DNA of 64,000 nucleotides from Desulfobotulus mexicanus (lineage in GTDB: Bacteria > Desulfobacterota > Desulfobacteria > Desulfobacterales > ASO4-4). The position numbers and the translations under genes are program-made. Below are positions 1-64,000 of the stretch, piece after piece. The stretch is taken from the NCBI RefSeq assembly GCF_006175995.1, contig NZ_VDMB01000004.1:62001-126000 (forward strand). Direction: 5' to 3'. The notes beneath the pieces are model-generated. The model ran no database searches and was not told the DNA's origin. It saw only the letters and a list, made by a program, of their open reading frames with translations. Within the stretch, counting starts at the first letter, position 1; each line of letters opens with the position of its first letter.

Positions 1-37
1 TTCCGGATTCCTTATCCGCTGTTAAAAAAATGTTAAT

Positions 38-90
38 GGACAAGACCGGTTCCGCATGAATTTTTTAGCGGAAATGGTCTTGTCCTTTTT
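38..90 (+). terminator. Rho-independent terminator of an upstream gene
   Basis: Arms GGACAAGACC (38-47) and GGTCTTGTCC (76-85) pair perfectly, the stem continues inward with TTCCGC/GCGGAA (50-55/68-73), and five T follow (86-90). The T-tract orientation means it ends a plus-strand transcript that starts before the window. avtA begins about 75 bp further on. Confidence 0.8.
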
Positions 91-164
91 AGTGTATGGA
101 TATGAGAAAAGGCCAGTTCCTGCTGAATGCTGTTTCGGGGGAATATCTGGAAAAAAGAGGGGTT

Positions 165-1433
165 ATGATGCGTCTTTCCACCTTCGGTGAAAAATTCAGT
201 TCCAAAAGTGGTATACTACAGTTAATGGATGATCTGGGCAATACACTGTCCGGTAAAGGGGATATGGTCATGATGGGAGGCGGCAATCCAGCCCATATTC
301 CAGAAGTGGAAGAAGCCATGGCCAGACGCTTAAAAAAAATCCATGGAGACAGCGAAGAAATCCGTCGGATGATCGGTATTTATGATCCACCCCAGGGAGA
401 AAAAAATTTTATAGCAGGTCTTACAGATCTCCTGAACAAGGAATTCGGATGGAATCTTAGCCCGAAGAATATTGCTCTGACCAATGGATCTCAGTCCGCA
501 TTTTTTCTTCTCTTCAACATGTTTGCAGGCCCATGCCCGGACGGCAAAAAAAGAAAAATTCTGCTGCCCCTGGCACCTGAATACATAGGTTATGCCGATG
601 CAGGCCTTGTTCCGGATTTTTTCATTTCCTTCAAACCTAAGATAGATTTCCTTGAAAGGCCATTTTTTAAATACCGGATAGATTTTGAAAATCTCCATAT
701 GTCCGATGAAACCGCAGCCATCTGCGTATCCAGACCCACCAATCCCACAGGTAATGTGCTCACCGATGAAGAGGTGATCACTCTGGATCTGATGGCAAAA
801 AAAGCAGGTATTCCACTTATTCTGGACAGTGCCTATGGAACTCCTTTTCCAGATATTATTTTTACCCAAGCCAGACCTTTCTGGAATGAAAACATAGTTT
901 TATGCATGAGTCTTTCCAAACTGGGACTGCCTGCGGCAAGGACGGGTATTGTCATTGCAAGGCAGGAAATTGTCCGTGCCCTTTCCCGGATGAATGCTGT
1001 TATGAATCTTGCGACAGGAAGTTTCGGAGCCATGATGGCCATGGATCTTGTCAGAAGCGGTGAGATTATTTCCTTAAGCCGGAATGTCATTAAGCCCTAC
1101 TACAGAAAGCGGGCCGAAGAAGCTGTGAAACTATTTGAAAAGGCATTGGAAGGTACGGATTTTTTTATCCATAAGCCAGAAGGTGCCATATTTCTCTGGC
1201 TCTGGTTCCGCAACCTTCCCATCAGCAGTCAAAAACTTTATGAAAGGCTCAAGGAAAAAGGCGTCCTGGTGGTGCCAGGCCATTATTTTTTCCCCGGAAT
1301 TGAAGATGAAAACTGGCCCCACCGTCAGGAATGCATACGGGTGAATTACAGCCAGCCTGAAGAGGTGGTAAAAAAGGGAATTGCTATCATTGGTGAAGAG
1401 GTAAGGCGGGCATTCAGTCGAGGGATTGAATAA
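165..1433 (+). CDS. avtA: valine--pyruvate aminotransferase
   Basis: PLP-dependent fold-type I transaminase that interconverts valine/2-oxoisovalerate and alanine/pyruvate in branched-chain amino acid metabolism; cytosolic. About 422 residues, close to the 417 of E. coli AvtA. Visible motifs are the cofactor-pocket NGSQSAFFLLFN, the NPTGN loop, the Schiff-base lysine K252 in SLSKLGLPAAR, and a late arginine in CIRVNYS expected to bind the substrate carboxylate. The open frame extends upstream to 96, but the ATG at 165 follows an AGAGG-type SD at 156-162 and matches the family N-terminus (RLSTFGEKF). The 3' end overlaps recX tail-to-tail by 20 bp, with no terminator between. Confidence 0.9.
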   Translation: MMRLSTFGEKFSSKSGILQLMDDLGNTLSGKGDMVMMGGGNPAHIPEVEEAMARRLKKIHGDSEEIRRMIGIYDPPQGEKNFIAGLTDLLNKEFGWNLSPKNIALTNGSQSAFFLLFNMFAGPCPDGKKRKILLPLAPEYIGYADAGLVPDFFISFKPKIDFLERPFFKYRIDFENLHMSDETAAICVSRPTNPTGNVLTDEEVITLDLMAKKAGIPLILDSAYGTPFPDIIFTQARPFWNENIVLCMSLSKLGLPAARTGIVIARQEIVRALSRMNAVMNLATGSFGAMMAMDLVRSGEIISLSRNVIKPYYRKRAEEAVKLFEKALEGTDFFIHKPEGAIFLWLWFRNLPISSQKLYERLKEKGVLVVPGHYFFPGIEDENWPHRQECIRVNYSQPEEVVKKGIAIIGEEVRRAFSRGIE

Positions 1434-1881
1434 AATCCATAATATCCGGGGAAGGAAAGCCTCTGGAAATAAGAAAACGGTAAAGTTTTGCTTTTTTTTT
1501 CAAAGGATTCTTTTCCTGTACCGTGGCAAGTTTACGCAGGGCGGTTCTGGCAAGAATGTTTACGTCTGACTCTTTGAGGGTATTTTCAAGCATTCTTTCT
1601 CCGAGATTATCGGGGATACCGCCTTTGCGTAAATCCACATGGATGCGCAAGGGACCATATCCGGATCGCAGTCCGGATTGAATTATCTGAAAAGCCCTTT
1701 CCTCTTCATCAATATAGCCCTTTTCCATACAGATTTTAAGGGCTGCTTCAGCAGCATGAACCGCAACACCTTTTTTCAAAAGGCGACGGTGAAGTTCCAT
1801 GCGACTGAGATTTCTTCTGCTGAGCATGGACAGGGCCATGGCAAGGGCTTTTTTCTGTTCACCCGATAATTCTTCATTCAC
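1414..1881 (-). CDS. recX: regulatory protein RecX
   Basis: About 155 residues built of three-helix RecX repeats (for example LSRRNLSRMELHRRLLKKG, then GYIDEEERAFQIIQSGLRSGYG). RecX proteins bind RecA filaments and modulate strand exchange. recA, the usual neighbour, is not in the window. The start is a GTG forming a GTGA overlap with the stop of the small upstream gene, so the two are probably translationally coupled. The family assignment is confident; its regulation here is unknown. Confidence 0.85.
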   Translation of the reverse strand: MNEELSGEQKKALAMALSMLSRRNLSRMELHRRLLKKGVAVHAAEAALKICMEKGYIDEEERAFQIIQSGLRSGYGPLRIHVDLRKGGIPDNLGERMLENTLKESDVNILARTALRKLATVQEKNPLKKKAKLYRFLISRGFPSPDIMDFIQSLD

Positions 1882-2156
1882 GGTTTTTTATTGTTCTCAA
1901 ATAATTCCATATAATAATCAAACTGGGCATTGATGAGTTTTTTTCCTGCACTGCGGCAGGCATTCATGCGAAGACCCAGGTCCTGAACCATATCCTTTAC
2001 CTCCACGGGAATGGAATTAAAATCCGTGTAGATCAGGGCAAGATTTTTTTCCATTTCCGCCTGCATCATGACAAGGGAATCAATGTATCTGCCATAAATG
2101 TTCTTCTGCTGTCGGATGGATGCATGCATACACTGGGCAATGAGTGGGTGAAGCAC
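1878..2156 (-). CDS. small conserved-looking protein of unknown function
   Basis: I do not recognise this protein. From the GTG at 2156 it has about 92 residues, is mostly helical and charged, and has no signal peptide, membrane segment or metal motif. The frame is open back to an ATG at 2219, but that ATG lies inside the end of the aminotransferase gene, while the GTG sits 5 nt after a near-perfect SD (AAAGGAGGT). The gene lies between an AspC-like aminotransferase and recX with overlaps on the recX side, so the three are probably one transcript. Coding is supported by the strong SD and tight packing, not by homology. Confidence 0.65.
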   Translation of the reverse strand: MLHPLIAQCMHASIRQQKNIYGRYIDSLVMMQAEMEKNLALIYTDFNSIPVEVKDMVQDLGLRMNACRSAGKKLINAQFDYYMELFENNKKP

Positions 2157-2205
2157 GGAAACCTCCTTTGGGCGGAGCCCTGAAAATACAGGACTCCTTC
2201 TCTGT

Positions 2206-3507
2206 TTATGCAGAAGCAATATAGTGCTCGATACTTTCCTTCAGAGTTTTCCAGATCCAGGGACGTTTCACATCATCGGTTTCAAGGAGTGTAAACCGAA
2301 ATCCCTGTTTTTTACAGCAAAAACCAGTAAGAGGTACCACACATATTCCCGTAGCCCCCAGCAGATAGTAGACAAAACGCTTGTCCACCTCTACATTTTT
2401 TACCTTTGCTTCCACATAGGCTTTGACTTCAGAATTTTCAATGGGAAGGGTCTGGCCTGCATTCAATACATTATCATCGAAAAGAACGGTCATGTAAAAG
2501 GCACCATGGGCAGGTACAAGAGAAATTCCTTTGACACATTTTAAGGCATCATAGGCTTCATTGGCACGCATCTCAAAGGTTTTTGCCCGTGTTGCCAGAT
2601 GTTCCTTGTAACGGGGATCTCCCATGACAAGGGGAATGGAGAATTGCGGCAGACTGGTTGAACAGACTTCCAGCATCTTCGCGTCCCGTATGGTTTTGAT
2701 ATAGGTGGCAAACATGGGAAAGCGATCCTGATTAAACACTTCAATCCAGCCACACCGGCTGCCCGGCCAAGGATATTCCTTGGAAATACCACGAAGGGCC
2801 ATCCCTGGAACATCCCGGATAACCTCGCTGAGGTGACAGGTTTCTGAACCATTGTACACAATATGGGCATAAATTTCATCACATATGACAAACAGATCAT
2901 ATCGGTATGCAATATCTACTATTTTTTCAAGAATTTCTCTGGGATAGACAGCGCCCGTGGGATTATCAGGATTGATCAGCAGAATGCCGGCAATGGAATC
3001 ATTGTATTTGACCTTGTTTTCCAGATCTACCAAGTCCGGCATCCAGCCATTGGATGGGTCCAGCTCATAGGTCAGGTGTTCATATCCTGAGTGGGCGGCT
3101 TCCGCCGAAGAGTGCGTTGAATAGGCAGGGGAAGGCCCTATCACACGGGCTTCTCTTTTGAGAAAACCGAAAATCTTGGCAACCGCATCACCAAGGCCGT
3201 TAAAAAACAGAATGTCTTTGGCACAGATCTGATATCCGCCCCTTGCATTCACCTGGGCTGCAAGGAACTCACGGGTTTCTTCAACTCCGGGCGTTGCAAC
3301 ATACCCGTATGTGACATCGTCCTTGGTCAGATCATGAACAATGTCCTTGATCCACTGGGGTACCTTTTCCCCCTTCTGAATAGGATCTCCGATATTTTCC
3401 CATGTTATTTCAACACCCATCTGCCGAAGCTCATGGGCTACGGCCACAATTTCCCGAATTTCATAGGTGAGTTTCCCCGAACCCACATGAACGATATCTC
3501 TGCGCAT
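2206..3507 (-). CDS. AspC-like class I/II PLP aminotransferase
   Basis: About 433 residues of aspartate aminotransferase superfamily fold. Landmarks are the N-terminal ENIGDP segment, NPDNPTGAVYP for the cofactor loop, CDEIYAHIVY, and the Schiff-base lysine in GISKEYPWPGSRCGWIE. The EYPWPGSRCGW variant is typical of a deltaproteobacterial/archaeal-like AspC subgroup. Substrate is not certain; alanine, aspartate or aromatic transamination are all possible. The ATG at 3507 is chosen because a GAAGGAAG SD precedes it; a second ATG lies 15 nt upstream. It heads the run aminotransferase-unknown-recX. Confidence 0.85.
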   Translation of the reverse strand: MRRDIVHVGSGKLTYEIREIVAVAHELRQMGVEITWENIGDPIQKGEKVPQWIKDIVHDLTKDDVTYGYVATPGVEETREFLAAQVNARGGYQICAKDILFFNGLGDAVAKIFGFLKREARVIGPSPAYSTHSSAEAAHSGYEHLTYELDPSNGWMPDLVDLENKVKYNDSIAGILLINPDNPTGAVYPREILEKIVDIAYRYDLFVICDEIYAHIVYNGSETCHLSEVIRDVPGMALRGISKEYPWPGSRCGWIEVFNQDRFPMFATYIKTIRDAKMLEVCSTSLPQFSIPLVMGDPRYKEHLATRAKTFEMRANEAYDALKCVKGISLVPAHGAFYMTVLFDDNVLNAGQTLPIENSEVKAYVEAKVKNVEVDKRFVYYLLGATGICVVPLTGFCCKKQGFRFTLLETDDVKRPWIWKTLKESIEHYIASA

Positions 3508-3689
3508 ACTTCCTTCCTTCAAAACTTATAACCTGAAATGATTGTAAACGGATCTGCAACCCAGCCCCCCGCGGGATCAGCCGAAATCCGTTATGGATAT
3601 ATCCCCCGTCCTCCGGTCAGAACATAACAGAGTCCCAGAGTAAAAAAGGCAATTAATTGAATGAGCTTCGTAGCAGAGCAGCAGAATAT

Positions 3690-3758
3690 TGTAAAGAAAA
3701 AGGCTTGCGCCTTATTCTTTTTAAGAAAACTTCCTTTAAAAAGAAAGAGGCACAAGCC
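3690..3758 (-). terminator. Rho-independent terminator of the EF-G-like gene
   Basis: A long hairpin with arms at 3702-3725 and 3735-3758 (GGCTTGCGCC pairing with GGCACAAGCC, plus an A/T-rich inner stem), loop of about 9 nt. On the minus strand it is followed by a T-tract (A-rich on plus, 3690-3701). It lies just past the stop of the gene ending at 3769. The rest of 3508-3690 shows nothing else I can name. Confidence 0.75.
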
Positions 3759-3768
3759 GGCTTAAATA

Positions 3769-5838
3769 CTATGCCGCTGCTTCCTGCCTTGCGGCATCAA
3801 TGATTTTCTGGGCAATTTCTCCGGGTACTTCTTCATAGTGTGAGAACTCTGAAGTGAAAGTACCGCGGCCACCGGTCATGGAAGTCAGATCCGGTGCATA
3901 TTTCTGAATTTCCGCCAGAGGAATCTGGGCATTGATGGTGCCGGATTTACCTTCGGTATCCATGCCCATAACCCGGCCCCTGCGGGAGTTCAGATCTCCC
4001 ATTATATCTCCCATGTAATCACTGGGAGCCTTGACAAAAACATTGTATATGGGCTCAAGGAGAACAGGCTTTGCTTCTTCCATGCCTTTTTTGTAGGCAA
4101 GAGATGCTGCAATTTTAAAGGCCATCTCCGATGAATCCACGGCATGAAAAGAACCGTCATCGGCTATGGCCTTAAAATCCACACAGGGGAAACCAGCCAG
4201 CACACCTTTGCTGGTGGCTTCAATAAGACCCTTTTCCACAGCAGGGATATACTGTTTCGGAATCGAACCACCCACAATTTCATCGCCGAACTGGAACCCT
4301 TCTCCCCTGGGCAGTGGTTCAAATCGTATCCAGCAGTCACCAAACTGCCCGTGCCCGCCGGTCTGCTTTTTATGGCGACCCTGAACCCGCACCTTGCGGG
4401 TAATGGTTTCCTTATAAGGAATCTTAGGTGTTTTAAGATCCACTTCTACCTTAAATTTTCGTTTGAGCTTTTCCACAATGGTTTCTATATGAACCTGTCC
4501 CACACCATACACAAGAATTTCACTGGTGGTGGCATTGCGTTCCAGACGTATGGCCTTGTCCTCTTCGGCCAGTCTTGCAAGGGAAGCAAATACTTTATCT
4601 TCATCACCTTTTTTTGCAGCATATGCTGCAAAACCCATACAGGGCGCAAGGGGAGATACCTGCGGAAAAATAAGGGGCAGGGATTCATCAGATAAAGAAT
4701 CAAAGGTGCCTGTGCTTTTCAGCTTGGCAAATGCCACAATATCACCGGGAAATGCTTCTGTAATGGGTTTCTGCTGCTTGCCTGCCATTTGATAAAGCTG
4801 GGAATAACGTTCTTTTTCATCCTTGGAAACATTTAAAAATACACCGTCTTTACCCAGAGAACCGGAAACCACCTTGCAGATATTAAGAAGACCTGCAAAG
4901 GGGTCCACCACGGTTTTGAATACAAAACCGGAAAAAGGAGCATTTTCATCATAGGAAACAAGAATTTCCTCATTGCCTTTCATGGCCTTGCGAGGCGAAT
5001 TGTCAAGGGGGCAGGGGGTGGATTGTATAATAAAGTCCATTAGATAATCCATGGCAGCACCGGTAAGGGCAGATCCCATGAGAACCGGAACAAAAATACG
5101 ATCTGTAACCGCTTTTTTCAAGCCTCCAGCCAGCTCTTCTCCACTTAGCTCATCCCCTTCAAGATATCTTTCAAGGAGCGAATCATCGGCTTCGGCAATG
5201 GCTTCCACCAGTGCCATTCTCTCCATTTCCACATCATCCTGAAGATCTGCGGGAATATCTGATTTTTGAGATTTACCGTCTTCTTGGAAAATGTAAGCCT
5301 GAAGAGTCATAAGATCCACAAAACCCGTGCAGAGCTCATCACTCATAATGGGTAGCTGTACCTTTACCGGACGGATATTGAGGAGGGATTCGGCCACCTG
5401 TATAATATCATTAAAAACAGTTCGTTCCTTATCCATTTTATTGATAAAAAGAACTGTCGGTTTCTGCTGCTCAGCAGCACTTTCCATGGCTTCTTCGGTT
5501 TTCACCCGAATACCGTCCACAGCATCTACAACAAGAAAAACGGTTTCTGCAGCCTGCATACAGAGGAGGGTTTCGGAAAAAAAGTTCGCATTCCCCGGAG
5601 TATCCAAAAGCATGATTTCATGCTTTTTCCATGAAAAGGCATGAAGTCCTGTAGAAACACTGCCTCCGCGGGCAATTTCTTCAGGCTCAAAATCCATTAC
5701 GGTATTACCGTCCTCCACACGCCCCATGCGGGACAGGAGTCCGTTATCAAAGAGAAGGCGTTCCGCAAGAACTGTCTTCCCAGATCCGCTATGGCCGACC
5801 AGCGCAATATTCCGTTTGAATTTGGCTTTTTCGCTCAT
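3769..5838 (-). CDS. EF-G-like translational GTPase (FusA2 type)
   Basis: 689 residues with the EF-G domain order: GTPase domain with P-loop GHSGSGKT (15-22), DTPG (79-82) and NKMD (133-136), an EF-Tu-like domain 2, then EF-G domains III-V ending with the typical MGDLNSRRGRVMGM. The P-loop is the EF-G-like form, not GHVDAGKT of canonical EF-G. The residue after DTPG, normally the catalytic histidine, is Asn (N83). This points to the EF-G-like/FusA2 branch, whose role in translation is not settled, and not to the main elongation factor. No rpsL/rpsG/tuf neighbours are present, which agrees. A strong terminator follows. Confidence 0.85.
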   Translation of the reverse strand: MSEKAKFKRNIALVGHSGSGKTVLAERLLFDNGLLSRMGRVEDGNTVMDFEPEEIARGGSVSTGLHAFSWKKHEIMLLDTPGNANFFSETLLCMQAAETVFLVVDAVDGIRVKTEEAMESAAEQQKPTVLFINKMDKERTVFNDIIQVAESLLNIRPVKVQLPIMSDELCTGFVDLMTLQAYIFQEDGKSQKSDIPADLQDDVEMERMALVEAIAEADDSLLERYLEGDELSGEELAGGLKKAVTDRIFVPVLMGSALTGAAMDYLMDFIIQSTPCPLDNSPRKAMKGNEEILVSYDENAPFSGFVFKTVVDPFAGLLNICKVVSGSLGKDGVFLNVSKDEKERYSQLYQMAGKQQKPITEAFPGDIVAFAKLKSTGTFDSLSDESLPLIFPQVSPLAPCMGFAAYAAKKGDEDKVFASLARLAEEDKAIRLERNATTSEILVYGVGQVHIETIVEKLKRKFKVEVDLKTPKIPYKETITRKVRVQGRHKKQTGGHGQFGDCWIRFEPLPRGEGFQFGDEIVGGSIPKQYIPAVEKGLIEATSKGVLAGFPCVDFKAIADDGSFHAVDSSEMAFKIAASLAYKKGMEEAKPVLLEPIYNVFVKAPSDYMGDIMGDLNSRRGRVMGMDTEGKSGTINAQIPLAEIQKYAPDLTSMTGGRGTFTSEFSHYEEVPGEIAQKIIDAARQEAAA

Positions 5839-5873
5839 TCATTTCCTCCTGAAAATAAAAAGGCTGTTTTCGT

Positions 5874-6731
5874 TTAAACGTCTCCCTCATGCGAACCGGA
5901 AGGAAGGGAGGCTGCAGAGGCTTCACAGAAATTGAAACCTGACACATACTCCATAATATCCGGGTTTTCTTCTTTTTGTTTTGTTTCGGCTTTAGTCCAC
6001 AAAGGAAGAATAAATTCCTGATTCCCCTTGGGACCCTGTATGGATGAGGCAATTGCTCCTCCCACAAAAAAACCTTCTGAAATGAAAAAATTTTCCAGCT
6101 CTTTTAGAACTTTTGCATGAACATCAGGGTTTCTTACCACACCTCCTTTACCCACCTCTCCTTTGCCCACTTCAAACTGCGGTTTAACAAGGGCCAGAAT
6201 TCGGGCATCTTCCTTTAAAAATTTTCTGCAGGCAGGAATGACCAGCCGCAGGGATATAAAACTTGTATCAATAGTTACAAGATCCACTTTGATATCCATG
6301 GCCTCTTCGGAAAGATGGCGGATATTGGTTCTTTCCAATACCTTCACCCTGCTGTCCTGACGAAGGGACCATGCCAGCTGACCATAGCCCACATCCACGG
6401 CAACAACCAGGCTGGCACCCTGACGAAGGAGAAGATCCGTAAATCCTCCGGTGGATGCACCTACATCCATACAGACCATACCTTCAGGATTCAGAGAAAG
6501 CTGATCCAGAGCAGCTTTAAGTTTCAAGGCACCCCGACTGACATAGGGAAAATCAGGAATATCTGTTTCGATATGCGCATCCTCTGTAATCTGAGCCCCC
6601 GCCTTATCCACGCGCAAGCCATTAACCTGAACCTTTCCCGCAAGAATCAGGGCTCTGGCACGCTCCCGGCTTAAAACCAGCCCCTTGTCCACCATAATGG
6701 CATCCAGTCTTTTTTTAAGCTTGCCTGCCAT
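5874..6731 (-). CDS. tlyA: TlyA family 2'-O-ribose rRNA methyltransferase
   Basis: 285 residues. An N-terminal S4 RNA-binding domain (about 5-65, KKRLDAIMVDKGLVLSRERA) is followed by an FtsJ-like SAM methyltransferase with the binding motif MDVGASTGGFTDLLL. TlyA enzymes 2'-O-methylate 16S/23S rRNA cytidines; members are often mislabelled haemolysin A. Its start overlaps the dxs stop as TAATG, and it is the last gene of the xse-isp-dxs operon, a common arrangement. Confidence 0.9.
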   Translation of the reverse strand: MAGKLKKRLDAIMVDKGLVLSRERARALILAGKVQVNGLRVDKAGAQITEDAHIETDIPDFPYVSRGALKLKAALDQLSLNPEGMVCMDVGASTGGFTDLLLRQGASLVVAVDVGYGQLAWSLRQDSRVKVLERTNIRHLSEEAMDIKVDLVTIDTSFISLRLVIPACRKFLKEDARILALVKPQFEVGKGEVGKGGVVRNPDVHAKVLKELENFFISEGFFVGGAIASSIQGPKGNQEFILPLWTKAETKQKEENPDIMEYVSGFNFCEASAASLPSGSHEGDV

Positions 6732-8611
6732 TATGACGCCGCCTTTTCCATCAACATCTGAGCCGTTTCAGCAATACTCTGGGCATCCAGACCGCAGGCT
6801 TTCCTTAAATCATCTGGATTACCATGGCTCATGAAACGATCCGGAACTCCAAGACGCCGTAGGGGGCATGAAATCCCCTCATCCCCATAAAATTCAAGAA
6901 CTGCGGAACCAAAACCTCCGGTAAGAATACCTTCTTCAAGGGTAATGACGGGTTTACCTTCCATTCCTATTTCCCGGAGAAGGGATGTATCCAGAGGTTT
7001 CAGGAACCGGGCATCCACCACTTGGGCATCAATACCTTGTTCAGCAAGAATTTCTGCGGCACGCAGGGCCTCATACACGGGTCTGCCCAAGGCCAGCAGT
7101 GTCAAATTTCTGCCTTTTCGGAGTATTTCTCCTTTTCCCATGGAAAGTGCAGGGCAGTTTATGTCCACATTAACGCCAGTTCCTGCCCCTCTGGGATAGC
7201 GGATGGCAGAGGGGCCAGAGTGACTTTCTGCTGTTTTCATCATAGCCGCCAGTTGCGCTTCATCCCTCGGTGCCATAATTGTCATGCCGGGAAGTGTACG
7301 TAAGAATGCCAGATCAAAGAGACCATGGTGGGTAGGGCCATCGTCGCCCACAAAACCGCCGCGGTCAATGGCAAAAATGACGGGATGCCCGTCCAGACAG
7401 ACATCATGGAGAAGCTGATCGTAGGCTCGCTGCAAAAAAGTGGAGTATATGGCCACCACAGGCCTGAAACCTTCCGTGGACATGCCAGCTGCAAAGGTAA
7501 CAGCATGCTGCTCTGCAATGCCCACATCAAAAAAACGATCTTTAAACTTTTCGGCAAAGGGAGAAAGTCCGGTGCCTTCGGGCATGGCTGCCGTTACGGC
7601 CAGAATCTTCTCATTTTTTTCTGCCATGTGACAGAGGGTTCTGCCAAAAATTTCCGTATAGGAAGGTGGGGCAGGGGGGGGGGGAATTTTTTCTCCGCTT
7701 CTGATATCAAAGGGAGGCACACCATGGAAGAAAGTGGGATTCTTTTCCGCTGGTGGGTAACCCATGCCTTTTTTTGTAGTAACATGGAGAAGCACAGGCT
7801 CTTTAAGCTCCCTGATATTCTGAAGAATATCGATAAGATGATTAAGCCTGTGTCCATTGATGGGACCAAAATAATCAAAATTAAAGGCCTCAAAGAGCAT
7901 ACCCGGCGTAACAAAGGCCTTGAAGGATTCTTCGGAACGCTTGGCCAGCTGATATACATCATCTCCTATTTTAGGAAGAGATTTTAAGAATCTGCCGAAT
8001 TCCGCCCGCAAATCCTGCAGGTATCTGGCGGAAAAGGTCCGGCTGAGAAAGGATGAAAGGGCTCCCACATTAGGGGATATGGACATGTCGTTATCATTTA
8101 AGATCACAAGGAGATTACCCCTGGAATCTCCGGCATGATTTAACCCCTCATAAGCAAGGCCTGCTGTCATGGAACCATCCCCGATGACCGCCACAACCTT
8201 ATGGGAATCTCCGGCAAGTTTTTTCCCGTGGGCCATCCCCAGACCCGCTGAAATGGATGTGCTGGAGTGACCGGTACTGAAGGCATCAAAGGGGCTTTCA
8301 CCGATGCGCGGAAAACCTGAAATCCCGCCGGGTTTTCTTAAAGTATCAAAGGCCTGACTGCGACCGGTAATGAGTTTGTGGGCATAGGACTGATGACCCA
8401 CATCCCATATGAGTTTATCCTGAGGTGTATCAAACACATAATGAATGGCAAGGGTCAGCTCCACAGCCCCGAGACTTGAGGCCAGATGGCCGCCATTGCG
8501 GGAGGTGACATCAATAATTCTTGCACGGATTTCACTGGCAAGCCTTGGAAGATCAGACCTGTCCAGTTTTTTCAGATCCGCCGGAGAATGGATGGTATCC
8601 AGTAAAGACAA
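6731..8611 (-). CDS. dxs: 1-deoxy-D-xylulose-5-phosphate synthase
   Basis: Thiamine-diphosphate enzyme that condenses pyruvate and glyceraldehyde 3-phosphate, the first step of the MEP isoprenoid pathway. Motifs include the conserved N-terminus SLLDTIHSPADLKKL, GHQSYAHKLITGR, the ThDP-binding GDGSMTAGLAYEGLNHAG followed by NDNDMSISPNVG, and the transketolase C-terminal domain. The frame is open to an ATG at 8653 that overlaps the ispA stop, but the conserved N-terminus begins at a TTG (8611) 8 nt after an AAAGGAG SD, so I place the start there (about 626 residues). The upstream ATG remains an alternative. It works with the neighbouring ispA in isoprenoid supply. Confidence 0.92.
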   Translation of the reverse strand: MSLLDTIHSPADLKKLDRSDLPRLASEIRARIIDVTSRNGGHLASSLGAVELTLAIHYVFDTPQDKLIWDVGHQSYAHKLITGRSQAFDTLRKPGGISGFPRIGESPFDAFSTGHSSTSISAGLGMAHGKKLAGDSHKVVAVIGDGSMTAGLAYEGLNHAGDSRGNLLVILNDNDMSISPNVGALSSFLSRTFSARYLQDLRAEFGRFLKSLPKIGDDVYQLAKRSEESFKAFVTPGMLFEAFNFDYFGPINGHRLNHLIDILQNIRELKEPVLLHVTTKKGMGYPPAEKNPTFFHGVPPFDIRSGEKIPPPPAPPSYTEIFGRTLCHMAEKNEKILAVTAAMPEGTGLSPFAEKFKDRFFDVGIAEQHAVTFAAGMSTEGFRPVVAIYSTFLQRAYDQLLHDVCLDGHPVIFAIDRGGFVGDDGPTHHGLFDLAFLRTLPGMTIMAPRDEAQLAAMMKTAESHSGPSAIRYPRGAGTGVNVDINCPALSMGKGEILRKGRNLTLLALGRPVYEALRAAEILAEQGIDAQVVDARFLKPLDTSLLREIGMEGKPVITLEEGILTGGFGSAVLEFYGDEGISCPLRRLGVPDRFMSHGNPDDLRKACGLDAQSIAETAQMLMEKAAS

Positions 8612-8649
8612 GGCAACAACTCCTTTATCAAAACAAAAAGGTATAAGAC

Positions 8650-9555
8650 TCATTTTTTACGCTCCAGCACATAGGCTGCAAGACTTCGCAGGGGATCTGC
8701 CCCGTGGCCAAAATCATCAAGACTGTCAATGGCATTTTTCACAAGACTTTCAGCCAGCTCCGTGGCAGCCTCCACCCCCAGAAGGGAAGGGTAGGTTGCT
8801 TTCCCGCTCTGGGCATCGGAGCCTGCGGCTTTTCCCATGACAGCAGGATCTCCTGTTACATCCAGAAGATCATCGGTAACCTGAAAAGCCAGCCCCAGAT
8901 GACTGCCATAAACGGACAGGGCGACCTGCTGTTTATCATCGGCACCAGCCAGAAGGGCACCGCAGTATATGGAAACTTCTATCAGGGCTCCGGTTTTGAG
9001 TCTGTGAAGCCTTTCAAGCATTACATAATCAATGTTTTTGCCTTCGGATACAAGATCAAGCATCTGGCCGCCAACCATACCCGCCGGACCTGCGGCCTTT
9101 GCAATGGCACGGATGATATTCAGCCACAGCCCGGGATGCAAAACAGATTTTTGTGATGAAGCAAGACAGTCAAAGGCAAGAGTCAGTAAGGCATCTCCGG
9201 CCAGAATAGCCGTTCCTTCATCAAAGGCCTTGTGGCAGGTGGGAATACCCCTGCGGAGATCATCATCATCCATGGCGGGCAGATCGTCGTGGATGAGGGA
9301 GTAGGTATGGATCAGCTCCAGAGCACAGGCCACGTCCTGACATAGTTCCATGGCCTGTTCAAGGTTTTCTGATATGGCCTGTGCAGCACCGAGGCAGAGG
9401 ATTGGACGCAGCCGCTTGCCTCCGGCCATCAAAGAATGGGACATGGCTTCATGAAGAAGGGGGGAAGGGCAGGAGAGGGAATTCAGGCATTCCTTAAGAC
9501 AGAGATCCACCCAGCGGCGACATACTTCAAGGTGGTCTGCAAGTACAAAGGTCAT
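8650..9555 (-). CDS. ispA: farnesyl/geranylgeranyl diphosphate synthase family
   Basis: About 301 residues of trans-prenyltransferase. The first aspartate-rich motif is DDLPAMDDDDLRRG and the second is FQVTDDLLDVTGD; the catalytic lysine/arginine stretch MAGGKRLRPILCL is near residue 45-55. It condenses isopentenyl and allylic diphosphates. Position between xseB and dxs, with ATGA overlaps to both, is typical of ispA; product chain length cannot be fixed by eye. Confidence 0.9.
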   Translation of the reverse strand: MTFVLADHLEVCRRWVDLCLKECLNSLSCPSPLLHEAMSHSLMAGGKRLRPILCLGAAQAISENLEQAMELCQDVACALELIHTYSLIHDDLPAMDDDDLRRGIPTCHKAFDEGTAILAGDALLTLAFDCLASSQKSVLHPGLWLNIIRAIAKAAGPAGMVGGQMLDLVSEGKNIDYVMLERLHRLKTGALIEVSIYCGALLAGADDKQQVALSVYGSHLGLAFQVTDDLLDVTGDPAVMGKAAGSDAQSGKATYPSLLGVEAATELAESLVKNAIDSLDDFGHGADPLRSLAAYVLERKK

Positions 9556-9791
9556 TTCAGCCTGTCCTCCTTTAAAACTGTCTCCGCTTGAAAGGGTTGC
9601 TCTTCGCCTGATTCCGTAAGTTTTGTCAGACGGGCTTCCGCCTCATCAAGGCAGTCATTGCAGTATTTTGAAAGCTTCATTCCTTCTTCAAATCTGCGGA
9701 TAGCTTTTTCCAGCGGAAGTTCACCGCTTTCCAGTTCTTCCACAATGGCCTGCATTTGCGCAAGTCCTTCTTCAAAGCTTTTTTTTGCCAT
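9552..9791 (-). CDS. xseB: exodeoxyribonuclease VII small subunit
   Basis: 79 residues, normal for XseB. The signature FEEGLAQMQAIVEELESGELPLEKAI and the FEEGMKLSKYCNDCLDEAE helix are clear. It forms the multimeric small subunit around XseA in exonuclease VII, which degrades single-stranded DNA. It overlaps the end of xseA by 20 bp and the start of ispA by 4 bp, so translation is likely coupled. Confidence 0.92.
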   Translation of the reverse strand: MAKKSFEEGLAQMQAIVEELESGELPLEKAIRRFEEGMKLSKYCNDCLDEAEARLTKLTESGEEQPFQAETVLKEDRLK

Positions 9792-11139
9792 GATCCATTT
9801 CCTCTATGCGACAGCGTATAAAACCTCTTGCCAGCTGAATTTCTATGCTGTCCCCAAGGCTGAGATTTTCAGTTTCTTTGATAATATATTTTTCAGGGAG
9901 TTTTCTTGCCACGGCATAGCCCCTTTCCAGAACAGCAAAGGGGCTGAGATTTAGAAGCCGATGCTTCATATTTTCAGAAGCAATCCGTTTTCTGAGAATA
10001 TCTTCTGACTGGTAAAAATGAAGCATTTTATGCACCTGTGCATGGTAGATGCGTTTTTGCTCCAATCTGTAAAACAGCGGGGCAGGGGAGATGGCTTTTT
10101 CCGTCCAGCCCAGTTGCTGCTTTTTCCATGAAATAAGGCGTTTGAAACGACGCATCAATTTTTCTTCCGTCTCATCCAGCCTCATCCGGCTCAAAACCAG
10201 ACTGCGGCGGGGATGCAGAAGTTTTTCCTGCATATTTTGATTTTTGCTGCGAAGCCGGTTCAGGTGGTTTTTAAATGCAGCACAAAGATGGCTCCGGCTA
10301 TTGATTATTTCAGTTTTAAGCCTTTCTTTAACCGGTACAGCGGATTCTGCCGCAGCCGTAGGCGTAGATGCCCGGTAATCTGCTGTAAAATCCGCTATGG
10401 TAAAATCTGTCTCATGGCCAATTCCTGTAATAACAGGTATTTCTGAATCAAAGACAGCCCTTGCCACATCTTCACTGTTAAAGGCAGCCAGATCTTCCAG
10501 GGAACCGCCACCCCTTGCAAGAATAATCAGGTCACTTCTGTTCAAACCATTGATTTTTCTTAAGGCAGCTGCAATCTGCCCCTCAGCACCTTCACCCTGA
10601 ACAGGTACAGGAGCCACCTCTATATGAAGGTTGGGATATCTGTGTTTAAAAACCTTGAGCATATCATGAAGAGCAGCACCATCTGGAGAAGTAACAAGGG
10701 AAATGCGTTGAGGAAGAAAGGGCAGGGGTTTTTTATGAACAGGATCAAAAAGACCTTCGACCTCAAGACGCCGTTTCAGCTGTTCAAAGGCCAACTGAAG
10801 GGAGCCAGCACCGGCAGGTTCAAGATATTCCAGTATAATCTGATAGCTGCCCCTGGGAGGATAAACAGTAATGCGGCCAAACCCCGTAACCTTAAGGCCG
10901 TTTTCCGGCTGAAAACGAAGCTGACGATTTTGTCCCCGGAACATCAGGGCAGCAATCTGAGAGGTATTGTCTTTGAGGGAGAAATATAGATGCCCGGATG
11001 AGGGTCTTGAAAGGTTGGAAATTTCACCTACAATCCAGACAAAGGGATAGGCAGATTCCAGGCGGGACCGGATATCAGAGGTCAACTCGGAAATGGTGTG
11101 GATTTTACGGACATCTTTTCCGGAAAATTCTGTCCCCAT
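9772..11139 (-). CDS. xseA: exodeoxyribonuclease VII large subunit
   Basis: 455 residues. An N-terminal OB-fold (about 12-110, WIVGEISNLSRPSSGHLYFSL) is followed by the catalytic domain with RISLVTSPDGAALHDML, LIILARGGGSLEDLAAFN and ITGIGHETDFTIADF, all family signatures. It is the catalytic subunit of exonuclease VII. It is the first gene of the minus-strand operon xseA-xseB-ispA-dxs-tlyA. The SD is unusually far from the chosen ATG (AAGGAAAGG, about 14 nt), so the start is less sure than the identity. Confidence 0.93.
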   Translation of the reverse strand: MGTEFSGKDVRKIHTISELTSDIRSRLESAYPFVWIVGEISNLSRPSSGHLYFSLKDNTSQIAALMFRGQNRQLRFQPENGLKVTGFGRITVYPPRGSYQIILEYLEPAGAGSLQLAFEQLKRRLEVEGLFDPVHKKPLPFLPQRISLVTSPDGAALHDMLKVFKHRYPNLHIEVAPVPVQGEGAEGQIAAALRKINGLNRSDLIILARGGGSLEDLAAFNSEDVARAVFDSEIPVITGIGHETDFTIADFTADYRASTPTAAAESAVPVKERLKTEIINSRSHLCAAFKNHLNRLRSKNQNMQEKLLHPRRSLVLSRMRLDETEEKLMRRFKRLISWKKQQLGWTEKAISPAPLFYRLEQKRIYHAQVHKMLHFYQSEDILRKRIASENMKHRLLNLSPFAVLERGYAVARKLPEKYIIKETENLSLGDSIEIQLARGFIRCRIEEMDHGKKKL

Positions 11140-11212
11140 GGAATTCGCTGTTGCCTTTCCTTAAGGTTAACAGGTGGGATCATAAAAAATTAAAATCCTG
11201 ATTGTTCAGTTA

Positions 11213-11261
11213 TCCGTCATTGTTTTTTCAGTATTGACGGAAAATGGGCAGATCCTATGCT
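11213..11261 (+). promoter_or_regulatory. candidate sigma-70 promoter with overlapping inverted repeat
   Basis: TTGACG (11234-11239) and TATGCT (11256-11261) are separated by 16 bp. The -35 lies in the right arm of an inverted repeat, TCCGTCA (11213-11219) and TGACGGA (11235-11241), which could be an operator. It faces the Bax1-like gene, leaving a leader of about 290 nt. A second TTGACA at 11274-11279 has no good -10. Confidence 0.35.
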
Positions 11262-11325
11262 TTTTTGCAGACTTTGACAAGCGTTTCGCATGAACCTGAC
11301 AAATATAGAAATATCATAAAGCCCT

Positions 11326-11341
11326 CATAATGTGCATTATG
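11326..11341. repeat. 16-bp perfect palindrome CATAATG-TG-CATTATG
   Basis: Seven-base arms with a two-base centre, downstream of the promoter candidate and 220 bp before the Bax1-like start. Its size and symmetry suit a dimeric repressor site, but no regulator can be assigned. Confidence 0.4.
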
Positions 11342-11448
11342 TAAACTTTTGTGCTGGATAAATATGCAGGGATAAAAAAACACTGCCCCTCTTACGGACT
11401 TTACTTGATTATCGCGTCAGCCTTTCTTATAGTACCAAATTGCAGAGA

Positions 11449-11471
11449 CCGCATCTATTGCGGCAGTTTTT
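11449..11471 (+). terminator. terminator-like hairpin in the leader of the Bax1-like gene
   Basis: CCGCA (11449-11453) and TGCGG (11459-11463) form a 5-bp stem with a 5-nt loop, followed by CAG and five T. The stem is short, so termination would be weak; it could act as an attenuator because it precedes the gene by 90 nt. Confidence 0.3.
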
Positions 11472-11560
11472 CTGAAAATGGGAACGCCTCTTTCAGGAGT
11501 TTCCGCTCAGTCAGGCTTTTCATAAACTTGAAAAAATAATTTTAGGGAGGAAAAAACAGC

Positions 11561-12250
11561 ATGGAAATGGAAAAAGTCCTTGCATCCAAAGCAAAAACTC
11601 AGGCCCACGTCAATGGTTTTATCCAGAGCGTGTATAACTGGATGGCCATAGGCCTTGCTGTCACTGGCGTACTGGCTTATCTGGTATCGGAAATGTTTAT
11701 CGTACCAAGGGGACTCTTTTTTCTGCTGGTCATTGCCCAGTTGGGTATGGTTTTTGTTCTGGCCAGTAAAATTCAGTCCCTTTCCGCACCTATGGCTACA
11801 GGGCTTTTTGTACTTTATGCGGCCCTCAACGGTGTAACTCTATCCTGGATTTTTCTGGTTTATACCAGCGCATCCATTACTTCCACCTTCTTTATCTGTG
11901 CTCTGACCTTTGCAGCTGCCAGCGCCTACGGTATGGTCACAAAAAAGGATCTGACCAGTGTTGGTGGTTTTCTGATGATGGGCCTTATTGGCATAATCAT
12001 TGCCACTGTTGTCAATATCTTTTTCAGAAGCCCCATGGTCACAATGATTGTCAGTTATATTGGTGTCTTTGTATTCATAGGACTTACGGCATGGGATACC
12101 CAGAAAATTAAACAGATGGCCCTTTCCCAGCCTGCGGATCTGGATAACGCCACCCTTAGAAAAGGTGCTATTTTCGGAGCCTTATCCCTTTATCTTGATT
12201 TTATTAATCTCTTTATCATGATGCTGCACATCTTTGGAGACAGGGATTAA
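11561..12250 (+). CDS. Bax inhibitor-1 family (YbhL/YccA-like) membrane protein
   Basis: 229 residues with about seven hydrophobic segments, starting after a short cytosolic N-terminus (VNGFIQSVYNWMAIGLAVTGVLAYLVS). The C-terminal stretch GLTAWDTQKIKQMA and the final LSLYLDFINLFIMMLHIFGDRD are the family hallmarks, including the aspartates of the proposed pH-sensitive ion path. Bacterial members (BsYetJ, YbhL) are inner-membrane calcium-leak-like proteins. SD GGGAGG precedes the ATG by 9 nt. Monocistronic, closed by a strong terminator. Confidence 0.9.
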   Translation: MEMEKVLASKAKTQAHVNGFIQSVYNWMAIGLAVTGVLAYLVSEMFIVPRGLFFLLVIAQLGMVFVLASKIQSLSAPMATGLFVLYAALNGVTLSWIFLVYTSASITSTFFICALTFAAASAYGMVTKKDLTSVGGFLMMGLIGIIIATVVNIFFRSPMVTMIVSYIGVFVFIGLTAWDTQKIKQMALSQPADLDNATLRKGAIFGALSLYLDFINLFIMMLHIFGDRD

Positions 12251-12297
12251 GCATCTGGTTTTAGTCAGAATTATTTCAATATAATATAAGTATTGAC

Positions 12298-12340
12298 GAG
12301 GCGGTCTCCGGATTAAAACAGGACCGCCTCACTTTTTTTT
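12298..12340 (+). terminator. Rho-independent terminator of the Bax1-like gene
   Basis: GAGGCGGTC (12298-12306) pairs with GACCGCCTC (12322-12330), loop of 15 nt, then AC and eight T. It lies 48 bp after the stop and just before the end of the opposing manC gene. Confidence 0.85.
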
Positions 12341-12345
12341 AATGC

Positions 12346-13779
12346 TCAGGAAACTTCAGGCACCCTTCCATAAACATCGTCAAAACGCACGATATCATCT
12401 TCCCCGAGGTAACTGCCAGACTGCACCTCAATGAGATCCAAAGGAATTTTTCCTGGGTTTTCAAGTCTGTGGGTTGCGCCCAGAGGGATATAGATGGATT
12501 CATCTTCCCTAAGAAGAATGCTTTCTCCATTCCTTTCCACCACCGCTGTCCCGCTTACCACCACCCAGTGTTCCGCCCTGTGGTAGTGTTTTTGTGCAGA
12601 AAGCTTGGCACCGGGTTTCACGGTAATTCTTTTCACCTGAAAACGCTTATCCATGGCAACGGTTTCATAACTCCCCCATGGACGGTAGACCCGTCTGTGG
12701 GAAATGGCTTCTTGCCTACCGACCAGACGCATATACTCAACCATCTTGCGGACGTCCTGCACCCGGTCTCTGGGAGAAACCAGCACCGCATCGGGGGTTT
12801 CCACCACAATATGATTTTCAAGACCAACGGCTGCAATCATACGGCTTTCAGCATGCAAAAATGAATTATGCACGTCATGGGTAAGTACATCCCCATGGGT
12901 TACATTGGATTTAAGATCCTTTTCTCCCACCTGCCAGAGAGCTTCCCATGATCCAAGATCACTCCATCCGGCTTCCATGGGAACCATAAGCCCTTTTTCT
13001 GTTTTTTCCATTATGGCGTAATCAATGGAATCCGATGGAGAGACATGAAAGCTTTGTGCGTCCAGACGAATAAAATCTAAATCCACACTGGCCTTTTTTC
13101 GGGCTGCTTCACAGGCAGACAGAATTTCCGGTACAAGGGAGTGGAATTCTTTTAAAATTGCCGATGCTTTAAATAAAAACATACCGGAATTCCAAAGATA
13201 ATCTTTGGATGCCACATAACTTTCTGCCGTTTCAAGATCAGGCTTTTCCACAAATCTTTTAATTTCAAAGGCTCCGGAATCAAGGGCATTACCTTTTTGA
13301 ATATATCCATAGCCGGTTTCCGGTCCGTCCGGCACAATTCCAAAGGTAATGAGTTTATCCATCTCAGCCTCCCCTGCCCCTTTTCTTACCGCTTCTATAA
13401 AAGCTGCAGGGTCTGCTATAAAATGATCTGCCGGAAGTATTAGTAAAATCGGATCAGCATATCTGGAAGCTGCTTCTATGCTGCATACACCTATGGCAGG
13501 TGCTGTATTGCGACCTTCCGGTTCAAGAAGAATGGCACCAGGTTTTACACCCACTTCCCGAAGTTGTTCAGCAACCATAAATCGATGATCGTCATTGCAG
13601 ATAACTATAGGGTCTGCGGCCTCGGAAAGACGGCTTAAGCGCAGTACCGTCTCCTGAAGCATGGTATGGGAACTGTTCAGGGCAATTAGCTGTTTCGGAT
13701 GCAACTGCCGGGAAAGGGGCCAGAGCCTGGACCCGGATCCCCCCGCAAGAATCACGGGAACAATGATATTTTTTTTCAT
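12346..13779 (-). CDS. manC: mannose-1-phosphate guanylyltransferase / mannose-6-phosphate isomerase
   Basis: About 477 residues, a two-domain AlgA/ManC protein. The nucleotidyltransferase domain carries VILAGGSGSRLWPLSR near the N-terminus and FVEKPD for sugar binding; the C-terminal cupin (about 345-470) carries RPWGSYETV and KHYHRAEHWVVVSGTA, typical of type II phosphomannose isomerase. It makes GDP-mannose for surface polysaccharide. The start was set at the second of two adjacent ATG codons because GGAG lies 6 nt before it. It follows glmM on the same strand with a gap of about 33 bp. Confidence 0.92.
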   Translation of the reverse strand: MKKNIIVPVILAGGSGSRLWPLSRQLHPKQLIALNSSHTMLQETVLRLSRLSEAADPIVICNDDHRFMVAEQLREVGVKPGAILLEPEGRNTAPAIGVCSIEAASRYADPILLILPADHFIADPAAFIEAVRKGAGEAEMDKLITFGIVPDGPETGYGYIQKGNALDSGAFEIKRFVEKPDLETAESYVASKDYLWNSGMFLFKASAILKEFHSLVPEILSACEAARKKASVDLDFIRLDAQSFHVSPSDSIDYAIMEKTEKGLMVPMEAGWSDLGSWEALWQVGEKDLKSNVTHGDVLTHDVHNSFLHAESRMIAAVGLENHIVVETPDAVLVSPRDRVQDVRKMVEYMRLVGRQEAISHRRVYRPWGSYETVAMDKRFQVKRITVKPGAKLSAQKHYHRAEHWVVVSGTAVVERNGESILLREDESIYIPLGATHRLENPGKIPLDLIEVQSGSYLGEDDIVRFDDVYGRVPEVS

Positions 13780-13812
13780 CATAAACTCCATATTTTAAAA
13801 ACATTATAATTA

Positions 13813-15168
13813 TTAATACATGCTGTTATCTGATTCGATTGCCAATTGAACCCTCCTGCAGACCTCTTTGGCCTCTTCATCAGATGCAGCCTCCACCATG
13901 ATGCGGCAAAGAAGTTCCGTTCCGGAATATCGTACAAGAATACGGCCCCTATTCCCGAGGTTTTTCTCGGCGAGCTCAATTTCCCTCTTAACTCCGGGCA
14001 TTTTTTCAAGGGGATTTTTTTTCTTTACGGGGACATTCACGAGAACCTGAGGGTATGTGCGCATACATTCAGCCAGTTCATGCAGGGGCCTGATTTTACA
14101 AAGCCTTGCCAGCATAACTGCAGCAAAGAGACCATCTCCCGTACAATGGGGACCAAGGAAAATAAGATGACCTGAATCCTCGCCTCCGATGGTAGCACCC
14201 TTTTCATACATGCACTGCAATACCTGCCTGTCCCCTACTCCGGTTACTTCATGGACAATGCCTGCCTGTTCAAGACTCTCCCTCAGTCCCATATTACTCA
14301 TGACGGTACTGACCAGCACAGGTGGGTTCAGCTGTCCTTTCTCCATGGCTGACCTTGCAAAAATGGCAAGCAGGGCATCTCCGCTGATTTTTTTGCCGAA
14401 AGCATCCACAGCAATCAGGCGGTCACCATCTCCGTCAAAGGCAAGGCCTGCATGGGCTTTTTTTTCAATCACATGATTTGAAAGCAGTTCCGTATGCTGG
14501 GACCCAACGCTTGAATTGATATTCATACCATCGGGTTCTGCTGCAAGGACATGAACTTCTGCACCAAGGGCACGAAAAACCTCTGGTGCCGCCTGATACA
14601 TGGAACCATGGGCTGTGTCCAGTACCAGTTTCATCCCATTAAGAGAATCGCCCTCGCCTGCTTTTGTAAGAATAAAGCTGATGTAATCCTTTAAAATATC
14701 AGATGCTGGAAGCATGCTTCCCATGATATTTTTATCTTCATCTTCCCACTTGTGCCTGAAAATAGCGGATATGGTTTTTTCTTCATCATCACTTAGCTTC
14801 ATTCCACCTTTGGCAAAAAATTTTACACCATTATCATAAAAGGGATTGTGGGATGCGGATATAACAGCACCAGCATCCGCTATTTCACTGCGTACGGCCT
14901 GAGCAACCGCAGGTGTCGGGAGAATCCCCCCATCCATTACATCCACCCCGGATTCCATGAGACCGGCAGCCAGGGCAGCACTAAGCATGTCTCCGGAGTT
15001 TCTTGTATCCTTTCCAATCAGCACGGAGGGCCGCCCTTTTGTATTTATAACACCGGAGCAGAGCCAGAGACCAAAGGCCTTTCCAAGGCGCAGAACACTG
15101 AGGGTATCCATGGGTGATACACCCGCACGGCCACGGATACCGTCGGTTCCAAAAATATTGTCCATCAT
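13813..15168 (-). CDS. glmM: phosphoglucosamine mutase
   Basis: 451 residues of phosphohexomutase. Visible are the N-terminal FGTDGIRGRAG, the phosphoserine loop ISASHNPFYDNG, the metal loop FDGDGDRLIAVD and the phosphate-binding C-terminal RYSGTELLCRIMVE. GlmM converts glucosamine 6-phosphate to glucosamine 1-phosphate for UDP-GlcNAc. Two ATG codons lie in tandem after AAAGGAAAA; either works. It sits between manC and a beta-helix UDP-sugar-pyrophosphorylase-like gene, a coherent sugar-nucleotide group. Confidence 0.93.
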   Translation of the reverse strand: MMDNIFGTDGIRGRAGVSPMDTLSVLRLGKAFGLWLCSGVINTKGRPSVLIGKDTRNSGDMLSAALAAGLMESGVDVMDGGILPTPAVAQAVRSEIADAGAVISASHNPFYDNGVKFFAKGGMKLSDDEEKTISAIFRHKWEDEDKNIMGSMLPASDILKDYISFILTKAGEGDSLNGMKLVLDTAHGSMYQAAPEVFRALGAEVHVLAAEPDGMNINSSVGSQHTELLSNHVIEKKAHAGLAFDGDGDRLIAVDAFGKKISGDALLAIFARSAMEKGQLNPPVLVSTVMSNMGLRESLEQAGIVHEVTGVGDRQVLQCMYEKGATIGGEDSGHLIFLGPHCTGDGLFAAVMLARLCKIRPLHELAECMRTYPQVLVNVPVKKKNPLEKMPGVKREIELAEKNLGNRGRILVRYSGTELLCRIMVEAASDEEAKEVCRRVQLAIESDNSMY

Positions 15169-15200
15169 TTTTCCTTTCAGGATTCATGGTGATGAAGCAG

Positions 15201-16400
15201 TCAACCTTCAAGCACTGCCCATACCTCCCCTGCCCTTTTTCCCGTAATGGAATAAAGCCATCTGCGCCCAGCATTCCTTTGATCCGAATTCAGTGCGGCA
15301 AGGGTTGAAAGATAGTCTTTTTCAAATATAATTGTGTCAAAAAACTGTTTTTTTAAATGAAGCGCTGTCTCATTTCTGCTCTCTATTTCATCTTCTGAAA
15401 GAAGAAAACAGATATCTTCACATTTTTTTATCCACAAGCTGTGCAGGCTCTCTTTTTCAAAGGATGAAGCAAGAGATGCTGCTGCAAGCTTTTCTTTAAG
15501 CTGTCGAAGGCGTTTTATCCTCTCGGAAATGGCAGACTTCACCTGCTGAAGTAAGGCCTGGTGGAGTTTTTCAGGAAAACTAGGGGAAATATGCTGGCCT
15601 CTGAAATAGGTATACCACTGTTCAAGGGCATGTAGATTGGCTATATAGTTAAAATTATGATCAAGAATACGACGCAGCCCCGGATAGTTACCCACAGATC
15701 TTTCAACGTTACCTCCCCTAAGACTGGATCCGAAGATAAGACGGTTTTCCCGTAGCTCATCTTTGCGTTGCAGGGTTCCTGCAGCTACTACGGTTCCAAA
15801 GGCAAGGCGACATGGGCCCACAAGCCCGCCCTGCCCTCCCAGAAATATGGGAGACTTATCCAGCATGACACCGGAAGGCACATCACCAAGCATGGAAGCC
15901 GTTGCCTTGTCCTGATCCGGTGTAAAGTTAAAATGAATATAACTGCTTCCCACCTCTGAATGGTTTTGCGGACCTGTACCACCGCTCATTAAAATATCAC
16001 AAAAATTGATCAGGCTGCCGAGGGTTACCCATGGAAAGAGGATGGTCTGTTTGAGTCCAACGCTATGGGCAATGGATGCGGATTCTTCCAGAATGCTTCC
16101 TTCACGCACATGGCTTCCATTACCTGCTTTGGCACCTTCAAGAAAAACAGCATCTTTAAAAAAGCCACCTTTCAGATACACATGGCGGCCTGTACAAACA
16201 TTTTCCAGAACCACCGGGCCTTCTTCTCCCATCCTGCTTCCTGAAAGCAAAAGGGTTTTTGAGCCGTAAATCCTGCACCCAGGATAAAGTATAACATCAT
16301 TTTCTATATTGTCGGGGTTAACATCTTCTGCAATGAAGATCTGGGCCGGGTCGGGTATTCTGACCCCTTTTTCCAAAAGTCTTGCATGAATAGTTTTCAT
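15201..16400 (-). CDS. left-handed beta-helix, UDP-GlcNAc-pyrophosphorylase-like protein
   Basis: About 399 residues. Residues about 15-200 read as hexapeptide/left-handed beta-helix repeats (VILYPGCRIYGSKTLLLSGSRMG and following), then a GTG-rich sugar-phosphate-like segment (SHVREGS, FGSSLRGGNVERSVG) and a helical C-terminal 120 residues. No GlmU-type pyrophosphorylase motif (LAAGxGTRM) is present, so catalysis is unproven. It resembles proteins called UDP-N-acetylglucosamine pyrophosphorylase-related or DUF4954 in spirochaetes and Desulfobacterota. The ATG at 16400 has GGAG 9 nt upstream; a frame-open ATG at 16472 abuts its SD. It lies directly upstream of glmM. Confidence 0.6.
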   Translation of the reverse strand: MKTIHARLLEKGVRIPDPAQIFIAEDVNPDNIENDVILYPGCRIYGSKTLLLSGSRMGEEGPVVLENVCTGRHVYLKGGFFKDAVFLEGAKAGNGSHVREGSILEESASIAHSVGLKQTILFPWVTLGSLINFCDILMSGGTGPQNHSEVGSSYIHFNFTPDQDKATASMLGDVPSGVMLDKSPIFLGGQGGLVGPCRLAFGTVVAAGTLQRKDELRENRLIFGSSLRGGNVERSVGNYPGLRRILDHNFNYIANLHALEQWYTYFRGQHISPSFPEKLHQALLQQVKSAISERIKRLRQLKEKLAAASLASSFEKESLHSLWIKKCEDICFLLSEDEIESRNETALHLKKQFFDTIIFEKDYLSTLAALNSDQRNAGRRWLYSITGKRAGEVWAVLEG

Positions 16401-16540
16401 TCTGATATGCTCCGGATTCTTGAAACTTCGGACTTGCATTACTGTTATAAGCTTCTGGGCATTTTCATTCATCCTTCAAAACAGAGGATGATTCTGGCTC
16501 AGCAATCCTTTAGCACAAAATCAGGCAGGACGTACAGACC

Positions 16541-18169
16541 ATGCAATTTTCCCATGATTTGTCTTTAAAAGAGCTCGCAGGAAAAATATTAACGGAACCT
16601 TCCCTGCATATGCGTTTTCTCCTTGAAGACAAAACCCGCTGTCAGCAGCTTTTTTACCAGGGAGGGGGCATTTCACTGGACCTTTCCCGCCAGCATCTAT
16701 GGGAAGATGTTATAAATCTACTGCTGAAGAAAGCAAATCAGGCCGGAGTTCAGGAAAAATTTGCAGCAATGATGGCTGGAAAAAGGGTGAATAAGAGTGA
16801 AAATCGTGCTGCTCTTCACAGCGCTGCAAGAAATCCCGATATCCCATTGCTGGTAAATAATCAGAACATTGCCCGCATACTTGGCGATATCCACGAAAAG
16901 GCCTTTGAATTTTCCAATAAAGTACATGAAAAAAAAATATGCGGATCAAAGGGAGAGCCTTTCAGCGATGTCCTTCTGCTGGGAATCGGAGGTTCCCGCT
17001 TAGGTACACAAGCGGTTTATGAAGCCTTAAGTTCGCGACACAAAAACCTTCTTCCTTTACATTTTTTATCCACAGTAGATCCCAATGCCTTTATCGCCCA
17101 GACCAGAAAACTGAACCCAGACACTACCCTTGTGCTGGTGGTATCCAAAAGCTTTACAACCCGTGAAGTGGTTGATATTAATTTGAGCCAGATACGCAAT
17201 TGGCTGGAAAATGCAGGACTCAGAGCCTCTGAGCATATTGTTCATATCACAGGTAAAGGCAGTCCAGGAGACAGGATTTCAGAATCTTTTTGCCTTGAAG
17301 TTTTTAATATTTTTGATTTTATTGGCGGCAGGTACAGTGTGACTTCGGCTGTGGGAAGTCTTCCCTTAAGTCTTGCCTTTGGCCCTGATGTGGTTAAAAA
17401 GCTGCTTGCGGGTTGCAGGGAGATGGATATCCATGCAGCCAGATCTCCAGCAGACCAAAACCTTCCTCTACTGGCGGCCCTGTGTGATATCTGGAATGGT
17501 GATTATCTTGGTTTTCCTGCCTTTGCAATGATTCCCTATTCAGCTCCCCTTCGATACTTTCCTGCACATATGCAGCAGCTTTATATGGAGAGTCTCGGTA
17601 AAAGCCTCACGATAACAGGTGAAACCCTTCCCCATGACAAGCTGGCCATGTTCTGTTTTGGAGATACGGGAACCGATGCCCAGCATTCCTTTTTTCAGAT
17701 GCTTCATCAGGGAAGAGCTTTAGCCATGGACCTTATTGGTGTTCTACAGCCGCCACCTGAATGCAGGCAGTCCGCTGAAGGGCACAAGGCCCACGAAGAG
17801 CTGTGGACACATCTTCTGGCCCAGGCCGATGCCTTTGCACTGGGAAGATCTGAGGGACGGCCTGAGCAGCTCTGCTCCGGAAACCGTCCCGTCAGTATCA
17901 TAACCCTTAAAAACCTGATGGCAGAAGATATTGGACGCCTGCTGGCATTTCTTGAAGCCAGAACCGTCTATGCTGGCTTTCTGAAAAACCTGAACCCCTT
18001 TGACCAGTTCGGCGTTGAAAACGGCAAGTTGATGGCCACAGAGCTGCGCAGAAATTTTTCAAAATCCAGCTTTTCATCCACGGGGACAACGGGTTTTTAC
18101 CTGAAGGCCCTTAAAGACGGATACCTTACTTTTCCGAACCAAAACGGTACACAAGACCCGCCCATGTAA
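16541..18169 (+). CDS. pgi: glucose-6-phosphate isomerase
   Basis: 542 residues; interconverts glucose 6-phosphate and fructose 6-phosphate. Motifs include the phosphate-binding LLLGIGGSRLGTQAVYEAL, SKSFTTREV, GGRYSVTSAVGSLPL, and the NGDYLGFPAFAMIPYSAPL/ARYFP-like region with the catalytic-glutamate motif MESLGKS. It supplies fructose 6-phosphate to both manC and glmM pathways across the divergent junction at 16.4-16.5 kb. Its last 44 bp overlap the opposing FabH-like gene; both C-termini look intact. Confidence 0.93.
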   Translation: MQFSHDLSLKELAGKILTEPSLHMRFLLEDKTRCQQLFYQGGGISLDLSRQHLWEDVINLLLKKANQAGVQEKFAAMMAGKRVNKSENRAALHSAARNPDIPLLVNNQNIARILGDIHEKAFEFSNKVHEKKICGSKGEPFSDVLLLGIGGSRLGTQAVYEALSSRHKNLLPLHFLSTVDPNAFIAQTRKLNPDTTLVLVVSKSFTTREVVDINLSQIRNWLENAGLRASEHIVHITGKGSPGDRISESFCLEVFNIFDFIGGRYSVTSAVGSLPLSLAFGPDVVKKLLAGCREMDIHAARSPADQNLPLLAALCDIWNGDYLGFPAFAMIPYSAPLRYFPAHMQQLYMESLGKSLTITGETLPHDKLAMFCFGDTGTDAQHSFFQMLHQGRALAMDLIGVLQPPPECRQSAEGHKAHEELWTHLLAQADAFALGRSEGRPEQLCSGNRPVSIITLKNLMAEDIGRLLAFLEARTVYAGFLKNLNPFDQFGVENGKLMATELRRNFSKSSFSSTGTTGFYLKALKDGYLTFPNQNGTQDPPM

Positions 18170-19145
18170 GTCCTGCACCCAGGGCCGTGAGAAGAAGGGT
18201 GTCTTTATTCGGATCAAGCCTTCCCAGTTCAATGGCTTCATCCATGGCTATGGGAATACTGCCTGCTGTAGTATTTCCGTACCTCATGATATTGTGAAAC
18301 ATTTTTTCATCAGGAACCCCAAGAGATCTCTGATAAAACTGATTAATACGAAGGTTGGCCTGATGGGGAATGATCAGGTCTATATCATCAAGACCCAGTC
18401 CTGCCTTTTCCAGCACTTCATAGGTAACTTCAGGAAGACGGCGCACGGCATGTTTGAAAACCGTCTTCCCTTCCATGGTGGGATAATGACGGCCCTGCTC
18501 CAGCATTTCCGCGGTAATACGTTCCGTATATCTGGATGCGGGTGCTTCCAGCATAAGGCTTGAGGCATGGCGTCCCTGAGCGTGCAGGGAAGTGGCAAGA
18601 ATACCAATTTCCTTGTCCGTTTCAACGCCTTCCACACAAGCAACCCCTGCACCATCTCCGAAAAGAACCGCCACATCCCTGCCACGGGTGCTGATGTCAA
18701 GGCCTGAACTGTGAACCTCGGCCCCCACCACCAGTACACGATTGACCATACCCGCTTTAATATAGGCATCAGCCGTGGCAAGGCCGTAAATAAAGCCAGT
18801 ACACTGCTGGCGTATATCCAGTGCCGGGGTTGTGTCCAGCCCTAGCTTATCCTGAAGCAAACAGCCGGATCCCGGAAAAAAAATATCCGGACTCAAGGTG
18901 GCAAAGATTATCAGATCAATATCTTCGGCCTTCCATCCAGCACGATCCAATGCTATGCGGGAAGCTTCCAGTGCCAGATCAGAAGCACCCACACCGCCCT
19001 CTTCCGGTATCCAGTAGCGCTGCTCTATTCCAGTCCGCTGTTGAATCCATTCATCCGTTGTATCCATGAAGCGGGTCAGATCTTCATTGGTGACAAGGCG
19101 GGGCGGAATATAACGTCCGGTACTGCGTATCAGGCTGCGCTTCAT
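18126..19145 (-). CDS. beta-ketoacyl-ACP synthase III family (FabH-like)
   Basis: About 339 residues of thiolase fold. The catalytic cysteine is in DIRQQCTGFIYGL, the histidine in LIIPHQANLRINQF and the asparagine in YGNTTAGSIPIAMDEA, the complete KAS III Cys-His-Asn triad. It should condense an acyl-CoA with malonyl-ACP; without other fab genes nearby, it could be the main FabH or a secondary synthase for a special chain. The ATG at 19145 follows AGGAGATATCC; a frame-open ATG 24 nt upstream lacks an SD. Confidence 0.85.
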   Translation of the reverse strand: MKRSLIRSTGRYIPPRLVTNEDLTRFMDTTDEWIQQRTGIEQRYWIPEEGGVGASDLALEASRIALDRAGWKAEDIDLIIFATLSPDIFFPGSGCLLQDKLGLDTTPALDIRQQCTGFIYGLATADAYIKAGMVNRVLVVGAEVHSSGLDISTRGRDVAVLFGDGAGVACVEGVETDKEIGILATSLHAQGRHASSLMLEAPASRYTERITAEMLEQGRHYPTMEGKTVFKHAVRRLPEVTYEVLEKAGLGLDDIDLIIPHQANLRINQFYQRSLGVPDEKMFHNIMRYGNTTAGSIPIAMDEAIELGRLDPNKDTLLLTALGAGLTWAGLVYRFGSEK

Positions 19146-19393
19146 GGATATCTCCTTATGCTTATTCATAGGATTAAAAAAATCAGCATTGTAAGCTTAT
19201 GATTACAAAATGCCAGCCCTTAGGCTTTTCCGGCAAGATAGCAAATGCCTTTTCAAATGAGAAGCAAAAGCTTTGTTCAATCTTCCCCACTTTTATCCCA
19301 TATACATGGCACCATGGCTAGATATATGATAAGGATATAGGAAGATGAACAATTTATGTAATTTTAAATTCAGCAACAGCTAAGGGAGGAAAA

Positions 19394-19897
19394 GTGGAAG
19401 AACAGATGAAGGCAATTGCCGAATCACTTGTAGCCTATGCCACCCAAAGTAGTGACATTCTTCCTCTGGTGGAGGCACTTCCAGAGGAAAGTTCCATAGC
19501 CGGTCCCACCATGGAATATGAAATGCGGATGCTCAAAATACTTTCCGTTGGCTGGGGACTGGCCTTTTTTCTGGCAGAGCATCCGGCTAAAACACCCCTC
19601 AGCGAGCTTTTCTGGCAACGCATATCCCTGCTTTCCAAAGAAATTGACGAAATATGTAAAAGTTCCGGCACAGAAATTGATTATTTTGCTGCTCTGCGAA
19701 AAAGATTGGACATGTACGTTGCCGCCCTTTCCGGTGCAACTAATCCGGAAGATCCGGGCAGAGAGGTGGGAGTTTGTTATGCTGGTCTCTGTGGAGACTC
19801 AGAAGACAGTTATGCACTGGTTACAGGGAGGCGCGTTTTTACGGGTGTATTGTCCAGCCTTCAGAACTACCTGAAAGAAAATCTGGATTCTGCATAA
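19394..19897 (+). CDS. hypothetical cytosolic protein
   Basis: I do not recognise this protein. It has 167 residues, no signal peptide or membrane segment, mostly helical, acidic, with a short Cys-containing stretch VCYAGLCGDSEDSYAL near residue 127-142. The GTG start is supported by a GGGAGGA SD at a good distance. It is monocistronic, divergent from the FabH-like gene and convergent with the nuclease gene 20 bp away. Confidence 0.65.
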   Translation: MEEQMKAIAESLVAYATQSSDILPLVEALPEESSIAGPTMEYEMRMLKILSVGWGLAFFLAEHPAKTPLSELFWQRISLLSKEIDEICKSSGTEIDYFAALRKRLDMYVAALSGATNPEDPGREVGVCYAGLCGDSEDSYALVTGRRVFTGVLSSLQNYLKENLDSA

Positions 19898-19916
19898 TAT
19901 TACAGCATATATTTTT

Positions 19917-20558
19917 TTACGGGCATATGGGATCGGGCAGACAGTTGCGGGCCGGTGCATAACCTGCTGCAAATGCCTCTTCAGCAGAAGCAAAATAAAT
20001 CCGGTTTCGGGTGTTTATTTTTTTAGCAAATGTGCAGTTTTCCAGATGAAAACGGTAAGACCGCCTGTTAGCAATAACAGGCGATGATTTTTTCATAAGT
20101 TTCCAGATACCTTTTTTTTGCAATATCGCTTTTTTTTGTAAATCAATCCATTTTTTCTGATCTTCATCAGGCTTCCCATGGATATATACCCAAGCCATTC
20201 CCAAACGTATAAGTTCGGTATTGATACAAAGCCCGTTTTCAAGATAAATTTTTCCAAGGGTACGACCATGACGGTCTTTTCCCTCTGTTTTCAAATTTAC
20301 AGACTTCTTCCCTATGAGATTAACAAGGGCCTGTCTGGCCATATCTCCACCGCAGCTTCCTCTCTGGTTTCCATGCCCCATTTCCGGAGCATCAATGCCC
20401 ATTAGCCTGATCCATCTCCCATCACTGAGGCGTAGAGTATCTCCGTCAGGAATAAAACCCACAGTTACCCTTTCCATGGCATGGGCACTTATGAAATGGC
20501 TAATCAAAAAGACAAAAAGCAAAAAAATCCATAAGCTCTTCGTTTTAAACTGTTTCAT
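19917..20558 (-). CDS. secreted thermonuclease-family nuclease with C-terminal Ada-like metal-binding domain
   Basis: About 213 residues. An N-terminal signal/anchor (KSLWIFLLFVFLISHFISAHA) is followed by a staphylococcal-nuclease OB-fold: DGDTLRL, RLMGIDAPE (catalytic Arg/Asp) and KTEGKDRHGRTLGKIYL (catalytic Glu and Arg). The last 40 residues (HLENCTFAKKI and GYAPARNC) match the small zinc-binding Ada-like domain found in such nucleases. It likely cuts nucleic acid in the periplasm or outside. The ATG at 20558 has AGGATAGGA before it. It may be last in the cluster A transcript, 30 bp after the PilZ gene. Confidence 0.85.
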   Translation of the reverse strand: MKQFKTKSLWIFLLFVFLISHFISAHAMERVTVGFIPDGDTLRLSDGRWIRLMGIDAPEMGHGNQRGSCGGDMARQALVNLIGKKSVNLKTEGKDRHGRTLGKIYLENGLCINTELIRLGMAWVYIHGKPDEDQKKWIDLQKKAILQKKGIWKLMKKSSPVIANRRSYRFHLENCTFAKKINTRNRIYFASAEEAFAAGYAPARNCLPDPICP

Positions 20559-20588
20559 TCCTATCCTATGCATCAATCATCTGCCTTT

Positions 20589-21059
20589 TCATAAAAAAGC
20601 CAGGTATGGACCTAATGCGTCTGTGTGAGTTGAAGACGAGAATTCAAGACCAATAATCTTTTTACCGAGAATGTTTTTGACAATGGCTTCCCTTTGAATA
20701 ACTGGACAGGAGCCACGATCAAGGCGAAACTCCAGTTCAAGGATATCCCCTGCAGAAAACATCTGTGGAATTAAGATCTGCATCTTTAAGCCAGACCTTG
20801 AAATATCAAGAACCGTCATAACACCCTGATGTTGATTGTTATTTCTGGCTTTATACCGTCCTGTAAAGGAAGTGTTTTTTCTTACAAAGGAACGCCGTTC
20901 CAGCAATACTCTGTATTGATGACCGCAGTTTTTGCAGAGGCAGCGGATATGGATAGAGGTTTGTATATGGAGAAAACGGCTGACATCTCTGAGGGCTGAG
21001 AAACCACAGGCCGGACAAATAAAAGTTGCCTGCTTATTTTTAACAAAAAGTTTTTCCAT
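20589..21059 (-). CDS. PilZ-domain protein with N-terminal zinc ribbon
   Basis: 156 residues. The N-terminus has four to five cysteines (C15, C18, C40, C42, C45; FICPACGF and CLCKNCG), a zinc-ribbon-like pattern. The PilZ domain follows with its c-di-GMP-binding arginines in ERRSFVRK (about 54-61) and the DISRSG motif (85-90). It is expected to bind cyclic di-GMP and relay it by protein contact. SD AAAGGAGGG precedes the ATG at 21059. It is the gene next to the PilB/GspE-like ATPase, which makes that ATPase a plausible target. Confidence 0.8.
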   Translation of the reverse strand: MEKLFVKNKQATFICPACGFSALRDVSRFLHIQTSIHIRCLCKNCGHQYRVLLERRSFVRKNTSFTGRYKARNNNQHQGVMTVLDISRSGLKMQILIPQMFSAGDILELEFRLDRGSCPVIQREAIVKNILGKKIIGLEFSSSTHTDALGPYLAFL

Positions 21060-21085
21060 GTTGCCCTCCTTTATTTTTGAGAGGA

Positions 21086-23467
21086 TCAACTGACACAAAC
21101 ACGCCGTACTTCTTCAATATCGGTAATACCTTGGAAAACTTTTGCAATTCCATCCTGCATCAGGGTCGTCATGCCTTCTGATGCACCCTGCAAAAAAATT
21201 TCTTCGGTAGGGGCAGCCCTTTTAATCAGCTGTTTGACAGTTGGACTGCCCAGAAGAAGTTCATGAATCCCCAGACGACCCCTATATCCGGTATTGCTGC
21301 ATTCTGGACACCCCACGGAACGATAAATGGTCAAATCATCAGAATAAACAAGTCCTGCTTCCTTCATTCCTTTCCCATAATATGTCCGGATTTCTTCAAA
21401 TTCTTCTTTATTGGGATGAAAAGCTTCCTTACAGTCTGTACACAGTCTTCTTACAAGACGCTGGGCCATAACACCCAGAAAAGCATCGGAAAAATTTAAT
21501 GGATTCAATCCCATATCCAAAAGACGTGTAATGGTTTCCGGTGCGCTGTTGGTATGCAGTGTAGAAAAAACAAGATGACCCGTTAAAGAGGCTTCAATAC
21601 CGGTGGAAGCCGTTTCATGGTCCCTCATCTCACCAATCATTATGACATCGGGATCCGCACGGAGAAAGGCACGCATGACTCTGGCAAAATCCAGCCCAAT
21701 TTTTGCCTGACATTCCACTTGACGAAGACCTTCCTGGGAAATTTCCACAGGATCTTCTGCTGTCCAGATTTTAATCCCCGGCTTATTGATTTCACCCAGT
21801 GCAGCATGAAGGGTTGTGGTTTTACCACTGCCCGTTGGTCCCACAACAAGGACAAGACCATAGGGCTGTCGGATGATTTTTTGAAGACAATCAAGGTTGC
21901 GTTTACTCATTCCCATTTTTTCAAGGGGCATGGCACCGGATTCTGCAAGGATACGGAGGACCGCATCCTCAAATCCTCCTGCAGTGGGAAGTGTTGCAAG
22001 CCGAAGTTCAAAAGGTTTAATCCCCTTTCTTTTAAACTTAATTTTACCGTCCTGGGGCATGCGCCGTTCTGCAATATCAAGTCGCCCCATAATCTTGATT
22101 CTGGATATCAAAGGTTTTGCTACATGGTTGGGCAGTTGAAGCACTTCCTGACATACTCCGTCAATACGGTAACGGATGCGGGTTTTTTTTGTAAGGGGTG
22201 AAGGTTCAATGTGGATATCCGATGCGCCTTTTCTATAGGCTGTGACGAGTATCTGGTCCACCATTTTAACAATATGACCGGAATTTTCTTCTCCGGTATC
22301 CTCCTGTCCCTTTTCATTATCATCATCAAGCTCTTCAAAGACAATATCCTGCATATCAAAACCACTGGAAGCAGCCTGATTTTCCGCTACATCATCTCCT
22401 TCATGTTTTTCTTTATAAAACAAATGAATATATGCATCAATATCTTCTTTGAATCCCACCAAAAGGCGTATATGGGAGGCATTAAGAAGGGTCTGGGCCT
22501 GATCAGTTTTGATAATGTTTTTAGGATCATCAATGAGAATATCCACAGCATTCAGGTCCCATGAGAGGGGAACCCATTTGTTTTCAAGCAAAAATGTTTT
22601 TTTCAGCTTCTTAACCAGTTCGTTGGGAACGGGAATTTTTGGGTCAAAATCTCTAAAAGGTACATTATAAAACAGTTTTAAAGATTCACTAACGTTTGCC
22701 TTTGAGATGCGGAATTCTTCCATAAGAATAGATTCCACACTTTTTTTTCTGGTTTTGGCTATGGCCAGAGCCTGCTGAAGTTTTTCCGTTGTAACAAGGT
22801 TTTTTTCAAGCAGATATGCATATCTTGATGAATATTTCTGTGCAGCTCCAAATTTAGAAAGTTCAAGGCTTAGTCCCGGATAGAATGGCTTTTCTGTTTT
22901 TATTAAAACAAAAAAATCCTCTGCTATTTCTAGCATTTGTCTTTTTAAAAGATTCTGGCCACAGGCAAAGAGAACTTCCAGCCTCTCTTTATCCGAAAGA
23001 TCAGATTCCTTAAGAAAGCTGTTCAGTGGTTCAAGAATACGACCTCCGGGATGGACAACCATAAGACAGTCCACCATAAGATGGGCTGTTTCCTGTATGT
23101 GAGTATCTTTTTTTCCCACAAACTTTATAAATTCACCCAACGCTTCTTTATAAAGTCCCAGTTCAGAAAAGGCCTTTCCGCTTTGAATTATATCCGAAGG
23201 TTTTTCCTGACTCCCCCAGGTACTACGGATACAGTCCAGATCCTGTGATGAAAGAACCTGCCTGTCGATACTTTCCATTTCCTTAATTTTAGCTTCTGTC
23301 TCCCGGATTCTTTCCGCAATACTATCCGCTGTTTCAGTATCCAGATAAGATTCTGAAATAAGTTTTTCATAAATCTGACTTGCTTCTGCATACAGACCAT
23401 GACGATAGTATTCTTCTGCTTCACGAATACGAATTTCTATCTCTGAAAGCCCGTGGCTGATGGTCAT
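21086..23467 (-). CDS. PilB/GspE-family assembly ATPase with N-terminal helical-repeat extension
   Basis: 793 residues, against about 550-570 for PilB. Residues 1-215 are helical and TPR-like (AEEYYRHGLYAEASQIYEKL at the start), about 220-355 match the MshEN/T2SSE N-domain, and the rest is the secretion ATPase: DIHIEPSP, Walker A GPTGSGKTTT (about 543-552), Asp-box region IWTAEDPVEI, Walker B DPDVIMIGEMRD, His-box TGHLVFSTLHTNSA, and a zinc knuckle CTDC...CPECSNTGYRG. It should power pilus or secretion assembly, but no pilin, PilC, PilM or secretin genes are in the window. It sits in cluster A between a roadblock-like protein and a PilZ protein. Confidence 0.85.
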   Translation of the reverse strand: MTISHGLSEIEIRIREAEEYYRHGLYAEASQIYEKLISESYLDTETADSIAERIRETEAKIKEMESIDRQVLSSQDLDCIRSTWGSQEKPSDIIQSGKAFSELGLYKEALGEFIKFVGKKDTHIQETAHLMVDCLMVVHPGGRILEPLNSFLKESDLSDKERLEVLFACGQNLLKRQMLEIAEDFFVLIKTEKPFYPGLSLELSKFGAAQKYSSRYAYLLEKNLVTTEKLQQALAIAKTRKKSVESILMEEFRISKANVSESLKLFYNVPFRDFDPKIPVPNELVKKLKKTFLLENKWVPLSWDLNAVDILIDDPKNIIKTDQAQTLLNASHIRLLVGFKEDIDAYIHLFYKEKHEGDDVAENQAASSGFDMQDIVFEELDDDNEKGQEDTGEENSGHIVKMVDQILVTAYRKGASDIHIEPSPLTKKTRIRYRIDGVCQEVLQLPNHVAKPLISRIKIMGRLDIAERRMPQDGKIKFKRKGIKPFELRLATLPTAGGFEDAVLRILAESGAMPLEKMGMSKRNLDCLQKIIRQPYGLVLVVGPTGSGKTTTLHAALGEINKPGIKIWTAEDPVEISQEGLRQVECQAKIGLDFARVMRAFLRADPDVIMIGEMRDHETASTGIEASLTGHLVFSTLHTNSAPETITRLLDMGLNPLNFSDAFLGVMAQRLVRRLCTDCKEAFHPNKEEFEEIRTYYGKGMKEAGLVYSDDLTIYRSVGCPECSNTGYRGRLGIHELLLGSPTVKQLIKRAAPTEEIFLQGASEGMTTLMQDGIAKVFQGITDIEEVRRVCVS

Positions 23468-23519
23468 TTTTTCTCCTCAATATTAAATTTGCGCAGGCAA
23501 AGCATAAAAGCTATTAAAC

Positions 23520-23903
23520 TTAAAAATCAAAAGCCTTTAAAAAACCCAATGCTTTTTTACCTTTTTTTGCTTTTCTTAGATGAGGCGTAAGGGTATCAGA
23601 GACCAGACGAACCATATCGGTGGAAGCATTCCGTCCCATAACAATAAGCATAAAATTAGGAGAAATATTACGAACCATTATTTTTTTGTCTGTGTAAAAA
23701 AATTCCAGCTCCTGCATTCCTTCAAAACTTTGAACTATTTTTCGAAGTTCTTCGGGATTACTCAATAAAGAACTCCAATCTTTCTTTTCCATCTTTGACC
23801 TGATATCCGAAGAAAAAACCCAGGAAATAAGTTCTCCTTTTGAAGAAAGCAGAACAACTCCTTCGACATCGTCAATGGATAAAATTTCTGAAAAAAGTTT
23901 CAT
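23520..23903 (-). CDS. roadblock/LC7-like small protein (divergent)
   Basis: 127 residues. The pattern DDVEGVVLLSSKGELISW, a central basic helix and a late hydrophobic strand (FMLIVMGRNASTDMVRLVSDTLTPHLRK) fit a roadblock/LC7 fold, the partner family of MglA-like GTPases; the match is by pattern only. It could be a second regulatory partner for the cluster A GTPase or an adaptor for the ATPase gene 52 bp downstream. The start is ATG with a weak GAGAAA SD. Confidence 0.6.
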   Translation of the reverse strand: MKLFSEILSIDDVEGVVLLSSKGELISWVFSSDIRSKMEKKDWSSLLSNPEELRKIVQSFEGMQELEFFYTDKKIMVRNISPNFMLIVMGRNASTDMVRLVSDTLTPHLRKAKKGKKALGFLKAFDF

Positions 23904-24160
23904 TTGTTTCTCGCGGTAAAAAAAGTATTATAAATTTAAAAGACTGAAACTACAGAACAAAACATATCATATGTCAAACTTGATACACCATAAAAACTGG
24001 AGCGGTTTATCTGAAGAGAATCTTAAAATCATCTGAATTTCTTCTCTGGTAATGGTAGCCTTACTAATTTAGACGAATTACAATGGTATGCTCAGACTGA
24101 TTGGTATCAGACAGTTTATTTCTTTCAAATAACAATTTAATTTCATAAAATAAAAAAGGT

Positions 24161-25222
24161 TCAAATCAGATTTCCTGGGGGATTGGAAACCAGAAGTTTA
24201 ATCATCAGTTCTCTTTTGCAAGCTGGCCTCACTGCTATAACGGTATCCTTACCATCTGGAAGTATGATAGATTCAGAAGCTTCTTCCATATTAACGTAAC
24301 AGGCTTCCAAAGGACCTGCCTCAAAAATATCTCCTATAAAATGAGCATGAAGAAGAAGGTCTCTCCATGAAGCATCTTTATACACGCTTTCAATACCAGG
24401 CGATTGATCTTCCATATAATTCAGCCAATTCTGAAGTGGATCAATTTCTTTATAGTCAGAAATAAGCTCCTCTTCAGAATGCAACTCAGGCAGAGCAGAT
24501 TCTATGGCTATGGAAAGATCATCTTCTTCCTGATCCATTTCATCTTTAAGACGCATGGCTTCCATAAGGATGGCCTGTAAATCAGAGTGGATGGTCTGGT
24601 TGATTGCTTTACATTGATTTTCTATCATAAGGGAAACAGGCTGCCATGCCAGTACCTTGTATGCTGCAGAAATACCATCAATGGCCACTTCCCCAGGGAT
24701 CCTTGAATGAATAATTTCTCCATCTTTAAAAAATAAAATCCCATATCCATTACTGGGAGGATGCATCACACGAAGCGTACAGGTCTTTTGCTCCATTTCA
24801 ATCATCTGTGCAAAGGTATCAAGGGATGCACCATTGAGGGAACCACCGTCTTGAATACGGCGAAACATATTTTCAAATGCAGCAAGAAAGTCTTTGCTCT
24901 GAAGTGGTTTTTCAAGAAAATCTTCAGCCCCTTTTCGCAACAGTATTTCACGGGTTTTAGGTTTGCCATGGGCAGAAATAACAATGGAAGGTATTTCAGG
25001 AAATTCTGCCTGGATTGTGTCCAGCAGGCTAAAACCATCAAGGTCAGGTAAAATAAGTTCCGTAATGAGAATATTAACAGCACTGTTCTTCAGGATCTCG
25101 ATGGCTTCCATACCAGTACCAACGATCATGCATTTAAATCTCTCACCATGATTTTCTATCCAGCCAGCCATACGTTTTGCAATTTCAGTATCCGGGTCTG
25201 CTATTAAAACATGCAGATGCAT
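24161..25222 (-). CDS. receiver-PATAN (DUF4388-like) protein with Glu at the phospho-acceptor site
   Basis: About 353 residues. The receiver domain (1-120) has acidic residues D9 and D11, S83 and K105 (FLEKP) in canonical places, but the phospho-acceptor aspartate is Glu, E55, in LITELILPDLDG. From about 120-235 there is a PATAN/DUF4388-like module (GILFFKDGEIIHSRIPGEVAIDGISAAYKVLAW), then an acidic linker and an alpha/beta C-terminal domain (285-350) resembling roadblock-like folds. Glu often mimics phospho-Asp, so the domain may be locked on. The ATG at 25222 follows GGGAGGT by 4 nt. Confidence 0.75.
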   Translation of the reverse strand: MHLHVLIADPDTEIAKRMAGWIENHGERFKCMIVGTGMEAIEILKNSAVNILITELILPDLDGFSLLDTIQAEFPEIPSIVISAHGKPKTREILLRKGAEDFLEKPLQSKDFLAAFENMFRRIQDGGSLNGASLDTFAQMIEMEQKTCTLRVMHPPSNGYGILFFKDGEIIHSRIPGEVAIDGISAAYKVLAWQPVSLMIENQCKAINQTIHSDLQAILMEAMRLKDEMDQEEDDLSIAIESALPELHSEEELISDYKEIDPLQNWLNYMEDQSPGIESVYKDASWRDLLLHAHFIGDIFEAGPLEACYVNMEEASESIILPDGKDTVIAVRPACKRELMIKLLVSNPPGNLI

Positions 25223-25440
25223 TGAACCTCCCACAGCACATTCCAGCAATATTTGTGAATGCCTGCATTGTTGTAGTAAAAAGTCTAAGGAAGTAATTTC
25301 AGTGAGACAATACCAATAAGTTTGTTACTGATATTCAAGACCCTGGATTTTTTAAAGTAATTAAAACGATTATCCCGCTAAAATTTTATGCATGGTCCTG
25401 AAAATTATCTGTACTGTTCGTAAAAGAAAAAAAGATACTA

Positions 25441-26421
25441 CTACTCAGGGAAACGCACCTCCAGAGTTGCAAGATATTCCCGGTATTTTTCCTGCCAGTC
25501 ATGGAAAACAGAATGATATTGTTTTTCTACATTCGATTCTTTCATTATTTCAAAAAGAACACGGGTAACACCTTCAATCAATTCACGATTTCCTGCATTA
25601 CTCTCAAAGAAAAGAGACTGGTCTTTATAACTTAGTTCTGCTGCAAAGGGGTCAAGAAAATAATAGATATCAGCCCATTTTATACACATTTTTCTGAATA
25701 GAATCTGAAAATCTGTTTTGTTTCTTTTCATACCATGCACAATGTTTTCCGTGTGCCTAACAAGTTCTTCCAGCAGGGCAAGGGTTTTATTTGATTCTGT
25801 TGTTTGGGGCTGAGACTCTTTTTTCTTTTTAACCTCACCCAACAGCACCTCTATTTTTAAAGAACCTTTAAATTTTTCCATAAAATCAGGCAGATCTTCA
25901 GGACCCAGCCATGGTGCCCTGTCTCCGGGAAGACGGAAACCATAAATCCGTTTATTCTGAAAAAAAACCCATCCAATCTGTCTCTTCTTATCACCCTTTA
26001 TTCGAAAATAACCGGTATCCGGACGACTTTCATTTTCTTTATCAAGAACATCAATCAACTTGTCAAATCTAAGGCTAACAGGTTTAGACATGGGGATGGC
26101 ATGAATCATGGATATCCAGTATTCCAAGGCTTTTGCATCAATTCCATAAACTGAAACCCTGTACTTTTGGACAGCAATACTGGCTTTTAAAAGCTCTACA
26201 GCAGCAGGGCCCGTTGATCTGCCATTCCCATCGGAAAATACAGAATCCATAATTTTCTTTTCATCAAAGAACAAAAGGGCTTCCGCAGAAGTTGAGCGGA
26301 AGTGCAAACAACCGCACCCTGCCTCACCCTGATAATGTTCGATGAGACGTTTAAGGGAGATATAATAGCTATTCATCCCCGTAACCAGGGCCGTATCATT
26401 GGGAAAAAGAAATTCAGCCAT
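25441..26421 (-). CDS. PATAN/DUF4388-like protein of unknown function
   Basis: 326 residues, soluble. The N-terminal half looks like two alpha/beta units of PATAN type: CLHFRSTSAEALLFFDEKKIMDSVF (about 37-62) and GYFRIKGDKKRQIGWVFFQNKRIYGFRLPG (about 136-165). A helical second half (210-326) has no motif I know. The assignment is by pattern, supported by clear PATAN-type proteins elsewhere in the same clusters. The SD is weak (GGGGG 11 nt upstream). Confidence 0.55.
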   Translation of the reverse strand: MAEFLFPNDTALVTGMNSYYISLKRLIEHYQGEAGCGCLHFRSTSAEALLFFDEKKIMDSVFSDGNGRSTGPAAVELLKASIAVQKYRVSVYGIDAKALEYWISMIHAIPMSKPVSLRFDKLIDVLDKENESRPDTGYFRIKGDKKRQIGWVFFQNKRIYGFRLPGDRAPWLGPEDLPDFMEKFKGSLKIEVLLGEVKKKKESQPQTTESNKTLALLEELVRHTENIVHGMKRNKTDFQILFRKMCIKWADIYYFLDPFAAELSYKDQSLFFESNAGNRELIEGVTRVLFEIMKESNVEKQYHSVFHDWQEKYREYLATLEVRFPE

Positions 26422-26454
26422 AAAAATAAAAACCCCCGGTTTGATTTTTTAAGG

Positions 26455-27630
26455 CTAACGCCTTCTTCTGAGACGTTCAATGGAAAGTTTCAAGCTGTCC
26501 TGCATACGGGAAATAGCATCGGCAAGGTTACCTATTTCATCCTTGGAGCTAACATAAATCTGCATATCCAGCTCACCGACACTTATTCGGTCAGCGGCAT
26601 CCGTGAGGTACTTAATGCTGCGTGTAATCCGATATCCATAGATGGATATGGAAAGACCGATGACAATCAGGGAAAGAATCAGAATACCAAAGGTAATGTT
26701 TCTGGTCTGCGTGGCCATGAACCGGGCTTCTGTCTCCAGTAGTCTTACCGGCTCTGTAAAGTCGTCGATGTAGGCCGTTGCCATAACGTGGTAGCGGGTT
26801 CCTTCTACAGGACTTATAACAGCAAACTTCTGGCGGAGCTGACCATCCCGCTCTACCCATGTATAATAGCCTCTGGCTTCCCGTCCACTGGCAGCAACCT
26901 CAATAATTCTGCGAAACTCAGGGAAATACTGAGGACCAAGAGTCTGCTGAAGTACACCAAGGATTTGAACACCTATGAGCCTGGCATCGGGATGAGCCCA
27001 GATTCTAAAAGCCTGATCTGTCTCATCAATACCAGGACGTTCAAATAAAACTGTGTATCCGGAATTAGCGACCCTCTGCACAGCAATCCGGCTGAACTCA
27101 GGATCATAATTAAAATCCATTCTTCCAAGTTCAGGATGGCTGCGAAGATAAATATTTGTTTGTAAGCTTACGGATCTGGCTTTTTCAGCAATAATCTCTT
27201 CGGCCATGCTTTGCACAACCCTAGTACTTTCACCTGTGATGCGACTTGAAAGTTCATTTAACTGATAATGGGAAAAAAGTCCTGAAGCCGTCATGAGCAG
27301 AAGGGGAATAAAAAGAAAAAGAAAGAACATCTTTGCCCGGAGTCCAAGTCCCTGATGTTGTCCCTTTTTTTCTTTCTTCTTTTCTTCAAACTTTTTCTTT
27401 TGTCTATTCTCTTTAGGGGGGGGTGGTGCTGATGCTTTTTCAGGTCCTTCAACAAGCTTTTTTTCTTCGGGCTTAACAGGCTCTGCTTCCAGCTGTTCTC
27501 TGGTAATACGCATCACATGACCGCACTCCCGGCAACGGGTTCTGGCTTCATCTCCGGAAAGCTTTTCTTTAAGTTTCTCAGGGTCAAGATGATAAATTTT
27601 ACCACACTCTTCGCAAATCAGCGTTGTCAT
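26455..27630 (-). CDS. zinc-ribbon, Cache-like sensor, HAMP membrane protein without output domain
   Basis: 391 residues. A cytosolic MJ0042-type zinc ribbon (C6, C9, C33, C36: CEECG and CRECGH) is followed by a Pro/Lys-rich linker, a first membrane segment (about 102-120), a periplasmic Cache-like sensor domain (about 121-315, with GYTVLFERPG and GYYTWVERDGQLRQKFAVISPV), a second membrane segment (about 318-336) and a HAMP domain ending at the stop (about 337-388). No kinase, methyl-accepting or cyclase domain follows. The signal must leave by protein contact, possibly through the N-terminal zinc ribbon. SD GGAGGAG. Confidence 0.78.
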   Translation of the reverse strand: MTTLICEECGKIYHLDPEKLKEKLSGDEARTRCRECGHVMRITREQLEAEPVKPEEKKLVEGPEKASAPPPPKENRQKKKFEEKKKEKKGQHQGLGLRAKMFFLFLFIPLLLMTASGLFSHYQLNELSSRITGESTRVVQSMAEEIIAEKARSVSLQTNIYLRSHPELGRMDFNYDPEFSRIAVQRVANSGYTVLFERPGIDETDQAFRIWAHPDARLIGVQILGVLQQTLGPQYFPEFRRIIEVAASGREARGYYTWVERDGQLRQKFAVISPVEGTRYHVMATAYIDDFTEPVRLLETEARFMATQTRNITFGILILSLIVIGLSISIYGYRITRSIKYLTDAADRISVGELDMQIYVSSKDEIGNLADAISRMQDSLKLSIERLRRRR

Positions 27631-27650
27631 AGATTTCTCCTCCGGATGCC

Positions 27651-28193
27651 TTAATGCGACATGTCTTTTAGAAACTGAATCATTGACTGTTGAAAAGAAA
27701 CCCGTTTTTCTTCCCTGGGGATTTGTTTTGCTACCATATTAACAAGTTCCGGTGCACGATCCATAGGAAAGCTGTTCCATGATTCATTCATGAGTTCAAT
27801 CTCATCCTCAATAATCACTGAAGCAATGGGACCAATGGCAATGGATAGATTTTCTTCCAGAAAATCCATAAAAATTGAGGAACCTGTATCTTTTTCGTCT
27901 TTAGTGAGCTCTATAACTTCTGAATCCAGAAGACGTTGAGCCACACTAAGGGAAATATCTGTAGAGATACCCGCTTGAGAAGCAATATCTGAAAGATTAC
28001 GTTTACCATCGATTAGTGAAAAAACCTTGAGCATATCCCGATCCATGGAAATCTCACGGTTATAACCGTCATCTTTCTGCCTGAAAATGATTGTAGCAGG
28101 GTTCCCTGAAAAGGTCATTTTCTCTGTTCTGGACCCCCGCCACAGTAATCCTTGTTTTTGATGATCCGGTGGATTTCCTGAAAAGGTTGCCAT
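27651..28193 (-). CDS. winged-helix-like cluster A protein of unknown function
   Basis: 180 residues. A central winged-helix-like segment (about 48-98, RDMLKVFSLIDGKRNLSDIASQAGISTDISLSVAQRLL read in parts) is followed by a helical C-terminal region (LSIAIGPIASVIIEDEIE..., REEKRVSFQQSM) like a small domain found at the C-terminus of some deltaproteobacterial signalling proteins (DUF8082-like; by memory of the pattern only). The first 33 residues contain a near-repeat, TFSGNPPD and TFSGNPAT, also visible in the DNA. SD GAGGG supports the ATG at 28193; an internal ATG at 28118 begins the second repeat. Confidence 0.55.
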   Translation of the reverse strand: MATFSGNPPDHQKQGLLWRGSRTEKMTFSGNPATIIFRQKDDGYNREISMDRDMLKVFSLIDGKRNLSDIASQAGISTDISLSVAQRLLDSEVIELTKDEKDTGSSIFMDFLEENLSIAIGPIASVIIEDEIELMNESWNSFPMDRAPELVNMVAKQIPREEKRVSFQQSMIQFLKDMSH

Positions 28194-28296
28194 GCTTATC
28201 CCTCATTTTAAAGCGTCATTTATTCTCACTGCACATTTTTACTTTTTTCAACATCTTTTGTTTTCTCGAATATTTTCTTTAAAATAGTATTATGGC

Positions 28297-28962
28297 TTAT
28301 TTGGACTGAATACTGCGAATCTCTTCCATCAGCTCATTGCGCAGCACTGCAAACTCTTTGCGGACAATCTCACGTATAAAGACAACAAGCTCTGTGTTTT
28401 TATTTGAAGATTTTTTACTGGCGGCCGCTGATTTACCCGTAATCTGTTTACGGAAAACCTGAAACCGCTCATAGGTCTGGCTGAAATAAATATTTTTTTC
28501 CTTGTCAGACAAGCTATCCTGCATGTCCACAAGAAGACCAAGACCTGCCTGTATTTCCTGAAGTATTTTCAATGTATCCTGATGGGCATGAACCTTGTGG
28601 CGCTTCAGATAAAGACCAATGGATTCCAACATTTTTGTAAAATTGAAAAAAAAAGCATCTTTTTTATTTGTAGTCTGAAGGCGTTGAATTTCAGTCAGAT
28701 ATTTTGATATAACACTGTCATCAATTTCCCATTCCATAGAAAGCAAAAGAGCATTGAGCCCCCTAAGGGTCTCTCCTCCCGGCTGCTGTGACTCTGTTGC
28801 TTTAAAATCATTGGGTTTGGAGCTTTGCTTTTTGTCTCCCTTAGCAAAAGGCTTTTCATCTGCTTGTATTTTAGGTTCTTCAACGTCAAGACTGTCCTCA
28901 TCAAAGAGATCTTCAAGACGTTGGTCCAATGCCATTGAAAGGGCATCCTTTTTATCCGTCAC
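28297..28962 (-). CDS. cluster A protein of unknown function, partner of the GTPase by position
   Basis: 221 residues. An acidic disordered N-terminus (1-65) is followed by helices (GETLRGLNALLLSMEWEIDD, SKYLTEIQRLQTT), and a Lys/Ser-rich linker before a last helix (TELVVFIREIVRKEF). No family is recognised. The GTG start begins right after the GTPase stop and has SD GGAGG, so translation of the two is coupled; a role as GTPase effector is inference from this only. Confidence 0.6.
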   Translation of the reverse strand: MTDKKDALSMALDQRLEDLFDEDSLDVEEPKIQADEKPFAKGDKKQSSKPNDFKATESQQPGGETLRGLNALLLSMEWEIDDSVISKYLTEIQRLQTTNKKDAFFFNFTKMLESIGLYLKRHKVHAHQDTLKILQEIQAGLGLLVDMQDSLSDKEKNIYFSQTYERFQVFRKQITGKSAAASKKSSNKNTELVVFIREIVRKEFAVLRNELMEEIRSIQSK

Positions 28963-29574
28963 TTATTTTTCCTCCAGCTTCTTTTTGAGGGATCCAATCG
29001 TGAGGGAGATAATCTTTTTCATGGTCAGGGCAACATTGTCTCCGGTGATGGCGCTGGCTTCCAGATAAGGGGCATTCAGCTTTGCATTTAAATCATGCTG
29101 CATGGTCTCCAGAGGAAGAAGAGCAATATTGTGTGCTGCAAGATCCCTTTTATTATATTGAAATACGAGGGGAATACGGGATAAATCTTTATTAAAAGAA
29201 CGAAGATTTTCTTCAAGGTTCTGTAGAGAACGGATATTCATTTCACGTCTGAGTCCCATAGAATCTGCTACAAAAACAATACCATCTACTCCCCTTAGCA
29301 CAAGCTTACGGGTTGCATTATATTTCACCTGTCCAGGAACGGTATAAAACTGAATTTTTATATCATAACCATTGATACTGCCGATATCGAGTGGAAGAAA
29401 GTCAAAAAAGAGAGTTCGGTCACCATAGGTTTTTACAGTTACCATCTCTGCCTTGATACGGGATTTGAATTTTTGATTAATATATTCAAGGTTGGTTGTT
29501 TTTCCACCTCGTCCAGGTCCGTAATAAACTATTTTTACCTGAACTTCTTTTTTTTTGGGATTAATCAGCGCCAA
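28963..29574 (-). CDS. MglA-like Ras-family GTPase (cluster A)
   Basis: 203 residues. P-loop GPGRGGKT (20-27), switch-region TYGDRTLFFDFLPL, IQFYTVPGQVKYNATRKLVLRGVDGIVFVADS, and the NKRDL nucleotide-specificity motif all match MglA, the prokaryotic small GTPase that sets cell polarity and controls type IV pili and gliding in Myxococcus. The start is a TTG with SD GGAGG 6 nt upstream. The roadblock protein just upstream is the expected GTPase-activating partner. What it polarises here is unknown; the ATPase gene in the same run is a candidate effector. Confidence 0.9.
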   Translation of the reverse strand: MALINPKKKEVQVKIVYYGPGRGGKTTNLEYINQKFKSRIKAEMVTVKTYGDRTLFFDFLPLDIGSINGYDIKIQFYTVPGQVKYNATRKLVLRGVDGIVFVADSMGLRREMNIRSLQNLEENLRSFNKDLSRIPLVFQYNKRDLAAHNIALLPLETMQHDLNAKLNAPYLEASAITGDNVALTMKKIISLTIGSLKKKLEEK

Positions 29575-29592
29575 AGCAAGCCTCCGATTTTT

Positions 29593-29988
29593 TTATCCGA
29601 AGAGAGATTCGATTTTTCTTACAGCCTCACTGACTTTCAAACGAAGAAAACCCAGGGAAACTTCCTTTCCAAAAATCGATAGTAAAAGAAGGTCATCGGT
29701 TACTTTACTGAAGTGGATACTATCATTCTCACCTTTATGAAAAAGAAGGGAAAACTCCTGTTCTCCAATGAGGTTTGCCATCGCACTGACAGCACCGAAA
29801 TTACCCGCTGCCAGGGCAGCAAGGGAGTAAACATCGTGATGGGTATTACCATTATCAAGATTGATAATAACATTGCCTGCAAGATCAAGAAGAATAACGC
29901 TGATAACGCCAAGCTCGATCAATTCTTCTTCCAGAACTTTTTCTATGTTTTCAATTTGCTGCCTGTCTAAATCCAGAGTAAACTCCAT
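29593..29988 (-). CDS. roadblock/LC7 protein, MglB-like
   Basis: 131 residues of roadblock/LC7 fold: helix LDRQQIENIEKVLEEELIEL, strand VISVILLDLAGNVIINLDNG, central helix SLAALAAGNFGAVSAMANLIGE and strands DSIHFSKVTDDLLLLSIFG. Dimers of such proteins act as GTPase-activating or scaffolding partners of MglA. It is the first gene of cluster A and lies 18 bp before the GTPase gene. SD AAGGGA. Confidence 0.85.
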   Translation of the reverse strand: MEFTLDLDRQQIENIEKVLEEELIELGVISVILLDLAGNVIINLDNGNTHHDVYSLAALAAGNFGAVSAMANLIGEQEFSLLFHKGENDSIHFSKVTDDLLLLSIFGKEVSLGFLRLKVSEAVRKIESLFG

Positions 29989-30086
29989 AGTCCCTTCCTC
30001 AAAAGATTCTTTGGGTAATTAAGTAACAATGCACACTCTGAAAAAATATTACTCAGATTTTGTTTCTGAACTAATATAATGATATT

Positions 30087-30216
30087 CCTGCCATGCTAAA
30101 ATTTCTTACACAGGTGAATCAGTGTTCTTACTCTTGCTCTCTGAATCCAGCAGTTCCAGGAAAACATTATTTTAAACAGTTAGAAACCGGGCATTGGAAG
30201 CCATCCGATGCTTTTT
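30087..30216 (+). ncRNA. candidate small RNA (TATAAT box to terminator)
   Basis: A perfect -10 box TATAAT (30075-30080) lacks a clear -35 but is followed about 110 nt later by a convincing terminator: GCATTGGA (30191-30198), loop AGCCA, TCCGATGC (30204-30211), then TTTTT (30212-30216). No plus-strand gene lies upstream to use this terminator. The start coordinate is a guess from the -10. Confidence 0.3.
30191..30216 (+). terminator. orphan Rho-independent terminator
   Basis: Eight-base-pair stem with one G-T pair, five-nucleotide loop and five T. It lies 200 bp beyond the divergent roadblock start and has no plus-strand gene ahead of it. Confidence 0.6.
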
Positions 30217-30390
30217 AATTCAAAAAACACTTAAATTTTATGCACCTAATTAAGAATGCAGAAGCACTTATTAAAAGTATATATCCTAAAAATTCTTTAC
30301 TGGCAAACCCTAAGTTCAGGACATTGTTATTGTTGCATGACTAAAGTTTATTGGATAGAACATCTTTATGGATTTTAAATTCTGGTTTCC

Positions 30391-30419
30391 TTGACAAGGT
30401 CTTTGGGCAACCGTATTTA
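30391..30419 (+). promoter_or_regulatory. sigma-70-type promoter of the binding-protein gene
   Basis: Perfect TTGACA (30391-30396), 17-bp spacer, TATTTA (30414-30419). The expected transcription start is about 30 bp before the ATG at 30458. Confidence 0.5.
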
Positions 30420-30457
30420 TTGAAGTTAAAAATTAAATTAAACTAAAACAAGGTAAA

Positions 30458-31675
30458 ATGGTGACGGCAATGGTACTTAAAAAAATTTATGGTTCGGAAA
30501 AAAAATATTTTTCAGTTCTTCTGTACTTTTTAGCATTTTTCATCATATCAGCCCCCGCATGGTCAGAAGAAAAAAAATCTCTTCTTAGCTTAGGGGTAAG
30601 CCTTCCCCTGACAGGCCAGGATAGTACACAGGCTGTCAAATGGCTTCATGGCATGGAAGCTGCAATTTCAGTCGTTAATCATGAAGGTGGAATCCACCAG
30701 AAACAATTACGCATTATTACAATTGATGATGGTGGAGACGCAGTTGTTCGCCATAACAACCTTATTCAACTGACAGAAAATGAAGATATTTTCGGCCTCA
30801 TAGCCGCCTTCGGTTATAATGGAACAAAAGATACACTGCGTATAGCCGAAAAAAATTCAACACTTTTTTTTGGCTCCAATACAAGCATGAAATCCTCTGG
30901 TCCCCATGTCAAATCTAATATCTTCACCTTAAGACCCGATGCAGATCTGGAAATGGATCTGCTTGTTAGTCGTTTTATCCAGGATACGGGTAAGAGGCGT
31001 ATTTCTGTTGTATACATTGAAAATGAAAAAGGGATTGAATATATAAACGGGGTACGCAAAGCACTGGAAAAAAGACAGCAGGAACTGCTGCTTGCTGTCC
31101 CTGTTTCAATGGAAAACCCAAAAATAACATCTGCCATCGACAATATTTTGGTCAGCAGCCCTGATGCCATAATCATTGCAGCGGATCTTAATATAACAAA
31201 TGATTTTATAAAAGAAATCAGACAAAACCGCAGTGATATCAATCTTATTGCTGTCGGCCACACAGATCCCCTTGAGCTGTCAGAAAAACTCATGAACACA
31301 GGGTTGGGTGTTGTTATCAGCCAGGCCGTACCCTTTCCTTTTTACAGAAGAATCCCTATTGTAAACGCCTATGCTGCCGCTGTAGAAGCCTTCAAAGATC
31401 AGGACTCTTCAATTGAAATGACCTTCCCAGGCTTTGAAGCCTACTTGAATTTACAGGCCTTTATCTATATTCTAAAACAAAGCCCTTCTTTAGATAAAGC
31501 ATCCTTTATATATACGGCGCAACAACAGTTTGAAACTGATCTGGGCGGTTTTCGTTTTTCATTTTCTAAAAATAGTCATACTGGTTCCAATCAGATTTTT
31601 CTGACACAAATTGCTCCTGGTGGCTTTGTAACCCCTATCCGAAATTTCTCTGAGGTCTATGAATATCATCCCTGA
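30458..31675 (+). CDS. periplasmic ligand-binding protein, branched-chain-amino-acid (LivK) type
   Basis: 405 residues with a signal peptide ending near ISAPAWSEE (about 36). The mature part is a two-lobe type I periplasmic binding protein: SLGVSLPLTGQDS, HGMEAAISVVNHEGGIHQKQLRII, FGLIAAFGYNGTKDTLRIAEK and the second-lobe RRISVVYIENEKGIEYINGVRKALEKR. The typical job is ligand capture for an ABC importer, but no permease or ATPase genes are adjacent, so it could be a sensor-type binding protein. SD AAGGT. Monocistronic between its own promoter and a terminator. Confidence 0.85.
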   Translation: MVTAMVLKKIYGSEKKYFSVLLYFLAFFIISAPAWSEEKKSLLSLGVSLPLTGQDSTQAVKWLHGMEAAISVVNHEGGIHQKQLRIITIDDGGDAVVRHNNLIQLTENEDIFGLIAAFGYNGTKDTLRIAEKNSTLFFGSNTSMKSSGPHVKSNIFTLRPDADLEMDLLVSRFIQDTGKRRISVVYIENEKGIEYINGVRKALEKRQQELLLAVPVSMENPKITSAIDNILVSSPDAIIIAADLNITNDFIKEIRQNRSDINLIAVGHTDPLELSEKLMNTGLGVVISQAVPFPFYRRIPIVNAYAAAVEAFKDQDSSIEMTFPGFEAYLNLQAFIYILKQSPSLDKASFIYTAQQQFETDLGGFRFSFSKNSHTGSNQIFLTQIAPGGFVTPIRNFSEVYEYHP

Positions 31676-31795
31676 TTCAAGCTTCAAATTCAGTTTCGAT
31701 TTTACCTTGCTGCGGTATAACCAACTTAAAAACCTACTTGCATGAATCGTATTTAATCGTTTTCAGAATACAAATAAAATTTAAAAATAATTTAA

Positions 31796-31826
31796 CGAAA
31801 ACAGGGGCTTTAAGCCCCTGTTTTTT
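31796..31826. terminator. bidirectional Rho-independent terminator
   Basis: ACAGGGGCTT (31801-31810) and AAGCCCCTGT (31812-31821) form a GC-rich stem with a minimal loop, flanked by A on the left and six T on the right. It serves the plus-strand binding-protein gene and, less strongly, the minus-strand pseudocaspase gene that converge here. Confidence 0.8.
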
Positions 31827-31848
31827 GACAAAGATAAAAATATAAGCT

Positions 31849-33924
31849 TTACGGTCTGATCACAAGCCTGAAACCAATATTGGCATAAGCTGCTGAGGGA
31901 GGCATACTGTAACGATTGGCAACACGGATAGAATCCATATCCGTATCCCATCCCCCTCCACGAAGAATACGTCTTTCTCCGGAATCAGGACCGGATGGGT
32001 TCTGAATAGGAATATTGTTTTCCAGATATTTTCCATACCAGTCCCTGCACCATTCCCACATGTTACCATGCATGTCCAGCAATCCCCAGGCATTGGGTTT
32101 CAGTGAGCCTGCGGCCATTGGTTTTTGACGAAAAACACCAACAGCACAACCTGCCCGAAAAGAATTTGCCGCAAAATTGGCCTGATCGTCGGAAAGACAA
32201 TTTCCATATGCATAGGTAGCGCTGCTTCCCGCCCTTGCTGCATACTCCCATTCTGCTTCTGTGGGGAGGTCGTAATACAGCCCTTCTTTTTCACGAAGCC
32301 ATACTATGTAGTTTTGAACATCATTATAAGATACTGCACTGACAGGAAGTTCATCTGATATTTTATACCCGGGATTCTGCCAATTATAATGACGGTCCTG
32401 AACCCATCGAAAACCTCTCTCCAGGGCATAGGCACCAGCACTGGTTTCAGCCTCACTTTTATATCCTGTATCCTCAACAAAACTTTTCCATTGCCCCACA
32501 GTCACTTCATGGACCTGCATCATAAAAGGTTTTGTTATTTCAACTAAAATCTTTTTTTCATCTGTATTTCTACGAACTTCATTTTCAGGGCTTCCCATTT
32601 CAAAAACTCCGGCTTCTATTGCAAGAAAACGCATAGCCAAGCTGTTTTCATAGGATGACTTAAGCTTTAAATCAATTTTTTCCTGGGTTATTTCACCCGC
32701 TTTAATATGAAGATCATGAATGGCAGACTGGTAAAGGGGAGCTTCTATACGAAGACTGTAATTTCCCGGGGCCAGTGCCATGCCCGGGCTATAGGATAAT
32801 TTTTGATCCTCAAACTGGATGGACGCATTTTCCGGAAAAACCTGCAACATAAGACGTCCATTTTCAGGTCTTCGGATAGCAAGGATAAGGTCAAGCCCCC
32901 TTTCTTCACCAGGTAAAAGTCGAAATTCTTCAGAAAAATTTTCATATCCGGCAGCCCTTGCTTCCACCCTATACCTTCCTGCTTCCAGAGCAAGTCCCTG
33001 TAAGGGTGCTATGCCCTGCTCCTGCCCGTTGATCCGGATGATTGTCCCATCAGCATTGGAAGCTATGCTAAGCTGTGCTTTTGACTCTGCTTTCACAAGA
33101 ACAGGTTCCGGGATGCTTTTTTCTTTAACAGGAAGTGTAAATACAAAATCACCGGAAAAATCTTTTCCTGTCTTCAAGCTCCGGTATTCAAAAGTAGCAC
33201 TGCTTTCCTGTGTCTTTGAAAGAACTTCTGAAAACAACTGAACGCCGGTCCACTCCTTACCCATAGAAGATAAACTCTGCATTAGTGCAGATACCAGTAA
33301 GCCATTTTTAATCCCGGGCTCTGGGGGATCTGTCTCGTTTCCTTTTTTATAGAGAACAGCGTGGGAAAAGCCCTGCTGGTTTTCAGAACTTTTTTGAATA
33401 GCTTTTTCTTTGACAGGAAAACCGCTGGCCGCATCCGGAAAAGGGGCATCAGAAATCAAAAGCAGCCTTCTTGCTTCTGTATTACGCAGAATTTTCTGAA
33501 TACTGCGAACTTCAAGGTAGCTTTGCAAATCACCTTTGATAGCATCAGATCCCAGCCACCATCCATAACCATAAAGAGTTTCCACCTCAGCTGCCCCGGA
33601 AAAGTATATAAGCAGAGTATCGTCCGAACCCGCACTTGCACTCAGATTTTGGATGGCCTTTAGGATGGCCGCCCTGTCCGCTGCCTTGCCAGAAAGCAAG
33701 GTGACCTGAAAATCCATATTTGATTTCAGAAATCCGGCAAGTACCCTTGCATCCTCAGCAGCTGTTGCAGGAAAAGGTATGGTTTTATCCTGATATGCAT
33801 CTATCCCTATGAACAGAGCTTTGTTCTGTCCAGCAGCTGCAGCAATACCATGGTTAACCATCCATAAGCATAAAAATATCAGTATGCCTGAAATGATGGA
33901 ACTGTAACTTGGCTTTGATTTCAT
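31849..33924 (-). CDS. secreted pseudocaspase - PEGA repeats - FGE-sulfatase-fold protein
   Basis: 691 residues. A signal peptide (about 1-31) is followed by a caspase/peptidase C14-like domain (34-265), two PEGA-type beta domains (about 280-430) and a formylglycine-generating-enzyme-like domain (about 440-691: FEMGSPENE, PTEAEWEYAARAG, LLDMHGNMWEWCRDWYG, RRILRGGGWD, NIGFRLV). Both caspase catalytic residues are gone: the His of FSGHG is Ala (FSGAA, A111) and the Cys of DACFS is Pro (DAPFP, P161). The FGE-like part lacks the paired active-site cysteines. So it is probably a periplasmic binding or scaffold protein. It ends the surface-protein run 37.1 to 31.8 kb. Confidence 0.85.
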   Translation of the reverse strand: MKSKPSYSSIISGILIFLCLWMVNHGIAAAAGQNKALFIGIDAYQDKTIPFPATAAEDARVLAGFLKSNMDFQVTLLSGKAADRAAILKAIQNLSASAGSDDTLLIYFSGAAEVETLYGYGWWLGSDAIKGDLQSYLEVRSIQKILRNTEARRLLLISDAPFPDAASGFPVKEKAIQKSSENQQGFSHAVLYKKGNETDPPEPGIKNGLLVSALMQSLSSMGKEWTGVQLFSEVLSKTQESSATFEYRSLKTGKDFSGDFVFTLPVKEKSIPEPVLVKAESKAQLSIASNADGTIIRINGQEQGIAPLQGLALEAGRYRVEARAAGYENFSEEFRLLPGEERGLDLILAIRRPENGRLMLQVFPENASIQFEDQKLSYSPGMALAPGNYSLRIEAPLYQSAIHDLHIKAGEITQEKIDLKLKSSYENSLAMRFLAIEAGVFEMGSPENEVRRNTDEKKILVEITKPFMMQVHEVTVGQWKSFVEDTGYKSEAETSAGAYALERGFRWVQDRHYNWQNPGYKISDELPVSAVSYNDVQNYIVWLREKEGLYYDLPTEAEWEYAARAGSSATYAYGNCLSDDQANFAANSFRAGCAVGVFRQKPMAAGSLKPNAWGLLDMHGNMWEWCRDWYGKYLENNIPIQNPSGPDSGERRILRGGGWDTDMDSIRVANRYSMPPSAAYANIGFRLVIRP

Positions 33925-34059
33925 TTTTTCCTCACATTTTTTCCCGGAAGCTTATCAGGTAATCATACAGGTTCCGGTACAGCGGTCATGGTAAAACGAA
34001 AAAGGAAGATTTAAAGGTAAATTTCATTTTTTTCCCCTTCTCAAATTTAAAAGACCTTC

Positions 34060-35232
34060 CTATTCCGCTGTAAAGTGGGGATTAGCATCCATAACAGACC
34101 GGTTTTCCCCCCCGGTTATGATGGAATTTTTTCCACCGGCTCTGTTTTTACGTCCACCCACAGTTGCAGAAAAATCACCTTCTGCACGATTTCCTTCACC
34201 GCCAATGGCAGAAGATGCCCTCCCGGAAACAATATTATCTGTTCCTGAAACCGCAGCACCATAGGAGCCTGTTACCTTATGTCCTCTTCCGGAAATAAGG
34301 TTCCCATAAGATGTGCAGGTATGACCTTCTCCAAGGACTAGGTTATGGGAACCTGAAACTTTTGCAGGATCTGTGTAACCTATTATCAGATTGCCATTGC
34401 CATTGTTTGATGCCGTTTGACCTTCTCCATTTGTGAGAACAAGATTAATACCCTGAAACTCAATATTCTGCCCCTTTCTCTGAACACCCTCAAGGATACG
34501 GGTCAGACGTGCCACCTGAGCTTCCAGAGCAGCTATCCGCTGCTGCAACTGGGCATTTTCTCCATCAGGCATTGCAATTCCTCCAATAAGCAGAGGTTTT
34601 ACAAGGGTAATATCTGCTTTGGCTTCAAGGGCTGCCTGAAGCTCGGAGTGGCGAACCAGGGAGGGATCTATGCGCTCTACGGGAATGATACCCTGAATAT
34701 CAGCTATATTGTGGGTATGATTTTTATCTGCCTTTTCGGACAGCATCTGGTTCCATCTTCTCTGGGTAAAAACAGGGACGCAGTCAGAAACACCCATTTC
34801 TCTAAAATACCCACATATTTCAGCATCATCTATGCGTTCATAATCTGCTATTTTCTCAGGTCCTACAAAAAAAAGATAAGGAAAATTTCTCGGCATTTCA
34901 AGGCTTGTGTCGCTTCGCTCAAAAAGGACCATGGCAATGGCAGGAGTATTAGGAAGAATCGTAGCCATATATGAAACAGCAACATATTTATCACTGAGGT
35001 CATACAACTCACGGATACCTTCCATGCGAACATTTCTGTTACGTCTGGCCTGACGCTGTACAATCTGCTCATTGGCCTGATTTAGAACCTGAGCTGCGTC
35101 CTCTGTATTTTTAAGCTGAAGGCGCATGGCTGTTTCTTTTTCTGTCATCACATTGGCTGCCAGAGCAGGCAGGTTGCAAAGTGTCCATGACAGCAATATA
35201 AAACCTGCAATTTTAAAAAAGGCCCTGTTCAT
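34060..35232 (-). CDS. secreted coiled-coil protein with YadA-head-like repeats
   Basis: 390 residues with a signal peptide (about 1-25). The middle has a tail-fibre-like turn DKNHTHNIADIQGIIP (about 176-191), a coiled coil (QLQQRIAALEAQVARLTRIL, about 228-247), then about 110 residues of short repeats of YadA/haemagglutinin head type (SGSHNLVLGEG, YGNLISGRG, YGAAVSGTD, SSAIGGEGN, SATVGGRKN, SIITGGENR). Such repeats form trimeric beta-roll heads. There is no C-terminal YadA membrane anchor, so export or attachment differs from classical trimeric autotransporters. It lies between a porin and the pseudocaspase gene. Confidence 0.75.
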   Translation of the reverse strand: MNRAFFKIAGFILLSWTLCNLPALAANVMTEKETAMRLQLKNTEDAAQVLNQANEQIVQRQARRNRNVRMEGIRELYDLSDKYVAVSYMATILPNTPAIAMVLFERSDTSLEMPRNFPYLFFVGPEKIADYERIDDAEICGYFREMGVSDCVPVFTQRRWNQMLSEKADKNHTHNIADIQGIIPVERIDPSLVRHSELQAALEAKADITLVKPLLIGGIAMPDGENAQLQQRIAALEAQVARLTRILEGVQRKGQNIEFQGINLVLTNGEGQTASNNGNGNLIIGYTDPAKVSGSHNLVLGEGHTCTSYGNLISGRGHKVTGSYGAAVSGTDNIVSGRASSAIGGEGNRAEGDFSATVGGRKNRAGGKNSIITGGENRSVMDANPHFTAE

Positions 35233-35326
35233 CTTCCCTCCCCCTTATAAAAATAAGTCATGCCCTGCTTACTTTAATAGAAAGCAGAGCACAACAGATC
35301 CTGCATGAACACAAAATAACAAAGGA

Positions 35327-36655
35327 TCAGAAACTTACCGTCATTTTAGCAGCAAAGAGAAACCAGTTTTCAGAGGTATTGAGATTACCATCATCCCCGG
35401 AATTGATGTCTTTCATGAGAATGGCCGCACCGTTCATGGCGTGGCCTTCCAGCTTGAACACCCAGTTAGGGGTAAGGTCAAAGCGGGCTGTCATGGCAAT
35501 ATCCTTCAGCCAGGCATCATGATCTTTATAACCGGCATCTTTACGCGGATTATCTACTCCTGGGACATTTATAAAACTTGGATGTTGTTCTATGATATTC
35601 AGTTTTCCGTTCCTGTCATCCTTGTCCGCATAGTACTCAGAATATGAAATGCCCAGCTCCATCCAGTCCGTAAAACGGTAGGCTATGGCAGCGTAATAGC
35701 CTTCGGTGTTCAGGGTTTTAGTACCAGCTGCGTTAATGAAATTTGCAAATGGAGAATCTCCCTTTGCATGGTTGGTAAACTCATAACGGTTACCCATATA
35801 TTCCGCTGCAAAGGTGAATGGTCCTCTAAGATATTCCAAAGAAGCAGTATATGCCCTGGAAACAGTATTTGCTTTAACGTTCGCAGAACCTGGAAAAGGT
35901 AAAAAAGCAGCTGCTGTAGCTTCTGTTTCCATATCAAATTCCACAGCCCATGCCGTGGTGCTGAGACGCAGACCATTAAGGGGGGTATACCATACAAGGC
36001 CACCGGCCATGGAATGTTTGGTATGGGTGGATTGGGGGTCAGATAGGACGCCAGCAAGTCTGGACTGATCTGTAAGGGATGTCACAACACCGCCATCCAA
36101 TGCAAATTCAGTTTCCCCTCCCTGAAACTGGTAGGAAAGGGTACCGGCATTGCCCATGTAGAGGTCACCGTATATCTCAGCACCACTGATGGCAGATACT
36201 GTATCCCTCCAGGCTTCGTTATAGACACTCTGGGGAAGGAAAATACTGTTTCTGAGCATATCAATATCACGGGTGGTATTGTAAAGCCCATGAACCATTT
36301 TCATTTTACCAACACGGATACCCATCCAGTCTCTCCAGCGGTAATCAGCAAAGCCCCAGTCAATTTCAGGCTCTCCCTCACCAAATTCCCCGAGATTTCT
36401 CGCAAAAATCTGAAGTCCCACACGTAAGTTGTCGCTGACCTGGCTGCTGATATTCACCCCAAATTCGTTGAATCGGGCACTGCCATCCTCGGTTTTGGCA
36501 AAAAAGTTATTATTGTCACTTGCCAGATATCCTTGGGAAATGAAACCATGAACAGTAACACCACCATAAAGGTCATCACCAAATTCCACAGCCATTGCCG
36601 GTAACCCCATACAGAGCAGGCCCAGACCCAGCATCAGTCCTTTTAAGCTTTTCAT
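35327..36655 (-). CDS. outer-membrane porin-like beta-barrel protein
   Basis: 442 residues. A signal peptide ends in GLPAMA (about 22). The mature chain is rich in alternating aromatic/polar strands (LRVGLQIFARNLGEFG, WMGIRVGKMKMVHGLYNT, FTDWMELGISYSEYYADKD) and ends with the outer-membrane signature terminating in Phe (AKMTVSF). It looks like the deltaproteobacterial/gammaproteobacterial 'porin' family often found near phosphate-like binding proteins. SD AAGGAG. The upstream PstS-like gene is 49 bp away, so they are likely cotranscribed. Confidence 0.8.
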   Translation of the reverse strand: MKSLKGLMLGLGLLCMGLPAMAVEFGDDLYGGVTVHGFISQGYLASDNNNFFAKTEDGSARFNEFGVNISSQVSDNLRVGLQIFARNLGEFGEGEPEIDWGFADYRWRDWMGIRVGKMKMVHGLYNTTRDIDMLRNSIFLPQSVYNEAWRDTVSAISGAEIYGDLYMGNAGTLSYQFQGGETEFALDGGVVTSLTDQSRLAGVLSDPQSTHTKHSMAGGLVWYTPLNGLRLSTTAWAVEFDMETEATAAAFLPFPGSANVKANTVSRAYTASLEYLRGPFTFAAEYMGNRYEFTNHAKGDSPFANFINAAGTKTLNTEGYYAAIAYRFTDWMELGISYSEYYADKDDRNGKLNIIEQHPSFINVPGVDNPRKDAGYKDHDAWLKDIAMTARFDLTPNWVFKLEGHAMNGAAILMKDINSGDDGNLNTSENWFLFAAKMTVSF

Positions 36656-36704
36656 GCAAATCTCCTTATGTGAATATGCATTTAAAAGTAAAATAAATAA
36701 AAAA

Positions 36705-37130
36705 CTATGGCGTGATACCCAGAACCTTCACTTCATCTGTGATTGTCCCTTCCGGAACAAAACCCACAGCTCCCTGGGTGTTGGCTACATAGGTTACCAT
36801 ATCCGCAGGCCTGTTCATGGCAGGCGGCATCTGTCCCCGTCCCGTAAAAACCTGCCTTTTCCAGTGCTGATCAAACTGAGCAGAAGACATTTTTACATAA
36901 TCAGAAAGAAAACTGTCCATGGTTTCTCCCCTGAGAACAGCAAAATTAACACGGCTGCCATCCTCCCAGCGGCTCAGTTGTCCTTTGTAGATACGTTCCA
37001 GATCACTCTTTGAAACGCTGGCCACCGGTACACCACGGTTGGCAATAATCAGAACATCCGCAAGGGCATGTCCCACAAGACCCGCTACCATAACAAGTAT
37101 AAGGGCCCCTAATTTTACATGCTTCATCAT
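36705..37130 (-). CDS. small PstS-like periplasmic binding-domain protein
   Basis: 141 residues with a signal peptide (about 1-24, ending GHALA). The mature part resembles one lobe of a phosphate-type binding protein: VSKSDLERIYKGQLSRWEDG, DSFLSDYVKMSSAQFDQHWKRQVFTG, and PADMVTYVANTQGAVGFVPEG. Full PstS proteins are about twice as long; single-lobe forms of this kind are common next to porins in marine and sulfate-reducing bacteria. It is the first gene of the surface-protein run; SD GGGAGAG. Confidence 0.8.
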   Translation of the reverse strand: MMKHVKLGALILVMVAGLVGHALADVLIIANRGVPVASVSKSDLERIYKGQLSRWEDGSRVNFAVLRGETMDSFLSDYVKMSSAQFDQHWKRQVFTGRGQMPPAMNRPADMVTYVANTQGAVGFVPEGTITDEVKVLGITP

Positions 37131-37212
37131 TCTCTCCCATTGATAAAGTATGAGTTATGCCACCCCCCATGAGCAGCTTTTTTCATAAACGGTGTTTATG
37201 CATAAAAATTAC

Positions 37213-37238
37213 AAAAAAGGTGATCCTCAAGGATCACC
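37213..37238 (-). terminator. Rho-independent terminator of purC
   Basis: GGTGATCC (37219-37226) and GGATCACC (37231-37238) form an 8-bp stem with loop TCAA; on the minus strand six T follow. It is 12 bp past the purC stop. Confidence 0.85.
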
Positions 37239-37249
37239 CCTTGCTTTTT

Positions 37250-38149
37250 CTACTTTTTAATATCGGTCAGAAGTTGCAGAACTTCTTCGTATTTATTTGC
37301 TGTTTTAAGAATAATTTCTTCCGGAAGCCGGGGACCTGGGGGCTGTTTGTTCCAATCCAGTGTTTCGAGATAATCCCGAACAATCTGTTTGTCAAAACTC
37401 TGGGGAGAAGAGCCGGGCGCATAGCTGTCTACGGGCCAGAATCTTGAAGAATCCGGTGTCAGTACCTCATCAATGAGAATAATTTCTCCATCTACCATAC
37501 CGAATTCAAATTTGGTATCTGCAATAATAATCCCCCGCTCACGGGCATATTCCGCAGCTTCAGTATAAATTGCCAGACTCAGATCCCTTACCTTTTCGGC
37601 TGTTTCTCTACCCACAAGGTTCACTGCTTCCTCAAAGGAAATATTAATATCATGGTCCCCCACTTCGGCTTTGGTGGACGGGGTAAAAAGGGGTTCAGGC
37701 AGTTTTTCAGATTCCTGCAGTCCGGATGGCAGAGAAATTCCGCAAACGGTCTGATCTTTTTTATAGGATTTCCAACCTGAACCTGAAATATAACCCCTTA
37801 CAATGCACTCAATGCTTAAGGGTTCTGCTTTTTTCACCCACATGCTCCGGTCACGGAGATAATCCACATGGGCACGACATGCTTCAGGAAAATCCTCCGC
37901 GTTGCCACTGATGATATGATTTCCCACAAGCCGTTTCATACGTTCAAACCAGAATAGAGAAAGTCTTGTTAAAACCCGTCCTTTTCCAGGAATGGCATCG
38001 GGCAGGACCACATCAAAAGCAGACAGTCGATCCGATGTTACCATGAGATAAGAATCACTCAGATCATAAATATCCCGAACCTTACCACTTCGAAGCCGCT
38101 TTAGACCTTCAAGTTCCATATTTTCAGAAGATACAGTCATAACTTTCAC
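37250..38149 (-). CDS. purC: phosphoribosylaminoimidazole-succinocarboxamide synthase
   Basis: 299 residues, the longer SAICAR synthase form. It joins aspartate to CAIR in purine synthesis using ATP. Motifs are [64 protein letters not shown] and [28 protein letters not shown]. The start is a GTG 5 nt after AAAGGA; an in-frame ATG lies 9 nt further on. Monocistronic, with its own terminator. Confidence 0.95.
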
Positions 38150-38251
38150 TTAAATCCTTTCAGATAAATAATATTTAAAATAAAAAAATCTTTTTTCTTA
38201 ATAACCTGAGAAGTTATTTCATGAAAAGATGCCGCAATACGGCGAGCGTTG

Positions 38252-38767
38252 CTATAAAGAAACAGGCACTATTTCTCCGCTGATATCCCCATTGGAAAAA
38301 ATTGTCAATATCCCCACAGTATGGGGCCACGGGCCTTTCCGGTTATCTGTATAACTGCCGGGGTTGAACATCAGAACACCATCAAAATTGTGGCACTCCG
38401 GAACATGGGTGTGACCGAAAACAACAGCATCCACCCCTTCAAAGGCATTTTTTGCCCGCATCATCACACCACTTCGCTCACCCCAGCCGTGGATAAGCCC
38501 TACACGTACAGGCCCTATGGTCACAATCCGGGAAACAGGGTGCTGTTCCCTGACATCCGGACCATCACAATTACCGCATACAGCAAAAACATCCACATCA
38601 TAAAAAGCATTCAGGACAGAGAGATGAATCATATCTCCTGCATGGAGGATCATGGAAACATCTGAAAACACACCATGTCTGAGGGAGAACAATGTATCAT
38701 CCGCTGTCTGCATATGGGTATCAGACAAAACCCCTACCCGGATGCCCTCTTTTTGTCTGTTGCTCAT
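38252..38767 (-). CDS. YfcE/MJ0936-type metallophosphoesterase
   Basis: About 171 residues. Calcineurin-like motifs appear in order: GVLSDTHM, LHAGDMIHL, VCGNCDGPDV, LIHGWGE and VFGHTHVPE, ending with the family NPGSYTDNR. Such enzymes hydrolyse phosphodiesters with two metal ions; natural substrate unknown. The frame is open to a TTG at 38809 inside the PilZ gene, but the ATG at 38767 has GGAA about 10 nt upstream and starts close to the conserved core. It is the last gene of the cluster B run, so a link to nucleotide signalling is possible but unproven. Confidence 0.85.
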   Translation of the reverse strand: MSNRQKEGIRVGVLSDTHMQTADDTLFSLRHGVFSDVSMILHAGDMIHLSVLNAFYDVDVFAVCGNCDGPDVREQHPVSRIVTIGPVRVGLIHGWGERSGVMMRAKNAFEGVDAVVFGHTHVPECHNFDGVLMFNPGSYTDNRKGPWPHTVGILTIFSNGDISGEIVPVSL

Positions 38768-38786
38768 GGAATACTTTTCCGTTTTT

Positions 38787-39146
38787 CTATTCGGATTCAA
38801 ATCGTTCAATGAAAAGGGAAAGAAGTTTTGCCTTGGGACCTGTCATGGGCAAAAAAGAAAGTCCTGCATAAAGGGTGTTATTTCCCGAAGGACGGACATG
38901 GGCCACAACAGCGTCCAGATCCAGCACATCATCTTCAATACCCATGGATACCTGCACCCTTTTTCCTTCAGGAACAGGCCTGTGAATTTCAAGAAGCACG
39001 CCTCCGAGGCTTATGTTCAGAGTTTTTCCCATTCCCTGTATGGCAATTAAGCCATCTTCCCCCAGAACGGTAAAATGAATCAGGTTACAGGTCTCAGGAC
39101 GAAAGGGAAATCGTCTTTTTTCAGCAGGGTTCTTCGTCTGTATCAT
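38787..39146 (-). CDS. PilZ-domain protein (cluster B)
   Basis: 119 residues, a single PilZ domain with the arginine motif KRRFPFRPE near residue 10-18 and LNISLGGVLLE near 42-52, both needed for cyclic di-GMP binding. It overlaps the end of the PATAN-cNMP gene by 26 bp, so the two are translationally coupled. SD GGGGAG 6 nt before the ATG. Confidence 0.82.
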   Translation of the reverse strand: MIQTKNPAEKRRFPFRPETCNLIHFTVLGEDGLIAIQGMGKTLNISLGGVLLEIHRPVPEGKRVQVSMGIEDDVLDLDAVVAHVRPSGNNTLYAGLSFLPMTGPKAKLLSLFIERFESE

Positions 39147-40287
39147 TTTTTCTCCCCTTAACGTCTATGGCTTCCTGGATCAGTGCCAGTGTTGTCTGTA
39201 TGGAGCTTAGGGAAAAACCAAGCATTTTCCGGAAAGTAGGTGAAAGTCTGTCCCAGAGCATACCCGCCTCTCCATTATTCAGAGGTTCCAGACTGCTTTC
39301 ATTTTCCCCCAGAAAAATCAATCCTCTGTCATCGGAAGGTTTTTCCTGCATGGGATGGGCAAAAACACTTCCGTCAGGAAAGGATGCCAGCTCCAGAAAT
39401 TCTTCCTCATTTTGCCATGCAAGCAGAATTCTGCCACCACTTGCTGAAAAAAAAGTGGCTGAAAGATGCTCTTCCGGAACAGTGATTATTTTGTATGATG
39501 CAGGAGCTTTTGCAGGCAGTCCAGCAGATGCCCTGAGAAGGGCAAGGGTTTCCCCAAGCTTTGTCAGTTGCCTGTCCACCCCCAGAACAACTTCCTGAAG
39601 AGAGGTGGAAAAAGTCGTAAACTCCCTTGCCAGCCGCTGAGCATCCAGCACACCCAGCAGAGCTTCACCCACAACCTCAACGGAAGCACTTCGGGGACGA
39701 TTCATCATGACAAAACTTGCCGCACTTCCGATATAAGCCCCTTTGCCAAGACAGAAAAGGGGAATACTGCGTCCCCCAACCTCCTTATGCAAACGTACCT
39801 GCCCTTCCAGAATCACCCACAACCATGATCCAAAACGACCCTGTCGCACCACAATGCTACCATCTTTGTGAAACTCTTCATCCACCACATCGCTGTACTC
39901 AATGGCGGGTCCTTTCAGGCAGGGTTCCCTGAGCAGCGCAGGACCTTTTTCTCTCTGGTCTGCACGAAGTTCATCCATCTGCCGCAAAGCATCCAGAAGA
40001 AGCCCTGTCAAATTCCTGTGAATCCTGCGGGGACCGCTTCCTTCTCCAGGAATAAAAAGAAAGCGCCCTTCCTGCCATGTAAAAAGCTCATGGAAAGCAT
40101 CTTCCCCGGTTCTTTCTTCCAGCTTTGCATCAAGAATCTCTCCATTTTTCATGGAAATGGTACCTTCTGCACCATTTTCCGCAAAAATACGTACATTTCC
40201 AGTCGCTGCAGCTCCCCCAAGAAACTGAAGCAGTTCTGCAAGACCCACAAAGGATAATCTCCCCGAAAGAACCTCGGCTATATCCAT
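39121..40287 (-). CDS. PATAN (DUF4388) - cyclic-nucleotide-binding-fold protein
   Basis: About 388 residues. The N-terminus (MDIAEVLSGRLSFVGLAELLQFLGG, then GTISMKNGEILDAKLEERTGEDAF and FTWQEGRFLF) is a standard DUF4388/PATAN domain. Around residues 135-235 is a CAP-type cyclic-nucleotide fold (GSWLWVILEGQVRL, LGKGAYIGSAASFVMMNRPRSASVEV). The phosphate-contacting RSA is present, but the Glu of the usual GE(L/M) motif is Ser (IGSAAS), so ligand specificity may differ or be lost. A C-terminal 140 residues are unassigned. ATG 40287 is preferred over one 45 nt upstream because the DUF4388 core begins there. Confidence 0.75.
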   Translation of the reverse strand: MDIAEVLSGRLSFVGLAELLQFLGGAAATGNVRIFAENGAEGTISMKNGEILDAKLEERTGEDAFHELFTWQEGRFLFIPGEGSGPRRIHRNLTGLLLDALRQMDELRADQREKGPALLREPCLKGPAIEYSDVVDEEFHKDGSIVVRQGRFGSWLWVILEGQVRLHKEVGGRSIPLFCLGKGAYIGSAASFVMMNRPRSASVEVVGEALLGVLDAQRLAREFTTFSTSLQEVVLGVDRQLTKLGETLALLRASAGLPAKAPASYKIITVPEEHLSATFFSASGGRILLAWQNEEEFLELASFPDGSVFAHPMQEKPSDDRGLIFLGENESSLEPLNNGEAGMLWDRLSPTFRKMLGFSLSSIQTTLALIQEAIDVKGRKNDTDEEPC

Positions 40288-40336
40288 ACTATTTATTCCA
40301 GAACTATACAGGTTAAAAAGAATGCCGGACATCTAA

Positions 40337-40954
40337 TCATTTCTGCACCCAGCCCAGCTCTTTCTGCAGATGTTTTAATGTACTCTCAATACAGGCTTTA
40401 AGGGTCTTTCCAACACCTTCACCCGTTACAGCACTGCCTGGAAAAGAAGGTACCTTCAGCTGTCTGTTCAGATCCCGATCCATCTGCTCTATGGACATGA
40501 CAGGCAAGCCCTCTTTGGCCAGATCCCTTTTATTGTACTGCAACACCAGAGGAATTTTTGCAATGCTGAGACCATAGGATTTAAGGTTTTCATGCAGATC
40601 TTTTAATGAAAGCATATTTTTTTCTCTGCGCACAGCCAGAGAATCTGCCACAAAAACAATACCATCAGCCCCTTTTAAAACAAGTTTACGGGTAGAAGCA
40701 TACTGGGGCTGACCTGGTACGGTAAAAAGCTGTACCTTCACATCACAACCGTGAATTTTACCTAAACCCATGGGCAGAAAATCAAAAAAAAGAGTTCTGT
40801 CACCTTCGGTATCAATGGAAACAAGGTCGCCGCTCATATTTTTCCGAAAAAGCTTATGTATGGTTTCAAGATTGGTTGTTTTGCCACAGCGGCCCGGACC
40901 GTAATAAACAATTTTACATTCAATGACCCGCTGCTGAATATTAAAAACGGCCAT
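40337..40954 (-). CDS. MglA-like Ras-family GTPase (cluster B)
   Basis: 205 residues, paralogue of the GTPase at 28963-29574: P-loop GPGRCGKT (20-27, Cys as in Myxococcus MglA), DTEGDRTLFFDFLPMGLG, VQLFTVPGQPQYASTRKLVLKGADGIVFVADS and YNKRDLAKEG. SD GGAGGG 5 nt before the ATG. No roadblock gene is adjacent, unlike cluster A, so its partner is elsewhere or shared. It lies between a helical-repeat protein and the PATAN-cNMP protein. Confidence 0.9.
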   Translation of the reverse strand: MAVFNIQQRVIECKIVYYGPGRCGKTTNLETIHKLFRKNMSGDLVSIDTEGDRTLFFDFLPMGLGKIHGCDVKVQLFTVPGQPQYASTRKLVLKGADGIVFVADSLAVRREKNMLSLKDLHENLKSYGLSIAKIPLVLQYNKRDLAKEGLPVMSIEQMDRDLNRQLKVPSFPGSAVTGEGVGKTLKACIESTLKHLQKELGWVQK

Positions 40955-41019
40955 GAAGCCCTCCAGAATTTCAATTTCACTGCTTTTCCCCCGGCGTTAA
41001 ACCATCCAAAGGAAAAATA

Positions 41020-41880
41020 TCAGCCCTTGATTTCTATATTCAGACACCAGTCCCCTTTTTTGGGTCCTGCATTAATCTGATGTTTGGATGCCACAACTCC
41101 GGAACTTCTGAATACCGCCACAGGAGAATAACAACGCATGTCATTTAAGCGTAAACCTACCTTAAGATCATCTATAAGTTTTTTATCTTTACTGGAAATA
41201 ATAAGACTCACAAGATTTCCGGACTGAAAACTGACATCCAGATCTACCTGATCATTCAACTCTTCTGGAACATTTTCAAGGCGGATACCCACAGAGCTGA
41301 CAGGAAGTAAATCCATACTGCTGTCTTCTGCGGCTTCCATACCGGAGGTCATACCCGGAATCAGGCTCTGAAAACGGGTCAGTTCCTTTTCGGAAAAAAG
41401 ACCGGAAGCTTGCCATTGTCGTAAAAGATCAGCTGCTTCTTCTTCCCTTTTATCCTTAACCATGGCGGTAATTAAACCGTGACCTGCATCTTCACCAAAC
41501 TTTTTATCCTTCAGAATTGCTGAAAAAAGAGCTATGGCCGCAGGATAAGAACCATACCTTGCAAGAAGCCTGCCCTTTTCCAGCCGCATTTCAGCAGGTG
41601 TTTCTTCTGTGTCAGGGAGTAGGGTATTAACCAGCTTCGATTCTCTGGCAGTAAAAGTCCGTTTTTCATTTTTTTCCGATGCAGCAGATATTTTTTCATG
41701 AAGCTCGGAAATACGCTGCCGAATATCACTGATAAGTGCTTCCTTATTTTTCAGTCCGGCTATTGGTTCCACAAGCTTTTCAAGGGATTCAAAACGGGTC
41801 AGAGCCTCATCATAAAGACCCTGAGATGAATAAAGTCGAGCTTCCTTGAGAATAACCTGAAATTTATCTTTAACGGACAT
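41020..41880 (-). CDS. helical-repeat protein with beta-rich C-terminal domain (cluster B)
   Basis: 286 residues. The N-terminal two thirds are TPR-like helices (KEARLYSSQGLYDEALTRFESLE; RLEKGRLLARYGSYPAAIALFSAIL). The C-terminal 100 residues (about 185-286; VGIRLENVPEELNDQVDLDVSFQSG, LIISSKDKKLIDDLKVG) are beta-rich, possibly a PilZ-like or SHOCT-like fold, without the PilZ arginines. The opening repeat resembles the N-terminal extension of the cluster A ATPase. ATG 41880 follows GGGAG by 5 nt; a GTG lies 12 nt upstream. First gene of cluster B. Confidence 0.6.
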   Translation of the reverse strand: MSVKDKFQVILKEARLYSSQGLYDEALTRFESLEKLVEPIAGLKNKEALISDIRQRISELHEKISAASEKNEKRTFTARESKLVNTLLPDTEETPAEMRLEKGRLLARYGSYPAAIALFSAILKDKKFGEDAGHGLITAMVKDKREEEAADLLRQWQASGLFSEKELTRFQSLIPGMTSGMEAAEDSSMDLLPVSSVGIRLENVPEELNDQVDLDVSFQSGNLVSLIISSKDKKLIDDLKVGLRLNDMRCYSPVAVFRSSGVVASKHQINAGPKKGDWCLNIEIKG

Positions 41881-42274
41881 GGAATCTCCCACAAAAATGA
41901 CCTGGCAATGGGTAATTTAAAAGGATTTTACATTATCAGAAGCTGTATGGCAGTACAATCATTTCCATTATGTTTTTTTAAAACTCTATTTTAGACAACA
42001 TTTTTCAGCAAAGACCACCACGATATTCTAAGATACTCTGAAAAACTTACAATTTCACATGTAAACCAAAACATATACTAACCATGGTAATCATCATAAA
42101 GTTTCAATTCAGACGGATTGTATCAAAAATGATCTTTTATAATTTAAATTTTTATAAGCCTTAAAAAAAACGGGCACAGAAAAACCTGCACCCGATCATT
42201 GTAAATGCCTAAAAAACAAAACTCAGTTTATTACATTGGTTAAAAGACCCTTCACACCATGAATAAAATCCCTA
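41881..42274. other. AT-rich intergenic region between cluster B and the DUF3141 gene
   Basis: About 390 bp between two minus-strand genes. It holds the DUF3141 terminator (separate entry) and, near 41930-41960, a weak TTGTAC/GATAAT pair on the minus strand that could be the cluster B promoter but with only 15-bp spacing. No other structure is recognised. Confidence 0.5.
42163..42194 (-). terminator. Rho-independent terminator of the DUF3141 gene
   Basis: On the minus strand CGGGTGCAG pairs with CTGTGCCCG (two G-T pairs, T-rich loop, 42171-42194), followed by eight T (42163-42170). Confidence 0.75.
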
Positions 42275-44482
42275 TCATCCGATATTCATGGCATTACGTA
42301 AACGCTCCAACAGCTGCTGCTCCGGCTCCGGAAAATTCTCATCTGCATGGGCAATCTGCTCTGCAATCTGTAAAGCTTCTTCCCGGTCCTTTTTTAAATG
42401 GATCAGTTTGGGGAGGGTATTGAGCGCTTCTTCACGGTCCACTTGCAGAATACGGGACTGCTCTATTACCATTTTTCTGAATTTATCCGGCTTTATTATG
42501 CCTAGCTTAGGATGTTTTCTTATGATCTGCTGGGCCGTTATCATCTCACTTTTATCATAAATGGCATCCGCACTGACCATGGCAACCATAATACGAATAA
42601 GACCCTCTTCAAAACCACCATCCCCGGTTTTAGAAATCCATAGTTCACGGTCACTTTCCCTCCGCAAAGCCTTAGCCTGCATTTCATCTTCAGGCTTTTT
42701 CCCATGAACAAGTCCTTCAATGGCAGGACCAAAAAAAAGCTTCATGGCAGGATTGTCATAGGTAAGCTTAAAAAGAAACTCATCTTTTCTATCCCTTGCG
42801 TCCCTGTAGCGGTTCAGGCTGTCCTCAATCAGGCTGGATGTATATTTTTCAATACGTGCAAAGTAATTATTTTCTCTGTCTACGGGACTGCGTTTTTTTG
42901 CAACAATACGTCCCATTGTTTTAAAGGGAAGCATCATGGGATTCAGATCAGAAAAAACATAACGCTGCACCCTAAGAGGATGCATTTGCTTGGCAAGCTC
43001 CGCTGTATAACGGTTACTGCATTTCTGTACAATGGGACTTAAAAAAACTTTATAAAGGTAATCGTTAGCCTGGGATAATGTGGAAACCGGAACAAAGGCC
43101 TCTTCATCTTCAATGCCGTCATCATATGCAAGAATCTGCTCCACACTCCGTTCTTCAAAACGGACTTTATAATCATTCATCCAAGGCTTTGAGGGCTCTT
43201 CTTCAATCACCATCTCATAAAGCCCCGGTGCAAGGTAAGGAATCATATCAACAGAGCCAATGATCTGATTGTGTTCCTTTTTGGCAATAGCGCCCGATAC
43301 AAAAATACCAAGATGACCTATATCTTTATGAACAATATAAATTATCACCTGTTTATGGCGCTTAAGATCTTCCGTTGTTTCATAAACCCTTGGAATCCAG
43401 TTCAGAGCCTGTTGGGGCGGCGTGATATTATCCCCGTTGGAAGTAAAAATAACAATGGGATCTTCCAGCTTTTTCAGATCAAGCTCTTGCCCTTCCTGCA
43501 ACCAGAGCCGCCCCCGCTCCAGTCGGTTTCCCACAAAAAGATTTTCGACAATAAAGTGAATTTCCTCACGGGTCATCATGAAAAAACCACCCCACCACTT
43601 TTCAAAATCGAGAAAGCGCTCTTCTTCCGTATCCACCTGGTCATAAACATTGTACAGCTTGGTCCAGTAGGTATTAGCAGGGTTCAGACCCTCAAAATTA
43701 GCAACAAGATTGGCTCCGTCAAAAAAACCATTGCCAAGATCACTTAAAAGGGAATTGACCCATACACCACCCAGCAGACCTCCGCGATAGCGCATGGGGT
43801 TGGCCCCCTCCACTCCTGACCAGTAGGACAGAGGAGACCCGTTCAGCACAAGGGGCCCTGAAATATCAGGCCTGTCAGCAGCCACCAGGGCTGCTGCCCA
43901 ACCTGCCTGACAATTGCCTATGATGGCAGGTTTTTCCGAATCAGGATGCCTTTTGTGCACCTCTTCCAGAAAAAGAACCTGGGCACGCTGTACATCTACG
44001 AGGGTCTGCCCCCTGAAAGGATCCGTATAAAACAGCATGAAATACACAGGATGTCCATTTTGAAGGGCCATGCCAATCTCAGAGTCCTGCTTTGAACCAC
44101 CAATGCCAGGACCATGCCCTGCACGGGGGTCAATTATAAGAATCGGTCTTTTAGGTCTCTTATTTTTTACCTTCACATCAGGATCCTGCCTGCGCTCTAC
44201 ACCTTCAGGCAGATTTTCTGAAGGCTTTTCACGGCTGTCCAGAATACGAACCAGAGAAAAATTAACAGGTCTTTCAAAGGTACGACCATCCATTATCATT
44301 TCATAATCAAAGACAAGGACAGGAGGTTGCCCTTTTTCAAGGTGCTCCAGATAAATATTCCCACGCTTGCGCAAAGTATCCCAGAAAAGAATCTGCCTCT
44401 GGATAGTGTCAACCATATAGTCAGTGATCTCTCCTGGATTGGCAGACTCTTTAAACAGAGATGCTTTTATAAATGTTTCCAT
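42275..44482 (-). CDS. DUF3141 alpha/beta hydrolase (polyhydroxyalkanoate-synthase-like)
   Basis: 735 residues. The core (about 110-400) is an alpha/beta hydrolase with a PhaC-type nucleophile elbow GNCQAGW (Cys instead of Ser), an aspartate in TSNGDNITPPQQAL and a histidine in VHKDIGHLGIFVSG, a complete Cys-Asp-His set in family order. DUF3141 proteins are relatives of PHA synthase of unknown substrate. The C-terminal 300 residues are helical and specific to the family (KTGDGGFEEGLIRIMVAMVSADAIYDKSEM, a TerB-like stretch). Monocistronic, divergent from the TetR-TRAP operon, so it may belong to the same regulon. Confidence 0.82.
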   Translation of the reverse strand: METFIKASLFKESANPGEITDYMVDTIQRQILFWDTLRKRGNIYLEHLEKGQPPVLVFDYEMIMDGRTFERPVNFSLVRILDSREKPSENLPEGVERRQDPDVKVKNKRPKRPILIIDPRAGHGPGIGGSKQDSEIGMALQNGHPVYFMLFYTDPFRGQTLVDVQRAQVLFLEEVHKRHPDSEKPAIIGNCQAGWAAALVAADRPDISGPLVLNGSPLSYWSGVEGANPMRYRGGLLGGVWVNSLLSDLGNGFFDGANLVANFEGLNPANTYWTKLYNVYDQVDTEEERFLDFEKWWGGFFMMTREEIHFIVENLFVGNRLERGRLWLQEGQELDLKKLEDPIVIFTSNGDNITPPQQALNWIPRVYETTEDLKRHKQVIIYIVHKDIGHLGIFVSGAIAKKEHNQIIGSVDMIPYLAPGLYEMVIEEEPSKPWMNDYKVRFEERSVEQILAYDDGIEDEEAFVPVSTLSQANDYLYKVFLSPIVQKCSNRYTAELAKQMHPLRVQRYVFSDLNPMMLPFKTMGRIVAKKRSPVDRENNYFARIEKYTSSLIEDSLNRYRDARDRKDEFLFKLTYDNPAMKLFFGPAIEGLVHGKKPEDEMQAKALRRESDRELWISKTGDGGFEEGLIRIMVAMVSADAIYDKSEMITAQQIIRKHPKLGIIKPDKFRKMVIEQSRILQVDREEALNTLPKLIHLKKDREEALQIAEQIAHADENFPEPEQQLLERLRNAMNIG

Positions 44483-44718
44483 ATGTCCCTCTTTATTTAT
44501 ATCCTTTAATAGTTTTTTTATCAGCTATCATTTTTGAAAAAGTCTGATAAAGCCATTCTTTTGAATGGAGGTATAATTTCTGAGAATTTACAAACACCAT
44601 ATTTTAAATAACTCTCCTTATACTTAAGAACGATCTTTATATAAACAGTCATAAAACAGACTTTGATAAATATAAGAAATCTTTGCTGCAATGCAAATTT
44701 TATTTTCAGACAATCCTG

Positions 44719-44747
44719 TTGACAAACTCAATTTAAAGGTGTTATCA
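44719..44747 (+). promoter_or_regulatory. candidate sigma-70 promoter of the TetR-TRAP operon
   Basis: TTGACA (44719-44724), 17-bp spacer, TTATCA (44742-44747). The -35 is perfect, the -10 poor. The transcription start would fall just before the palindrome. Confidence 0.4.
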
Positions 44748-44758
44748 GGCTGCCTTAA

Positions 44759-44771
44759 TGACCATGGGTCA
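44759..44771. promoter_or_regulatory. palindromic operator candidate TGACC-ATG-GGTCA
   Basis: Perfect five-base arms around three bases, between the candidate promoter and the TetR start, with another GGTCA-like half (GGGTCA) at 44784-44789 beside the SD. TetR regulators commonly bind such sites in their own leader; assignment to this regulator is inference. Confidence 0.4.
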
Positions 44772-44791
44772 AAAAATGAATAAGGGTCACA

Positions 44792-45403
44792 ATGCCAACA
44801 AAACAACAGTTAAAGTCAAGACAGACCCAGGAAGAACTGATGGCTGCTGCCATCCGTATTTTCGGAGAAAAGGGCTATTCTGCTGCTACCATAGCTGAAA
44901 TAACTGATTATGCAGGCTACGCTAAAGGTAATTTCTACAGATACTGGAAAAGCAAGGATGAGCTTTTTCTTGATATCATGCAGGCAAGGATGCAACAGCA
45001 CAGAGAAGAACGACAAAACCGCCTGCAGGAAACCAGGGACGGAGAAAGTGCCCTCGAAGTGCTGGTAGATTTCCTTGAAGCCCTGATAGCCGATGATGAA
45101 TGGCCCAAGGTTTTTCTTGAATTTACGGTTCAGGGTTCCTGTGATCCTGAAATAAGGGAGCGCCTAAACAACAGCATATACAGACTTTCCAGTGATCTCT
45201 TCGCAGATATTCTGTCACCCTACTCTGAAAACTATGAAGAACTCCGTAAGCTGGGAGCTTTGGTAACGGCCATTTTTGAAGGATATCTGATCCAAAGGCG
45301 CATGGGCAGCGAAGTACTGTCACTACAAGATCTTCGCAGGGCCATACTTACTCTGGGATCCCCCCTGTTCAAACAGCCACAGAAACCAGTCAAAACAACA
45401 TAG
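44792..45403 (+). CDS. TetR/AcrR family transcriptional regulator
   Basis: 203 residues. The N-terminal DNA-binding helices are clear (EELMAAAIRIFGEKGYSAATIAEIT, then YAKGNFYRYWKSKDELFLDIM). The C-terminal ligand domain (about 65-195) is unassigned. It lies 15 bp before dctP, so it probably controls the transporter operon and perhaps the divergent DUF3141 gene. SD AAGGG. Confidence 0.9.
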   Translation: MPTKQQLKSRQTQEELMAAAIRIFGEKGYSAATIAEITDYAGYAKGNFYRYWKSKDELFLDIMQARMQQHREERQNRLQETRDGESALEVLVDFLEALIADDEWPKVFLEFTVQGSCDPEIRERLNNSIYRLSSDLFADILSPYSENYEELRKLGALVTAIFEGYLIQRRMGSEVLSLQDLRRAILTLGSPLFKQPQKPVKTT

Positions 45404-45418
45404 CAGAAAGGAGGGGCC

Positions 45419-46489
45419 ATGCCCCGGATTTTGAAAGGGATTCTTACAGGCATTGCCATATTGTCCATAAGCCACACAGTATCAGCAAGCAGTGCGCTGG
45501 ATGCCTTTAACCCGGATTTTGATCCTTCGGGAGCACCCTATCGCTGCATTGTGTCCAATGTGTCCCATCCGGTGATCAAAGGGGGTTCCGCAGGTTTTGT
45601 TCTGCGGGACCGCATCTGGGAAAAAAGTGGAGGCCAGATTTATGTGGATTTCAAGCCCCTTTCCATGCTCGGCGGTGAAGTGGAAGTCCTCAACCTTCTT
45701 CAGATGGGTGCCATACAGGGAATGGGTGTCAGCTCAGTTGCGGCAACGAACCTTGGTCCCCGTTTCGGTATTGTCAATCTCCCCTTTCTTGTAGATTCCT
45801 TTGAAAAACTTGAACAATTTGTAAACTCAGGCCCCCTATTTGACCACTTCCTGAAGGCCATGGAACATCAAGGGATTACAGGCCTTGATATCACAGCCTA
45901 TGGCACCTACGGATGGGCCAGCGTGGAGCCCATCACCACCCTTGCAGAGGCTAGAAGTGCCAGATTCCGCATTGCAGAAGCTGCTGTAAACCAGCTTATT
46001 TACCGTGAATGGGGACTCAGGCCCGTTGTCATGCCATGGCCAGATGTGCCTGTTGCCCTGCGGCAGGGCGTCATCAATGCCCTGGACCACACACCAACGG
46101 TCTGCAATATCACAAGAAAGTTCGAAGTAGCAAAGCACTTTACAGAGGTCAGCTATGCTCAGGGCCTTTTCATATGGATCTTTAATACTGCATGGCTGAA
46201 CAGTCTCCCCGAAGATCTTAGAAAATTATTTGAAGAAACCGTAAGAGAAGTAGCCTCTGAAATCAGAAAAGAGGCCGAATCCCAGGAAAAAGAACAGATT
46301 CAGAGGGCAAAGGATGCGGGAATAGAGTTCCACAGACTGCCAGAAAAGGATATGGCAGAAATGAGAACCCGTTCCGTAAAAGTTCATGACCGCTATAAGA
46401 GGGAAATCAACCGTCTTTACAGCCATGACGACTACCGCCCTGATGACTATCTCCTTGAGGTGCAGACTTACCTGGAATATACTCCATGA
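45419..46489 (+). CDS. dctP: TRAP transporter solute-binding protein
   Basis: 356 residues with a signal peptide (about 1-24). The DctP family fold is clear: VSNVSHPVIKGGSAGFVLRDRIWEKSGGQIYVDFKPLSMLGGEVEVLNLLQMG, the substrate-carboxylate arginine region SARFRIAEAAVNQLIYREWG and ALRQGVINALDHTPTVCNI. It binds a periplasmic organic acid and delivers it to DctQM. SD AAAGGAGGGG. Substrate cannot be read from sequence. It overlaps dctQ by 4 bp. Confidence 0.9.
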   Translation: MPRILKGILTGIAILSISHTVSASSALDAFNPDFDPSGAPYRCIVSNVSHPVIKGGSAGFVLRDRIWEKSGGQIYVDFKPLSMLGGEVEVLNLLQMGAIQGMGVSSVAATNLGPRFGIVNLPFLVDSFEKLEQFVNSGPLFDHFLKAMEHQGITGLDITAYGTYGWASVEPITTLAEARSARFRIAEAAVNQLIYREWGLRPVVMPWPDVPVALRQGVINALDHTPTVCNITRKFEVAKHFTEVSYAQGLFIWIFNTAWLNSLPEDLRKLFEETVREVASEIRKEAESQEKEQIQRAKDAGIEFHRLPEKDMAEMRTRSVKVHDRYKREINRLYSHDDYRPDDYLLEVQTYLEYTP

Positions 46490-46983
46490 AATCTTTTGGC
46501 CGCGCCCTTGATCTTCTGGAAGAATGGACCCTTTTTACCGCCGTCATGGCGGCCCTTCTGGGACTGCTCTTATCTGTTATTCTGCGCTACGGTTTTCATA
46601 TCACCTTTGCAGGAGCAGACGAACTGGTACGCAATACCATTATATATACAAGCTTTGTGGGCTTATCCGTCGCCATACGTAAAGACAGGCTGATCAGGGT
46701 GGATGCCCTGGCCCAGATTTTTCCAAGACTGAAAAGACTTCTGGCCCTGATAAGTCTCATGGCTGTTATATTCTTTGCCCTGCTGATGATCCGCTTTGGC
46801 GGTGAACTCATGATGATGATGCTCAGGACCGGACAATCCACCATAATTTGGAATATGCCCCTCTGGATACTCTATGCCATTCTCCCCTTTTCCGGTTTTC
46901 TCATGATAATCCGTTCCGGAGAGCAGATATGGAAATTATGGCATGATGACGGCATTGAAAGCATGGGACAGAAAAATACATGA
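46486..46983 (+). CDS. dctQ: TRAP transporter small permease
   Basis: 165 residues with four membrane segments and the family pattern FTAVMAALLGLLLSVILRYGF, ELVRNTIIYTSFVGLSVAIRKDRLIRVD, and a C-terminal WMPLWILYAILPFSGFLMIIR-like stretch (here NMPLWILYAILPFSG). It partners DctM in sodium-driven uptake. ATGA overlaps with both neighbours. Confidence 0.9.
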   Translation: MKSFGRALDLLEEWTLFTAVMAALLGLLLSVILRYGFHITFAGADELVRNTIIYTSFVGLSVAIRKDRLIRVDALAQIFPRLKRLLALISLMAVIFFALLMIRFGGELMMMMLRTGQSTIIWNMPLWILYAILPFSGFLMIIRSGEQIWKLWHDDGIESMGQKNT

Positions 46984-48272
46984 GTACACCGGATTTTATT
47001 CTTCTCCTGATACTTCTGGGCGCCATGGCTGCCTATATTCCCGTATTCATCTGTCTTGTTTTTGCAGCCCTTACAGGCTTTCTCCTTTTCACGGACATGC
47101 CTGTTCTTCTTGTTTTTCAGACCCTTCTCCGAAGTCTGGATAATTTTGCCCTCGTTGTGGTCCTTTTTTTCATCCTCTGCGGCAACGTAATGACTTCCGG
47201 AAAAATTGTAGAGAAACTAATCCGGATAGCCCAGGCCTTTGTTGGTTTTCTACCCGGAGGACTGGGTATGGCTGGAATTCTTGCCTGTGCTTTTTTCGGG
47301 GCCATTTCCGGATCCACGGTTGCCACGGTGGTGGCCATAGGTGGCTTTATGATTCCCGCCCTCAAAGCCCACGGATATCCGGACAGTTACAGTGCCGGTG
47401 TCATGACCACAGCGCCAAACCTTGGTGTGATCATCCCGCCAAGCATAGGCATGATCCTTTACAGCATGATCAGCAATGTTTCCCTGGAAGGGCTTTTTCT
47501 CACAGGTTTTCTTCCGGGCATCCTCATCACTGTAGCCACCTGTGTTTATACGGCTTGGATTTTCCGCAATAATAAAGATCTGCATACCACAAGTCTGGAT
47601 ACATCTGAGATGCTGGCATCTTTAAAGGATGGTATCTGGGCGCTGCTTCTGCCTGTGATTATTTTCGGCGGGATTTTTTCAGGTATTTTCACAGCCAACG
47701 AAGCCGCAGTGGTGGCTTCTGCCTATGCCATTATTGTGGAAATCTTCATTCACAAGGCCATGGATATGAAGCGCCTGAAGGATGTGGTTGTGGATTCGGC
47801 CGTCACCTCCGCCGCACTTCTGATTATCGTAGCGGGTGCCACGGTTTTCGGAAGATACATGACTTTACAGAATATACCGGGCCGCATCACAGAAGCCGTA
47901 CTCGCTGGCATTACCTCCCCTGAGGTGCTCCTGCTTCTTCTGAATGTACTGCTGCTCTTTGTGGGTATGTTCATGGATATCATTTCAGCCACCCTAATCC
48001 TGGGACCTGTACTGCTGCCCATCATAGCCCATTACGGCATTGATCCCATGCATTTTGGTCTTATAATGACGGTCAATCTGGCCCTGGGCTACTGCACCCC
48101 CCCTGTGGGCGTCAGTCTGTTCATTGCAGGATCTGTAGCCAACAAAAATCTTATGTTCATGTCAAAGGCTGTCATGCCTTTTCTCATCATACAGATTCTC
48201 GTGCTCCTGCTTCTCACCTACTTTCCTTCGCTGGTGCTTCTGCTTCCGAGATTCTTTGGATATCATTCCTGA
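46980..48272 (+). CDS. dctM: TRAP transporter large permease
   Basis: 430 residues, about 12 membrane segments. Signature stretches are GAISGSTVATVVAIGGFMIPAL, SAGVMTTAPNLGVIIPPSIGMILY, FTANEAAVVASAYAIIVE and ATLILGPVLLPIIAHYGIDPMHFGLIMTVNLALGYCTPPVG. It is the sodium-coupled channel of the transporter. No terminator with a T-tract follows directly; the first strong hairpins are at 48374-48446 and 48506-48524. Confidence 0.92.
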   Translation: MSTPDFILLLILLGAMAAYIPVFICLVFAALTGFLLFTDMPVLLVFQTLLRSLDNFALVVVLFFILCGNVMTSGKIVEKLIRIAQAFVGFLPGGLGMAGILACAFFGAISGSTVATVVAIGGFMIPALKAHGYPDSYSAGVMTTAPNLGVIIPPSIGMILYSMISNVSLEGLFLTGFLPGILITVATCVYTAWIFRNNKDLHTTSLDTSEMLASLKDGIWALLLPVIIFGGIFSGIFTANEAAVVASAYAIIVEIFIHKAMDMKRLKDVVVDSAVTSAALLIIVAGATVFGRYMTLQNIPGRITEAVLAGITSPEVLLLLLNVLLLFVGMFMDIISATLILGPVLLPIIAHYGIDPMHFGLIMTVNLALGYCTPPVGVSLFIAGSVANKNLMFMSKAVMPFLIIQILVLLLLTYFPSLVLLLPRFFGYHS

Positions 48273-48373
48273 TGAACGCATATCGAAATCATTCATTATA
48301 ATAAAAAATGTAATTATTCAGAATATTTTCATTCAAGACTGTGTATTAATTTCAAAGCATTGGTTCCAGCAAA

Positions 48374-48446
48374 AGACAATCGGATTGTTTGTGAGTGACA
48401 TTGCAATCGTTTCGGATTGCGTCACAAACAAAAGGTCCGATTGTCT
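48374..48446. repeat. long nested inverted repeat
   Basis: AGACAATCGGA (48374-48384) pairs with 48436-48446, then TTGTTTGTGA (48385-48394) with TCACAAACAA (48422-48431), and an inner GCAATC/GATTGC stem (48403-48408/48415-48420) with a six-base loop. A 4-nt bulge and an 8-nt bulge interrupt. No T-tract follows, so it is not a plain terminator. Confidence 0.7.
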
Positions 48447-48505
48447 ATGCACCTGATTACAGGCATTCGATTTACCAAAGGAAAATTGTGCTGAATAGCA
48501 ACCCA

Positions 48506-48524
48506 CGCCGTGTTACGGCGTTTT
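48506..48524 (+). terminator. weak terminator-like hairpin downstream of dctM
   Basis: CGCCG (48506-48510), loop TGTTA, CGGCG (48516-48520), then four T. It could end the TetR-TRAP transcript 230 bp after dctM. A second small hairpin AGTAAC/GTTACT follows at 48532-48550. Confidence 0.35.
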
Positions 48525-48760
48525 GTCATAAAGTAACTTTTGAAGTTACTCAGAAGTTACAATACAGGCAGACTTGTTTTCAGGACATGACAGGGCAAGG
48601 AATACAGATTACCAGCAGAAATATGGAAGGGGAAAATTTGGGGCATCCCAACGGCTGTGCCTGGGACTGTATTCACGGATACCTGTAAGGGATTTAGCGG
48701 TATTTCTGGGAATGATCAAGGTAAGATGTGAGCTGTTGGACGGCAGAGAATAATGAGGAG

Positions 48761-48791
48761 TCCATGGATAGTGATAAGTATGATCCATGGA
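48761..48791. repeat. inverted repeat of TCCATGGAT
   Basis: TCCATGGAT (48761-48769) and ATCCATGGA (48783-48791) with a 13-bp spacer; each arm is itself mostly palindromic (TCCATGGA). Confidence 0.45.
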
Positions 48792-48879
48792 TAAAGAAGA
48801 TGTTTTTGCCTTCATATCAACTTCCTGACTCAGACGATGACCTTAAACTTCATGACCATTCGTTCTAAATTTTTTTCAT

Positions 48880-48943
48880 AAAAAAAACCGGTTTGATTTT
48901 TGAATAACCCAAGTTTTTATCATCTTAAAAAATGACAAACCGG
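48880..48943 (-). terminator. terminator of the tRNA-Leu transcript
   Basis: On the minus strand CCGGTTTG (48936-48943) and an adjoining T-rich run pair with AAAAAT and CAAACCGG (48888-48895 side), closing a loop of about 20-25 nt, followed by seven T (48881-48887). It lies 78 bp beyond the tRNA-Leu gene at 49021. Confidence 0.65.
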
Positions 48944-49020
48944 CGTAAACACCAGACCTGAATCAACTAAAATCAATTCCAGTTTTAAAAATCCGCATGA
49001 ATTATATCTACTCAAGCGGA

Positions 49021-49107
49021 TGGTACCGAAGGGGAGACTCGAACTCCCACGGACTTAAGTCCACTAGACCCTGAACCTAGCGTGTCTACCAATTCCACCA
49101 CTTCGGC
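49021..49107 (-). tRNA. tRNA-Leu(CAG), copy 2
   Basis: On the minus strand the gene starts GCCGAAGTGG, has the long D-arm GGAATTGGTAGACACGC, anticodon loop TTCAGGG (anticodon CAG) closed by CTAGG/TCTAG, a class II variable arm, the T-arm GGGAGTTCGAGTCTCCC, and ends TACCA with CCA encoded. 87 nt. It reads CUG. It is identical to the copy at 49174-49260. Confidence 0.93.
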
Positions 49108-49173
49108 ACAAAAAAGAACACAATGTACTTTGACCAAATACCTTTTAGTGAAGAGACTGTCAATGCTTTTCTA

Positions 49174-49260
49174 TGGTACCGAAGGGGAGACTCGAACTCC
49201 CACGGACTTAAGTCCACTAGACCCTGAACCTAGCGTGTCTACCAATTCCACCACTTCGGC
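49174..49260 (-). tRNA. tRNA-Leu(CAG), copy 1
   Basis: Same 87-nt sequence and features as the gene at 49021-49107, 66 bp upstream of it in transcription order. Encoded CCA end. The two are probably one precursor closed by the terminator at 48880-48943. Confidence 0.93.
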
Positions 49261-49440
49261 ATTTCACTAAAATTTCAAAGACTTTTATATAAAAATAAAG
49301 CCTATTGACCTCAGCAACGCGAAGTTTTATATAGCCCGCAGCTTGTGGTGTCAAGAAGAAAAAATTTCAAAGTCTGTACCGGATATATCAAAAGATCCGG
49401 ACTGCCTATGAATCCTTTCAGAACAGGAATTAAGGGTATC

Positions 49441-50388
49441 ATGCAACTCATTGAGCATATTTCAGAAATCCCCCATCCTTTTAAAAATGCCGTTGTTACC
49501 ATCGGAAACTTTGATGGTGTTCACAAAGGACATACAGCCCTTTTCAGACAGGTCCGTGACAGGGCAGAGACCCTTCAGGGAACAGCCGTTGCCATAACCT
49601 TTGATCCCCACCCCCTTATAGTTGTCAGACCGGAACGCCGGCCTCCCCTCATAACCCTGAGGGAGCAGAAAATAGAACTCTTTGCAGCCTCTGATCTTCT
49701 GGATATTCTTATGGTTCTTCCCTTTGACAAGGAATTTGCCAGTATACCCGCAGAAAATTTTATAAGGGATTTTCTTATAAAAACCATCGGTATGAAGGCC
49801 ATAGTGGTAGGACCGGACTATGCCTTTGGCCGCAACCGTGAAGGAAATATCCATCTCCTTAAAAAAATGGGCAGAGAGCTGAACTTTGAAGTAATCGTTC
49901 CCGGATGGATCACCCCGGATAACATGGAAGACCGCATCAGCAGTACAAGAATCCGTCAGGTGGTGGCCAGTGGCGATGTGGAAGCAGCTGTTCCCATGCT
50001 GGGCAGGTATTATCAGGTACGTGGAGAAGTAGAGGCCGGACGCCAGAGGGGTGGACGCCTGCTGGGTTTTCCCACGGCAAATATCCGGCTTCAGGATGAG
50101 CTCTGCCCTGCCTCGGGCGTATATGCCGTAACCGTTGAAACACCCGGCGGCAGACATACCGGTGTAGCCAACATAGGCTACAGTCCCACCTTTGATGACA
50201 ATATCTTTACCGTGGAAGTTCACATACTGGACTTTTCAGAAGATCTTTACGGAAAACAGATACGAATCAACTTCATTGAAAGACTAAGGGGAGAAAAAAA
50301 ATTTTCCGGCATTGAAGAACTATCTGAACAGATCCGAAAAGACATAATCAGGGCCAAAGAAATTTTTTATGAGAAACAACTGGTATAA
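49441..50388 (+). CDS. ribF: bifunctional riboflavin kinase / FAD synthetase
   Basis: About 315 residues. The FAD synthetase half has TIGNFDGVHKGH (ATP loop) and RISSTRIRQVVASGDV; the riboflavin kinase half has GGRLLGFPTANIRL and the C-terminal VEVHILDFSEDLYGKQIRINFIERLR. It makes FMN then FAD from riboflavin. The frame is open to 49345, but the ATG at 49441 follows AAGGG and matches the family N-terminus. 4 bp before the next gene. Confidence 0.94.
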   Translation: MQLIEHISEIPHPFKNAVVTIGNFDGVHKGHTALFRQVRDRAETLQGTAVAITFDPHPLIVVRPERRPPLITLREQKIELFAASDLLDILMVLPFDKEFASIPAENFIRDFLIKTIGMKAIVVGPDYAFGRNREGNIHLLKKMGRELNFEVIVPGWITPDNMEDRISSTRIRQVVASGDVEAAVPMLGRYYQVRGEVEAGRQRGGRLLGFPTANIRLQDELCPASGVYAVTVETPGGRHTGVANIGYSPTFDDNIFTVEVHILDFSEDLYGKQIRINFIERLRGEKKFSGIEELSEQIRKDIIRAKEIFYEKQLV

Positions 50389-50391
50389 ACC

Positions 50392-51483
50392 ATGAAAAAA
50401 TCAAAAGGGATTGGTCTTTTAATAGCCTTTCCCATATCCATTGCGGCCCTGTGGCTGGCCTTCAGAAATGTTCCCATAGCAGAGCTTGGTGCCTATTTTA
50501 GAAATCTTGATTATATATGGCTTCTGCCGGCCATTTTTTTTTGTCTCATGGGTTATGTGTTCAGGGCATGGCGCTGGCAGCACCTGCTGGCCCGTACCCG
50601 CAAGGTATCTTTTTTTTCAGCCTTTCATCCCATGATGATCGGCTTTATGCTCAACTGTATTCTGCCGGGCCGTGTCGGGGAACTGATACGTCCGGCCCTG
50701 CTTGCCAGAAAGGAAAAAATTCCCTTTGTCACGAGCTTTTCCACCATTGCTGCAGAACGGGTTCTGGATCTAACGGTTCTTCTGGCCTTTCTCAGCATTA
50801 TCTTCAGTTTTACCGATATGGGGGCAGCAAAAACCCAGACCATCGGCGGTTTTGAGCTAAGCGGAGAAACCCTCACCCGGATTGCCGGAAACATGGCATG
50901 GATATGCTTTGTCCTTATAGGAATCATCGTATTTATGCAGGTTCCATGCATGATGGAAAAGGGGAAAAAGGTAATAAGAGGTCTTGCGCTTTCTTTCCCA
51001 GGGCTTCCTGCGGGCTTCAGACAAAGCCTTTCAAGCCGTATTTTGCCTGCACTGGAAAAGCTTTTGGATCAGATATCTTCAGGTTTTGACGGACTGAGGA
51101 GTCCACCAAAACTTTTTATCTGTATATTGCTTTCCCTTTGTGTCTGGGGAATACAGGTGCTGCCCTTCTGGTTTCTCTCCCAGGCCAGTGCCGGAATATC
51201 CCCAAACCTCATTCAGCTGGCGGCAGTCATGGTACTGGTCAACTTTTTCATTGCCATTCCATCCGTTCCGGGTTTCTGGGGTATATGGGAAGCTGGTGTT
51301 GTATTCAGCCTTGCCTTTTTTGGCATCCGGGGTGCCGATGCAGCAGGTTACGCCCTGCTCAGCCATGCGGTACTGATGTTCCCCGTTATTTTTGTTGGCA
51401 TGGGTTCAGCCTTCATGACAGGCTTCAGGATTTCATCGGGCAAAAGCAAATCTGCCAGAGAGTCTCTGGAGTCCGAGGGCTAA
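50392..51483 (+). CDS. lysylphosphatidylglycerol-synthase-like / flippase-like membrane protein (UPF0104)
   Basis: 363 residues with about eight membrane segments. The conserved FRAWRWQHLL, LNCILPGRVGELIRPALLARKEKIPF and FSTIAAERVLDLTVLL stretches define the UPF0104/YbhN family; IPSVPGFWGIWEAGVVFSLAFFG is in the second half. Relatives flip or transfer lipids, but without the C-terminal aminoacyl-transferase domain it is not an MprF enzyme. Next to ribF by 4 bp. Confidence 0.85.
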   Translation: MKKSKGIGLLIAFPISIAALWLAFRNVPIAELGAYFRNLDYIWLLPAIFFCLMGYVFRAWRWQHLLARTRKVSFFSAFHPMMIGFMLNCILPGRVGELIRPALLARKEKIPFVTSFSTIAAERVLDLTVLLAFLSIIFSFTDMGAAKTQTIGGFELSGETLTRIAGNMAWICFVLIGIIVFMQVPCMMEKGKKVIRGLALSFPGLPAGFRQSLSSRILPALEKLLDQISSGFDGLRSPPKLFICILLSLCVWGIQVLPFWFLSQASAGISPNLIQLAAVMVLVNFFIAIPSVPGFWGIWEAGVVFSLAFFGIRGADAAGYALLSHAVLMFPVIFVGMGSAFMTGFRISSGKSKSARESLESEG

Positions 51484-51494
51484 GGCACAACTTC

Positions 51495-51517
51495 AGGAGT
51501 AACTACAGCTTACTCCT
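51495..51517. repeat. 8-bp perfect hairpin after the UPF0104 gene
   Basis: AGGAGTAA (51495-51502), loop CTACAGC, TTACTCCT (51510-51517), 12 bp after the stop. No T-tract follows, so its terminator role is doubtful. Confidence 0.4.
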
Positions 51518-51681
51518 AGACAAAACGCTGCTGTGTGCCCTCCGTTGCTATTCAGTAGAATTCTCTCTTATATACAAGTTTTTCTTTCCATTTACAGATC
51601 ATCAACTATAATTAAGGTGTTTCATACAGGGTATGTAAACGCCTTGTATTTTTTTATTAACAACCCCAAGGCTTTTTAGAG

Positions 51682-51701
51682 GCTGCCCAAGCAGCTTTTT
51701 T
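51682..51701 (+). terminator. Rho-independent terminator between the UPF0104 gene and def
   Basis: GCTGC (51682-51686), loop CCAA, GCAGC (51691-51695), then six T. It lies only 22 bp before the def start, so the def promoter must overlap or read-through/attenuation is involved. Confidence 0.6.
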
Positions 51702-51722
51702 GTTTCCTGAGAAAGGTGTACC

Positions 51723-52238
51723 ATGGCCATACGTTCCATTCTGACTTACCCGGATCCTTTTTTAAAAAAAATTCCCGCCAGAGTAAAAGACTTTGGCCCT
51801 GAGCTGCAGCGCCTCATTCAGGACATGGCCGACACCATGTACGAAGCCCCAGGCGTGGGGCTGGCCGCCAATCAGATCGGTGAAGATTATTCTCTTCTGA
51901 TTTTTGATGCGGAACCGGACCCTGAAGTGCGAAATTTTAAGGTGCTGGCCAACCCGGAACTCCTTGAAGCCGAAGGTTCTTTCATCTCCGAAGACGAGGG
52001 ATGCCTCAGTGTTCCCGATTTCAGGGCCAATGTGAAACGTCATGTCAGGATAAAAGTATCGGCCATGGATGAAAGGGGCGAAGCCCTTGTTCTGAACCTT
52101 GAAGGCTTTGAAGCCGTTATTGTCCAGCATGAAATGGATCACCTCAGGGGCATTCTCTTTATTGATCACATAAGCGCACTGAAGCGCAGTTTGTACGTCA
52201 AGCGAATTGCCAAACAGCTCCGTAGAGAGGCCGTATGA
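51723..52238 (+). CDS. def: peptide deformylase
   Basis: 171 residues. The three metal motifs are present: GVGLAANQIG, EGCLSVPDF (Cys ligand) and VQHEMDHLRG (HEMDH). It removes the N-formyl group from nascent proteins, as Fmt, encoded next, adds it to initiator tRNA. SD GAGAAAGG. 4-bp overlap with fmt. First gene of an operon reaching mqnB. Confidence 0.95.
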   Translation: MAIRSILTYPDPFLKKIPARVKDFGPELQRLIQDMADTMYEAPGVGLAANQIGEDYSLLIFDAEPDPEVRNFKVLANPELLEAEGSFISEDEGCLSVPDFRANVKRHVRIKVSAMDERGEALVLNLEGFEAVIVQHEMDHLRGILFIDHISALKRSLYVKRIAKQLRREAV

Positions 52239-53173
52239 AACCGCTGAGTCTTGTTTTCATGGGCACCCCGGATTTTGCCCTGCCTCCCTTACAGGCCCTT
52301 GCAGAGGCAGGCCACAATATACTTGCCGTATACACCCAGCCGGATAAACCTAAAGGACGGGGGAAAATAATACAGGCTCCCCATGTCAAGGAAGCCGCTC
52401 TAGCCCTTGGCATCCCAGTATTTCAGCCCTCTTCCATGAAAGATGAAAAAATATACCATGAGTTATCCGCCCTGAGCCCCGATGTTTTTGTGGTGGTGGC
52501 TTACGGACATATTCTTCCGGCACGGCTTCTGGAGATTCCCCGCTTAGGCGCTGTGAATATCCATGCCTCCCTCCTTCCCCGTTACAGAGGCGCAGCTCCC
52601 ATCCAGTGGGCCATTACCCATGGAGAATCCCACACTGGTGTTACCACCATGCTCATGGATGCGGGGATGGACACAGGGGATATACTACTGCAGCGAAGTC
52701 TTGCAATTGAGCCGCAGGATACCTCCGTTGAAGTCCATGACAGGCTTTCCATGCTAGGAGCAGAACTCATTCTGGAAACCCTTGAGGGACTTGGGGAAGG
52801 CAGCATTCAGCCCCTGCCCCAGAACTCTGAAGAAGCCACTTATGCCCCCCTGTTAAAAAAATCCCATGGTCGCATCAACTGGAATCTTCCAGCCCATGAC
52901 ATTGATACCCATGTGCGGGGCATGAACCCATGGCCCGGAGCCTTTACCCGGCTTAAAGAGACCGACTATAAAATTTTTAAAGTTCAGCCCCTTACCATGG
53001 TACATGAGGCCTTGCCCGGTACTGTCCTGCCATCTCCTTCAGGAAGCCTTATCATTGCTGCCGCAAAAGATGCCGTTGCCATAAACGAACTTCAGGGACC
53101 ATCGGGAAAACGAATGGGTATTGCAGATTTTTTAAGGGGAAATCCCATTACTGCAGGTATGTTTTTTTCATAA
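52235..53173 (+). CDS. fmt: methionyl-tRNA formyltransferase
   Basis: 312 residues. Signature motifs are FMGTPDFALPPLQAL at the N-terminus and VNIHASLLPRYRGAAPIQWAI with the catalytic His/Asn region, followed by MDAGMDTGDILLQ; C-terminal OB-like domain ends the protein. It formylates Met-tRNA(fMet). Overlaps def by ATGA. Confidence 0.95.
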   Translation: MKPLSLVFMGTPDFALPPLQALAEAGHNILAVYTQPDKPKGRGKIIQAPHVKEAALALGIPVFQPSSMKDEKIYHELSALSPDVFVVVAYGHILPARLLEIPRLGAVNIHASLLPRYRGAAPIQWAITHGESHTGVTTMLMDAGMDTGDILLQRSLAIEPQDTSVEVHDRLSMLGAELILETLEGLGEGSIQPLPQNSEEATYAPLLKKSHGRINWNLPAHDIDTHVRGMNPWPGAFTRLKETDYKIFKVQPLTMVHEALPGTVLPSPSGSLIIAAAKDAVAINELQGPSGKRMGIADFLRGNPITAGMFFS

Positions 53174-53197
53174 TTTTTAATAAGACCAAGGAACCGC

Positions 53198-54580
53198 ATG
53201 CAAAGCGACGCCAGAAAAACCGCCCTACAGATTCTCATCAAAATCCAGGCCAAAAGACTCCCTCTGGATCTTGTGATTGAAGATTTTCAGAACACCATCA
53301 ATACCATGGATCCCAAAGACCGCCGCCTGATGAATGCCATTGTGTATGGCGTTCTGCGCTGGCGCAGCCGTCTGGACCGTGTGATTGCAGAAAGTTCCAG
53401 AACACCGCTTCATAAAATTGAGCCCAGAATCAGGGATATTCTGCGTATTGCCATTTTTCAGATTATTTATCTGGACAGGGTGCCTGAATCCGCCGCTATC
53501 CATACGGCCGTTGAACTGACCAAATTTATCAGCAGCACCCGCGGGGCACCGGGTTTTGTCAACGGTGTTCTTCGGAATGTTCAAAAAGTATGGACAAAGA
53601 TCTACGATCCTCCTTCAGAAACTCCCTTCATCCAGCGCATGGCCTGGAAACATGCCATTCCTGAATGGATGCTTGAAAGATGGACTGCGCGTTTCGGAGA
53701 AGACCGGACAGAGATTCTGGCCCAGTCTGTTAACCGGATACCCTCCATCACCCTGAGGGTGAACCGGATGCGTACGGATATGGAAAACCTGCAAGGACTT
53801 ATGGATGAAAAGGTACGTGAGGTTTCCCCTAACCCCTGGATCAATGATGCCCTGGATTTTTCCCATCCCGAAGGTGCCATCGACCGGCTTCCTGGCTTCC
53901 GGGACGGCTTCTTCCAGATTCAGGATGCATCGGCCCAGCTTGCAGGCCTGATGCTGGCTCCCCGCAGTGGTGAACGTATTCTGGATGCCTGCGCAGGTTA
54001 TGGTGGCAAAACCGGACATCTTGCCCTGCTTATGCAGAATAAGGGTGAAATTACAGCCGTGGATCTGAACGGCTCCAAGCTCATGCGTCTGACCCATGAA
54101 ATGCAGCGTTTAGGTGTGAATATCGTCAAAACCCAGACCCAGGATCTGACAAACAGCAAAGCAGCCATGAATCTTGGTCGCTTTGACCGGATTTTTCTGG
54201 ACGCACCCTGCTCGGGCATGGGTGTTATCCGCAGAAATCCTGACATAAAATGGAACAGAGATGAAGAAGGCCTGAAGAATTTTGCCCTTCGCCAGTCAAA
54301 ACTCCTGGAAACCATGGCAGCCCTGCTCAAGCCCGGCGGACTCATGGTGTATGCCGTATGTTCCACGGAACCCGAAGAAACCACAGAGGTCATAGACCAT
54401 TTCCTTGCCCACCATCCGGAAATGCACAGGGAAGCCCCCGGTGCCAGATTCCCGGATCAGGCAAGGACCCTTCTGACGGAAAAAAATGATTTTATGCCCT
54501 GGCAGGAAACCTTTGAGCTGGACGGATTTTTTGCCACGGCCCTGCGTAAGACCGGACGCCGCAAGGTCGTCGCATCCTGA
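53198..54580 (+). CDS. rsmB: 16S rRNA (cytosine-967-C5) methyltransferase
   Basis: 460 residues. An N-terminal NusB-like RNA-binding domain (about 1-140) is followed by the SAM methyltransferase domain: ILDACAGYGGKTGHLA, ITAVDLNGSKLMRL, LDAPCSGMGVIRRNPDIKW and YAVCSTEPEE, with the two catalytic cysteines of m5C enzymes. Standard neighbour of fmt. 25-bp gap to fmt. Confidence 0.93.
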   Translation: MQSDARKTALQILIKIQAKRLPLDLVIEDFQNTINTMDPKDRRLMNAIVYGVLRWRSRLDRVIAESSRTPLHKIEPRIRDILRIAIFQIIYLDRVPESAAIHTAVELTKFISSTRGAPGFVNGVLRNVQKVWTKIYDPPSETPFIQRMAWKHAIPEWMLERWTARFGEDRTEILAQSVNRIPSITLRVNRMRTDMENLQGLMDEKVREVSPNPWINDALDFSHPEGAIDRLPGFRDGFFQIQDASAQLAGLMLAPRSGERILDACAGYGGKTGHLALLMQNKGEITAVDLNGSKLMRLTHEMQRLGVNIVKTQTQDLTNSKAAMNLGRFDRIFLDAPCSGMGVIRRNPDIKWNRDEEGLKNFALRQSKLLETMAALLKPGGLMVYAVCSTEPEETTEVIDHFLAHHPEMHREAPGARFPDQARTLLTEKNDFMPWQETFELDGFFATALRKTGRRKVVAS

Positions 54581-54588
54581 AGATATCC

Positions 54589-55695
54589 ATGATGAAAAAA
54601 GCAGCAAACATAAAAAAAATAGCTGCAGGAATCCTGGGGCTGACATTTTTCTGCAGCCTTATGGTTCTGGGCGCCTATTTCAGCCTTTCTCTGCTTTTCG
54701 ACAGAACGCCGGAAATAATTGTTCCGGATCTTATGGGAAAAGATATAGTTGATGTGCTGGAACGTATGGAAGCAGACCGTCTAGGGCTGCGTGTTGCGGG
54801 TTTTGAATTCTCCCCTGCCATTGCCCACAATCATGTGATCCGTCAGGAACCTCTGCCGGGCCATGCCTTAAAAGCCGGGCGGGAAGTCCGGGTTTTCCTT
54901 TCAAGGGGTCTGCAGAAATTTGAAATTCCAGATGCCCGTGGACTTCGGCGGGAAGAAGTTATACGCCTGCTTGAAAACAGAAATTTTCAGGCAGGGTATC
55001 TGTCCTTTATTTACCATGAAAGTATCCCGGCAGGCCATGTAGTTGCATCGGACCCGAAGGCAGGCTTTCCTGCAAAAACAGGGACAGCGGTGCATCTGCT
55101 TCTCAGTTCTGGCAAACGTCCTGTACTTATACGCATGCCGGATCTTGGAGGTATGAATGCAGACGAAATGCTGGATATACTCAAAAAACGCCAGCTCCAT
55201 GTAAAAAGAATCAAAGGTGTGCATCTGCCTGATATGCCTTTAAACCGTGTCATGGATCAGAATCCTGTCCCCGGCAGCCTGCTTAGGGCCCATGAAGGTG
55301 TCAGCGTATTTATGAACCGAAAACCGGAACAGGGCAGAGAAGCTGAAGGCATAGTTTCCGGCATGCGTCTTGTGCGCTACCGACTCCCCCATACCCTGAT
55401 CCGCTCCCATATCCGGGGCAGCATGACGGCCTGGGGGATGACCTTTGATTTTGTGGATGATGTCTTTGAAGGTAACAGCGAAGTCAGGCTGCTTATCCCC
55501 GGTACTTCGGAAGCCCATGTCCGTATAGAAGAAAACGGCTTTCCCGTTTACGAAGCCACCCTTGACCCCTTCCGGTTCAGGGCAGATGTCCTCTATGAAG
55601 GCGGGCGCTATGGCTTGCCACTGCTGCCTGCTCCTTTTTTGTATCCGTACACTGACCATGCAACCCCAAGCCCCGATGAAAGTTCAATGCCATGA
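54589..55695 (+). CDS. membrane-anchored PASTA-repeat protein
   Basis: 368 residues. One N-terminal membrane helix (about 11-35) is followed by three PASTA domains (about 42-105, 108-172, 180-243; for example IIVPDLMGKDIVDVLERM and IPDARGLRREEVIRLLENR). The remaining 125 residues are beta-rich with no known family. No kinase or transpeptidase domain is present, unlike the classical PASTA proteins, so a peptidoglycan-contact role is inference. It starts 9 bp after rsmB and overlaps rpe by 4 bp. Confidence 0.85.
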   Translation: MMKKAANIKKIAAGILGLTFFCSLMVLGAYFSLSLLFDRTPEIIVPDLMGKDIVDVLERMEADRLGLRVAGFEFSPAIAHNHVIRQEPLPGHALKAGREVRVFLSRGLQKFEIPDARGLRREEVIRLLENRNFQAGYLSFIYHESIPAGHVVASDPKAGFPAKTGTAVHLLLSSGKRPVLIRMPDLGGMNADEMLDILKKRQLHVKRIKGVHLPDMPLNRVMDQNPVPGSLLRAHEGVSVFMNRKPEQGREAEGIVSGMRLVRYRLPHTLIRSHIRGSMTAWGMTFDFVDDVFEGNSEVRLLIPGTSEAHVRIEENGFPVYEATLDPFRFRADVLYEGGRYGLPLLPAPFLYPYTDHATPSPDESSMP

Positions 55696-56369
55696 AACAC
55701 CTCATAGCTCCATCCATTCTCTCCGCGGACTTTACCCGGCTGGGTGAGGAAATCCGTACTGTGGAATCTGCTGGTGCAGACTGGATTCATATCGATGTCA
55801 TGGACGGCCGTTTTGTGCCCAATATCAGCTATGGCCCCATTATTGTGGAAGCCGCAAGAAAATGTACGAGCCTTCCCCTGGACGTGCATCTCATGATTGT
55901 TGAGCCAGATGCCATCATCCCCTCCTTTGTAAAGGCAGGGGCAGATCTTGTTTCCGTACATGCGGAAACCTGTCCTCACCTGCACCGCAGTATTCAGCTC
56001 ATCCGCAGCCTCGGAGCAAAACCAGGTGTGGCCCTGAATCCGGGAACCCCGCCGGAAATGCTGGATTATGTTATGGACGATATAGACTTTATTCTGGTCA
56101 TGACCGTGAATCCGGGATTCGGGGGGCAAAAATTCATCCCCCAATGCCTTGATAAAATTGCCCGTATCCGGGAACGCATTGTCCGCAGTGGGCGGCCCAT
56201 ACATCTGCAGGTGGATGGAGGAATCAATCCGGAAACCCTGAAACAGGTTGCCATGGCAGGGGCCGATGTAATGGTGGCAGGTTCTGCTATTTTTCAAACA
56301 GATGATTACGGAAAAACCATCAAAGAATTTCACCGTATCCTCCAGCGGGACCCGGACAGGGGGCTGTGA
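55692..56369 (+). CDS. rpe: ribulose-phosphate 3-epimerase
   Basis: 225 residues of TIM barrel. Motifs: [35 protein letters not shown] (metal and catalytic Asp), [24 protein letters not shown] and [12 protein letters not shown]. It interconverts ribulose and xylulose 5-phosphate; the latter products feed the pentose and Dxs-related triose pools. Overlaps both neighbours by 4 bp or less. Confidence 0.95.
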
Positions 56370-56824
56370 TGCCAAAGCACATCCTTGTACTCCATGGTCC
56401 CAACCTCAATATGCTGGGGAAAAGGGAACCTCAGATCTATGGAAAACTGAGCCTCAGGGACATTAATACAGCTCTGGAAAAAAAAGCATGCGCAGCCGGT
56501 TTCTCTCTCTCAACCTTTCAGTCCAACCATGAAGGCGCCCTTGTGGACCGCGTTCAGGAGGCCTTGGGTCAGATCCATGGCATCATCATCAACCCTGCGG
56601 CCTTTACCCATACCAGCGTGGCGATCCGTGATGCCCTGCTTCTGCATGATCTCCCCCTGATTGAGGTGCATATTTCCAACATTCACAAAAGAGAGGCTTT
56701 CCGCAGCCAATCCTATATCTCGGATATAGCCACAGGACAGATTGTGGGACTGGGAATAAGGGGATATCTTCTGGCACTGGATGCCATGATGGCAATACTA
56801 ACGGACAAAGAAGACCTGATGTGA
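56369..56824 (+). CDS. aroQ: 3-dehydroquinate dehydratase, type II
   Basis: About 151 residues. [19 protein letters not shown], the catalytic tyrosine region, [17 protein letters not shown] and [21 protein letters not shown] are all present. It dehydrates 3-dehydroquinate in the shikimate pathway. ATG at 56369 overlaps the rpe stop (TGATG); a GTG 3 nt upstream is equally coupled. Confidence 0.94.
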
Positions 56825-57456
56825 TAGCAAAAACTACCTTTAACCGCCTTCCAGAAGAAAAAAAAGAGAGAATCATGCAGGCTGCCCTCATGGAGTTTGC
56901 GGAAAAAGGCTATCGTGCTGCCAGCATCAACTGTATGGTGGAAAAGGCAGGAATTGCCAAGGGATCTGTATTTCAGTACTTTGGTGATAAGGAAGGCCTT
57001 TTTGCTGCGGTTTTTGCCCACAGCCTTGAAAAGGTCAAGGAAGAACTCCGGAAGGTGAGGGACAATCCGGCGAGAACGGATATTTTCACACGACTTGCAC
57101 AGATTATGCATACAGGTCTTGCGTTTACCCGAACCTACCCCCTGATTTACAGGCTCTACACCCAACTTCTAAGTACACCTGATATACCCTGCAGGGATTT
57201 TCTTTTAACCCGTATCCGGGATGAAGGGAAAGTTTTTTTGAAAGAACTTCTGGAAAAAGCCGCAGCCAGAGGCGAAATCCGGGACAGTCTTCCCATACAG
57301 GAAGCCCTCTTTCTCCTGGAAGCATTGTTGGATCGTTTTCTTCTGGCCTCCGTACTGCCCTATCTTGGTAACGGTTTTTTTGATGGACAGAATCTGGAAA
57401 GCAGTATTCCTCATTTCATCGACATTCTTGAAAAAGGAATGGGAAGCAGCAGGTGA
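56821..57456 (+). CDS. TetR/AcrR family transcriptional regulator
   Basis: 211 residues; start GTG in a GTGA overlap with aroQ. The DNA-binding part is clear ([47 protein letters not shown]). The ligand domain has an aromatic-rich stretch ([15 protein letters not shown]). It sits inside a metabolic operon with 4-bp overlaps on both sides, so it is cotranscribed with aroQ and mqnB; its target is unknown. Confidence 0.88.
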
Positions 57457-58199
57457 AACCACTTCTTGTACTTACAGCCGTGGACAGGGAAGCAGCCCCT
57501 GTAATAGCCGGACTGAATCAGACCGAGGACATCCTTTTGTCCGGTATTCCCCTTATCCGGGGACTAGCAGGGGAAAAAAAGGTGTATGTTCTTGTTTCCG
57601 GTCCGGGTGTTTTCAATACGGCGGCAAAGCTTGGGATAATACTGGCTGCCTTAAAACCGGAATGGATTCTTCAGACAGGTTGCGGCGGCATGTACCCTGA
57701 AAGTTGTCTTTCCATGGGGGATATTGTCATTGCAGCTTCTGAAAGGGATCTGCACACAGGCCTTGAGTCAAAATCTTTGATCCCTTCTCCCCTGCCCTTT
57801 CCCCTCATGGAAAACAGCCCTCATATACCGGGTTTTTATAATACGGATACATCCCTTCTCCATGCGGCTCTGGATATTATCGAAAAAAAAGAAGGTCGCA
57901 TCCCCCCATATGGTCCCTTTATAACGGTGAGTACGGTAACGACAAGCGAAAAAACAGCCAATTCCATAGCCAGAAGCACCGGCGGCCTTGTGGAAAACAT
58001 GGAAGGTGCAGCAGCCTTTCATACAGCAGCCATCTACGGCATTCCCATACTTGAGATCAGGGGCATCAGTAATCCCGTGGGTTCCAGAAAAAGCGAAGAC
58101 TGGGACCTTGAAACAGCCTTTATCCGCGCCGGGGAAGCTGCCCTTTATCTGCTGCATAGGCTTCCACAGCATGTATGGCATCCGCAGCAGAACTTGTAA
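57453..58199 (+). CDS. mqnB: futalosine hydrolase
   Basis: 248 residues of nucleoside-phosphorylase fold: VLVSGPGVFNTAAKLG, LQTGCGGMYPESCLSMGDIVIA, NMEGAAAFHTAAIYGIPILEIRGISNPVG. It releases hypoxanthine from futalosine to give dehypoxanthinylfutalosine in the alternative menaquinone pathway. Its presence implies menaquinone respiration, as in sulfate reducers. GTG start. The last 80 bp overlap the opposing COG2509 flavoprotein gene. Confidence 0.9.
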   Translation: MKPLLVLTAVDREAAPVIAGLNQTEDILLSGIPLIRGLAGEKKVYVLVSGPGVFNTAAKLGIILAALKPEWILQTGCGGMYPESCLSMGDIVIAASERDLHTGLESKSLIPSPLPFPLMENSPHIPGFYNTDTSLLHAALDIIEKKEGRIPPYGPFITVSTVTTSEKTANSIARSTGGLVENMEGAAAFHTAAIYGIPILEIRGISNPVGSRKSEDWDLETAFIRAGEAALYLLHRLPQHVWHPQQNL

Positions 58200-59775
58200 T
58201 ACCGCCCGTATGACCTGAACCCTCACCAATGGGAAAAAGTCCACAGACATTAATGGATTCAAAATTTTCTTTGCGCAAAACCCGTACAGGCGAAGAGGTC
58301 CGTGTCTCCGCAGCCATCAGTATGGCCTCTTCCGAGACAAAAAGGGGCTGCTCTTTCTTCCATTGTTCAAAGGCTGCATGGAGCTGGTCAAGGATAAAAG
58401 ATGGAAAGATATCATGCATATCCCCTGCCTGAACACCCATCTTAAATGAATTTTCAGGCAGATTTCCCCCCGTTTTTTTCTCTGAAAAATCCTTCAGAGT
58501 CTGTGCTGCTGCCTTCCAGTCCGATCCGCCAGCCCGGAAAGCTTTTTCTTCTATCTCCCTTTGAAGAGTAAGGCCAGCCAGTGGCCCTTTCCCCGGGTAA
58601 TCACTTAGATGGCAGGAGACCACAAGGGCAGCATTGGAAAAAGGAGAAGAGCGTGCAGCATAGCTCATGCCATTGAGTACAAGCCCTCCTTCTTCGGACG
58701 AAGCATTCACCACCTCACCACCGGGACACATACAGAAGGTATAGACCCCTCTCTTAATGGCCCTATCCGTATAATTAAGTGAATAGGTGGCGGCTCCCAG
58801 ACCTTTATAATCCTTATACTTTCTCCCATAGCGCATAAGATTGATGGTTTCTGCACTATGCTCGATTCTCACACCCATGGTTATGGAACGGGGCTCCATG
58901 GCAACACCCCTCTCGCACAGGATCTCAAAAGTATCCCGTGAAGAGTGGCCCATGGCAAGAAAGAGCGTATCTGAGAAATACTCCTTGTTTCCATTGATCC
59001 GGATACCCGATATTTTGCCTTCTGAAAACAGTATATCCGTCATTTTTGAGGAAAAATGGATTTCACCGCCCATTTCCAGAATATACTTTCTGATATTGGC
59101 CACAATCCGGCAAAGAACATCTGTTCCAAGATGGGGCTTGTCCATATAGGCAATTTCAGGGGGGGCACCGAAGCGAATGAAAGTATCCAGCACCCGGCTC
59201 ACATATCCTGTGTTACGGTTGCGCCGGGAAAAGAGCTTGCCATCGGAATATGATCCTGCACCGCCTTCCCCGAACTGAATATTGGATTCCGGATTCAGTC
59301 TGCGTTCTTCAATAAAACGCCGGACATCCAGAGACCGCTCCTCTATTCTTTTTCCACGTTCAAAAATAATAGGTTTAATTCCATGATCAAGAAGTTCCAG
59401 TGCCGCAAACATACCTGCCGGACCCAATCCCACCACAAGGGGATTCTGGCTGATTTTAATCTTTTTTTTAAAGGGAGAATTGGCTTCTGTATAAACTGGA
59501 AATTTTTCAGGATTGCTGAAATTATCGGGGACTTCAAGCGCAAAGATCATTTTGCAGTAAAACTGTTCCGGATCCGAAATATCCAGAGTTCTGCTAAGAA
59601 CTTTAAGAATATGGACATCGTCCAGAGTAAGTTTCTGCCGTAGAGCATTCAGAATCTCTTCCGGAGAATTTTCTTCGATGGGAATTTTCAGACCGGTTAC
59701 AAGCTGCAAAAAACAGACCTTTTTTCCTTTCAACGTCAGAATGCGACAGGCATGGGATCTTTTCAGACTCATCAT
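58120..59775 (-). CDS. COG2509 family FAD-dependent dehydrogenase
   Basis: About 551 residues. Rossmann loop VVGLGPAGMFAALELL with GLGPAG near 116-121, GEGGAGSYSDGKLFSR, MGVRIEHSAETINLMRYG, FCMCPGGEVVNASSEEGG and the C-terminal PIGEGSGHTGGITSSAADAIHA identify the family; substrate unknown. The N-terminal region (TGLKIPIEENSPEEILNALRQKL) is typical too. The start is uncertain: ATG at 59775/59772, or a TTG at 59709 8 nt after AAGG. Either way it overlaps the same-strand PP2C frame by 107-173 bp, and the 3' end overlaps mqnB by 80 bp antisense. Confidence 0.85.
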   Translation of the reverse strand: MMSLKRSHACRILTLKGKKVCFLQLVTGLKIPIEENSPEEILNALRQKLTLDDVHILKVLSRTLDISDPEQFYCKMIFALEVPDNFSNPEKFPVYTEANSPFKKKIKISQNPLVVGLGPAGMFAALELLDHGIKPIIFERGKRIEERSLDVRRFIEERRLNPESNIQFGEGGAGSYSDGKLFSRRNRNTGYVSRVLDTFIRFGAPPEIAYMDKPHLGTDVLCRIVANIRKYILEMGGEIHFSSKMTDILFSEGKISGIRINGNKEYFSDTLFLAMGHSSRDTFEILCERGVAMEPRSITMGVRIEHSAETINLMRYGRKYKDYKGLGAATYSLNYTDRAIKRGVYTFCMCPGGEVVNASSEEGGLVLNGMSYAARSSPFSNAALVVSCHLSDYPGKGPLAGLTLQREIEEKAFRAGGSDWKAAAQTLKDFSEKKTGGNLPENSFKMGVQAGDMHDIFPSFILDQLHAAFEQWKKEQPLFVSEEAILMAAETRTSSPVRVLRKENFESINVCGLFPIGEGSGHTGGITSSAADAIHAVEAYAADKGQLPRRG

Positions 59776-60583
59776 TCCCAATGTTCAAAGCAAGGGCTGC
59801 AATGTCATCATGGGTTTTAAATCTGGGATACCTTCTGCACTCAGGGTCGCTCTCTTCAAGTGTTCTCACATATTTCCTCACGGCAGACAGTCCGCCCTCC
59901 TGATAAAGCCTTACCATGGTATCAAAACGATTTTCAAAAGGGTTTTCCGAAGGAATGAAAAGACCGTCGGTGAATAAAAGCACATGGTCTATGTCCTTTA
60001 AATCCTCAACGCCGCATCTGAGAAAGGATGCATAGCTCTTTTCACCATTAAAAACACCGTAAGAAACATTCATCCGGCTGCGGACCCTGCGAATCTGATG
60101 GCCCAGTGCATCCATGATGGACTCAGGGCTTGTATCCGATATTTTTTTCCACATGGCAAGGGTTTCTGTATCATGGTCAAAGTCTGTGACGGGGATACTG
60201 AAGGAACCATCTTTGTGGATGAGCAGAATCAGGCTGTCACCGATCTGAACCCAGTGGAGCTTTCTGCCATGAATCCTGACCACCGCAGCTGCAGTACTCC
60301 ACAGGGCTGATTTATCCGATGTATCCACTTCATGTTCCAGCATTTTTCTGTAAATTGCCCTGTTGGCCTGCTCCGCAAGCAGGATCAGACAATCCCTGCT
60401 GTTTGAAAAGACGTCCTTTGCCGTATGAGCTGCTAGAAATCCACCTGTCAGTCCCCTGTCACAGGTATTTTGAATCAGGCTGGTGGCACCGTCAAAAACA
60501 CCAAAGGATGAACCATTAAAAAAAATCGCATCCTCATTCAGAGTACCCGTCCCCTTTTCAAACAGATAAGACATTTTTATCAT
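59603..60583 (-). CDS. PP2C-family protein phosphatase
   Basis: 326 residues. PP2C metal and phosphate motifs are NEDAIFFN (near 15-22), FGVFDGATS, VQIGDSLILLI, LLFTDGLF and DDIAALALNIGN (about residues 261-273), where the family normally ends. About 54 more residues follow, rich in Ser, Arg and Cys, with no family resemblance; they are translated from the start of the flavoprotein gene in another frame. A lost stop codon or frameshift after GND is a plausible cause. It should dephosphorylate Ser/Thr in the cytosol; no kinase is nearby. Confidence 0.8.
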   Translation of the reverse strand: MIKMSYLFEKGTGTLNEDAIFFNGSSFGVFDGATSLIQNTCDRGLTGGFLAAHTAKDVFSNSRDCLILLAEQANRAIYRKMLEHEVDTSDKSALWSTAAAVVRIHGRKLHWVQIGDSLILLIHKDGSFSIPVTDFDHDTETLAMWKKISDTSPESIMDALGHQIRRVRSRMNVSYGVFNGEKSYASFLRCGVEDLKDIDHVLLFTDGLFIPSENPFENRFDTMVRLYQEGGLSAVRKYVRTLEESDPECRRYPRFKTHDDIAALALNIGNDESEKIPCLSHSDVERKKGLFFAACNRSENSHRRKFSGRDSECSTAETYSGRCPYS

Positions 60584-60772
60584 GAATATCAGACCCTTTC
60601 TAATAGAACAGACTTTAAGACTGTAAAATTAGTATAGAAAAGGTCTTTGTTCAAATCGCTAATATCAATGAAAAAGAATATTGTTATGGAAAAAATCTAT
60701 ACAAGCCAGACAGATGCACAGACACCCAGGCTATTTGCCCTGATATTAATGAAATCCTCTGAATCATTCCAA

Positions 60773-61165
60773 TCATTCTACCATGAATGAGGTCACGCCG
60801 ATAAGATTTCCCGATTCATCACGGATGCCCACAGTCCAGTAGCCCTGAAGACCATGGACCGCTTTCTCTGCCCAAGTCCGCCAGCGCGGTCCTGCCGAAA
60901 GAGCAAGTTCTGTTATATGCATTTCTACACCACCATAAATCCATATGACCGTTACCGTTGTATCTTCGGGAATATCCCTTGCTTCAAGAAAGCAGAAAAC
61001 CCTGGATGTACCTGTAGGAACCAATGATGTGTTGCCTACAGGTTCCCTGTTTTCAATGCCCTCAGTAATAATCAGACGTGCAATACTGAACCCATCAGCA
61101 GATACTGCTGATGGAAAAAACATGACAAGGGTGATAAAAACCCATATCAGAAAACACTTTTTCAT
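60773..61165 (-). CDS. secreted DUF2914-type protein
   Basis: 130 residues with a signal peptide (about 1-23). The mature part matches the DUF2914 pattern: VFCFLEARDIPEDTTVTVIWIYGGVEM, LALSAGPRWRTWAEK and the late GYWTVGIRDESGNLIGVTSFMV. Small beta-sandwich periplasmic proteins of this family have no known function. No operon partner. The 190 bp before it in transcription and 180 bp after hold nothing I can name. Confidence 0.7.
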   Translation of the reverse strand: MKKCFLIWVFITLVMFFPSAVSADGFSIARLIITEGIENREPVGNTSLVPTGTSRVFCFLEARDIPEDTTVTVIWIYGGVEMHITELALSAGPRWRTWAEKAVHGLQGYWTVGIRDESGNLIGVTSFMVE

Positions 61166-61692
61166 GAAAAATCCCCTCCGGTAATTTTTTAAAGTTCAAT
61201 GCTTTAAAAAAGCTGCCCCACAGACTGACACCTGTTCCCATGAAACCTTGCACTGGACAACAGGCCTAAATCCAATGCTTCATAATTTATGCATTAAAAC
61301 AAGGATTTCATCTATAGCACTTTGTATATTTTGAAATAAAGAAAAAACGGCTGCATTCATGTACAAAACCAGAAAGTGATAATAAAGCTGACACCATGTT
61401 TTAAATAAATGCAGCATTACGGACAGAATACACACCTGTCTTTCATCATATAATTGTTAAAGATTGCACAATTCATTTTTTTTTAAGTTCAAGACAGAAA
61501 AAAACAATATAAAATCAGAATCTTGAAACTTTTAAAACCGATTCATCATAATAAAAAATGGATTTGCATTCGAAATGTGATTATATATTCACATGGTATC
61601 AAGCTTGCAGAAACACTCAGCATGAACCAATTCGCCCCGAACGCTCAAAAAGGGGCATATCTTTTTCACTCTCTTTCCTGAGGAGGTACTCT
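61166..61692. other. AT-rich intergenic region before the beta-barrel gene
   Basis: About 530 bp between divergent genes. A candidate promoter is listed separately. The frame at 61558 that extends the barrel gene upstream has no SD and is leader. A TATAAT at 61449-61454 has no -35. A short GCCCC/GGGGC stem with a following T-run lies near 61636-61670, in the barrel leader. Confidence 0.5.
61523..61552 (+). promoter_or_regulatory. candidate sigma-70 promoter of the beta-barrel gene
   Basis: TTGAAA (61523-61528), 18-bp spacer, CATAAT (61547-61552); 5 of 6 bases match in each box. It would leave a leader of about 135 nt before the ATG at 61693. Confidence 0.4.
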
Positions 61693-62268
61693 ATGCGCAA
61701 CCGGATTCTAAGTTTCACCTTTACTGTCATTTGCAGCCTCGCACTGGTTTTTTCCGCATCGGCTGCTTCCGTGGAAAAACCCTTTACTATTGGTGCTGCC
61801 ATTGGTTATGCCGTGGAAAACTTTAACATAGATCCAGATCAGGACAATTCATTTGCAGCCCATGTAAACATAGGGTACCGCTGGATGGATGCCCTGGCAA
61901 CGGAATTTCAGTTTGACCACATGCGTAAATTTGATGTGGACAATCCCTTTTCCAGAGACAGTCTGGATGTAAACACTTACATCCTCATGTTCAAATACTA
62001 TCCCCCCTTTGGCGAAGTCACCCGTGCCTATCTGGGGCTGGGTGTGGGCCTCATGGATGTAACAGTGAATTATAAAGGTGGCGAAGAAAAGCTGCCCGGC
62101 TATGTAAGCAACCGCACCCGGGCCTGTGGCAAACTGGGCATGGGCCTTGAGCGCAGCATCAGTGAACACTGGATCCTTGAAGGAGCAGCAGGCTATGTGG
62201 GCGGCCACGACGGGCTGGATGAAATTGACTATTTCACCTGGCATTTAGGGCTTAAATACAGATTTTAA
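61693..62268 (+). CDS. outer-membrane beta-barrel protein (OmpW/OmpA-barrel-like)
   Basis: 191 residues. Signal peptide 1-24 (ending SASAA). The rest alternates strands typical of an eight-stranded barrel (FAAHVNIGYRWMDALATEFQFDH, YILMFKYYPPFGEVTRAYLGLGVGLMDV, ERSISEHWILEGAAGYVGG) and ends in the C-terminal signature FTWHLGLKYRF. Function of the barrel is unknown. ATG 61693 follows a strong GAGGAGGT SD, whereas the longer frame has none. Confidence 0.85.
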   Translation: MRNRILSFTFTVICSLALVFSASAASVEKPFTIGAAIGYAVENFNIDPDQDNSFAAHVNIGYRWMDALATEFQFDHMRKFDVDNPFSRDSLDVNTYILMFKYYPPFGEVTRAYLGLGVGLMDVTVNYKGGEEKLPGYVSNRTRACGKLGMGLERSISEHWILEGAAGYVGGHDGLDEIDYFTWHLGLKYRF

Positions 62269-62486
62269 TTTTATTGGCCTGTCCGTGGCCGGAGTACAAA
62301 AATCCAGTACTGCGGGCAGGTCATCAAAATAATCCCAGCTTCAATGAAAATGAAGGAAAAACAATCTCCGGCTTGACATACGGTGCTGTTCTTCCTAAAA
62401 GTCTGCTCAGTAAAAAAGGAACTCTGCCATCCCCTTCTCCACCACCCTTATCAGCCGGATATCCGGCGGAACCGCCGGGAAATAAT

Positions 62487-62912
62487 ATGCCAAGCTATCA
62501 AAATTTCATTGTCTTTCTTCTGGCTAAAGCCAACCAGAAGGCACAGGGCGTTCTTAAACGCTATCTTAAACCCTATGGACTCACCCCTGTTCAGGGACTG
62601 GTCCTTGAGGCCCTTTACAATGAATCAACCCTGACCGCAGGAGAAATCGGCAAACGTCTTCTTCTGGATAATGCAACAGTTTCAGGCGTGCTGGAACGAC
62701 TTTCCGAGGCTGGCTGGATTCATAAAACCGGTGACACGGAAGACCGCCGTGTCATACGCGTATCCCTTAGTCAAATGGCCATGGATCATCAGAAAATGCT
62801 CCATACGGACAGAGAAAAGGTATCCCAGGAAATTCTGGCTCCCTTTTCCCATGAGGAGCGCATCATCCTCAAGCGCCTTCTGAGGGATCTTTATCTGGAA
62901 AACGACCGCTGA
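62487..62912 (+). CDS. MarR family transcriptional regulator
   Basis: About 141 residues. Winged-helix core: YGLTPVQGLVLEALYNESTLTAGEIGKRLLLDNATVSGVLERLSEAGWIHKTGDTEDRRV read in parts, with the DxR wing (DTEDRR). The ATG at 62487 follows GGGAAATAAT and begins the normal helix 1; the frame is open 213 bp further upstream but that part is Pro-rich and not conserved. Target unknown; possibly the following YkgJ gene. Confidence 0.85.
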   Translation: MPSYQNFIVFLLAKANQKAQGVLKRYLKPYGLTPVQGLVLEALYNESTLTAGEIGKRLLLDNATVSGVLERLSEAGWIHKTGDTEDRRVIRVSLSQMAMDHQKMLHTDREKVSQEILAPFSHEERIILKRLLRDLYLENDR

Positions 62913-63013
62913 TTCCTTTCACCAGCCCCCGATTATCACATGATACACCGGCCATGGAAAGTAGCCGTGAGATCCTGCTTTCCCGTCCGGACATCTTATC
63001 TTAAGGATCTTCC

Positions 63014-63667
63014 ATGGCAAAAAAAAATATCTCCCTGCCCCTTGCCCATCACATTAAGCGTCTTTCTTTTCCTGAATCAGAAAATAAACACACCTGGCTA
63101 CCCATGCTTCTGGATGCCTATCATATTGCAGATCAGGGCGTTAATGCGGCCATTCGAAGGGAAGAAAAAAAAGGAAGAAAACTTGCCTGTGCCAAGGGAT
63201 GTGCAGCCTGCTGTATAACCCACAGATCCATTCCCGTATATCCCATTGAACTGGTGGGAATAACCTGGTATGTAACTGAAAAACTTGAAGAACCCATGCG
63301 AAGCGATCTTGCCGCATGCCTTGAGAAGCACACCCCGGGTGACCCTTGTGTTTTTCTTGTGAAAGGTATCTGTGCCATTCATCCCATGCGGCCCCTTGCA
63401 TGTCGGCATTTCAATGTTTTTACAACTCCCTGTGCCGAAGGAGAGGATGCCTTTTTTACAAGAAAAAAAGACGTTCTTATCCCCATCCGGGAATATATGG
63501 ATGAGGCCTTTTTCCATATGCTGCCTTTTTATGGTGTCACCAAGGCCGGAGACCGGAGAAAAATACTGAAAAAAGGTCTCCAGCATGATGCAGCCAAAGA
63601 GCTTCAGGGGCTGAGATGGGCAGAGCTTGCACGTAAAGTGGCTTCCTACGACAGATCAAAAGTCTGA
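63014..63667 (+). CDS. YkgJ-family cysteine cluster protein
   Basis: 217 residues. Eight cysteines in the family spacing: LACAKGCAACC (about 57-67) and CVFLVKGICAIHPMRPLACRHFNVFTTPC (about 115-143), likely binding zinc or an Fe-S cluster. Function unknown; the family often neighbours redox or DNA genes. AAGGAT SD before the ATG. Its stop overlaps the recJ start by one base. Confidence 0.85.
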   Translation: MAKKNISLPLAHHIKRLSFPESENKHTWLPMLLDAYHIADQGVNAAIRREEKKGRKLACAKGCAACCITHRSIPVYPIELVGITWYVTEKLEEPMRSDLAACLEKHTPGDPCVFLVKGICAIHPMRPLACRHFNVFTTPCAEGEDAFFTRKKDVLIPIREYMDEAFFHMLPFYGVTKAGDRRKILKKGLQHDAAKELQGLRWAELARKVASYDRSKV

Positions 63668-64000
63668 TGATGCAAAATATTCCCCCATATCCACAAAAAA
63701 ACAGAACCGACAGCCGCCCCCCCCTGCTCTGGCACCTCAGACAGGCTCCGGAAGAAGCCTGTAATCGTATTGTCCATGCCACAGGCTGCCTGCCTGCGAC
63801 AGCAGCAGTAATGGCGGCAAGAGGCCTTACCCGCATCACGGCCTTAAGGAATTTTCTCCACCCTTCCGTAAAAAACCTGCCCCATCCTGATACCATTACC
63901 GACCTTACCAAAGCTTCAGCAAGGATAGTCCTGGCCATTTTGAACCGGGAACCCATCATGATTTTCGGAGATTACGATGCCGATGGTGTCACATCCACAG
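63667..64000 (+). CDS. recJ: single-stranded-DNA-specific exonuclease RecJ, N-terminal fragment
   Basis: 111 codons to the window edge. After a variable N-terminus (LLWHLRQAPEEACNRIVHATGC) and the RecJ-type ALRNFLHPSVKNLPHP, the first DHH motif appears at the edge: IMIFGDYDADGVTST, with the metal-binding aspartates. RecJ is the 5'-3' single-strand exonuclease of recombination and mismatch repair. ATG overlaps the YkgJ stop (TGATG); a second ATG follows directly. The gene is cut by the window end. Confidence 0.9.
   Translation, partial: MMQNIPPYPQKNRTDSRPPLLWHLRQAPEEACNRIVHATGCLPATAAVMAARGLTRITALRNFLHPSVKNLPHPDTITDLTKASARIVLAILNREPIMIFGDYDADGVTST

Follow-up and report, generated by a model that had tools for sequence, protein, structure and literature searches.

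The window, a stretch of 64,000 nucleotides from Desulfobotulus mexicanus (assembly GCF_006175995.1, contig NZ_VDMB01000004.1, positions 62,001 to 126,000 of the forward strand), carries on its reverse strand a run of four genes that ends in a caspase homologue devoid of its catalytic residues. The run opens with a gene for a small PBP-like (PstS-like) protein (36705..37130, -), identified by weak PBP_like_2 and TIGR02136 matches and by conserved gene order, and continues with a gene for a porin-like outer-membrane barrel (35327..36655, -), supported by conserved order and, weakly, by Porin_O_P (20.7 bits, cut-off 20.9; the porin-like gene of locus L176 matches at 23 bits). The third gene, hereafter the partner (34060..35232, -), lies directly upstream of the dead caspase gene (31849..33924, -, stop codon included). 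Between purC (PF01259) and the run, a stem scan placed a terminator-like stem of 12 pairs (37215..37242); the scan reported 13 sites in the region versus 6.6 in shuffles. At the other end, a palindrome read directly from the sequence (AACAGGGGCTTTAAGCCCCTGTTTTTT, 31800..31826) separates the dead caspase gene from a convergent gene; it is absent from the output of the stem scan and is possibly a terminator shared by both genes. The convergent gene (30458-31675, +) encodes a LivK-like periplasmic binding protein (PF13458), homologues of which also adjoin the module in L135, L136, L138 and L152/L184. A further reverse-strand run (24161-29988, -) encodes, in turn, a Roadblock/LC7 protein, a Ras/MglA-like GTPase, an unknown protein, an HTH-like protein, a Cache-HAMP protein, another unknown protein and a DUF4388 response regulator. 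Much of this run also occurs near the module in genomes G001 and G002 (L135/L172, L136), G022 (L138/L251) and G479 (L152/L257), and it was not encountered in the parts of G011, G019, G049, G053 and Desulfoluna that were read near the module. A polarity-type GTPase may be linked to the surface module.

The dead caspase gene is intact, running uninterrupted from ATG to stop and encoding 691 amino acids, whose layout we drew from the open reading frame, Pfam and an AlphaFold model (ma1dcda06e2ec). Residues ~1-30 (33835..33924, -) were judged by eye to form a signal peptide (the model places a low-confidence helix at 8-25), and the protein is therefore probably exported. A caspase-fold domain (residues 31-266; 33127..33834, -) is followed by two PEGA repeats (residues ~283-420; 32665..33078, -), which PF08308 matches in two stretches, the better one covering residues 283-345; the limits of the second repeat were set by eye from the model strands, which span 283-418 at pLDDT >80. 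The remainder is an FGE-like (SUMF1-like) domain (residues 432-687; 31864..32631, -), matched by the FGE-sulfatase family PF03781 at 185 bits. The PEGA and FGE-like parts, which the first-pass annotation had read from the letters, are borne out by Pfam.

That annotation had also proposed a caspase fold, and several searches converge on it. Peptidase_C14 (PF00656) gave no Pfam match to the window protein at E 1. Caspase homology is based instead on NCBIfam NF047832 (E 3.7e-6, a score far under that model's cut-off), on the PADLOC ‘caspase’ model (8.4e-12), on the Peptidase_C14 match of a homologue that likewise lacks the dyad (L139, 54 bits, cut-off 21.4) and on the AlphaFold model. Another dyad-less homologue (L138) is not matched by Peptidase_C14, and active relatives score 77-83 bits. 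The model superimposes on MALT1 (Z 17.9, 183 residues, 2.5 A) and on Arabidopsis metacaspase 4 (AtMC4, Z 17.6), with fold matches covering residues 28-266, although it is of moderate quality overall (mean pLDDT 63.5, pTM 0.44) and mostly below pLDDT 50 in stretches 163-205 and 241-281 of the caspase domain. By these computed comparisons, the predicted structure has the p20 alpha/beta caspase fold (clan CD, C14-like). An assignment to a defence system was discarded: of the two proteins scanned with PADLOC, the window protein hit the generic caspase model only and the partner hit nothing.

Both members of the His/Cys dyad are replaced, as the first reading had it. Alanine 111 (codon 33592..33594, -), after model strand 103-109, and proline 161 (codon 33442..33444, -), after strand 153-158, align opposite the GHG and SDSCYSG motifs of active relatives. 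Profile alignment with solved metacaspases places the His column well; for the Cys segment (SDSCHS) the match is in register but contributes a weak 2-3 bits of its own. The domain contains no cysteine at all and a single histidine, so that cysteine-protease chemistry is impossible and a dyad displaced to another site, the first outcome that could have overturned the annotation, is ruled out. Catalysis by serine was likewise rejected for the family: serine occupies the Cys position in 4 of 14 dead rows, but the window protein and its congeners have Pro, Pro and Val there. The aspartate two residues before the Cys position, presumably part of the S1 pocket as in metacaspases, is kept in 11 of the 14 dead rows. 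With A111 and P161 in place of the dyad, the protein is not an active orthocaspase; it answers to the description of pseudo-orthocaspases as p20 homologues with a substituted dyad (PMC6426788).

The partner, a protein of 390 residues with a weak phage-tail-repeat match, comprises an N-terminal globular domain, a coiled coil, a YadA-like head (residues 293-388) and a terminal NPHF tail. In its model (mean pLDDT 67, pTM 0.39) the N-terminal domain is confident and is followed by a coiled-coil stretch and a beta-roll head; the head resembles that of UspA1 both by profile (1.4e-19) and by fold (Z 15.1); Foldseek alone returned no PDB match for the partner at E 0.001. No Pfam family for a C-terminal membrane anchor matched the partner at E 0.01, and the chain ends with the tail after the head. 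The partner is probably a coiled-coil trimer bearing a YadA-like head.

The association between partner and dead caspase extends well beyond the window. Genomes searched by profile numbered 395 for the phylum and 340 for the order, and up to 30 top-ranking loci from each search were read. All 29 partner matches, from 22 of the 340 genomes of the order, were inspected, and a linked pair was present in 14 of these 22, each time with the partner immediately upstream of the dead caspase. The order PBP-like, porin-like, partner, dead caspase was found in 12 of these 14, the run being cut by contig ends in the other two (L140, L147), and in all 8 named loci with the caspase among 79 loci fetched (L146 and L176 belong to the same genome, and the full run was read on L176). 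In D. alkaliphilus ASO4-4 the partner is 85% and the dead caspase 79% identical to that of the window. Two loci vary the run: in Desulfoluna spongiiphila (L145/L177) the porin-like gene lies in two overlapping frames (L145:7210-8554) and may be broken by a frameshift or misassembled, and in G053 a second porin-like gene comes first (L137:4697-11309), giving porin, PBP, porin, partner, dead caspase.

The partner also occurs without the dead caspase. At the remaining partner loci of the order, some of them cut by contig ends and some matching the head only, no caspase adjoins it. On L153 (3058-5418) the partner is followed by a gene for three lectin-like domains (3-keto-disaccharide hydrolase/laminin G type), and on three loci a HEAT-repeat protein is encoded just before it, with no caspase (L154:1675-3867, L149:6151-8649, L156:2519-4948); in place of the NPHF tail, the partners on these three loci share a conserved Cys-Phe-Ile ending. 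That the partner's neighbours are changeable, binding-type proteins is consistent with the dead caspase having a binding role, but does not prove it. The N[PK]HF tail itself terminates all 14 partners that adjoin a dead caspase and 3 of 10 unlinked relatives of the order with a readable end (L148, L155, L157), the other 7 having none; two of the three tailed and three of the seven tailless proteins come from genomes that also encode a linked pair.

Orthologues with an intact dyad were the other finding that could have undone the annotation, and none turned up among the linked homologues. Both catalytic residues are lost in the partner-linked caspases of all 14 genomes, in eight different combinations at the His and Cys positions: AP (2), AV (2), YS (2), SA (4), SS, KS, QA and RT. 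The caspase domain is nevertheless nearly full length and free of stops in each. On sequence evidence, therefore, the dead state is conserved in the linked family and the replacing residues are not. Among 58 related genomes, the full-length architecture recurred in members of the genus as well as in other families of the order. By contrast, the eight nearest relatives, some of which also have PEGA or FGE parts, keep His and Cys in YYAGHG and (S/A)DSC(Y/F)(S/A)G motifs, and no partner gene was seen on their loci, for which larger stretches were read, several of them on short contigs. Among unlinked rows of the tree described below, 44 of 46 retain both residues, 43 by alignment column and L001 by its own sequence, where GHG and DAC are present and misregistered in the columns; the exceptions are L012 (H/S) and L011 (N/P). 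These counts refer to the best loci, outside which lie many weaker caspase matches, and the presence of a partner was likewise judged within the loci read.

In a caspase tree of 60 of the 69 distinct rows (nine rows of <170 residues were left out), the 14 dead and 8 active rows form one starred 22-row clade (100/99), which was recovered when both dyad letters were masked in all 60 rows. Since the nearest relatives keep an intact dyad, its loss looks derived from active ancestors. The best tree, masked or not, splits the dead rows into two groups, and a single origin appears in 4% of bootstrap trees (10% dyad-masked), yet the AU test does not reject it (p 0.206; dyad-masked, p 0.159). The dyad was thus apparently lost once or twice within this clade, and the association between death and the partner would amount to one or two evolutionary events. 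The two exceptional unlinked caspases, L012 (L170:3355-5283, H/S) and L011 (L171:6156-8165, N/P), are PEGA-FGE proteins with altered dyads on a separate branch, so dyad loss also happened elsewhere; neither L170 nor L171 carries a partner gene. FGE-fused caspases may repeatedly lose catalysis.

The pattern of substitution bears on whether the dead domain still matters to the protein. By a simple Nei-Gojobori count, its dN/dS is 0.07-0.24 in six pairs, a seventh (the window with G002) being saturated, and this calculation indicates purifying selection on the sequence of the dead domain. In five Desulfoluna pairs, four of which have dS >1.5, the caspase domain (0.07-0.11) is near or below the FGE domain (0.10-0.14); between the window and D. 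alkaliphilus it stands at 0.24, against 0.09 for the FGE domain. Path lengths to ten outgroup rows were 2.29-3.61 (mean 2.84) for dead and 1.68-2.01 (mean 1.81) for active rows, with no overlap, and such acceleration, in all 14 dead rows relative to all 8 active ones, fits relaxed constraint as well as it fits a new role. It could accordingly be argued that the caspase domain is a fading remnant, a folded spacer in a protein whose function is carried by the PEGA and FGE-like domains. The faster evolution, the higher dN/dS than that of the FGE domain in Desulfobotulus, the inconstancy of the replacing residues and the low confidence of parts of the domain in the model all point this way, but an almost full-length domain without stops in all 14 genomes and the low ratios in Desulfoluna do not, and we regard this explanation as rather unlikely.

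The FGE-like domain raises a different question, namely whether it is itself an enzyme. Its assignment rests on sequence, the FGE part of the model being poor. When aligned with human FGE it has V668 opposite C341 and no cysteine at the place of C336, and it consequently does not qualify as a formylglycine-generating enzyme; the first-pass annotation was right that the active cysteines are missing. Their absence alone means little, because PvdO, the closest solved relative and also the best NCBIfam match, has no cysteines at the aligned places either. The domain could therefore be another enzyme, PvdO-like or EgtB-like, for which the dead caspase positions the substrate. The kinship to PvdO speaks for this, but the PvdO match reaches 120 bits against a cut-off of 500, the FGE cysteines are gone and no gene of pyoverdine-type biosynthesis stands among the nine neighbours scanned with Pfam, which leaves the idea improbable. 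Nor is the protein a PorK/GldK equivalog (NCBIfam GldK model TIGR03525, 85 bits against a cut-off of 350), and membership of the type IX secretion system was set aside, the GldK and GldJ models both scoring far under their cut-offs.

The annotation had further asked whether an active caspase is encoded elsewhere in the genome, and one is a candidate: a single other Peptidase_C14 match with GHG and DAC motifs (G000 C12:90111-90716), which also appears as L001 (628-2124) and matches the EACC1-associated caspase model at 52 bits against a cut-off of 140. As the window gene itself goes unseen by that Pfam model, further degenerate copies could do likewise; in this genome the family's own profile finds the window gene only. 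A dead caspase might pair with such an enzyme and damp it, akin to the action of cFLIP on caspase-8. The second caspase is, however, distant in the tree, lies on a different contig and has no obvious signal peptide by eye, so that the two proteins probably reside in different compartments, and we consider this kind of regulation very unlikely. C-lectin and FGE-like folds are the usual targets of diversity-generating retroelements, and the PDB matches of the FGE-like domain include Treponema denticola variable protein 1, which we take to be one such target, but there is no RVT_1 match at E 1 in the genome (assembly 98% complete), and a receptor diversified in this way can practically be dismissed.

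In light of these results, we lean towards the reading that the pseudo-orthocaspase is retained as a binding or assembly module, without catalysis, in a Desulfobacterota envelope system. A probably exported chain that joins a caspase p20 domain to two PEGA repeats and a cysteine-less FGE-like domain, and that is unable to cut, would act together with the PBP-like protein, the porin-like barrel and the YadA-head partner at the outer membrane or cell surface. Its former substrate cleft would hold a peptide without cleaving it, PEGA would contact envelope material and the FGE domain would provide a docking hub, by analogy with PorK. A structural role of this kind draws its main support from the linkage to the YadA-head protein, the porin-like barrel and the PBP-like protein, together with the PorK precedent. 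The proposal of a scaffold or receptor without protease activity, made from the letters of the gene alone, holds as regards the three contact-type modules, the absence of cysteine-protease chemistry and probable export; a role of the dead caspase as scaffold or receptor is plausible, and comparative genomics has strengthened it. More speculatively, the dead cleft might grip the partner's N[PK]HF tail, with the complex docked at the barrel through the FGE-like domain, which would make the protein a new kind of hub for adhesin assembly or display in Desulfobacterota. The distribution of the tail among linked and unlinked partners makes it a candidate ligand, with an older or different use equally possible, and we hold this particular arrangement to be a long shot worth stating.

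Neither pseudo-orthocaspases nor the use of an FGE fold as a docking hub, as in PorK, is new, and surveys have counted the former in bacteria while leaving their roles mostly open. In the portions of a 2019 survey considered here, pseudo-orthocaspases make up 8.6% of the set, 90% of them in Alphaproteobacteria or Cyanobacteria, with Tyr/Ser as the most prevalent variant pair and a suggested role in photosynthesis (PMC6426788). Like the window protein, those are bacterial caspase p20 homologues that lack the His/Cys dyad; relative to the set as described there, the present family differs in its occurrence in Desulfobacterota, its probable export, its eight residue pairs, its PEGA and FGE parts and its envelope gene run. 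In a 2012 survey, FGE-sulfatase accompanies 4.9% (33 of 671) of prokaryotic caspase homologues, including an FGE-fused caspase of Trichodesmium with a substituted dyad (PMC3501461). The joining of a caspase domain to FGE-sulfatase is common to these homologues and the window protein, but PEGA is never named in the main text of that survey, and the passages considered show no YadA-head/porin operon. Among the matches listed from open-licence PMC titles and abstract starts, none described a caspase-PEGA-FGE protein that shares an operon with a YadA-head protein and a porin. What appears to be new is a family in Desulfobacterota that combines many dyad replacements and a fusion to PEGA and FGE with a four-gene envelope run.

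Active PEGA-FGE orthocaspases of the order (L162, L163, L165) have the same domain order, belong to the same caspase clade and are 29-33% identical over the whole chain, but their YYAGHG and SDSCYSG motifs are intact and their loci carry no partner gene. As catalytic loss goes together with conserved neighbour genes, the purpose of the dead caspase becomes testable. The partner, for its part, has a head like those of the trimeric autotransporter adhesins UspA1, BoaA and AtaA in fold and sequence; unlike them, it shows no C-terminal anchor family, ends in an NPHF tail and is adjoined by a separate barrel gene. Finally, the PorKN structure, in the part of the report considered here, presents a cysteine-less FGE-like fold that serves the outer membrane as a docking hub (PMC12421860). 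PorK, GldK and GldJ of type IX secretion resemble the window protein in having an FGE-like fold without active cysteines, whereas no caspase or PEGA part is described for them in that portion of the report. The window protein, in which two reused enzyme folds, caspase and FGE, are joined in one chain, would accordingly offer a case outside Bacteroidota for comparison with the PorK docking hub.
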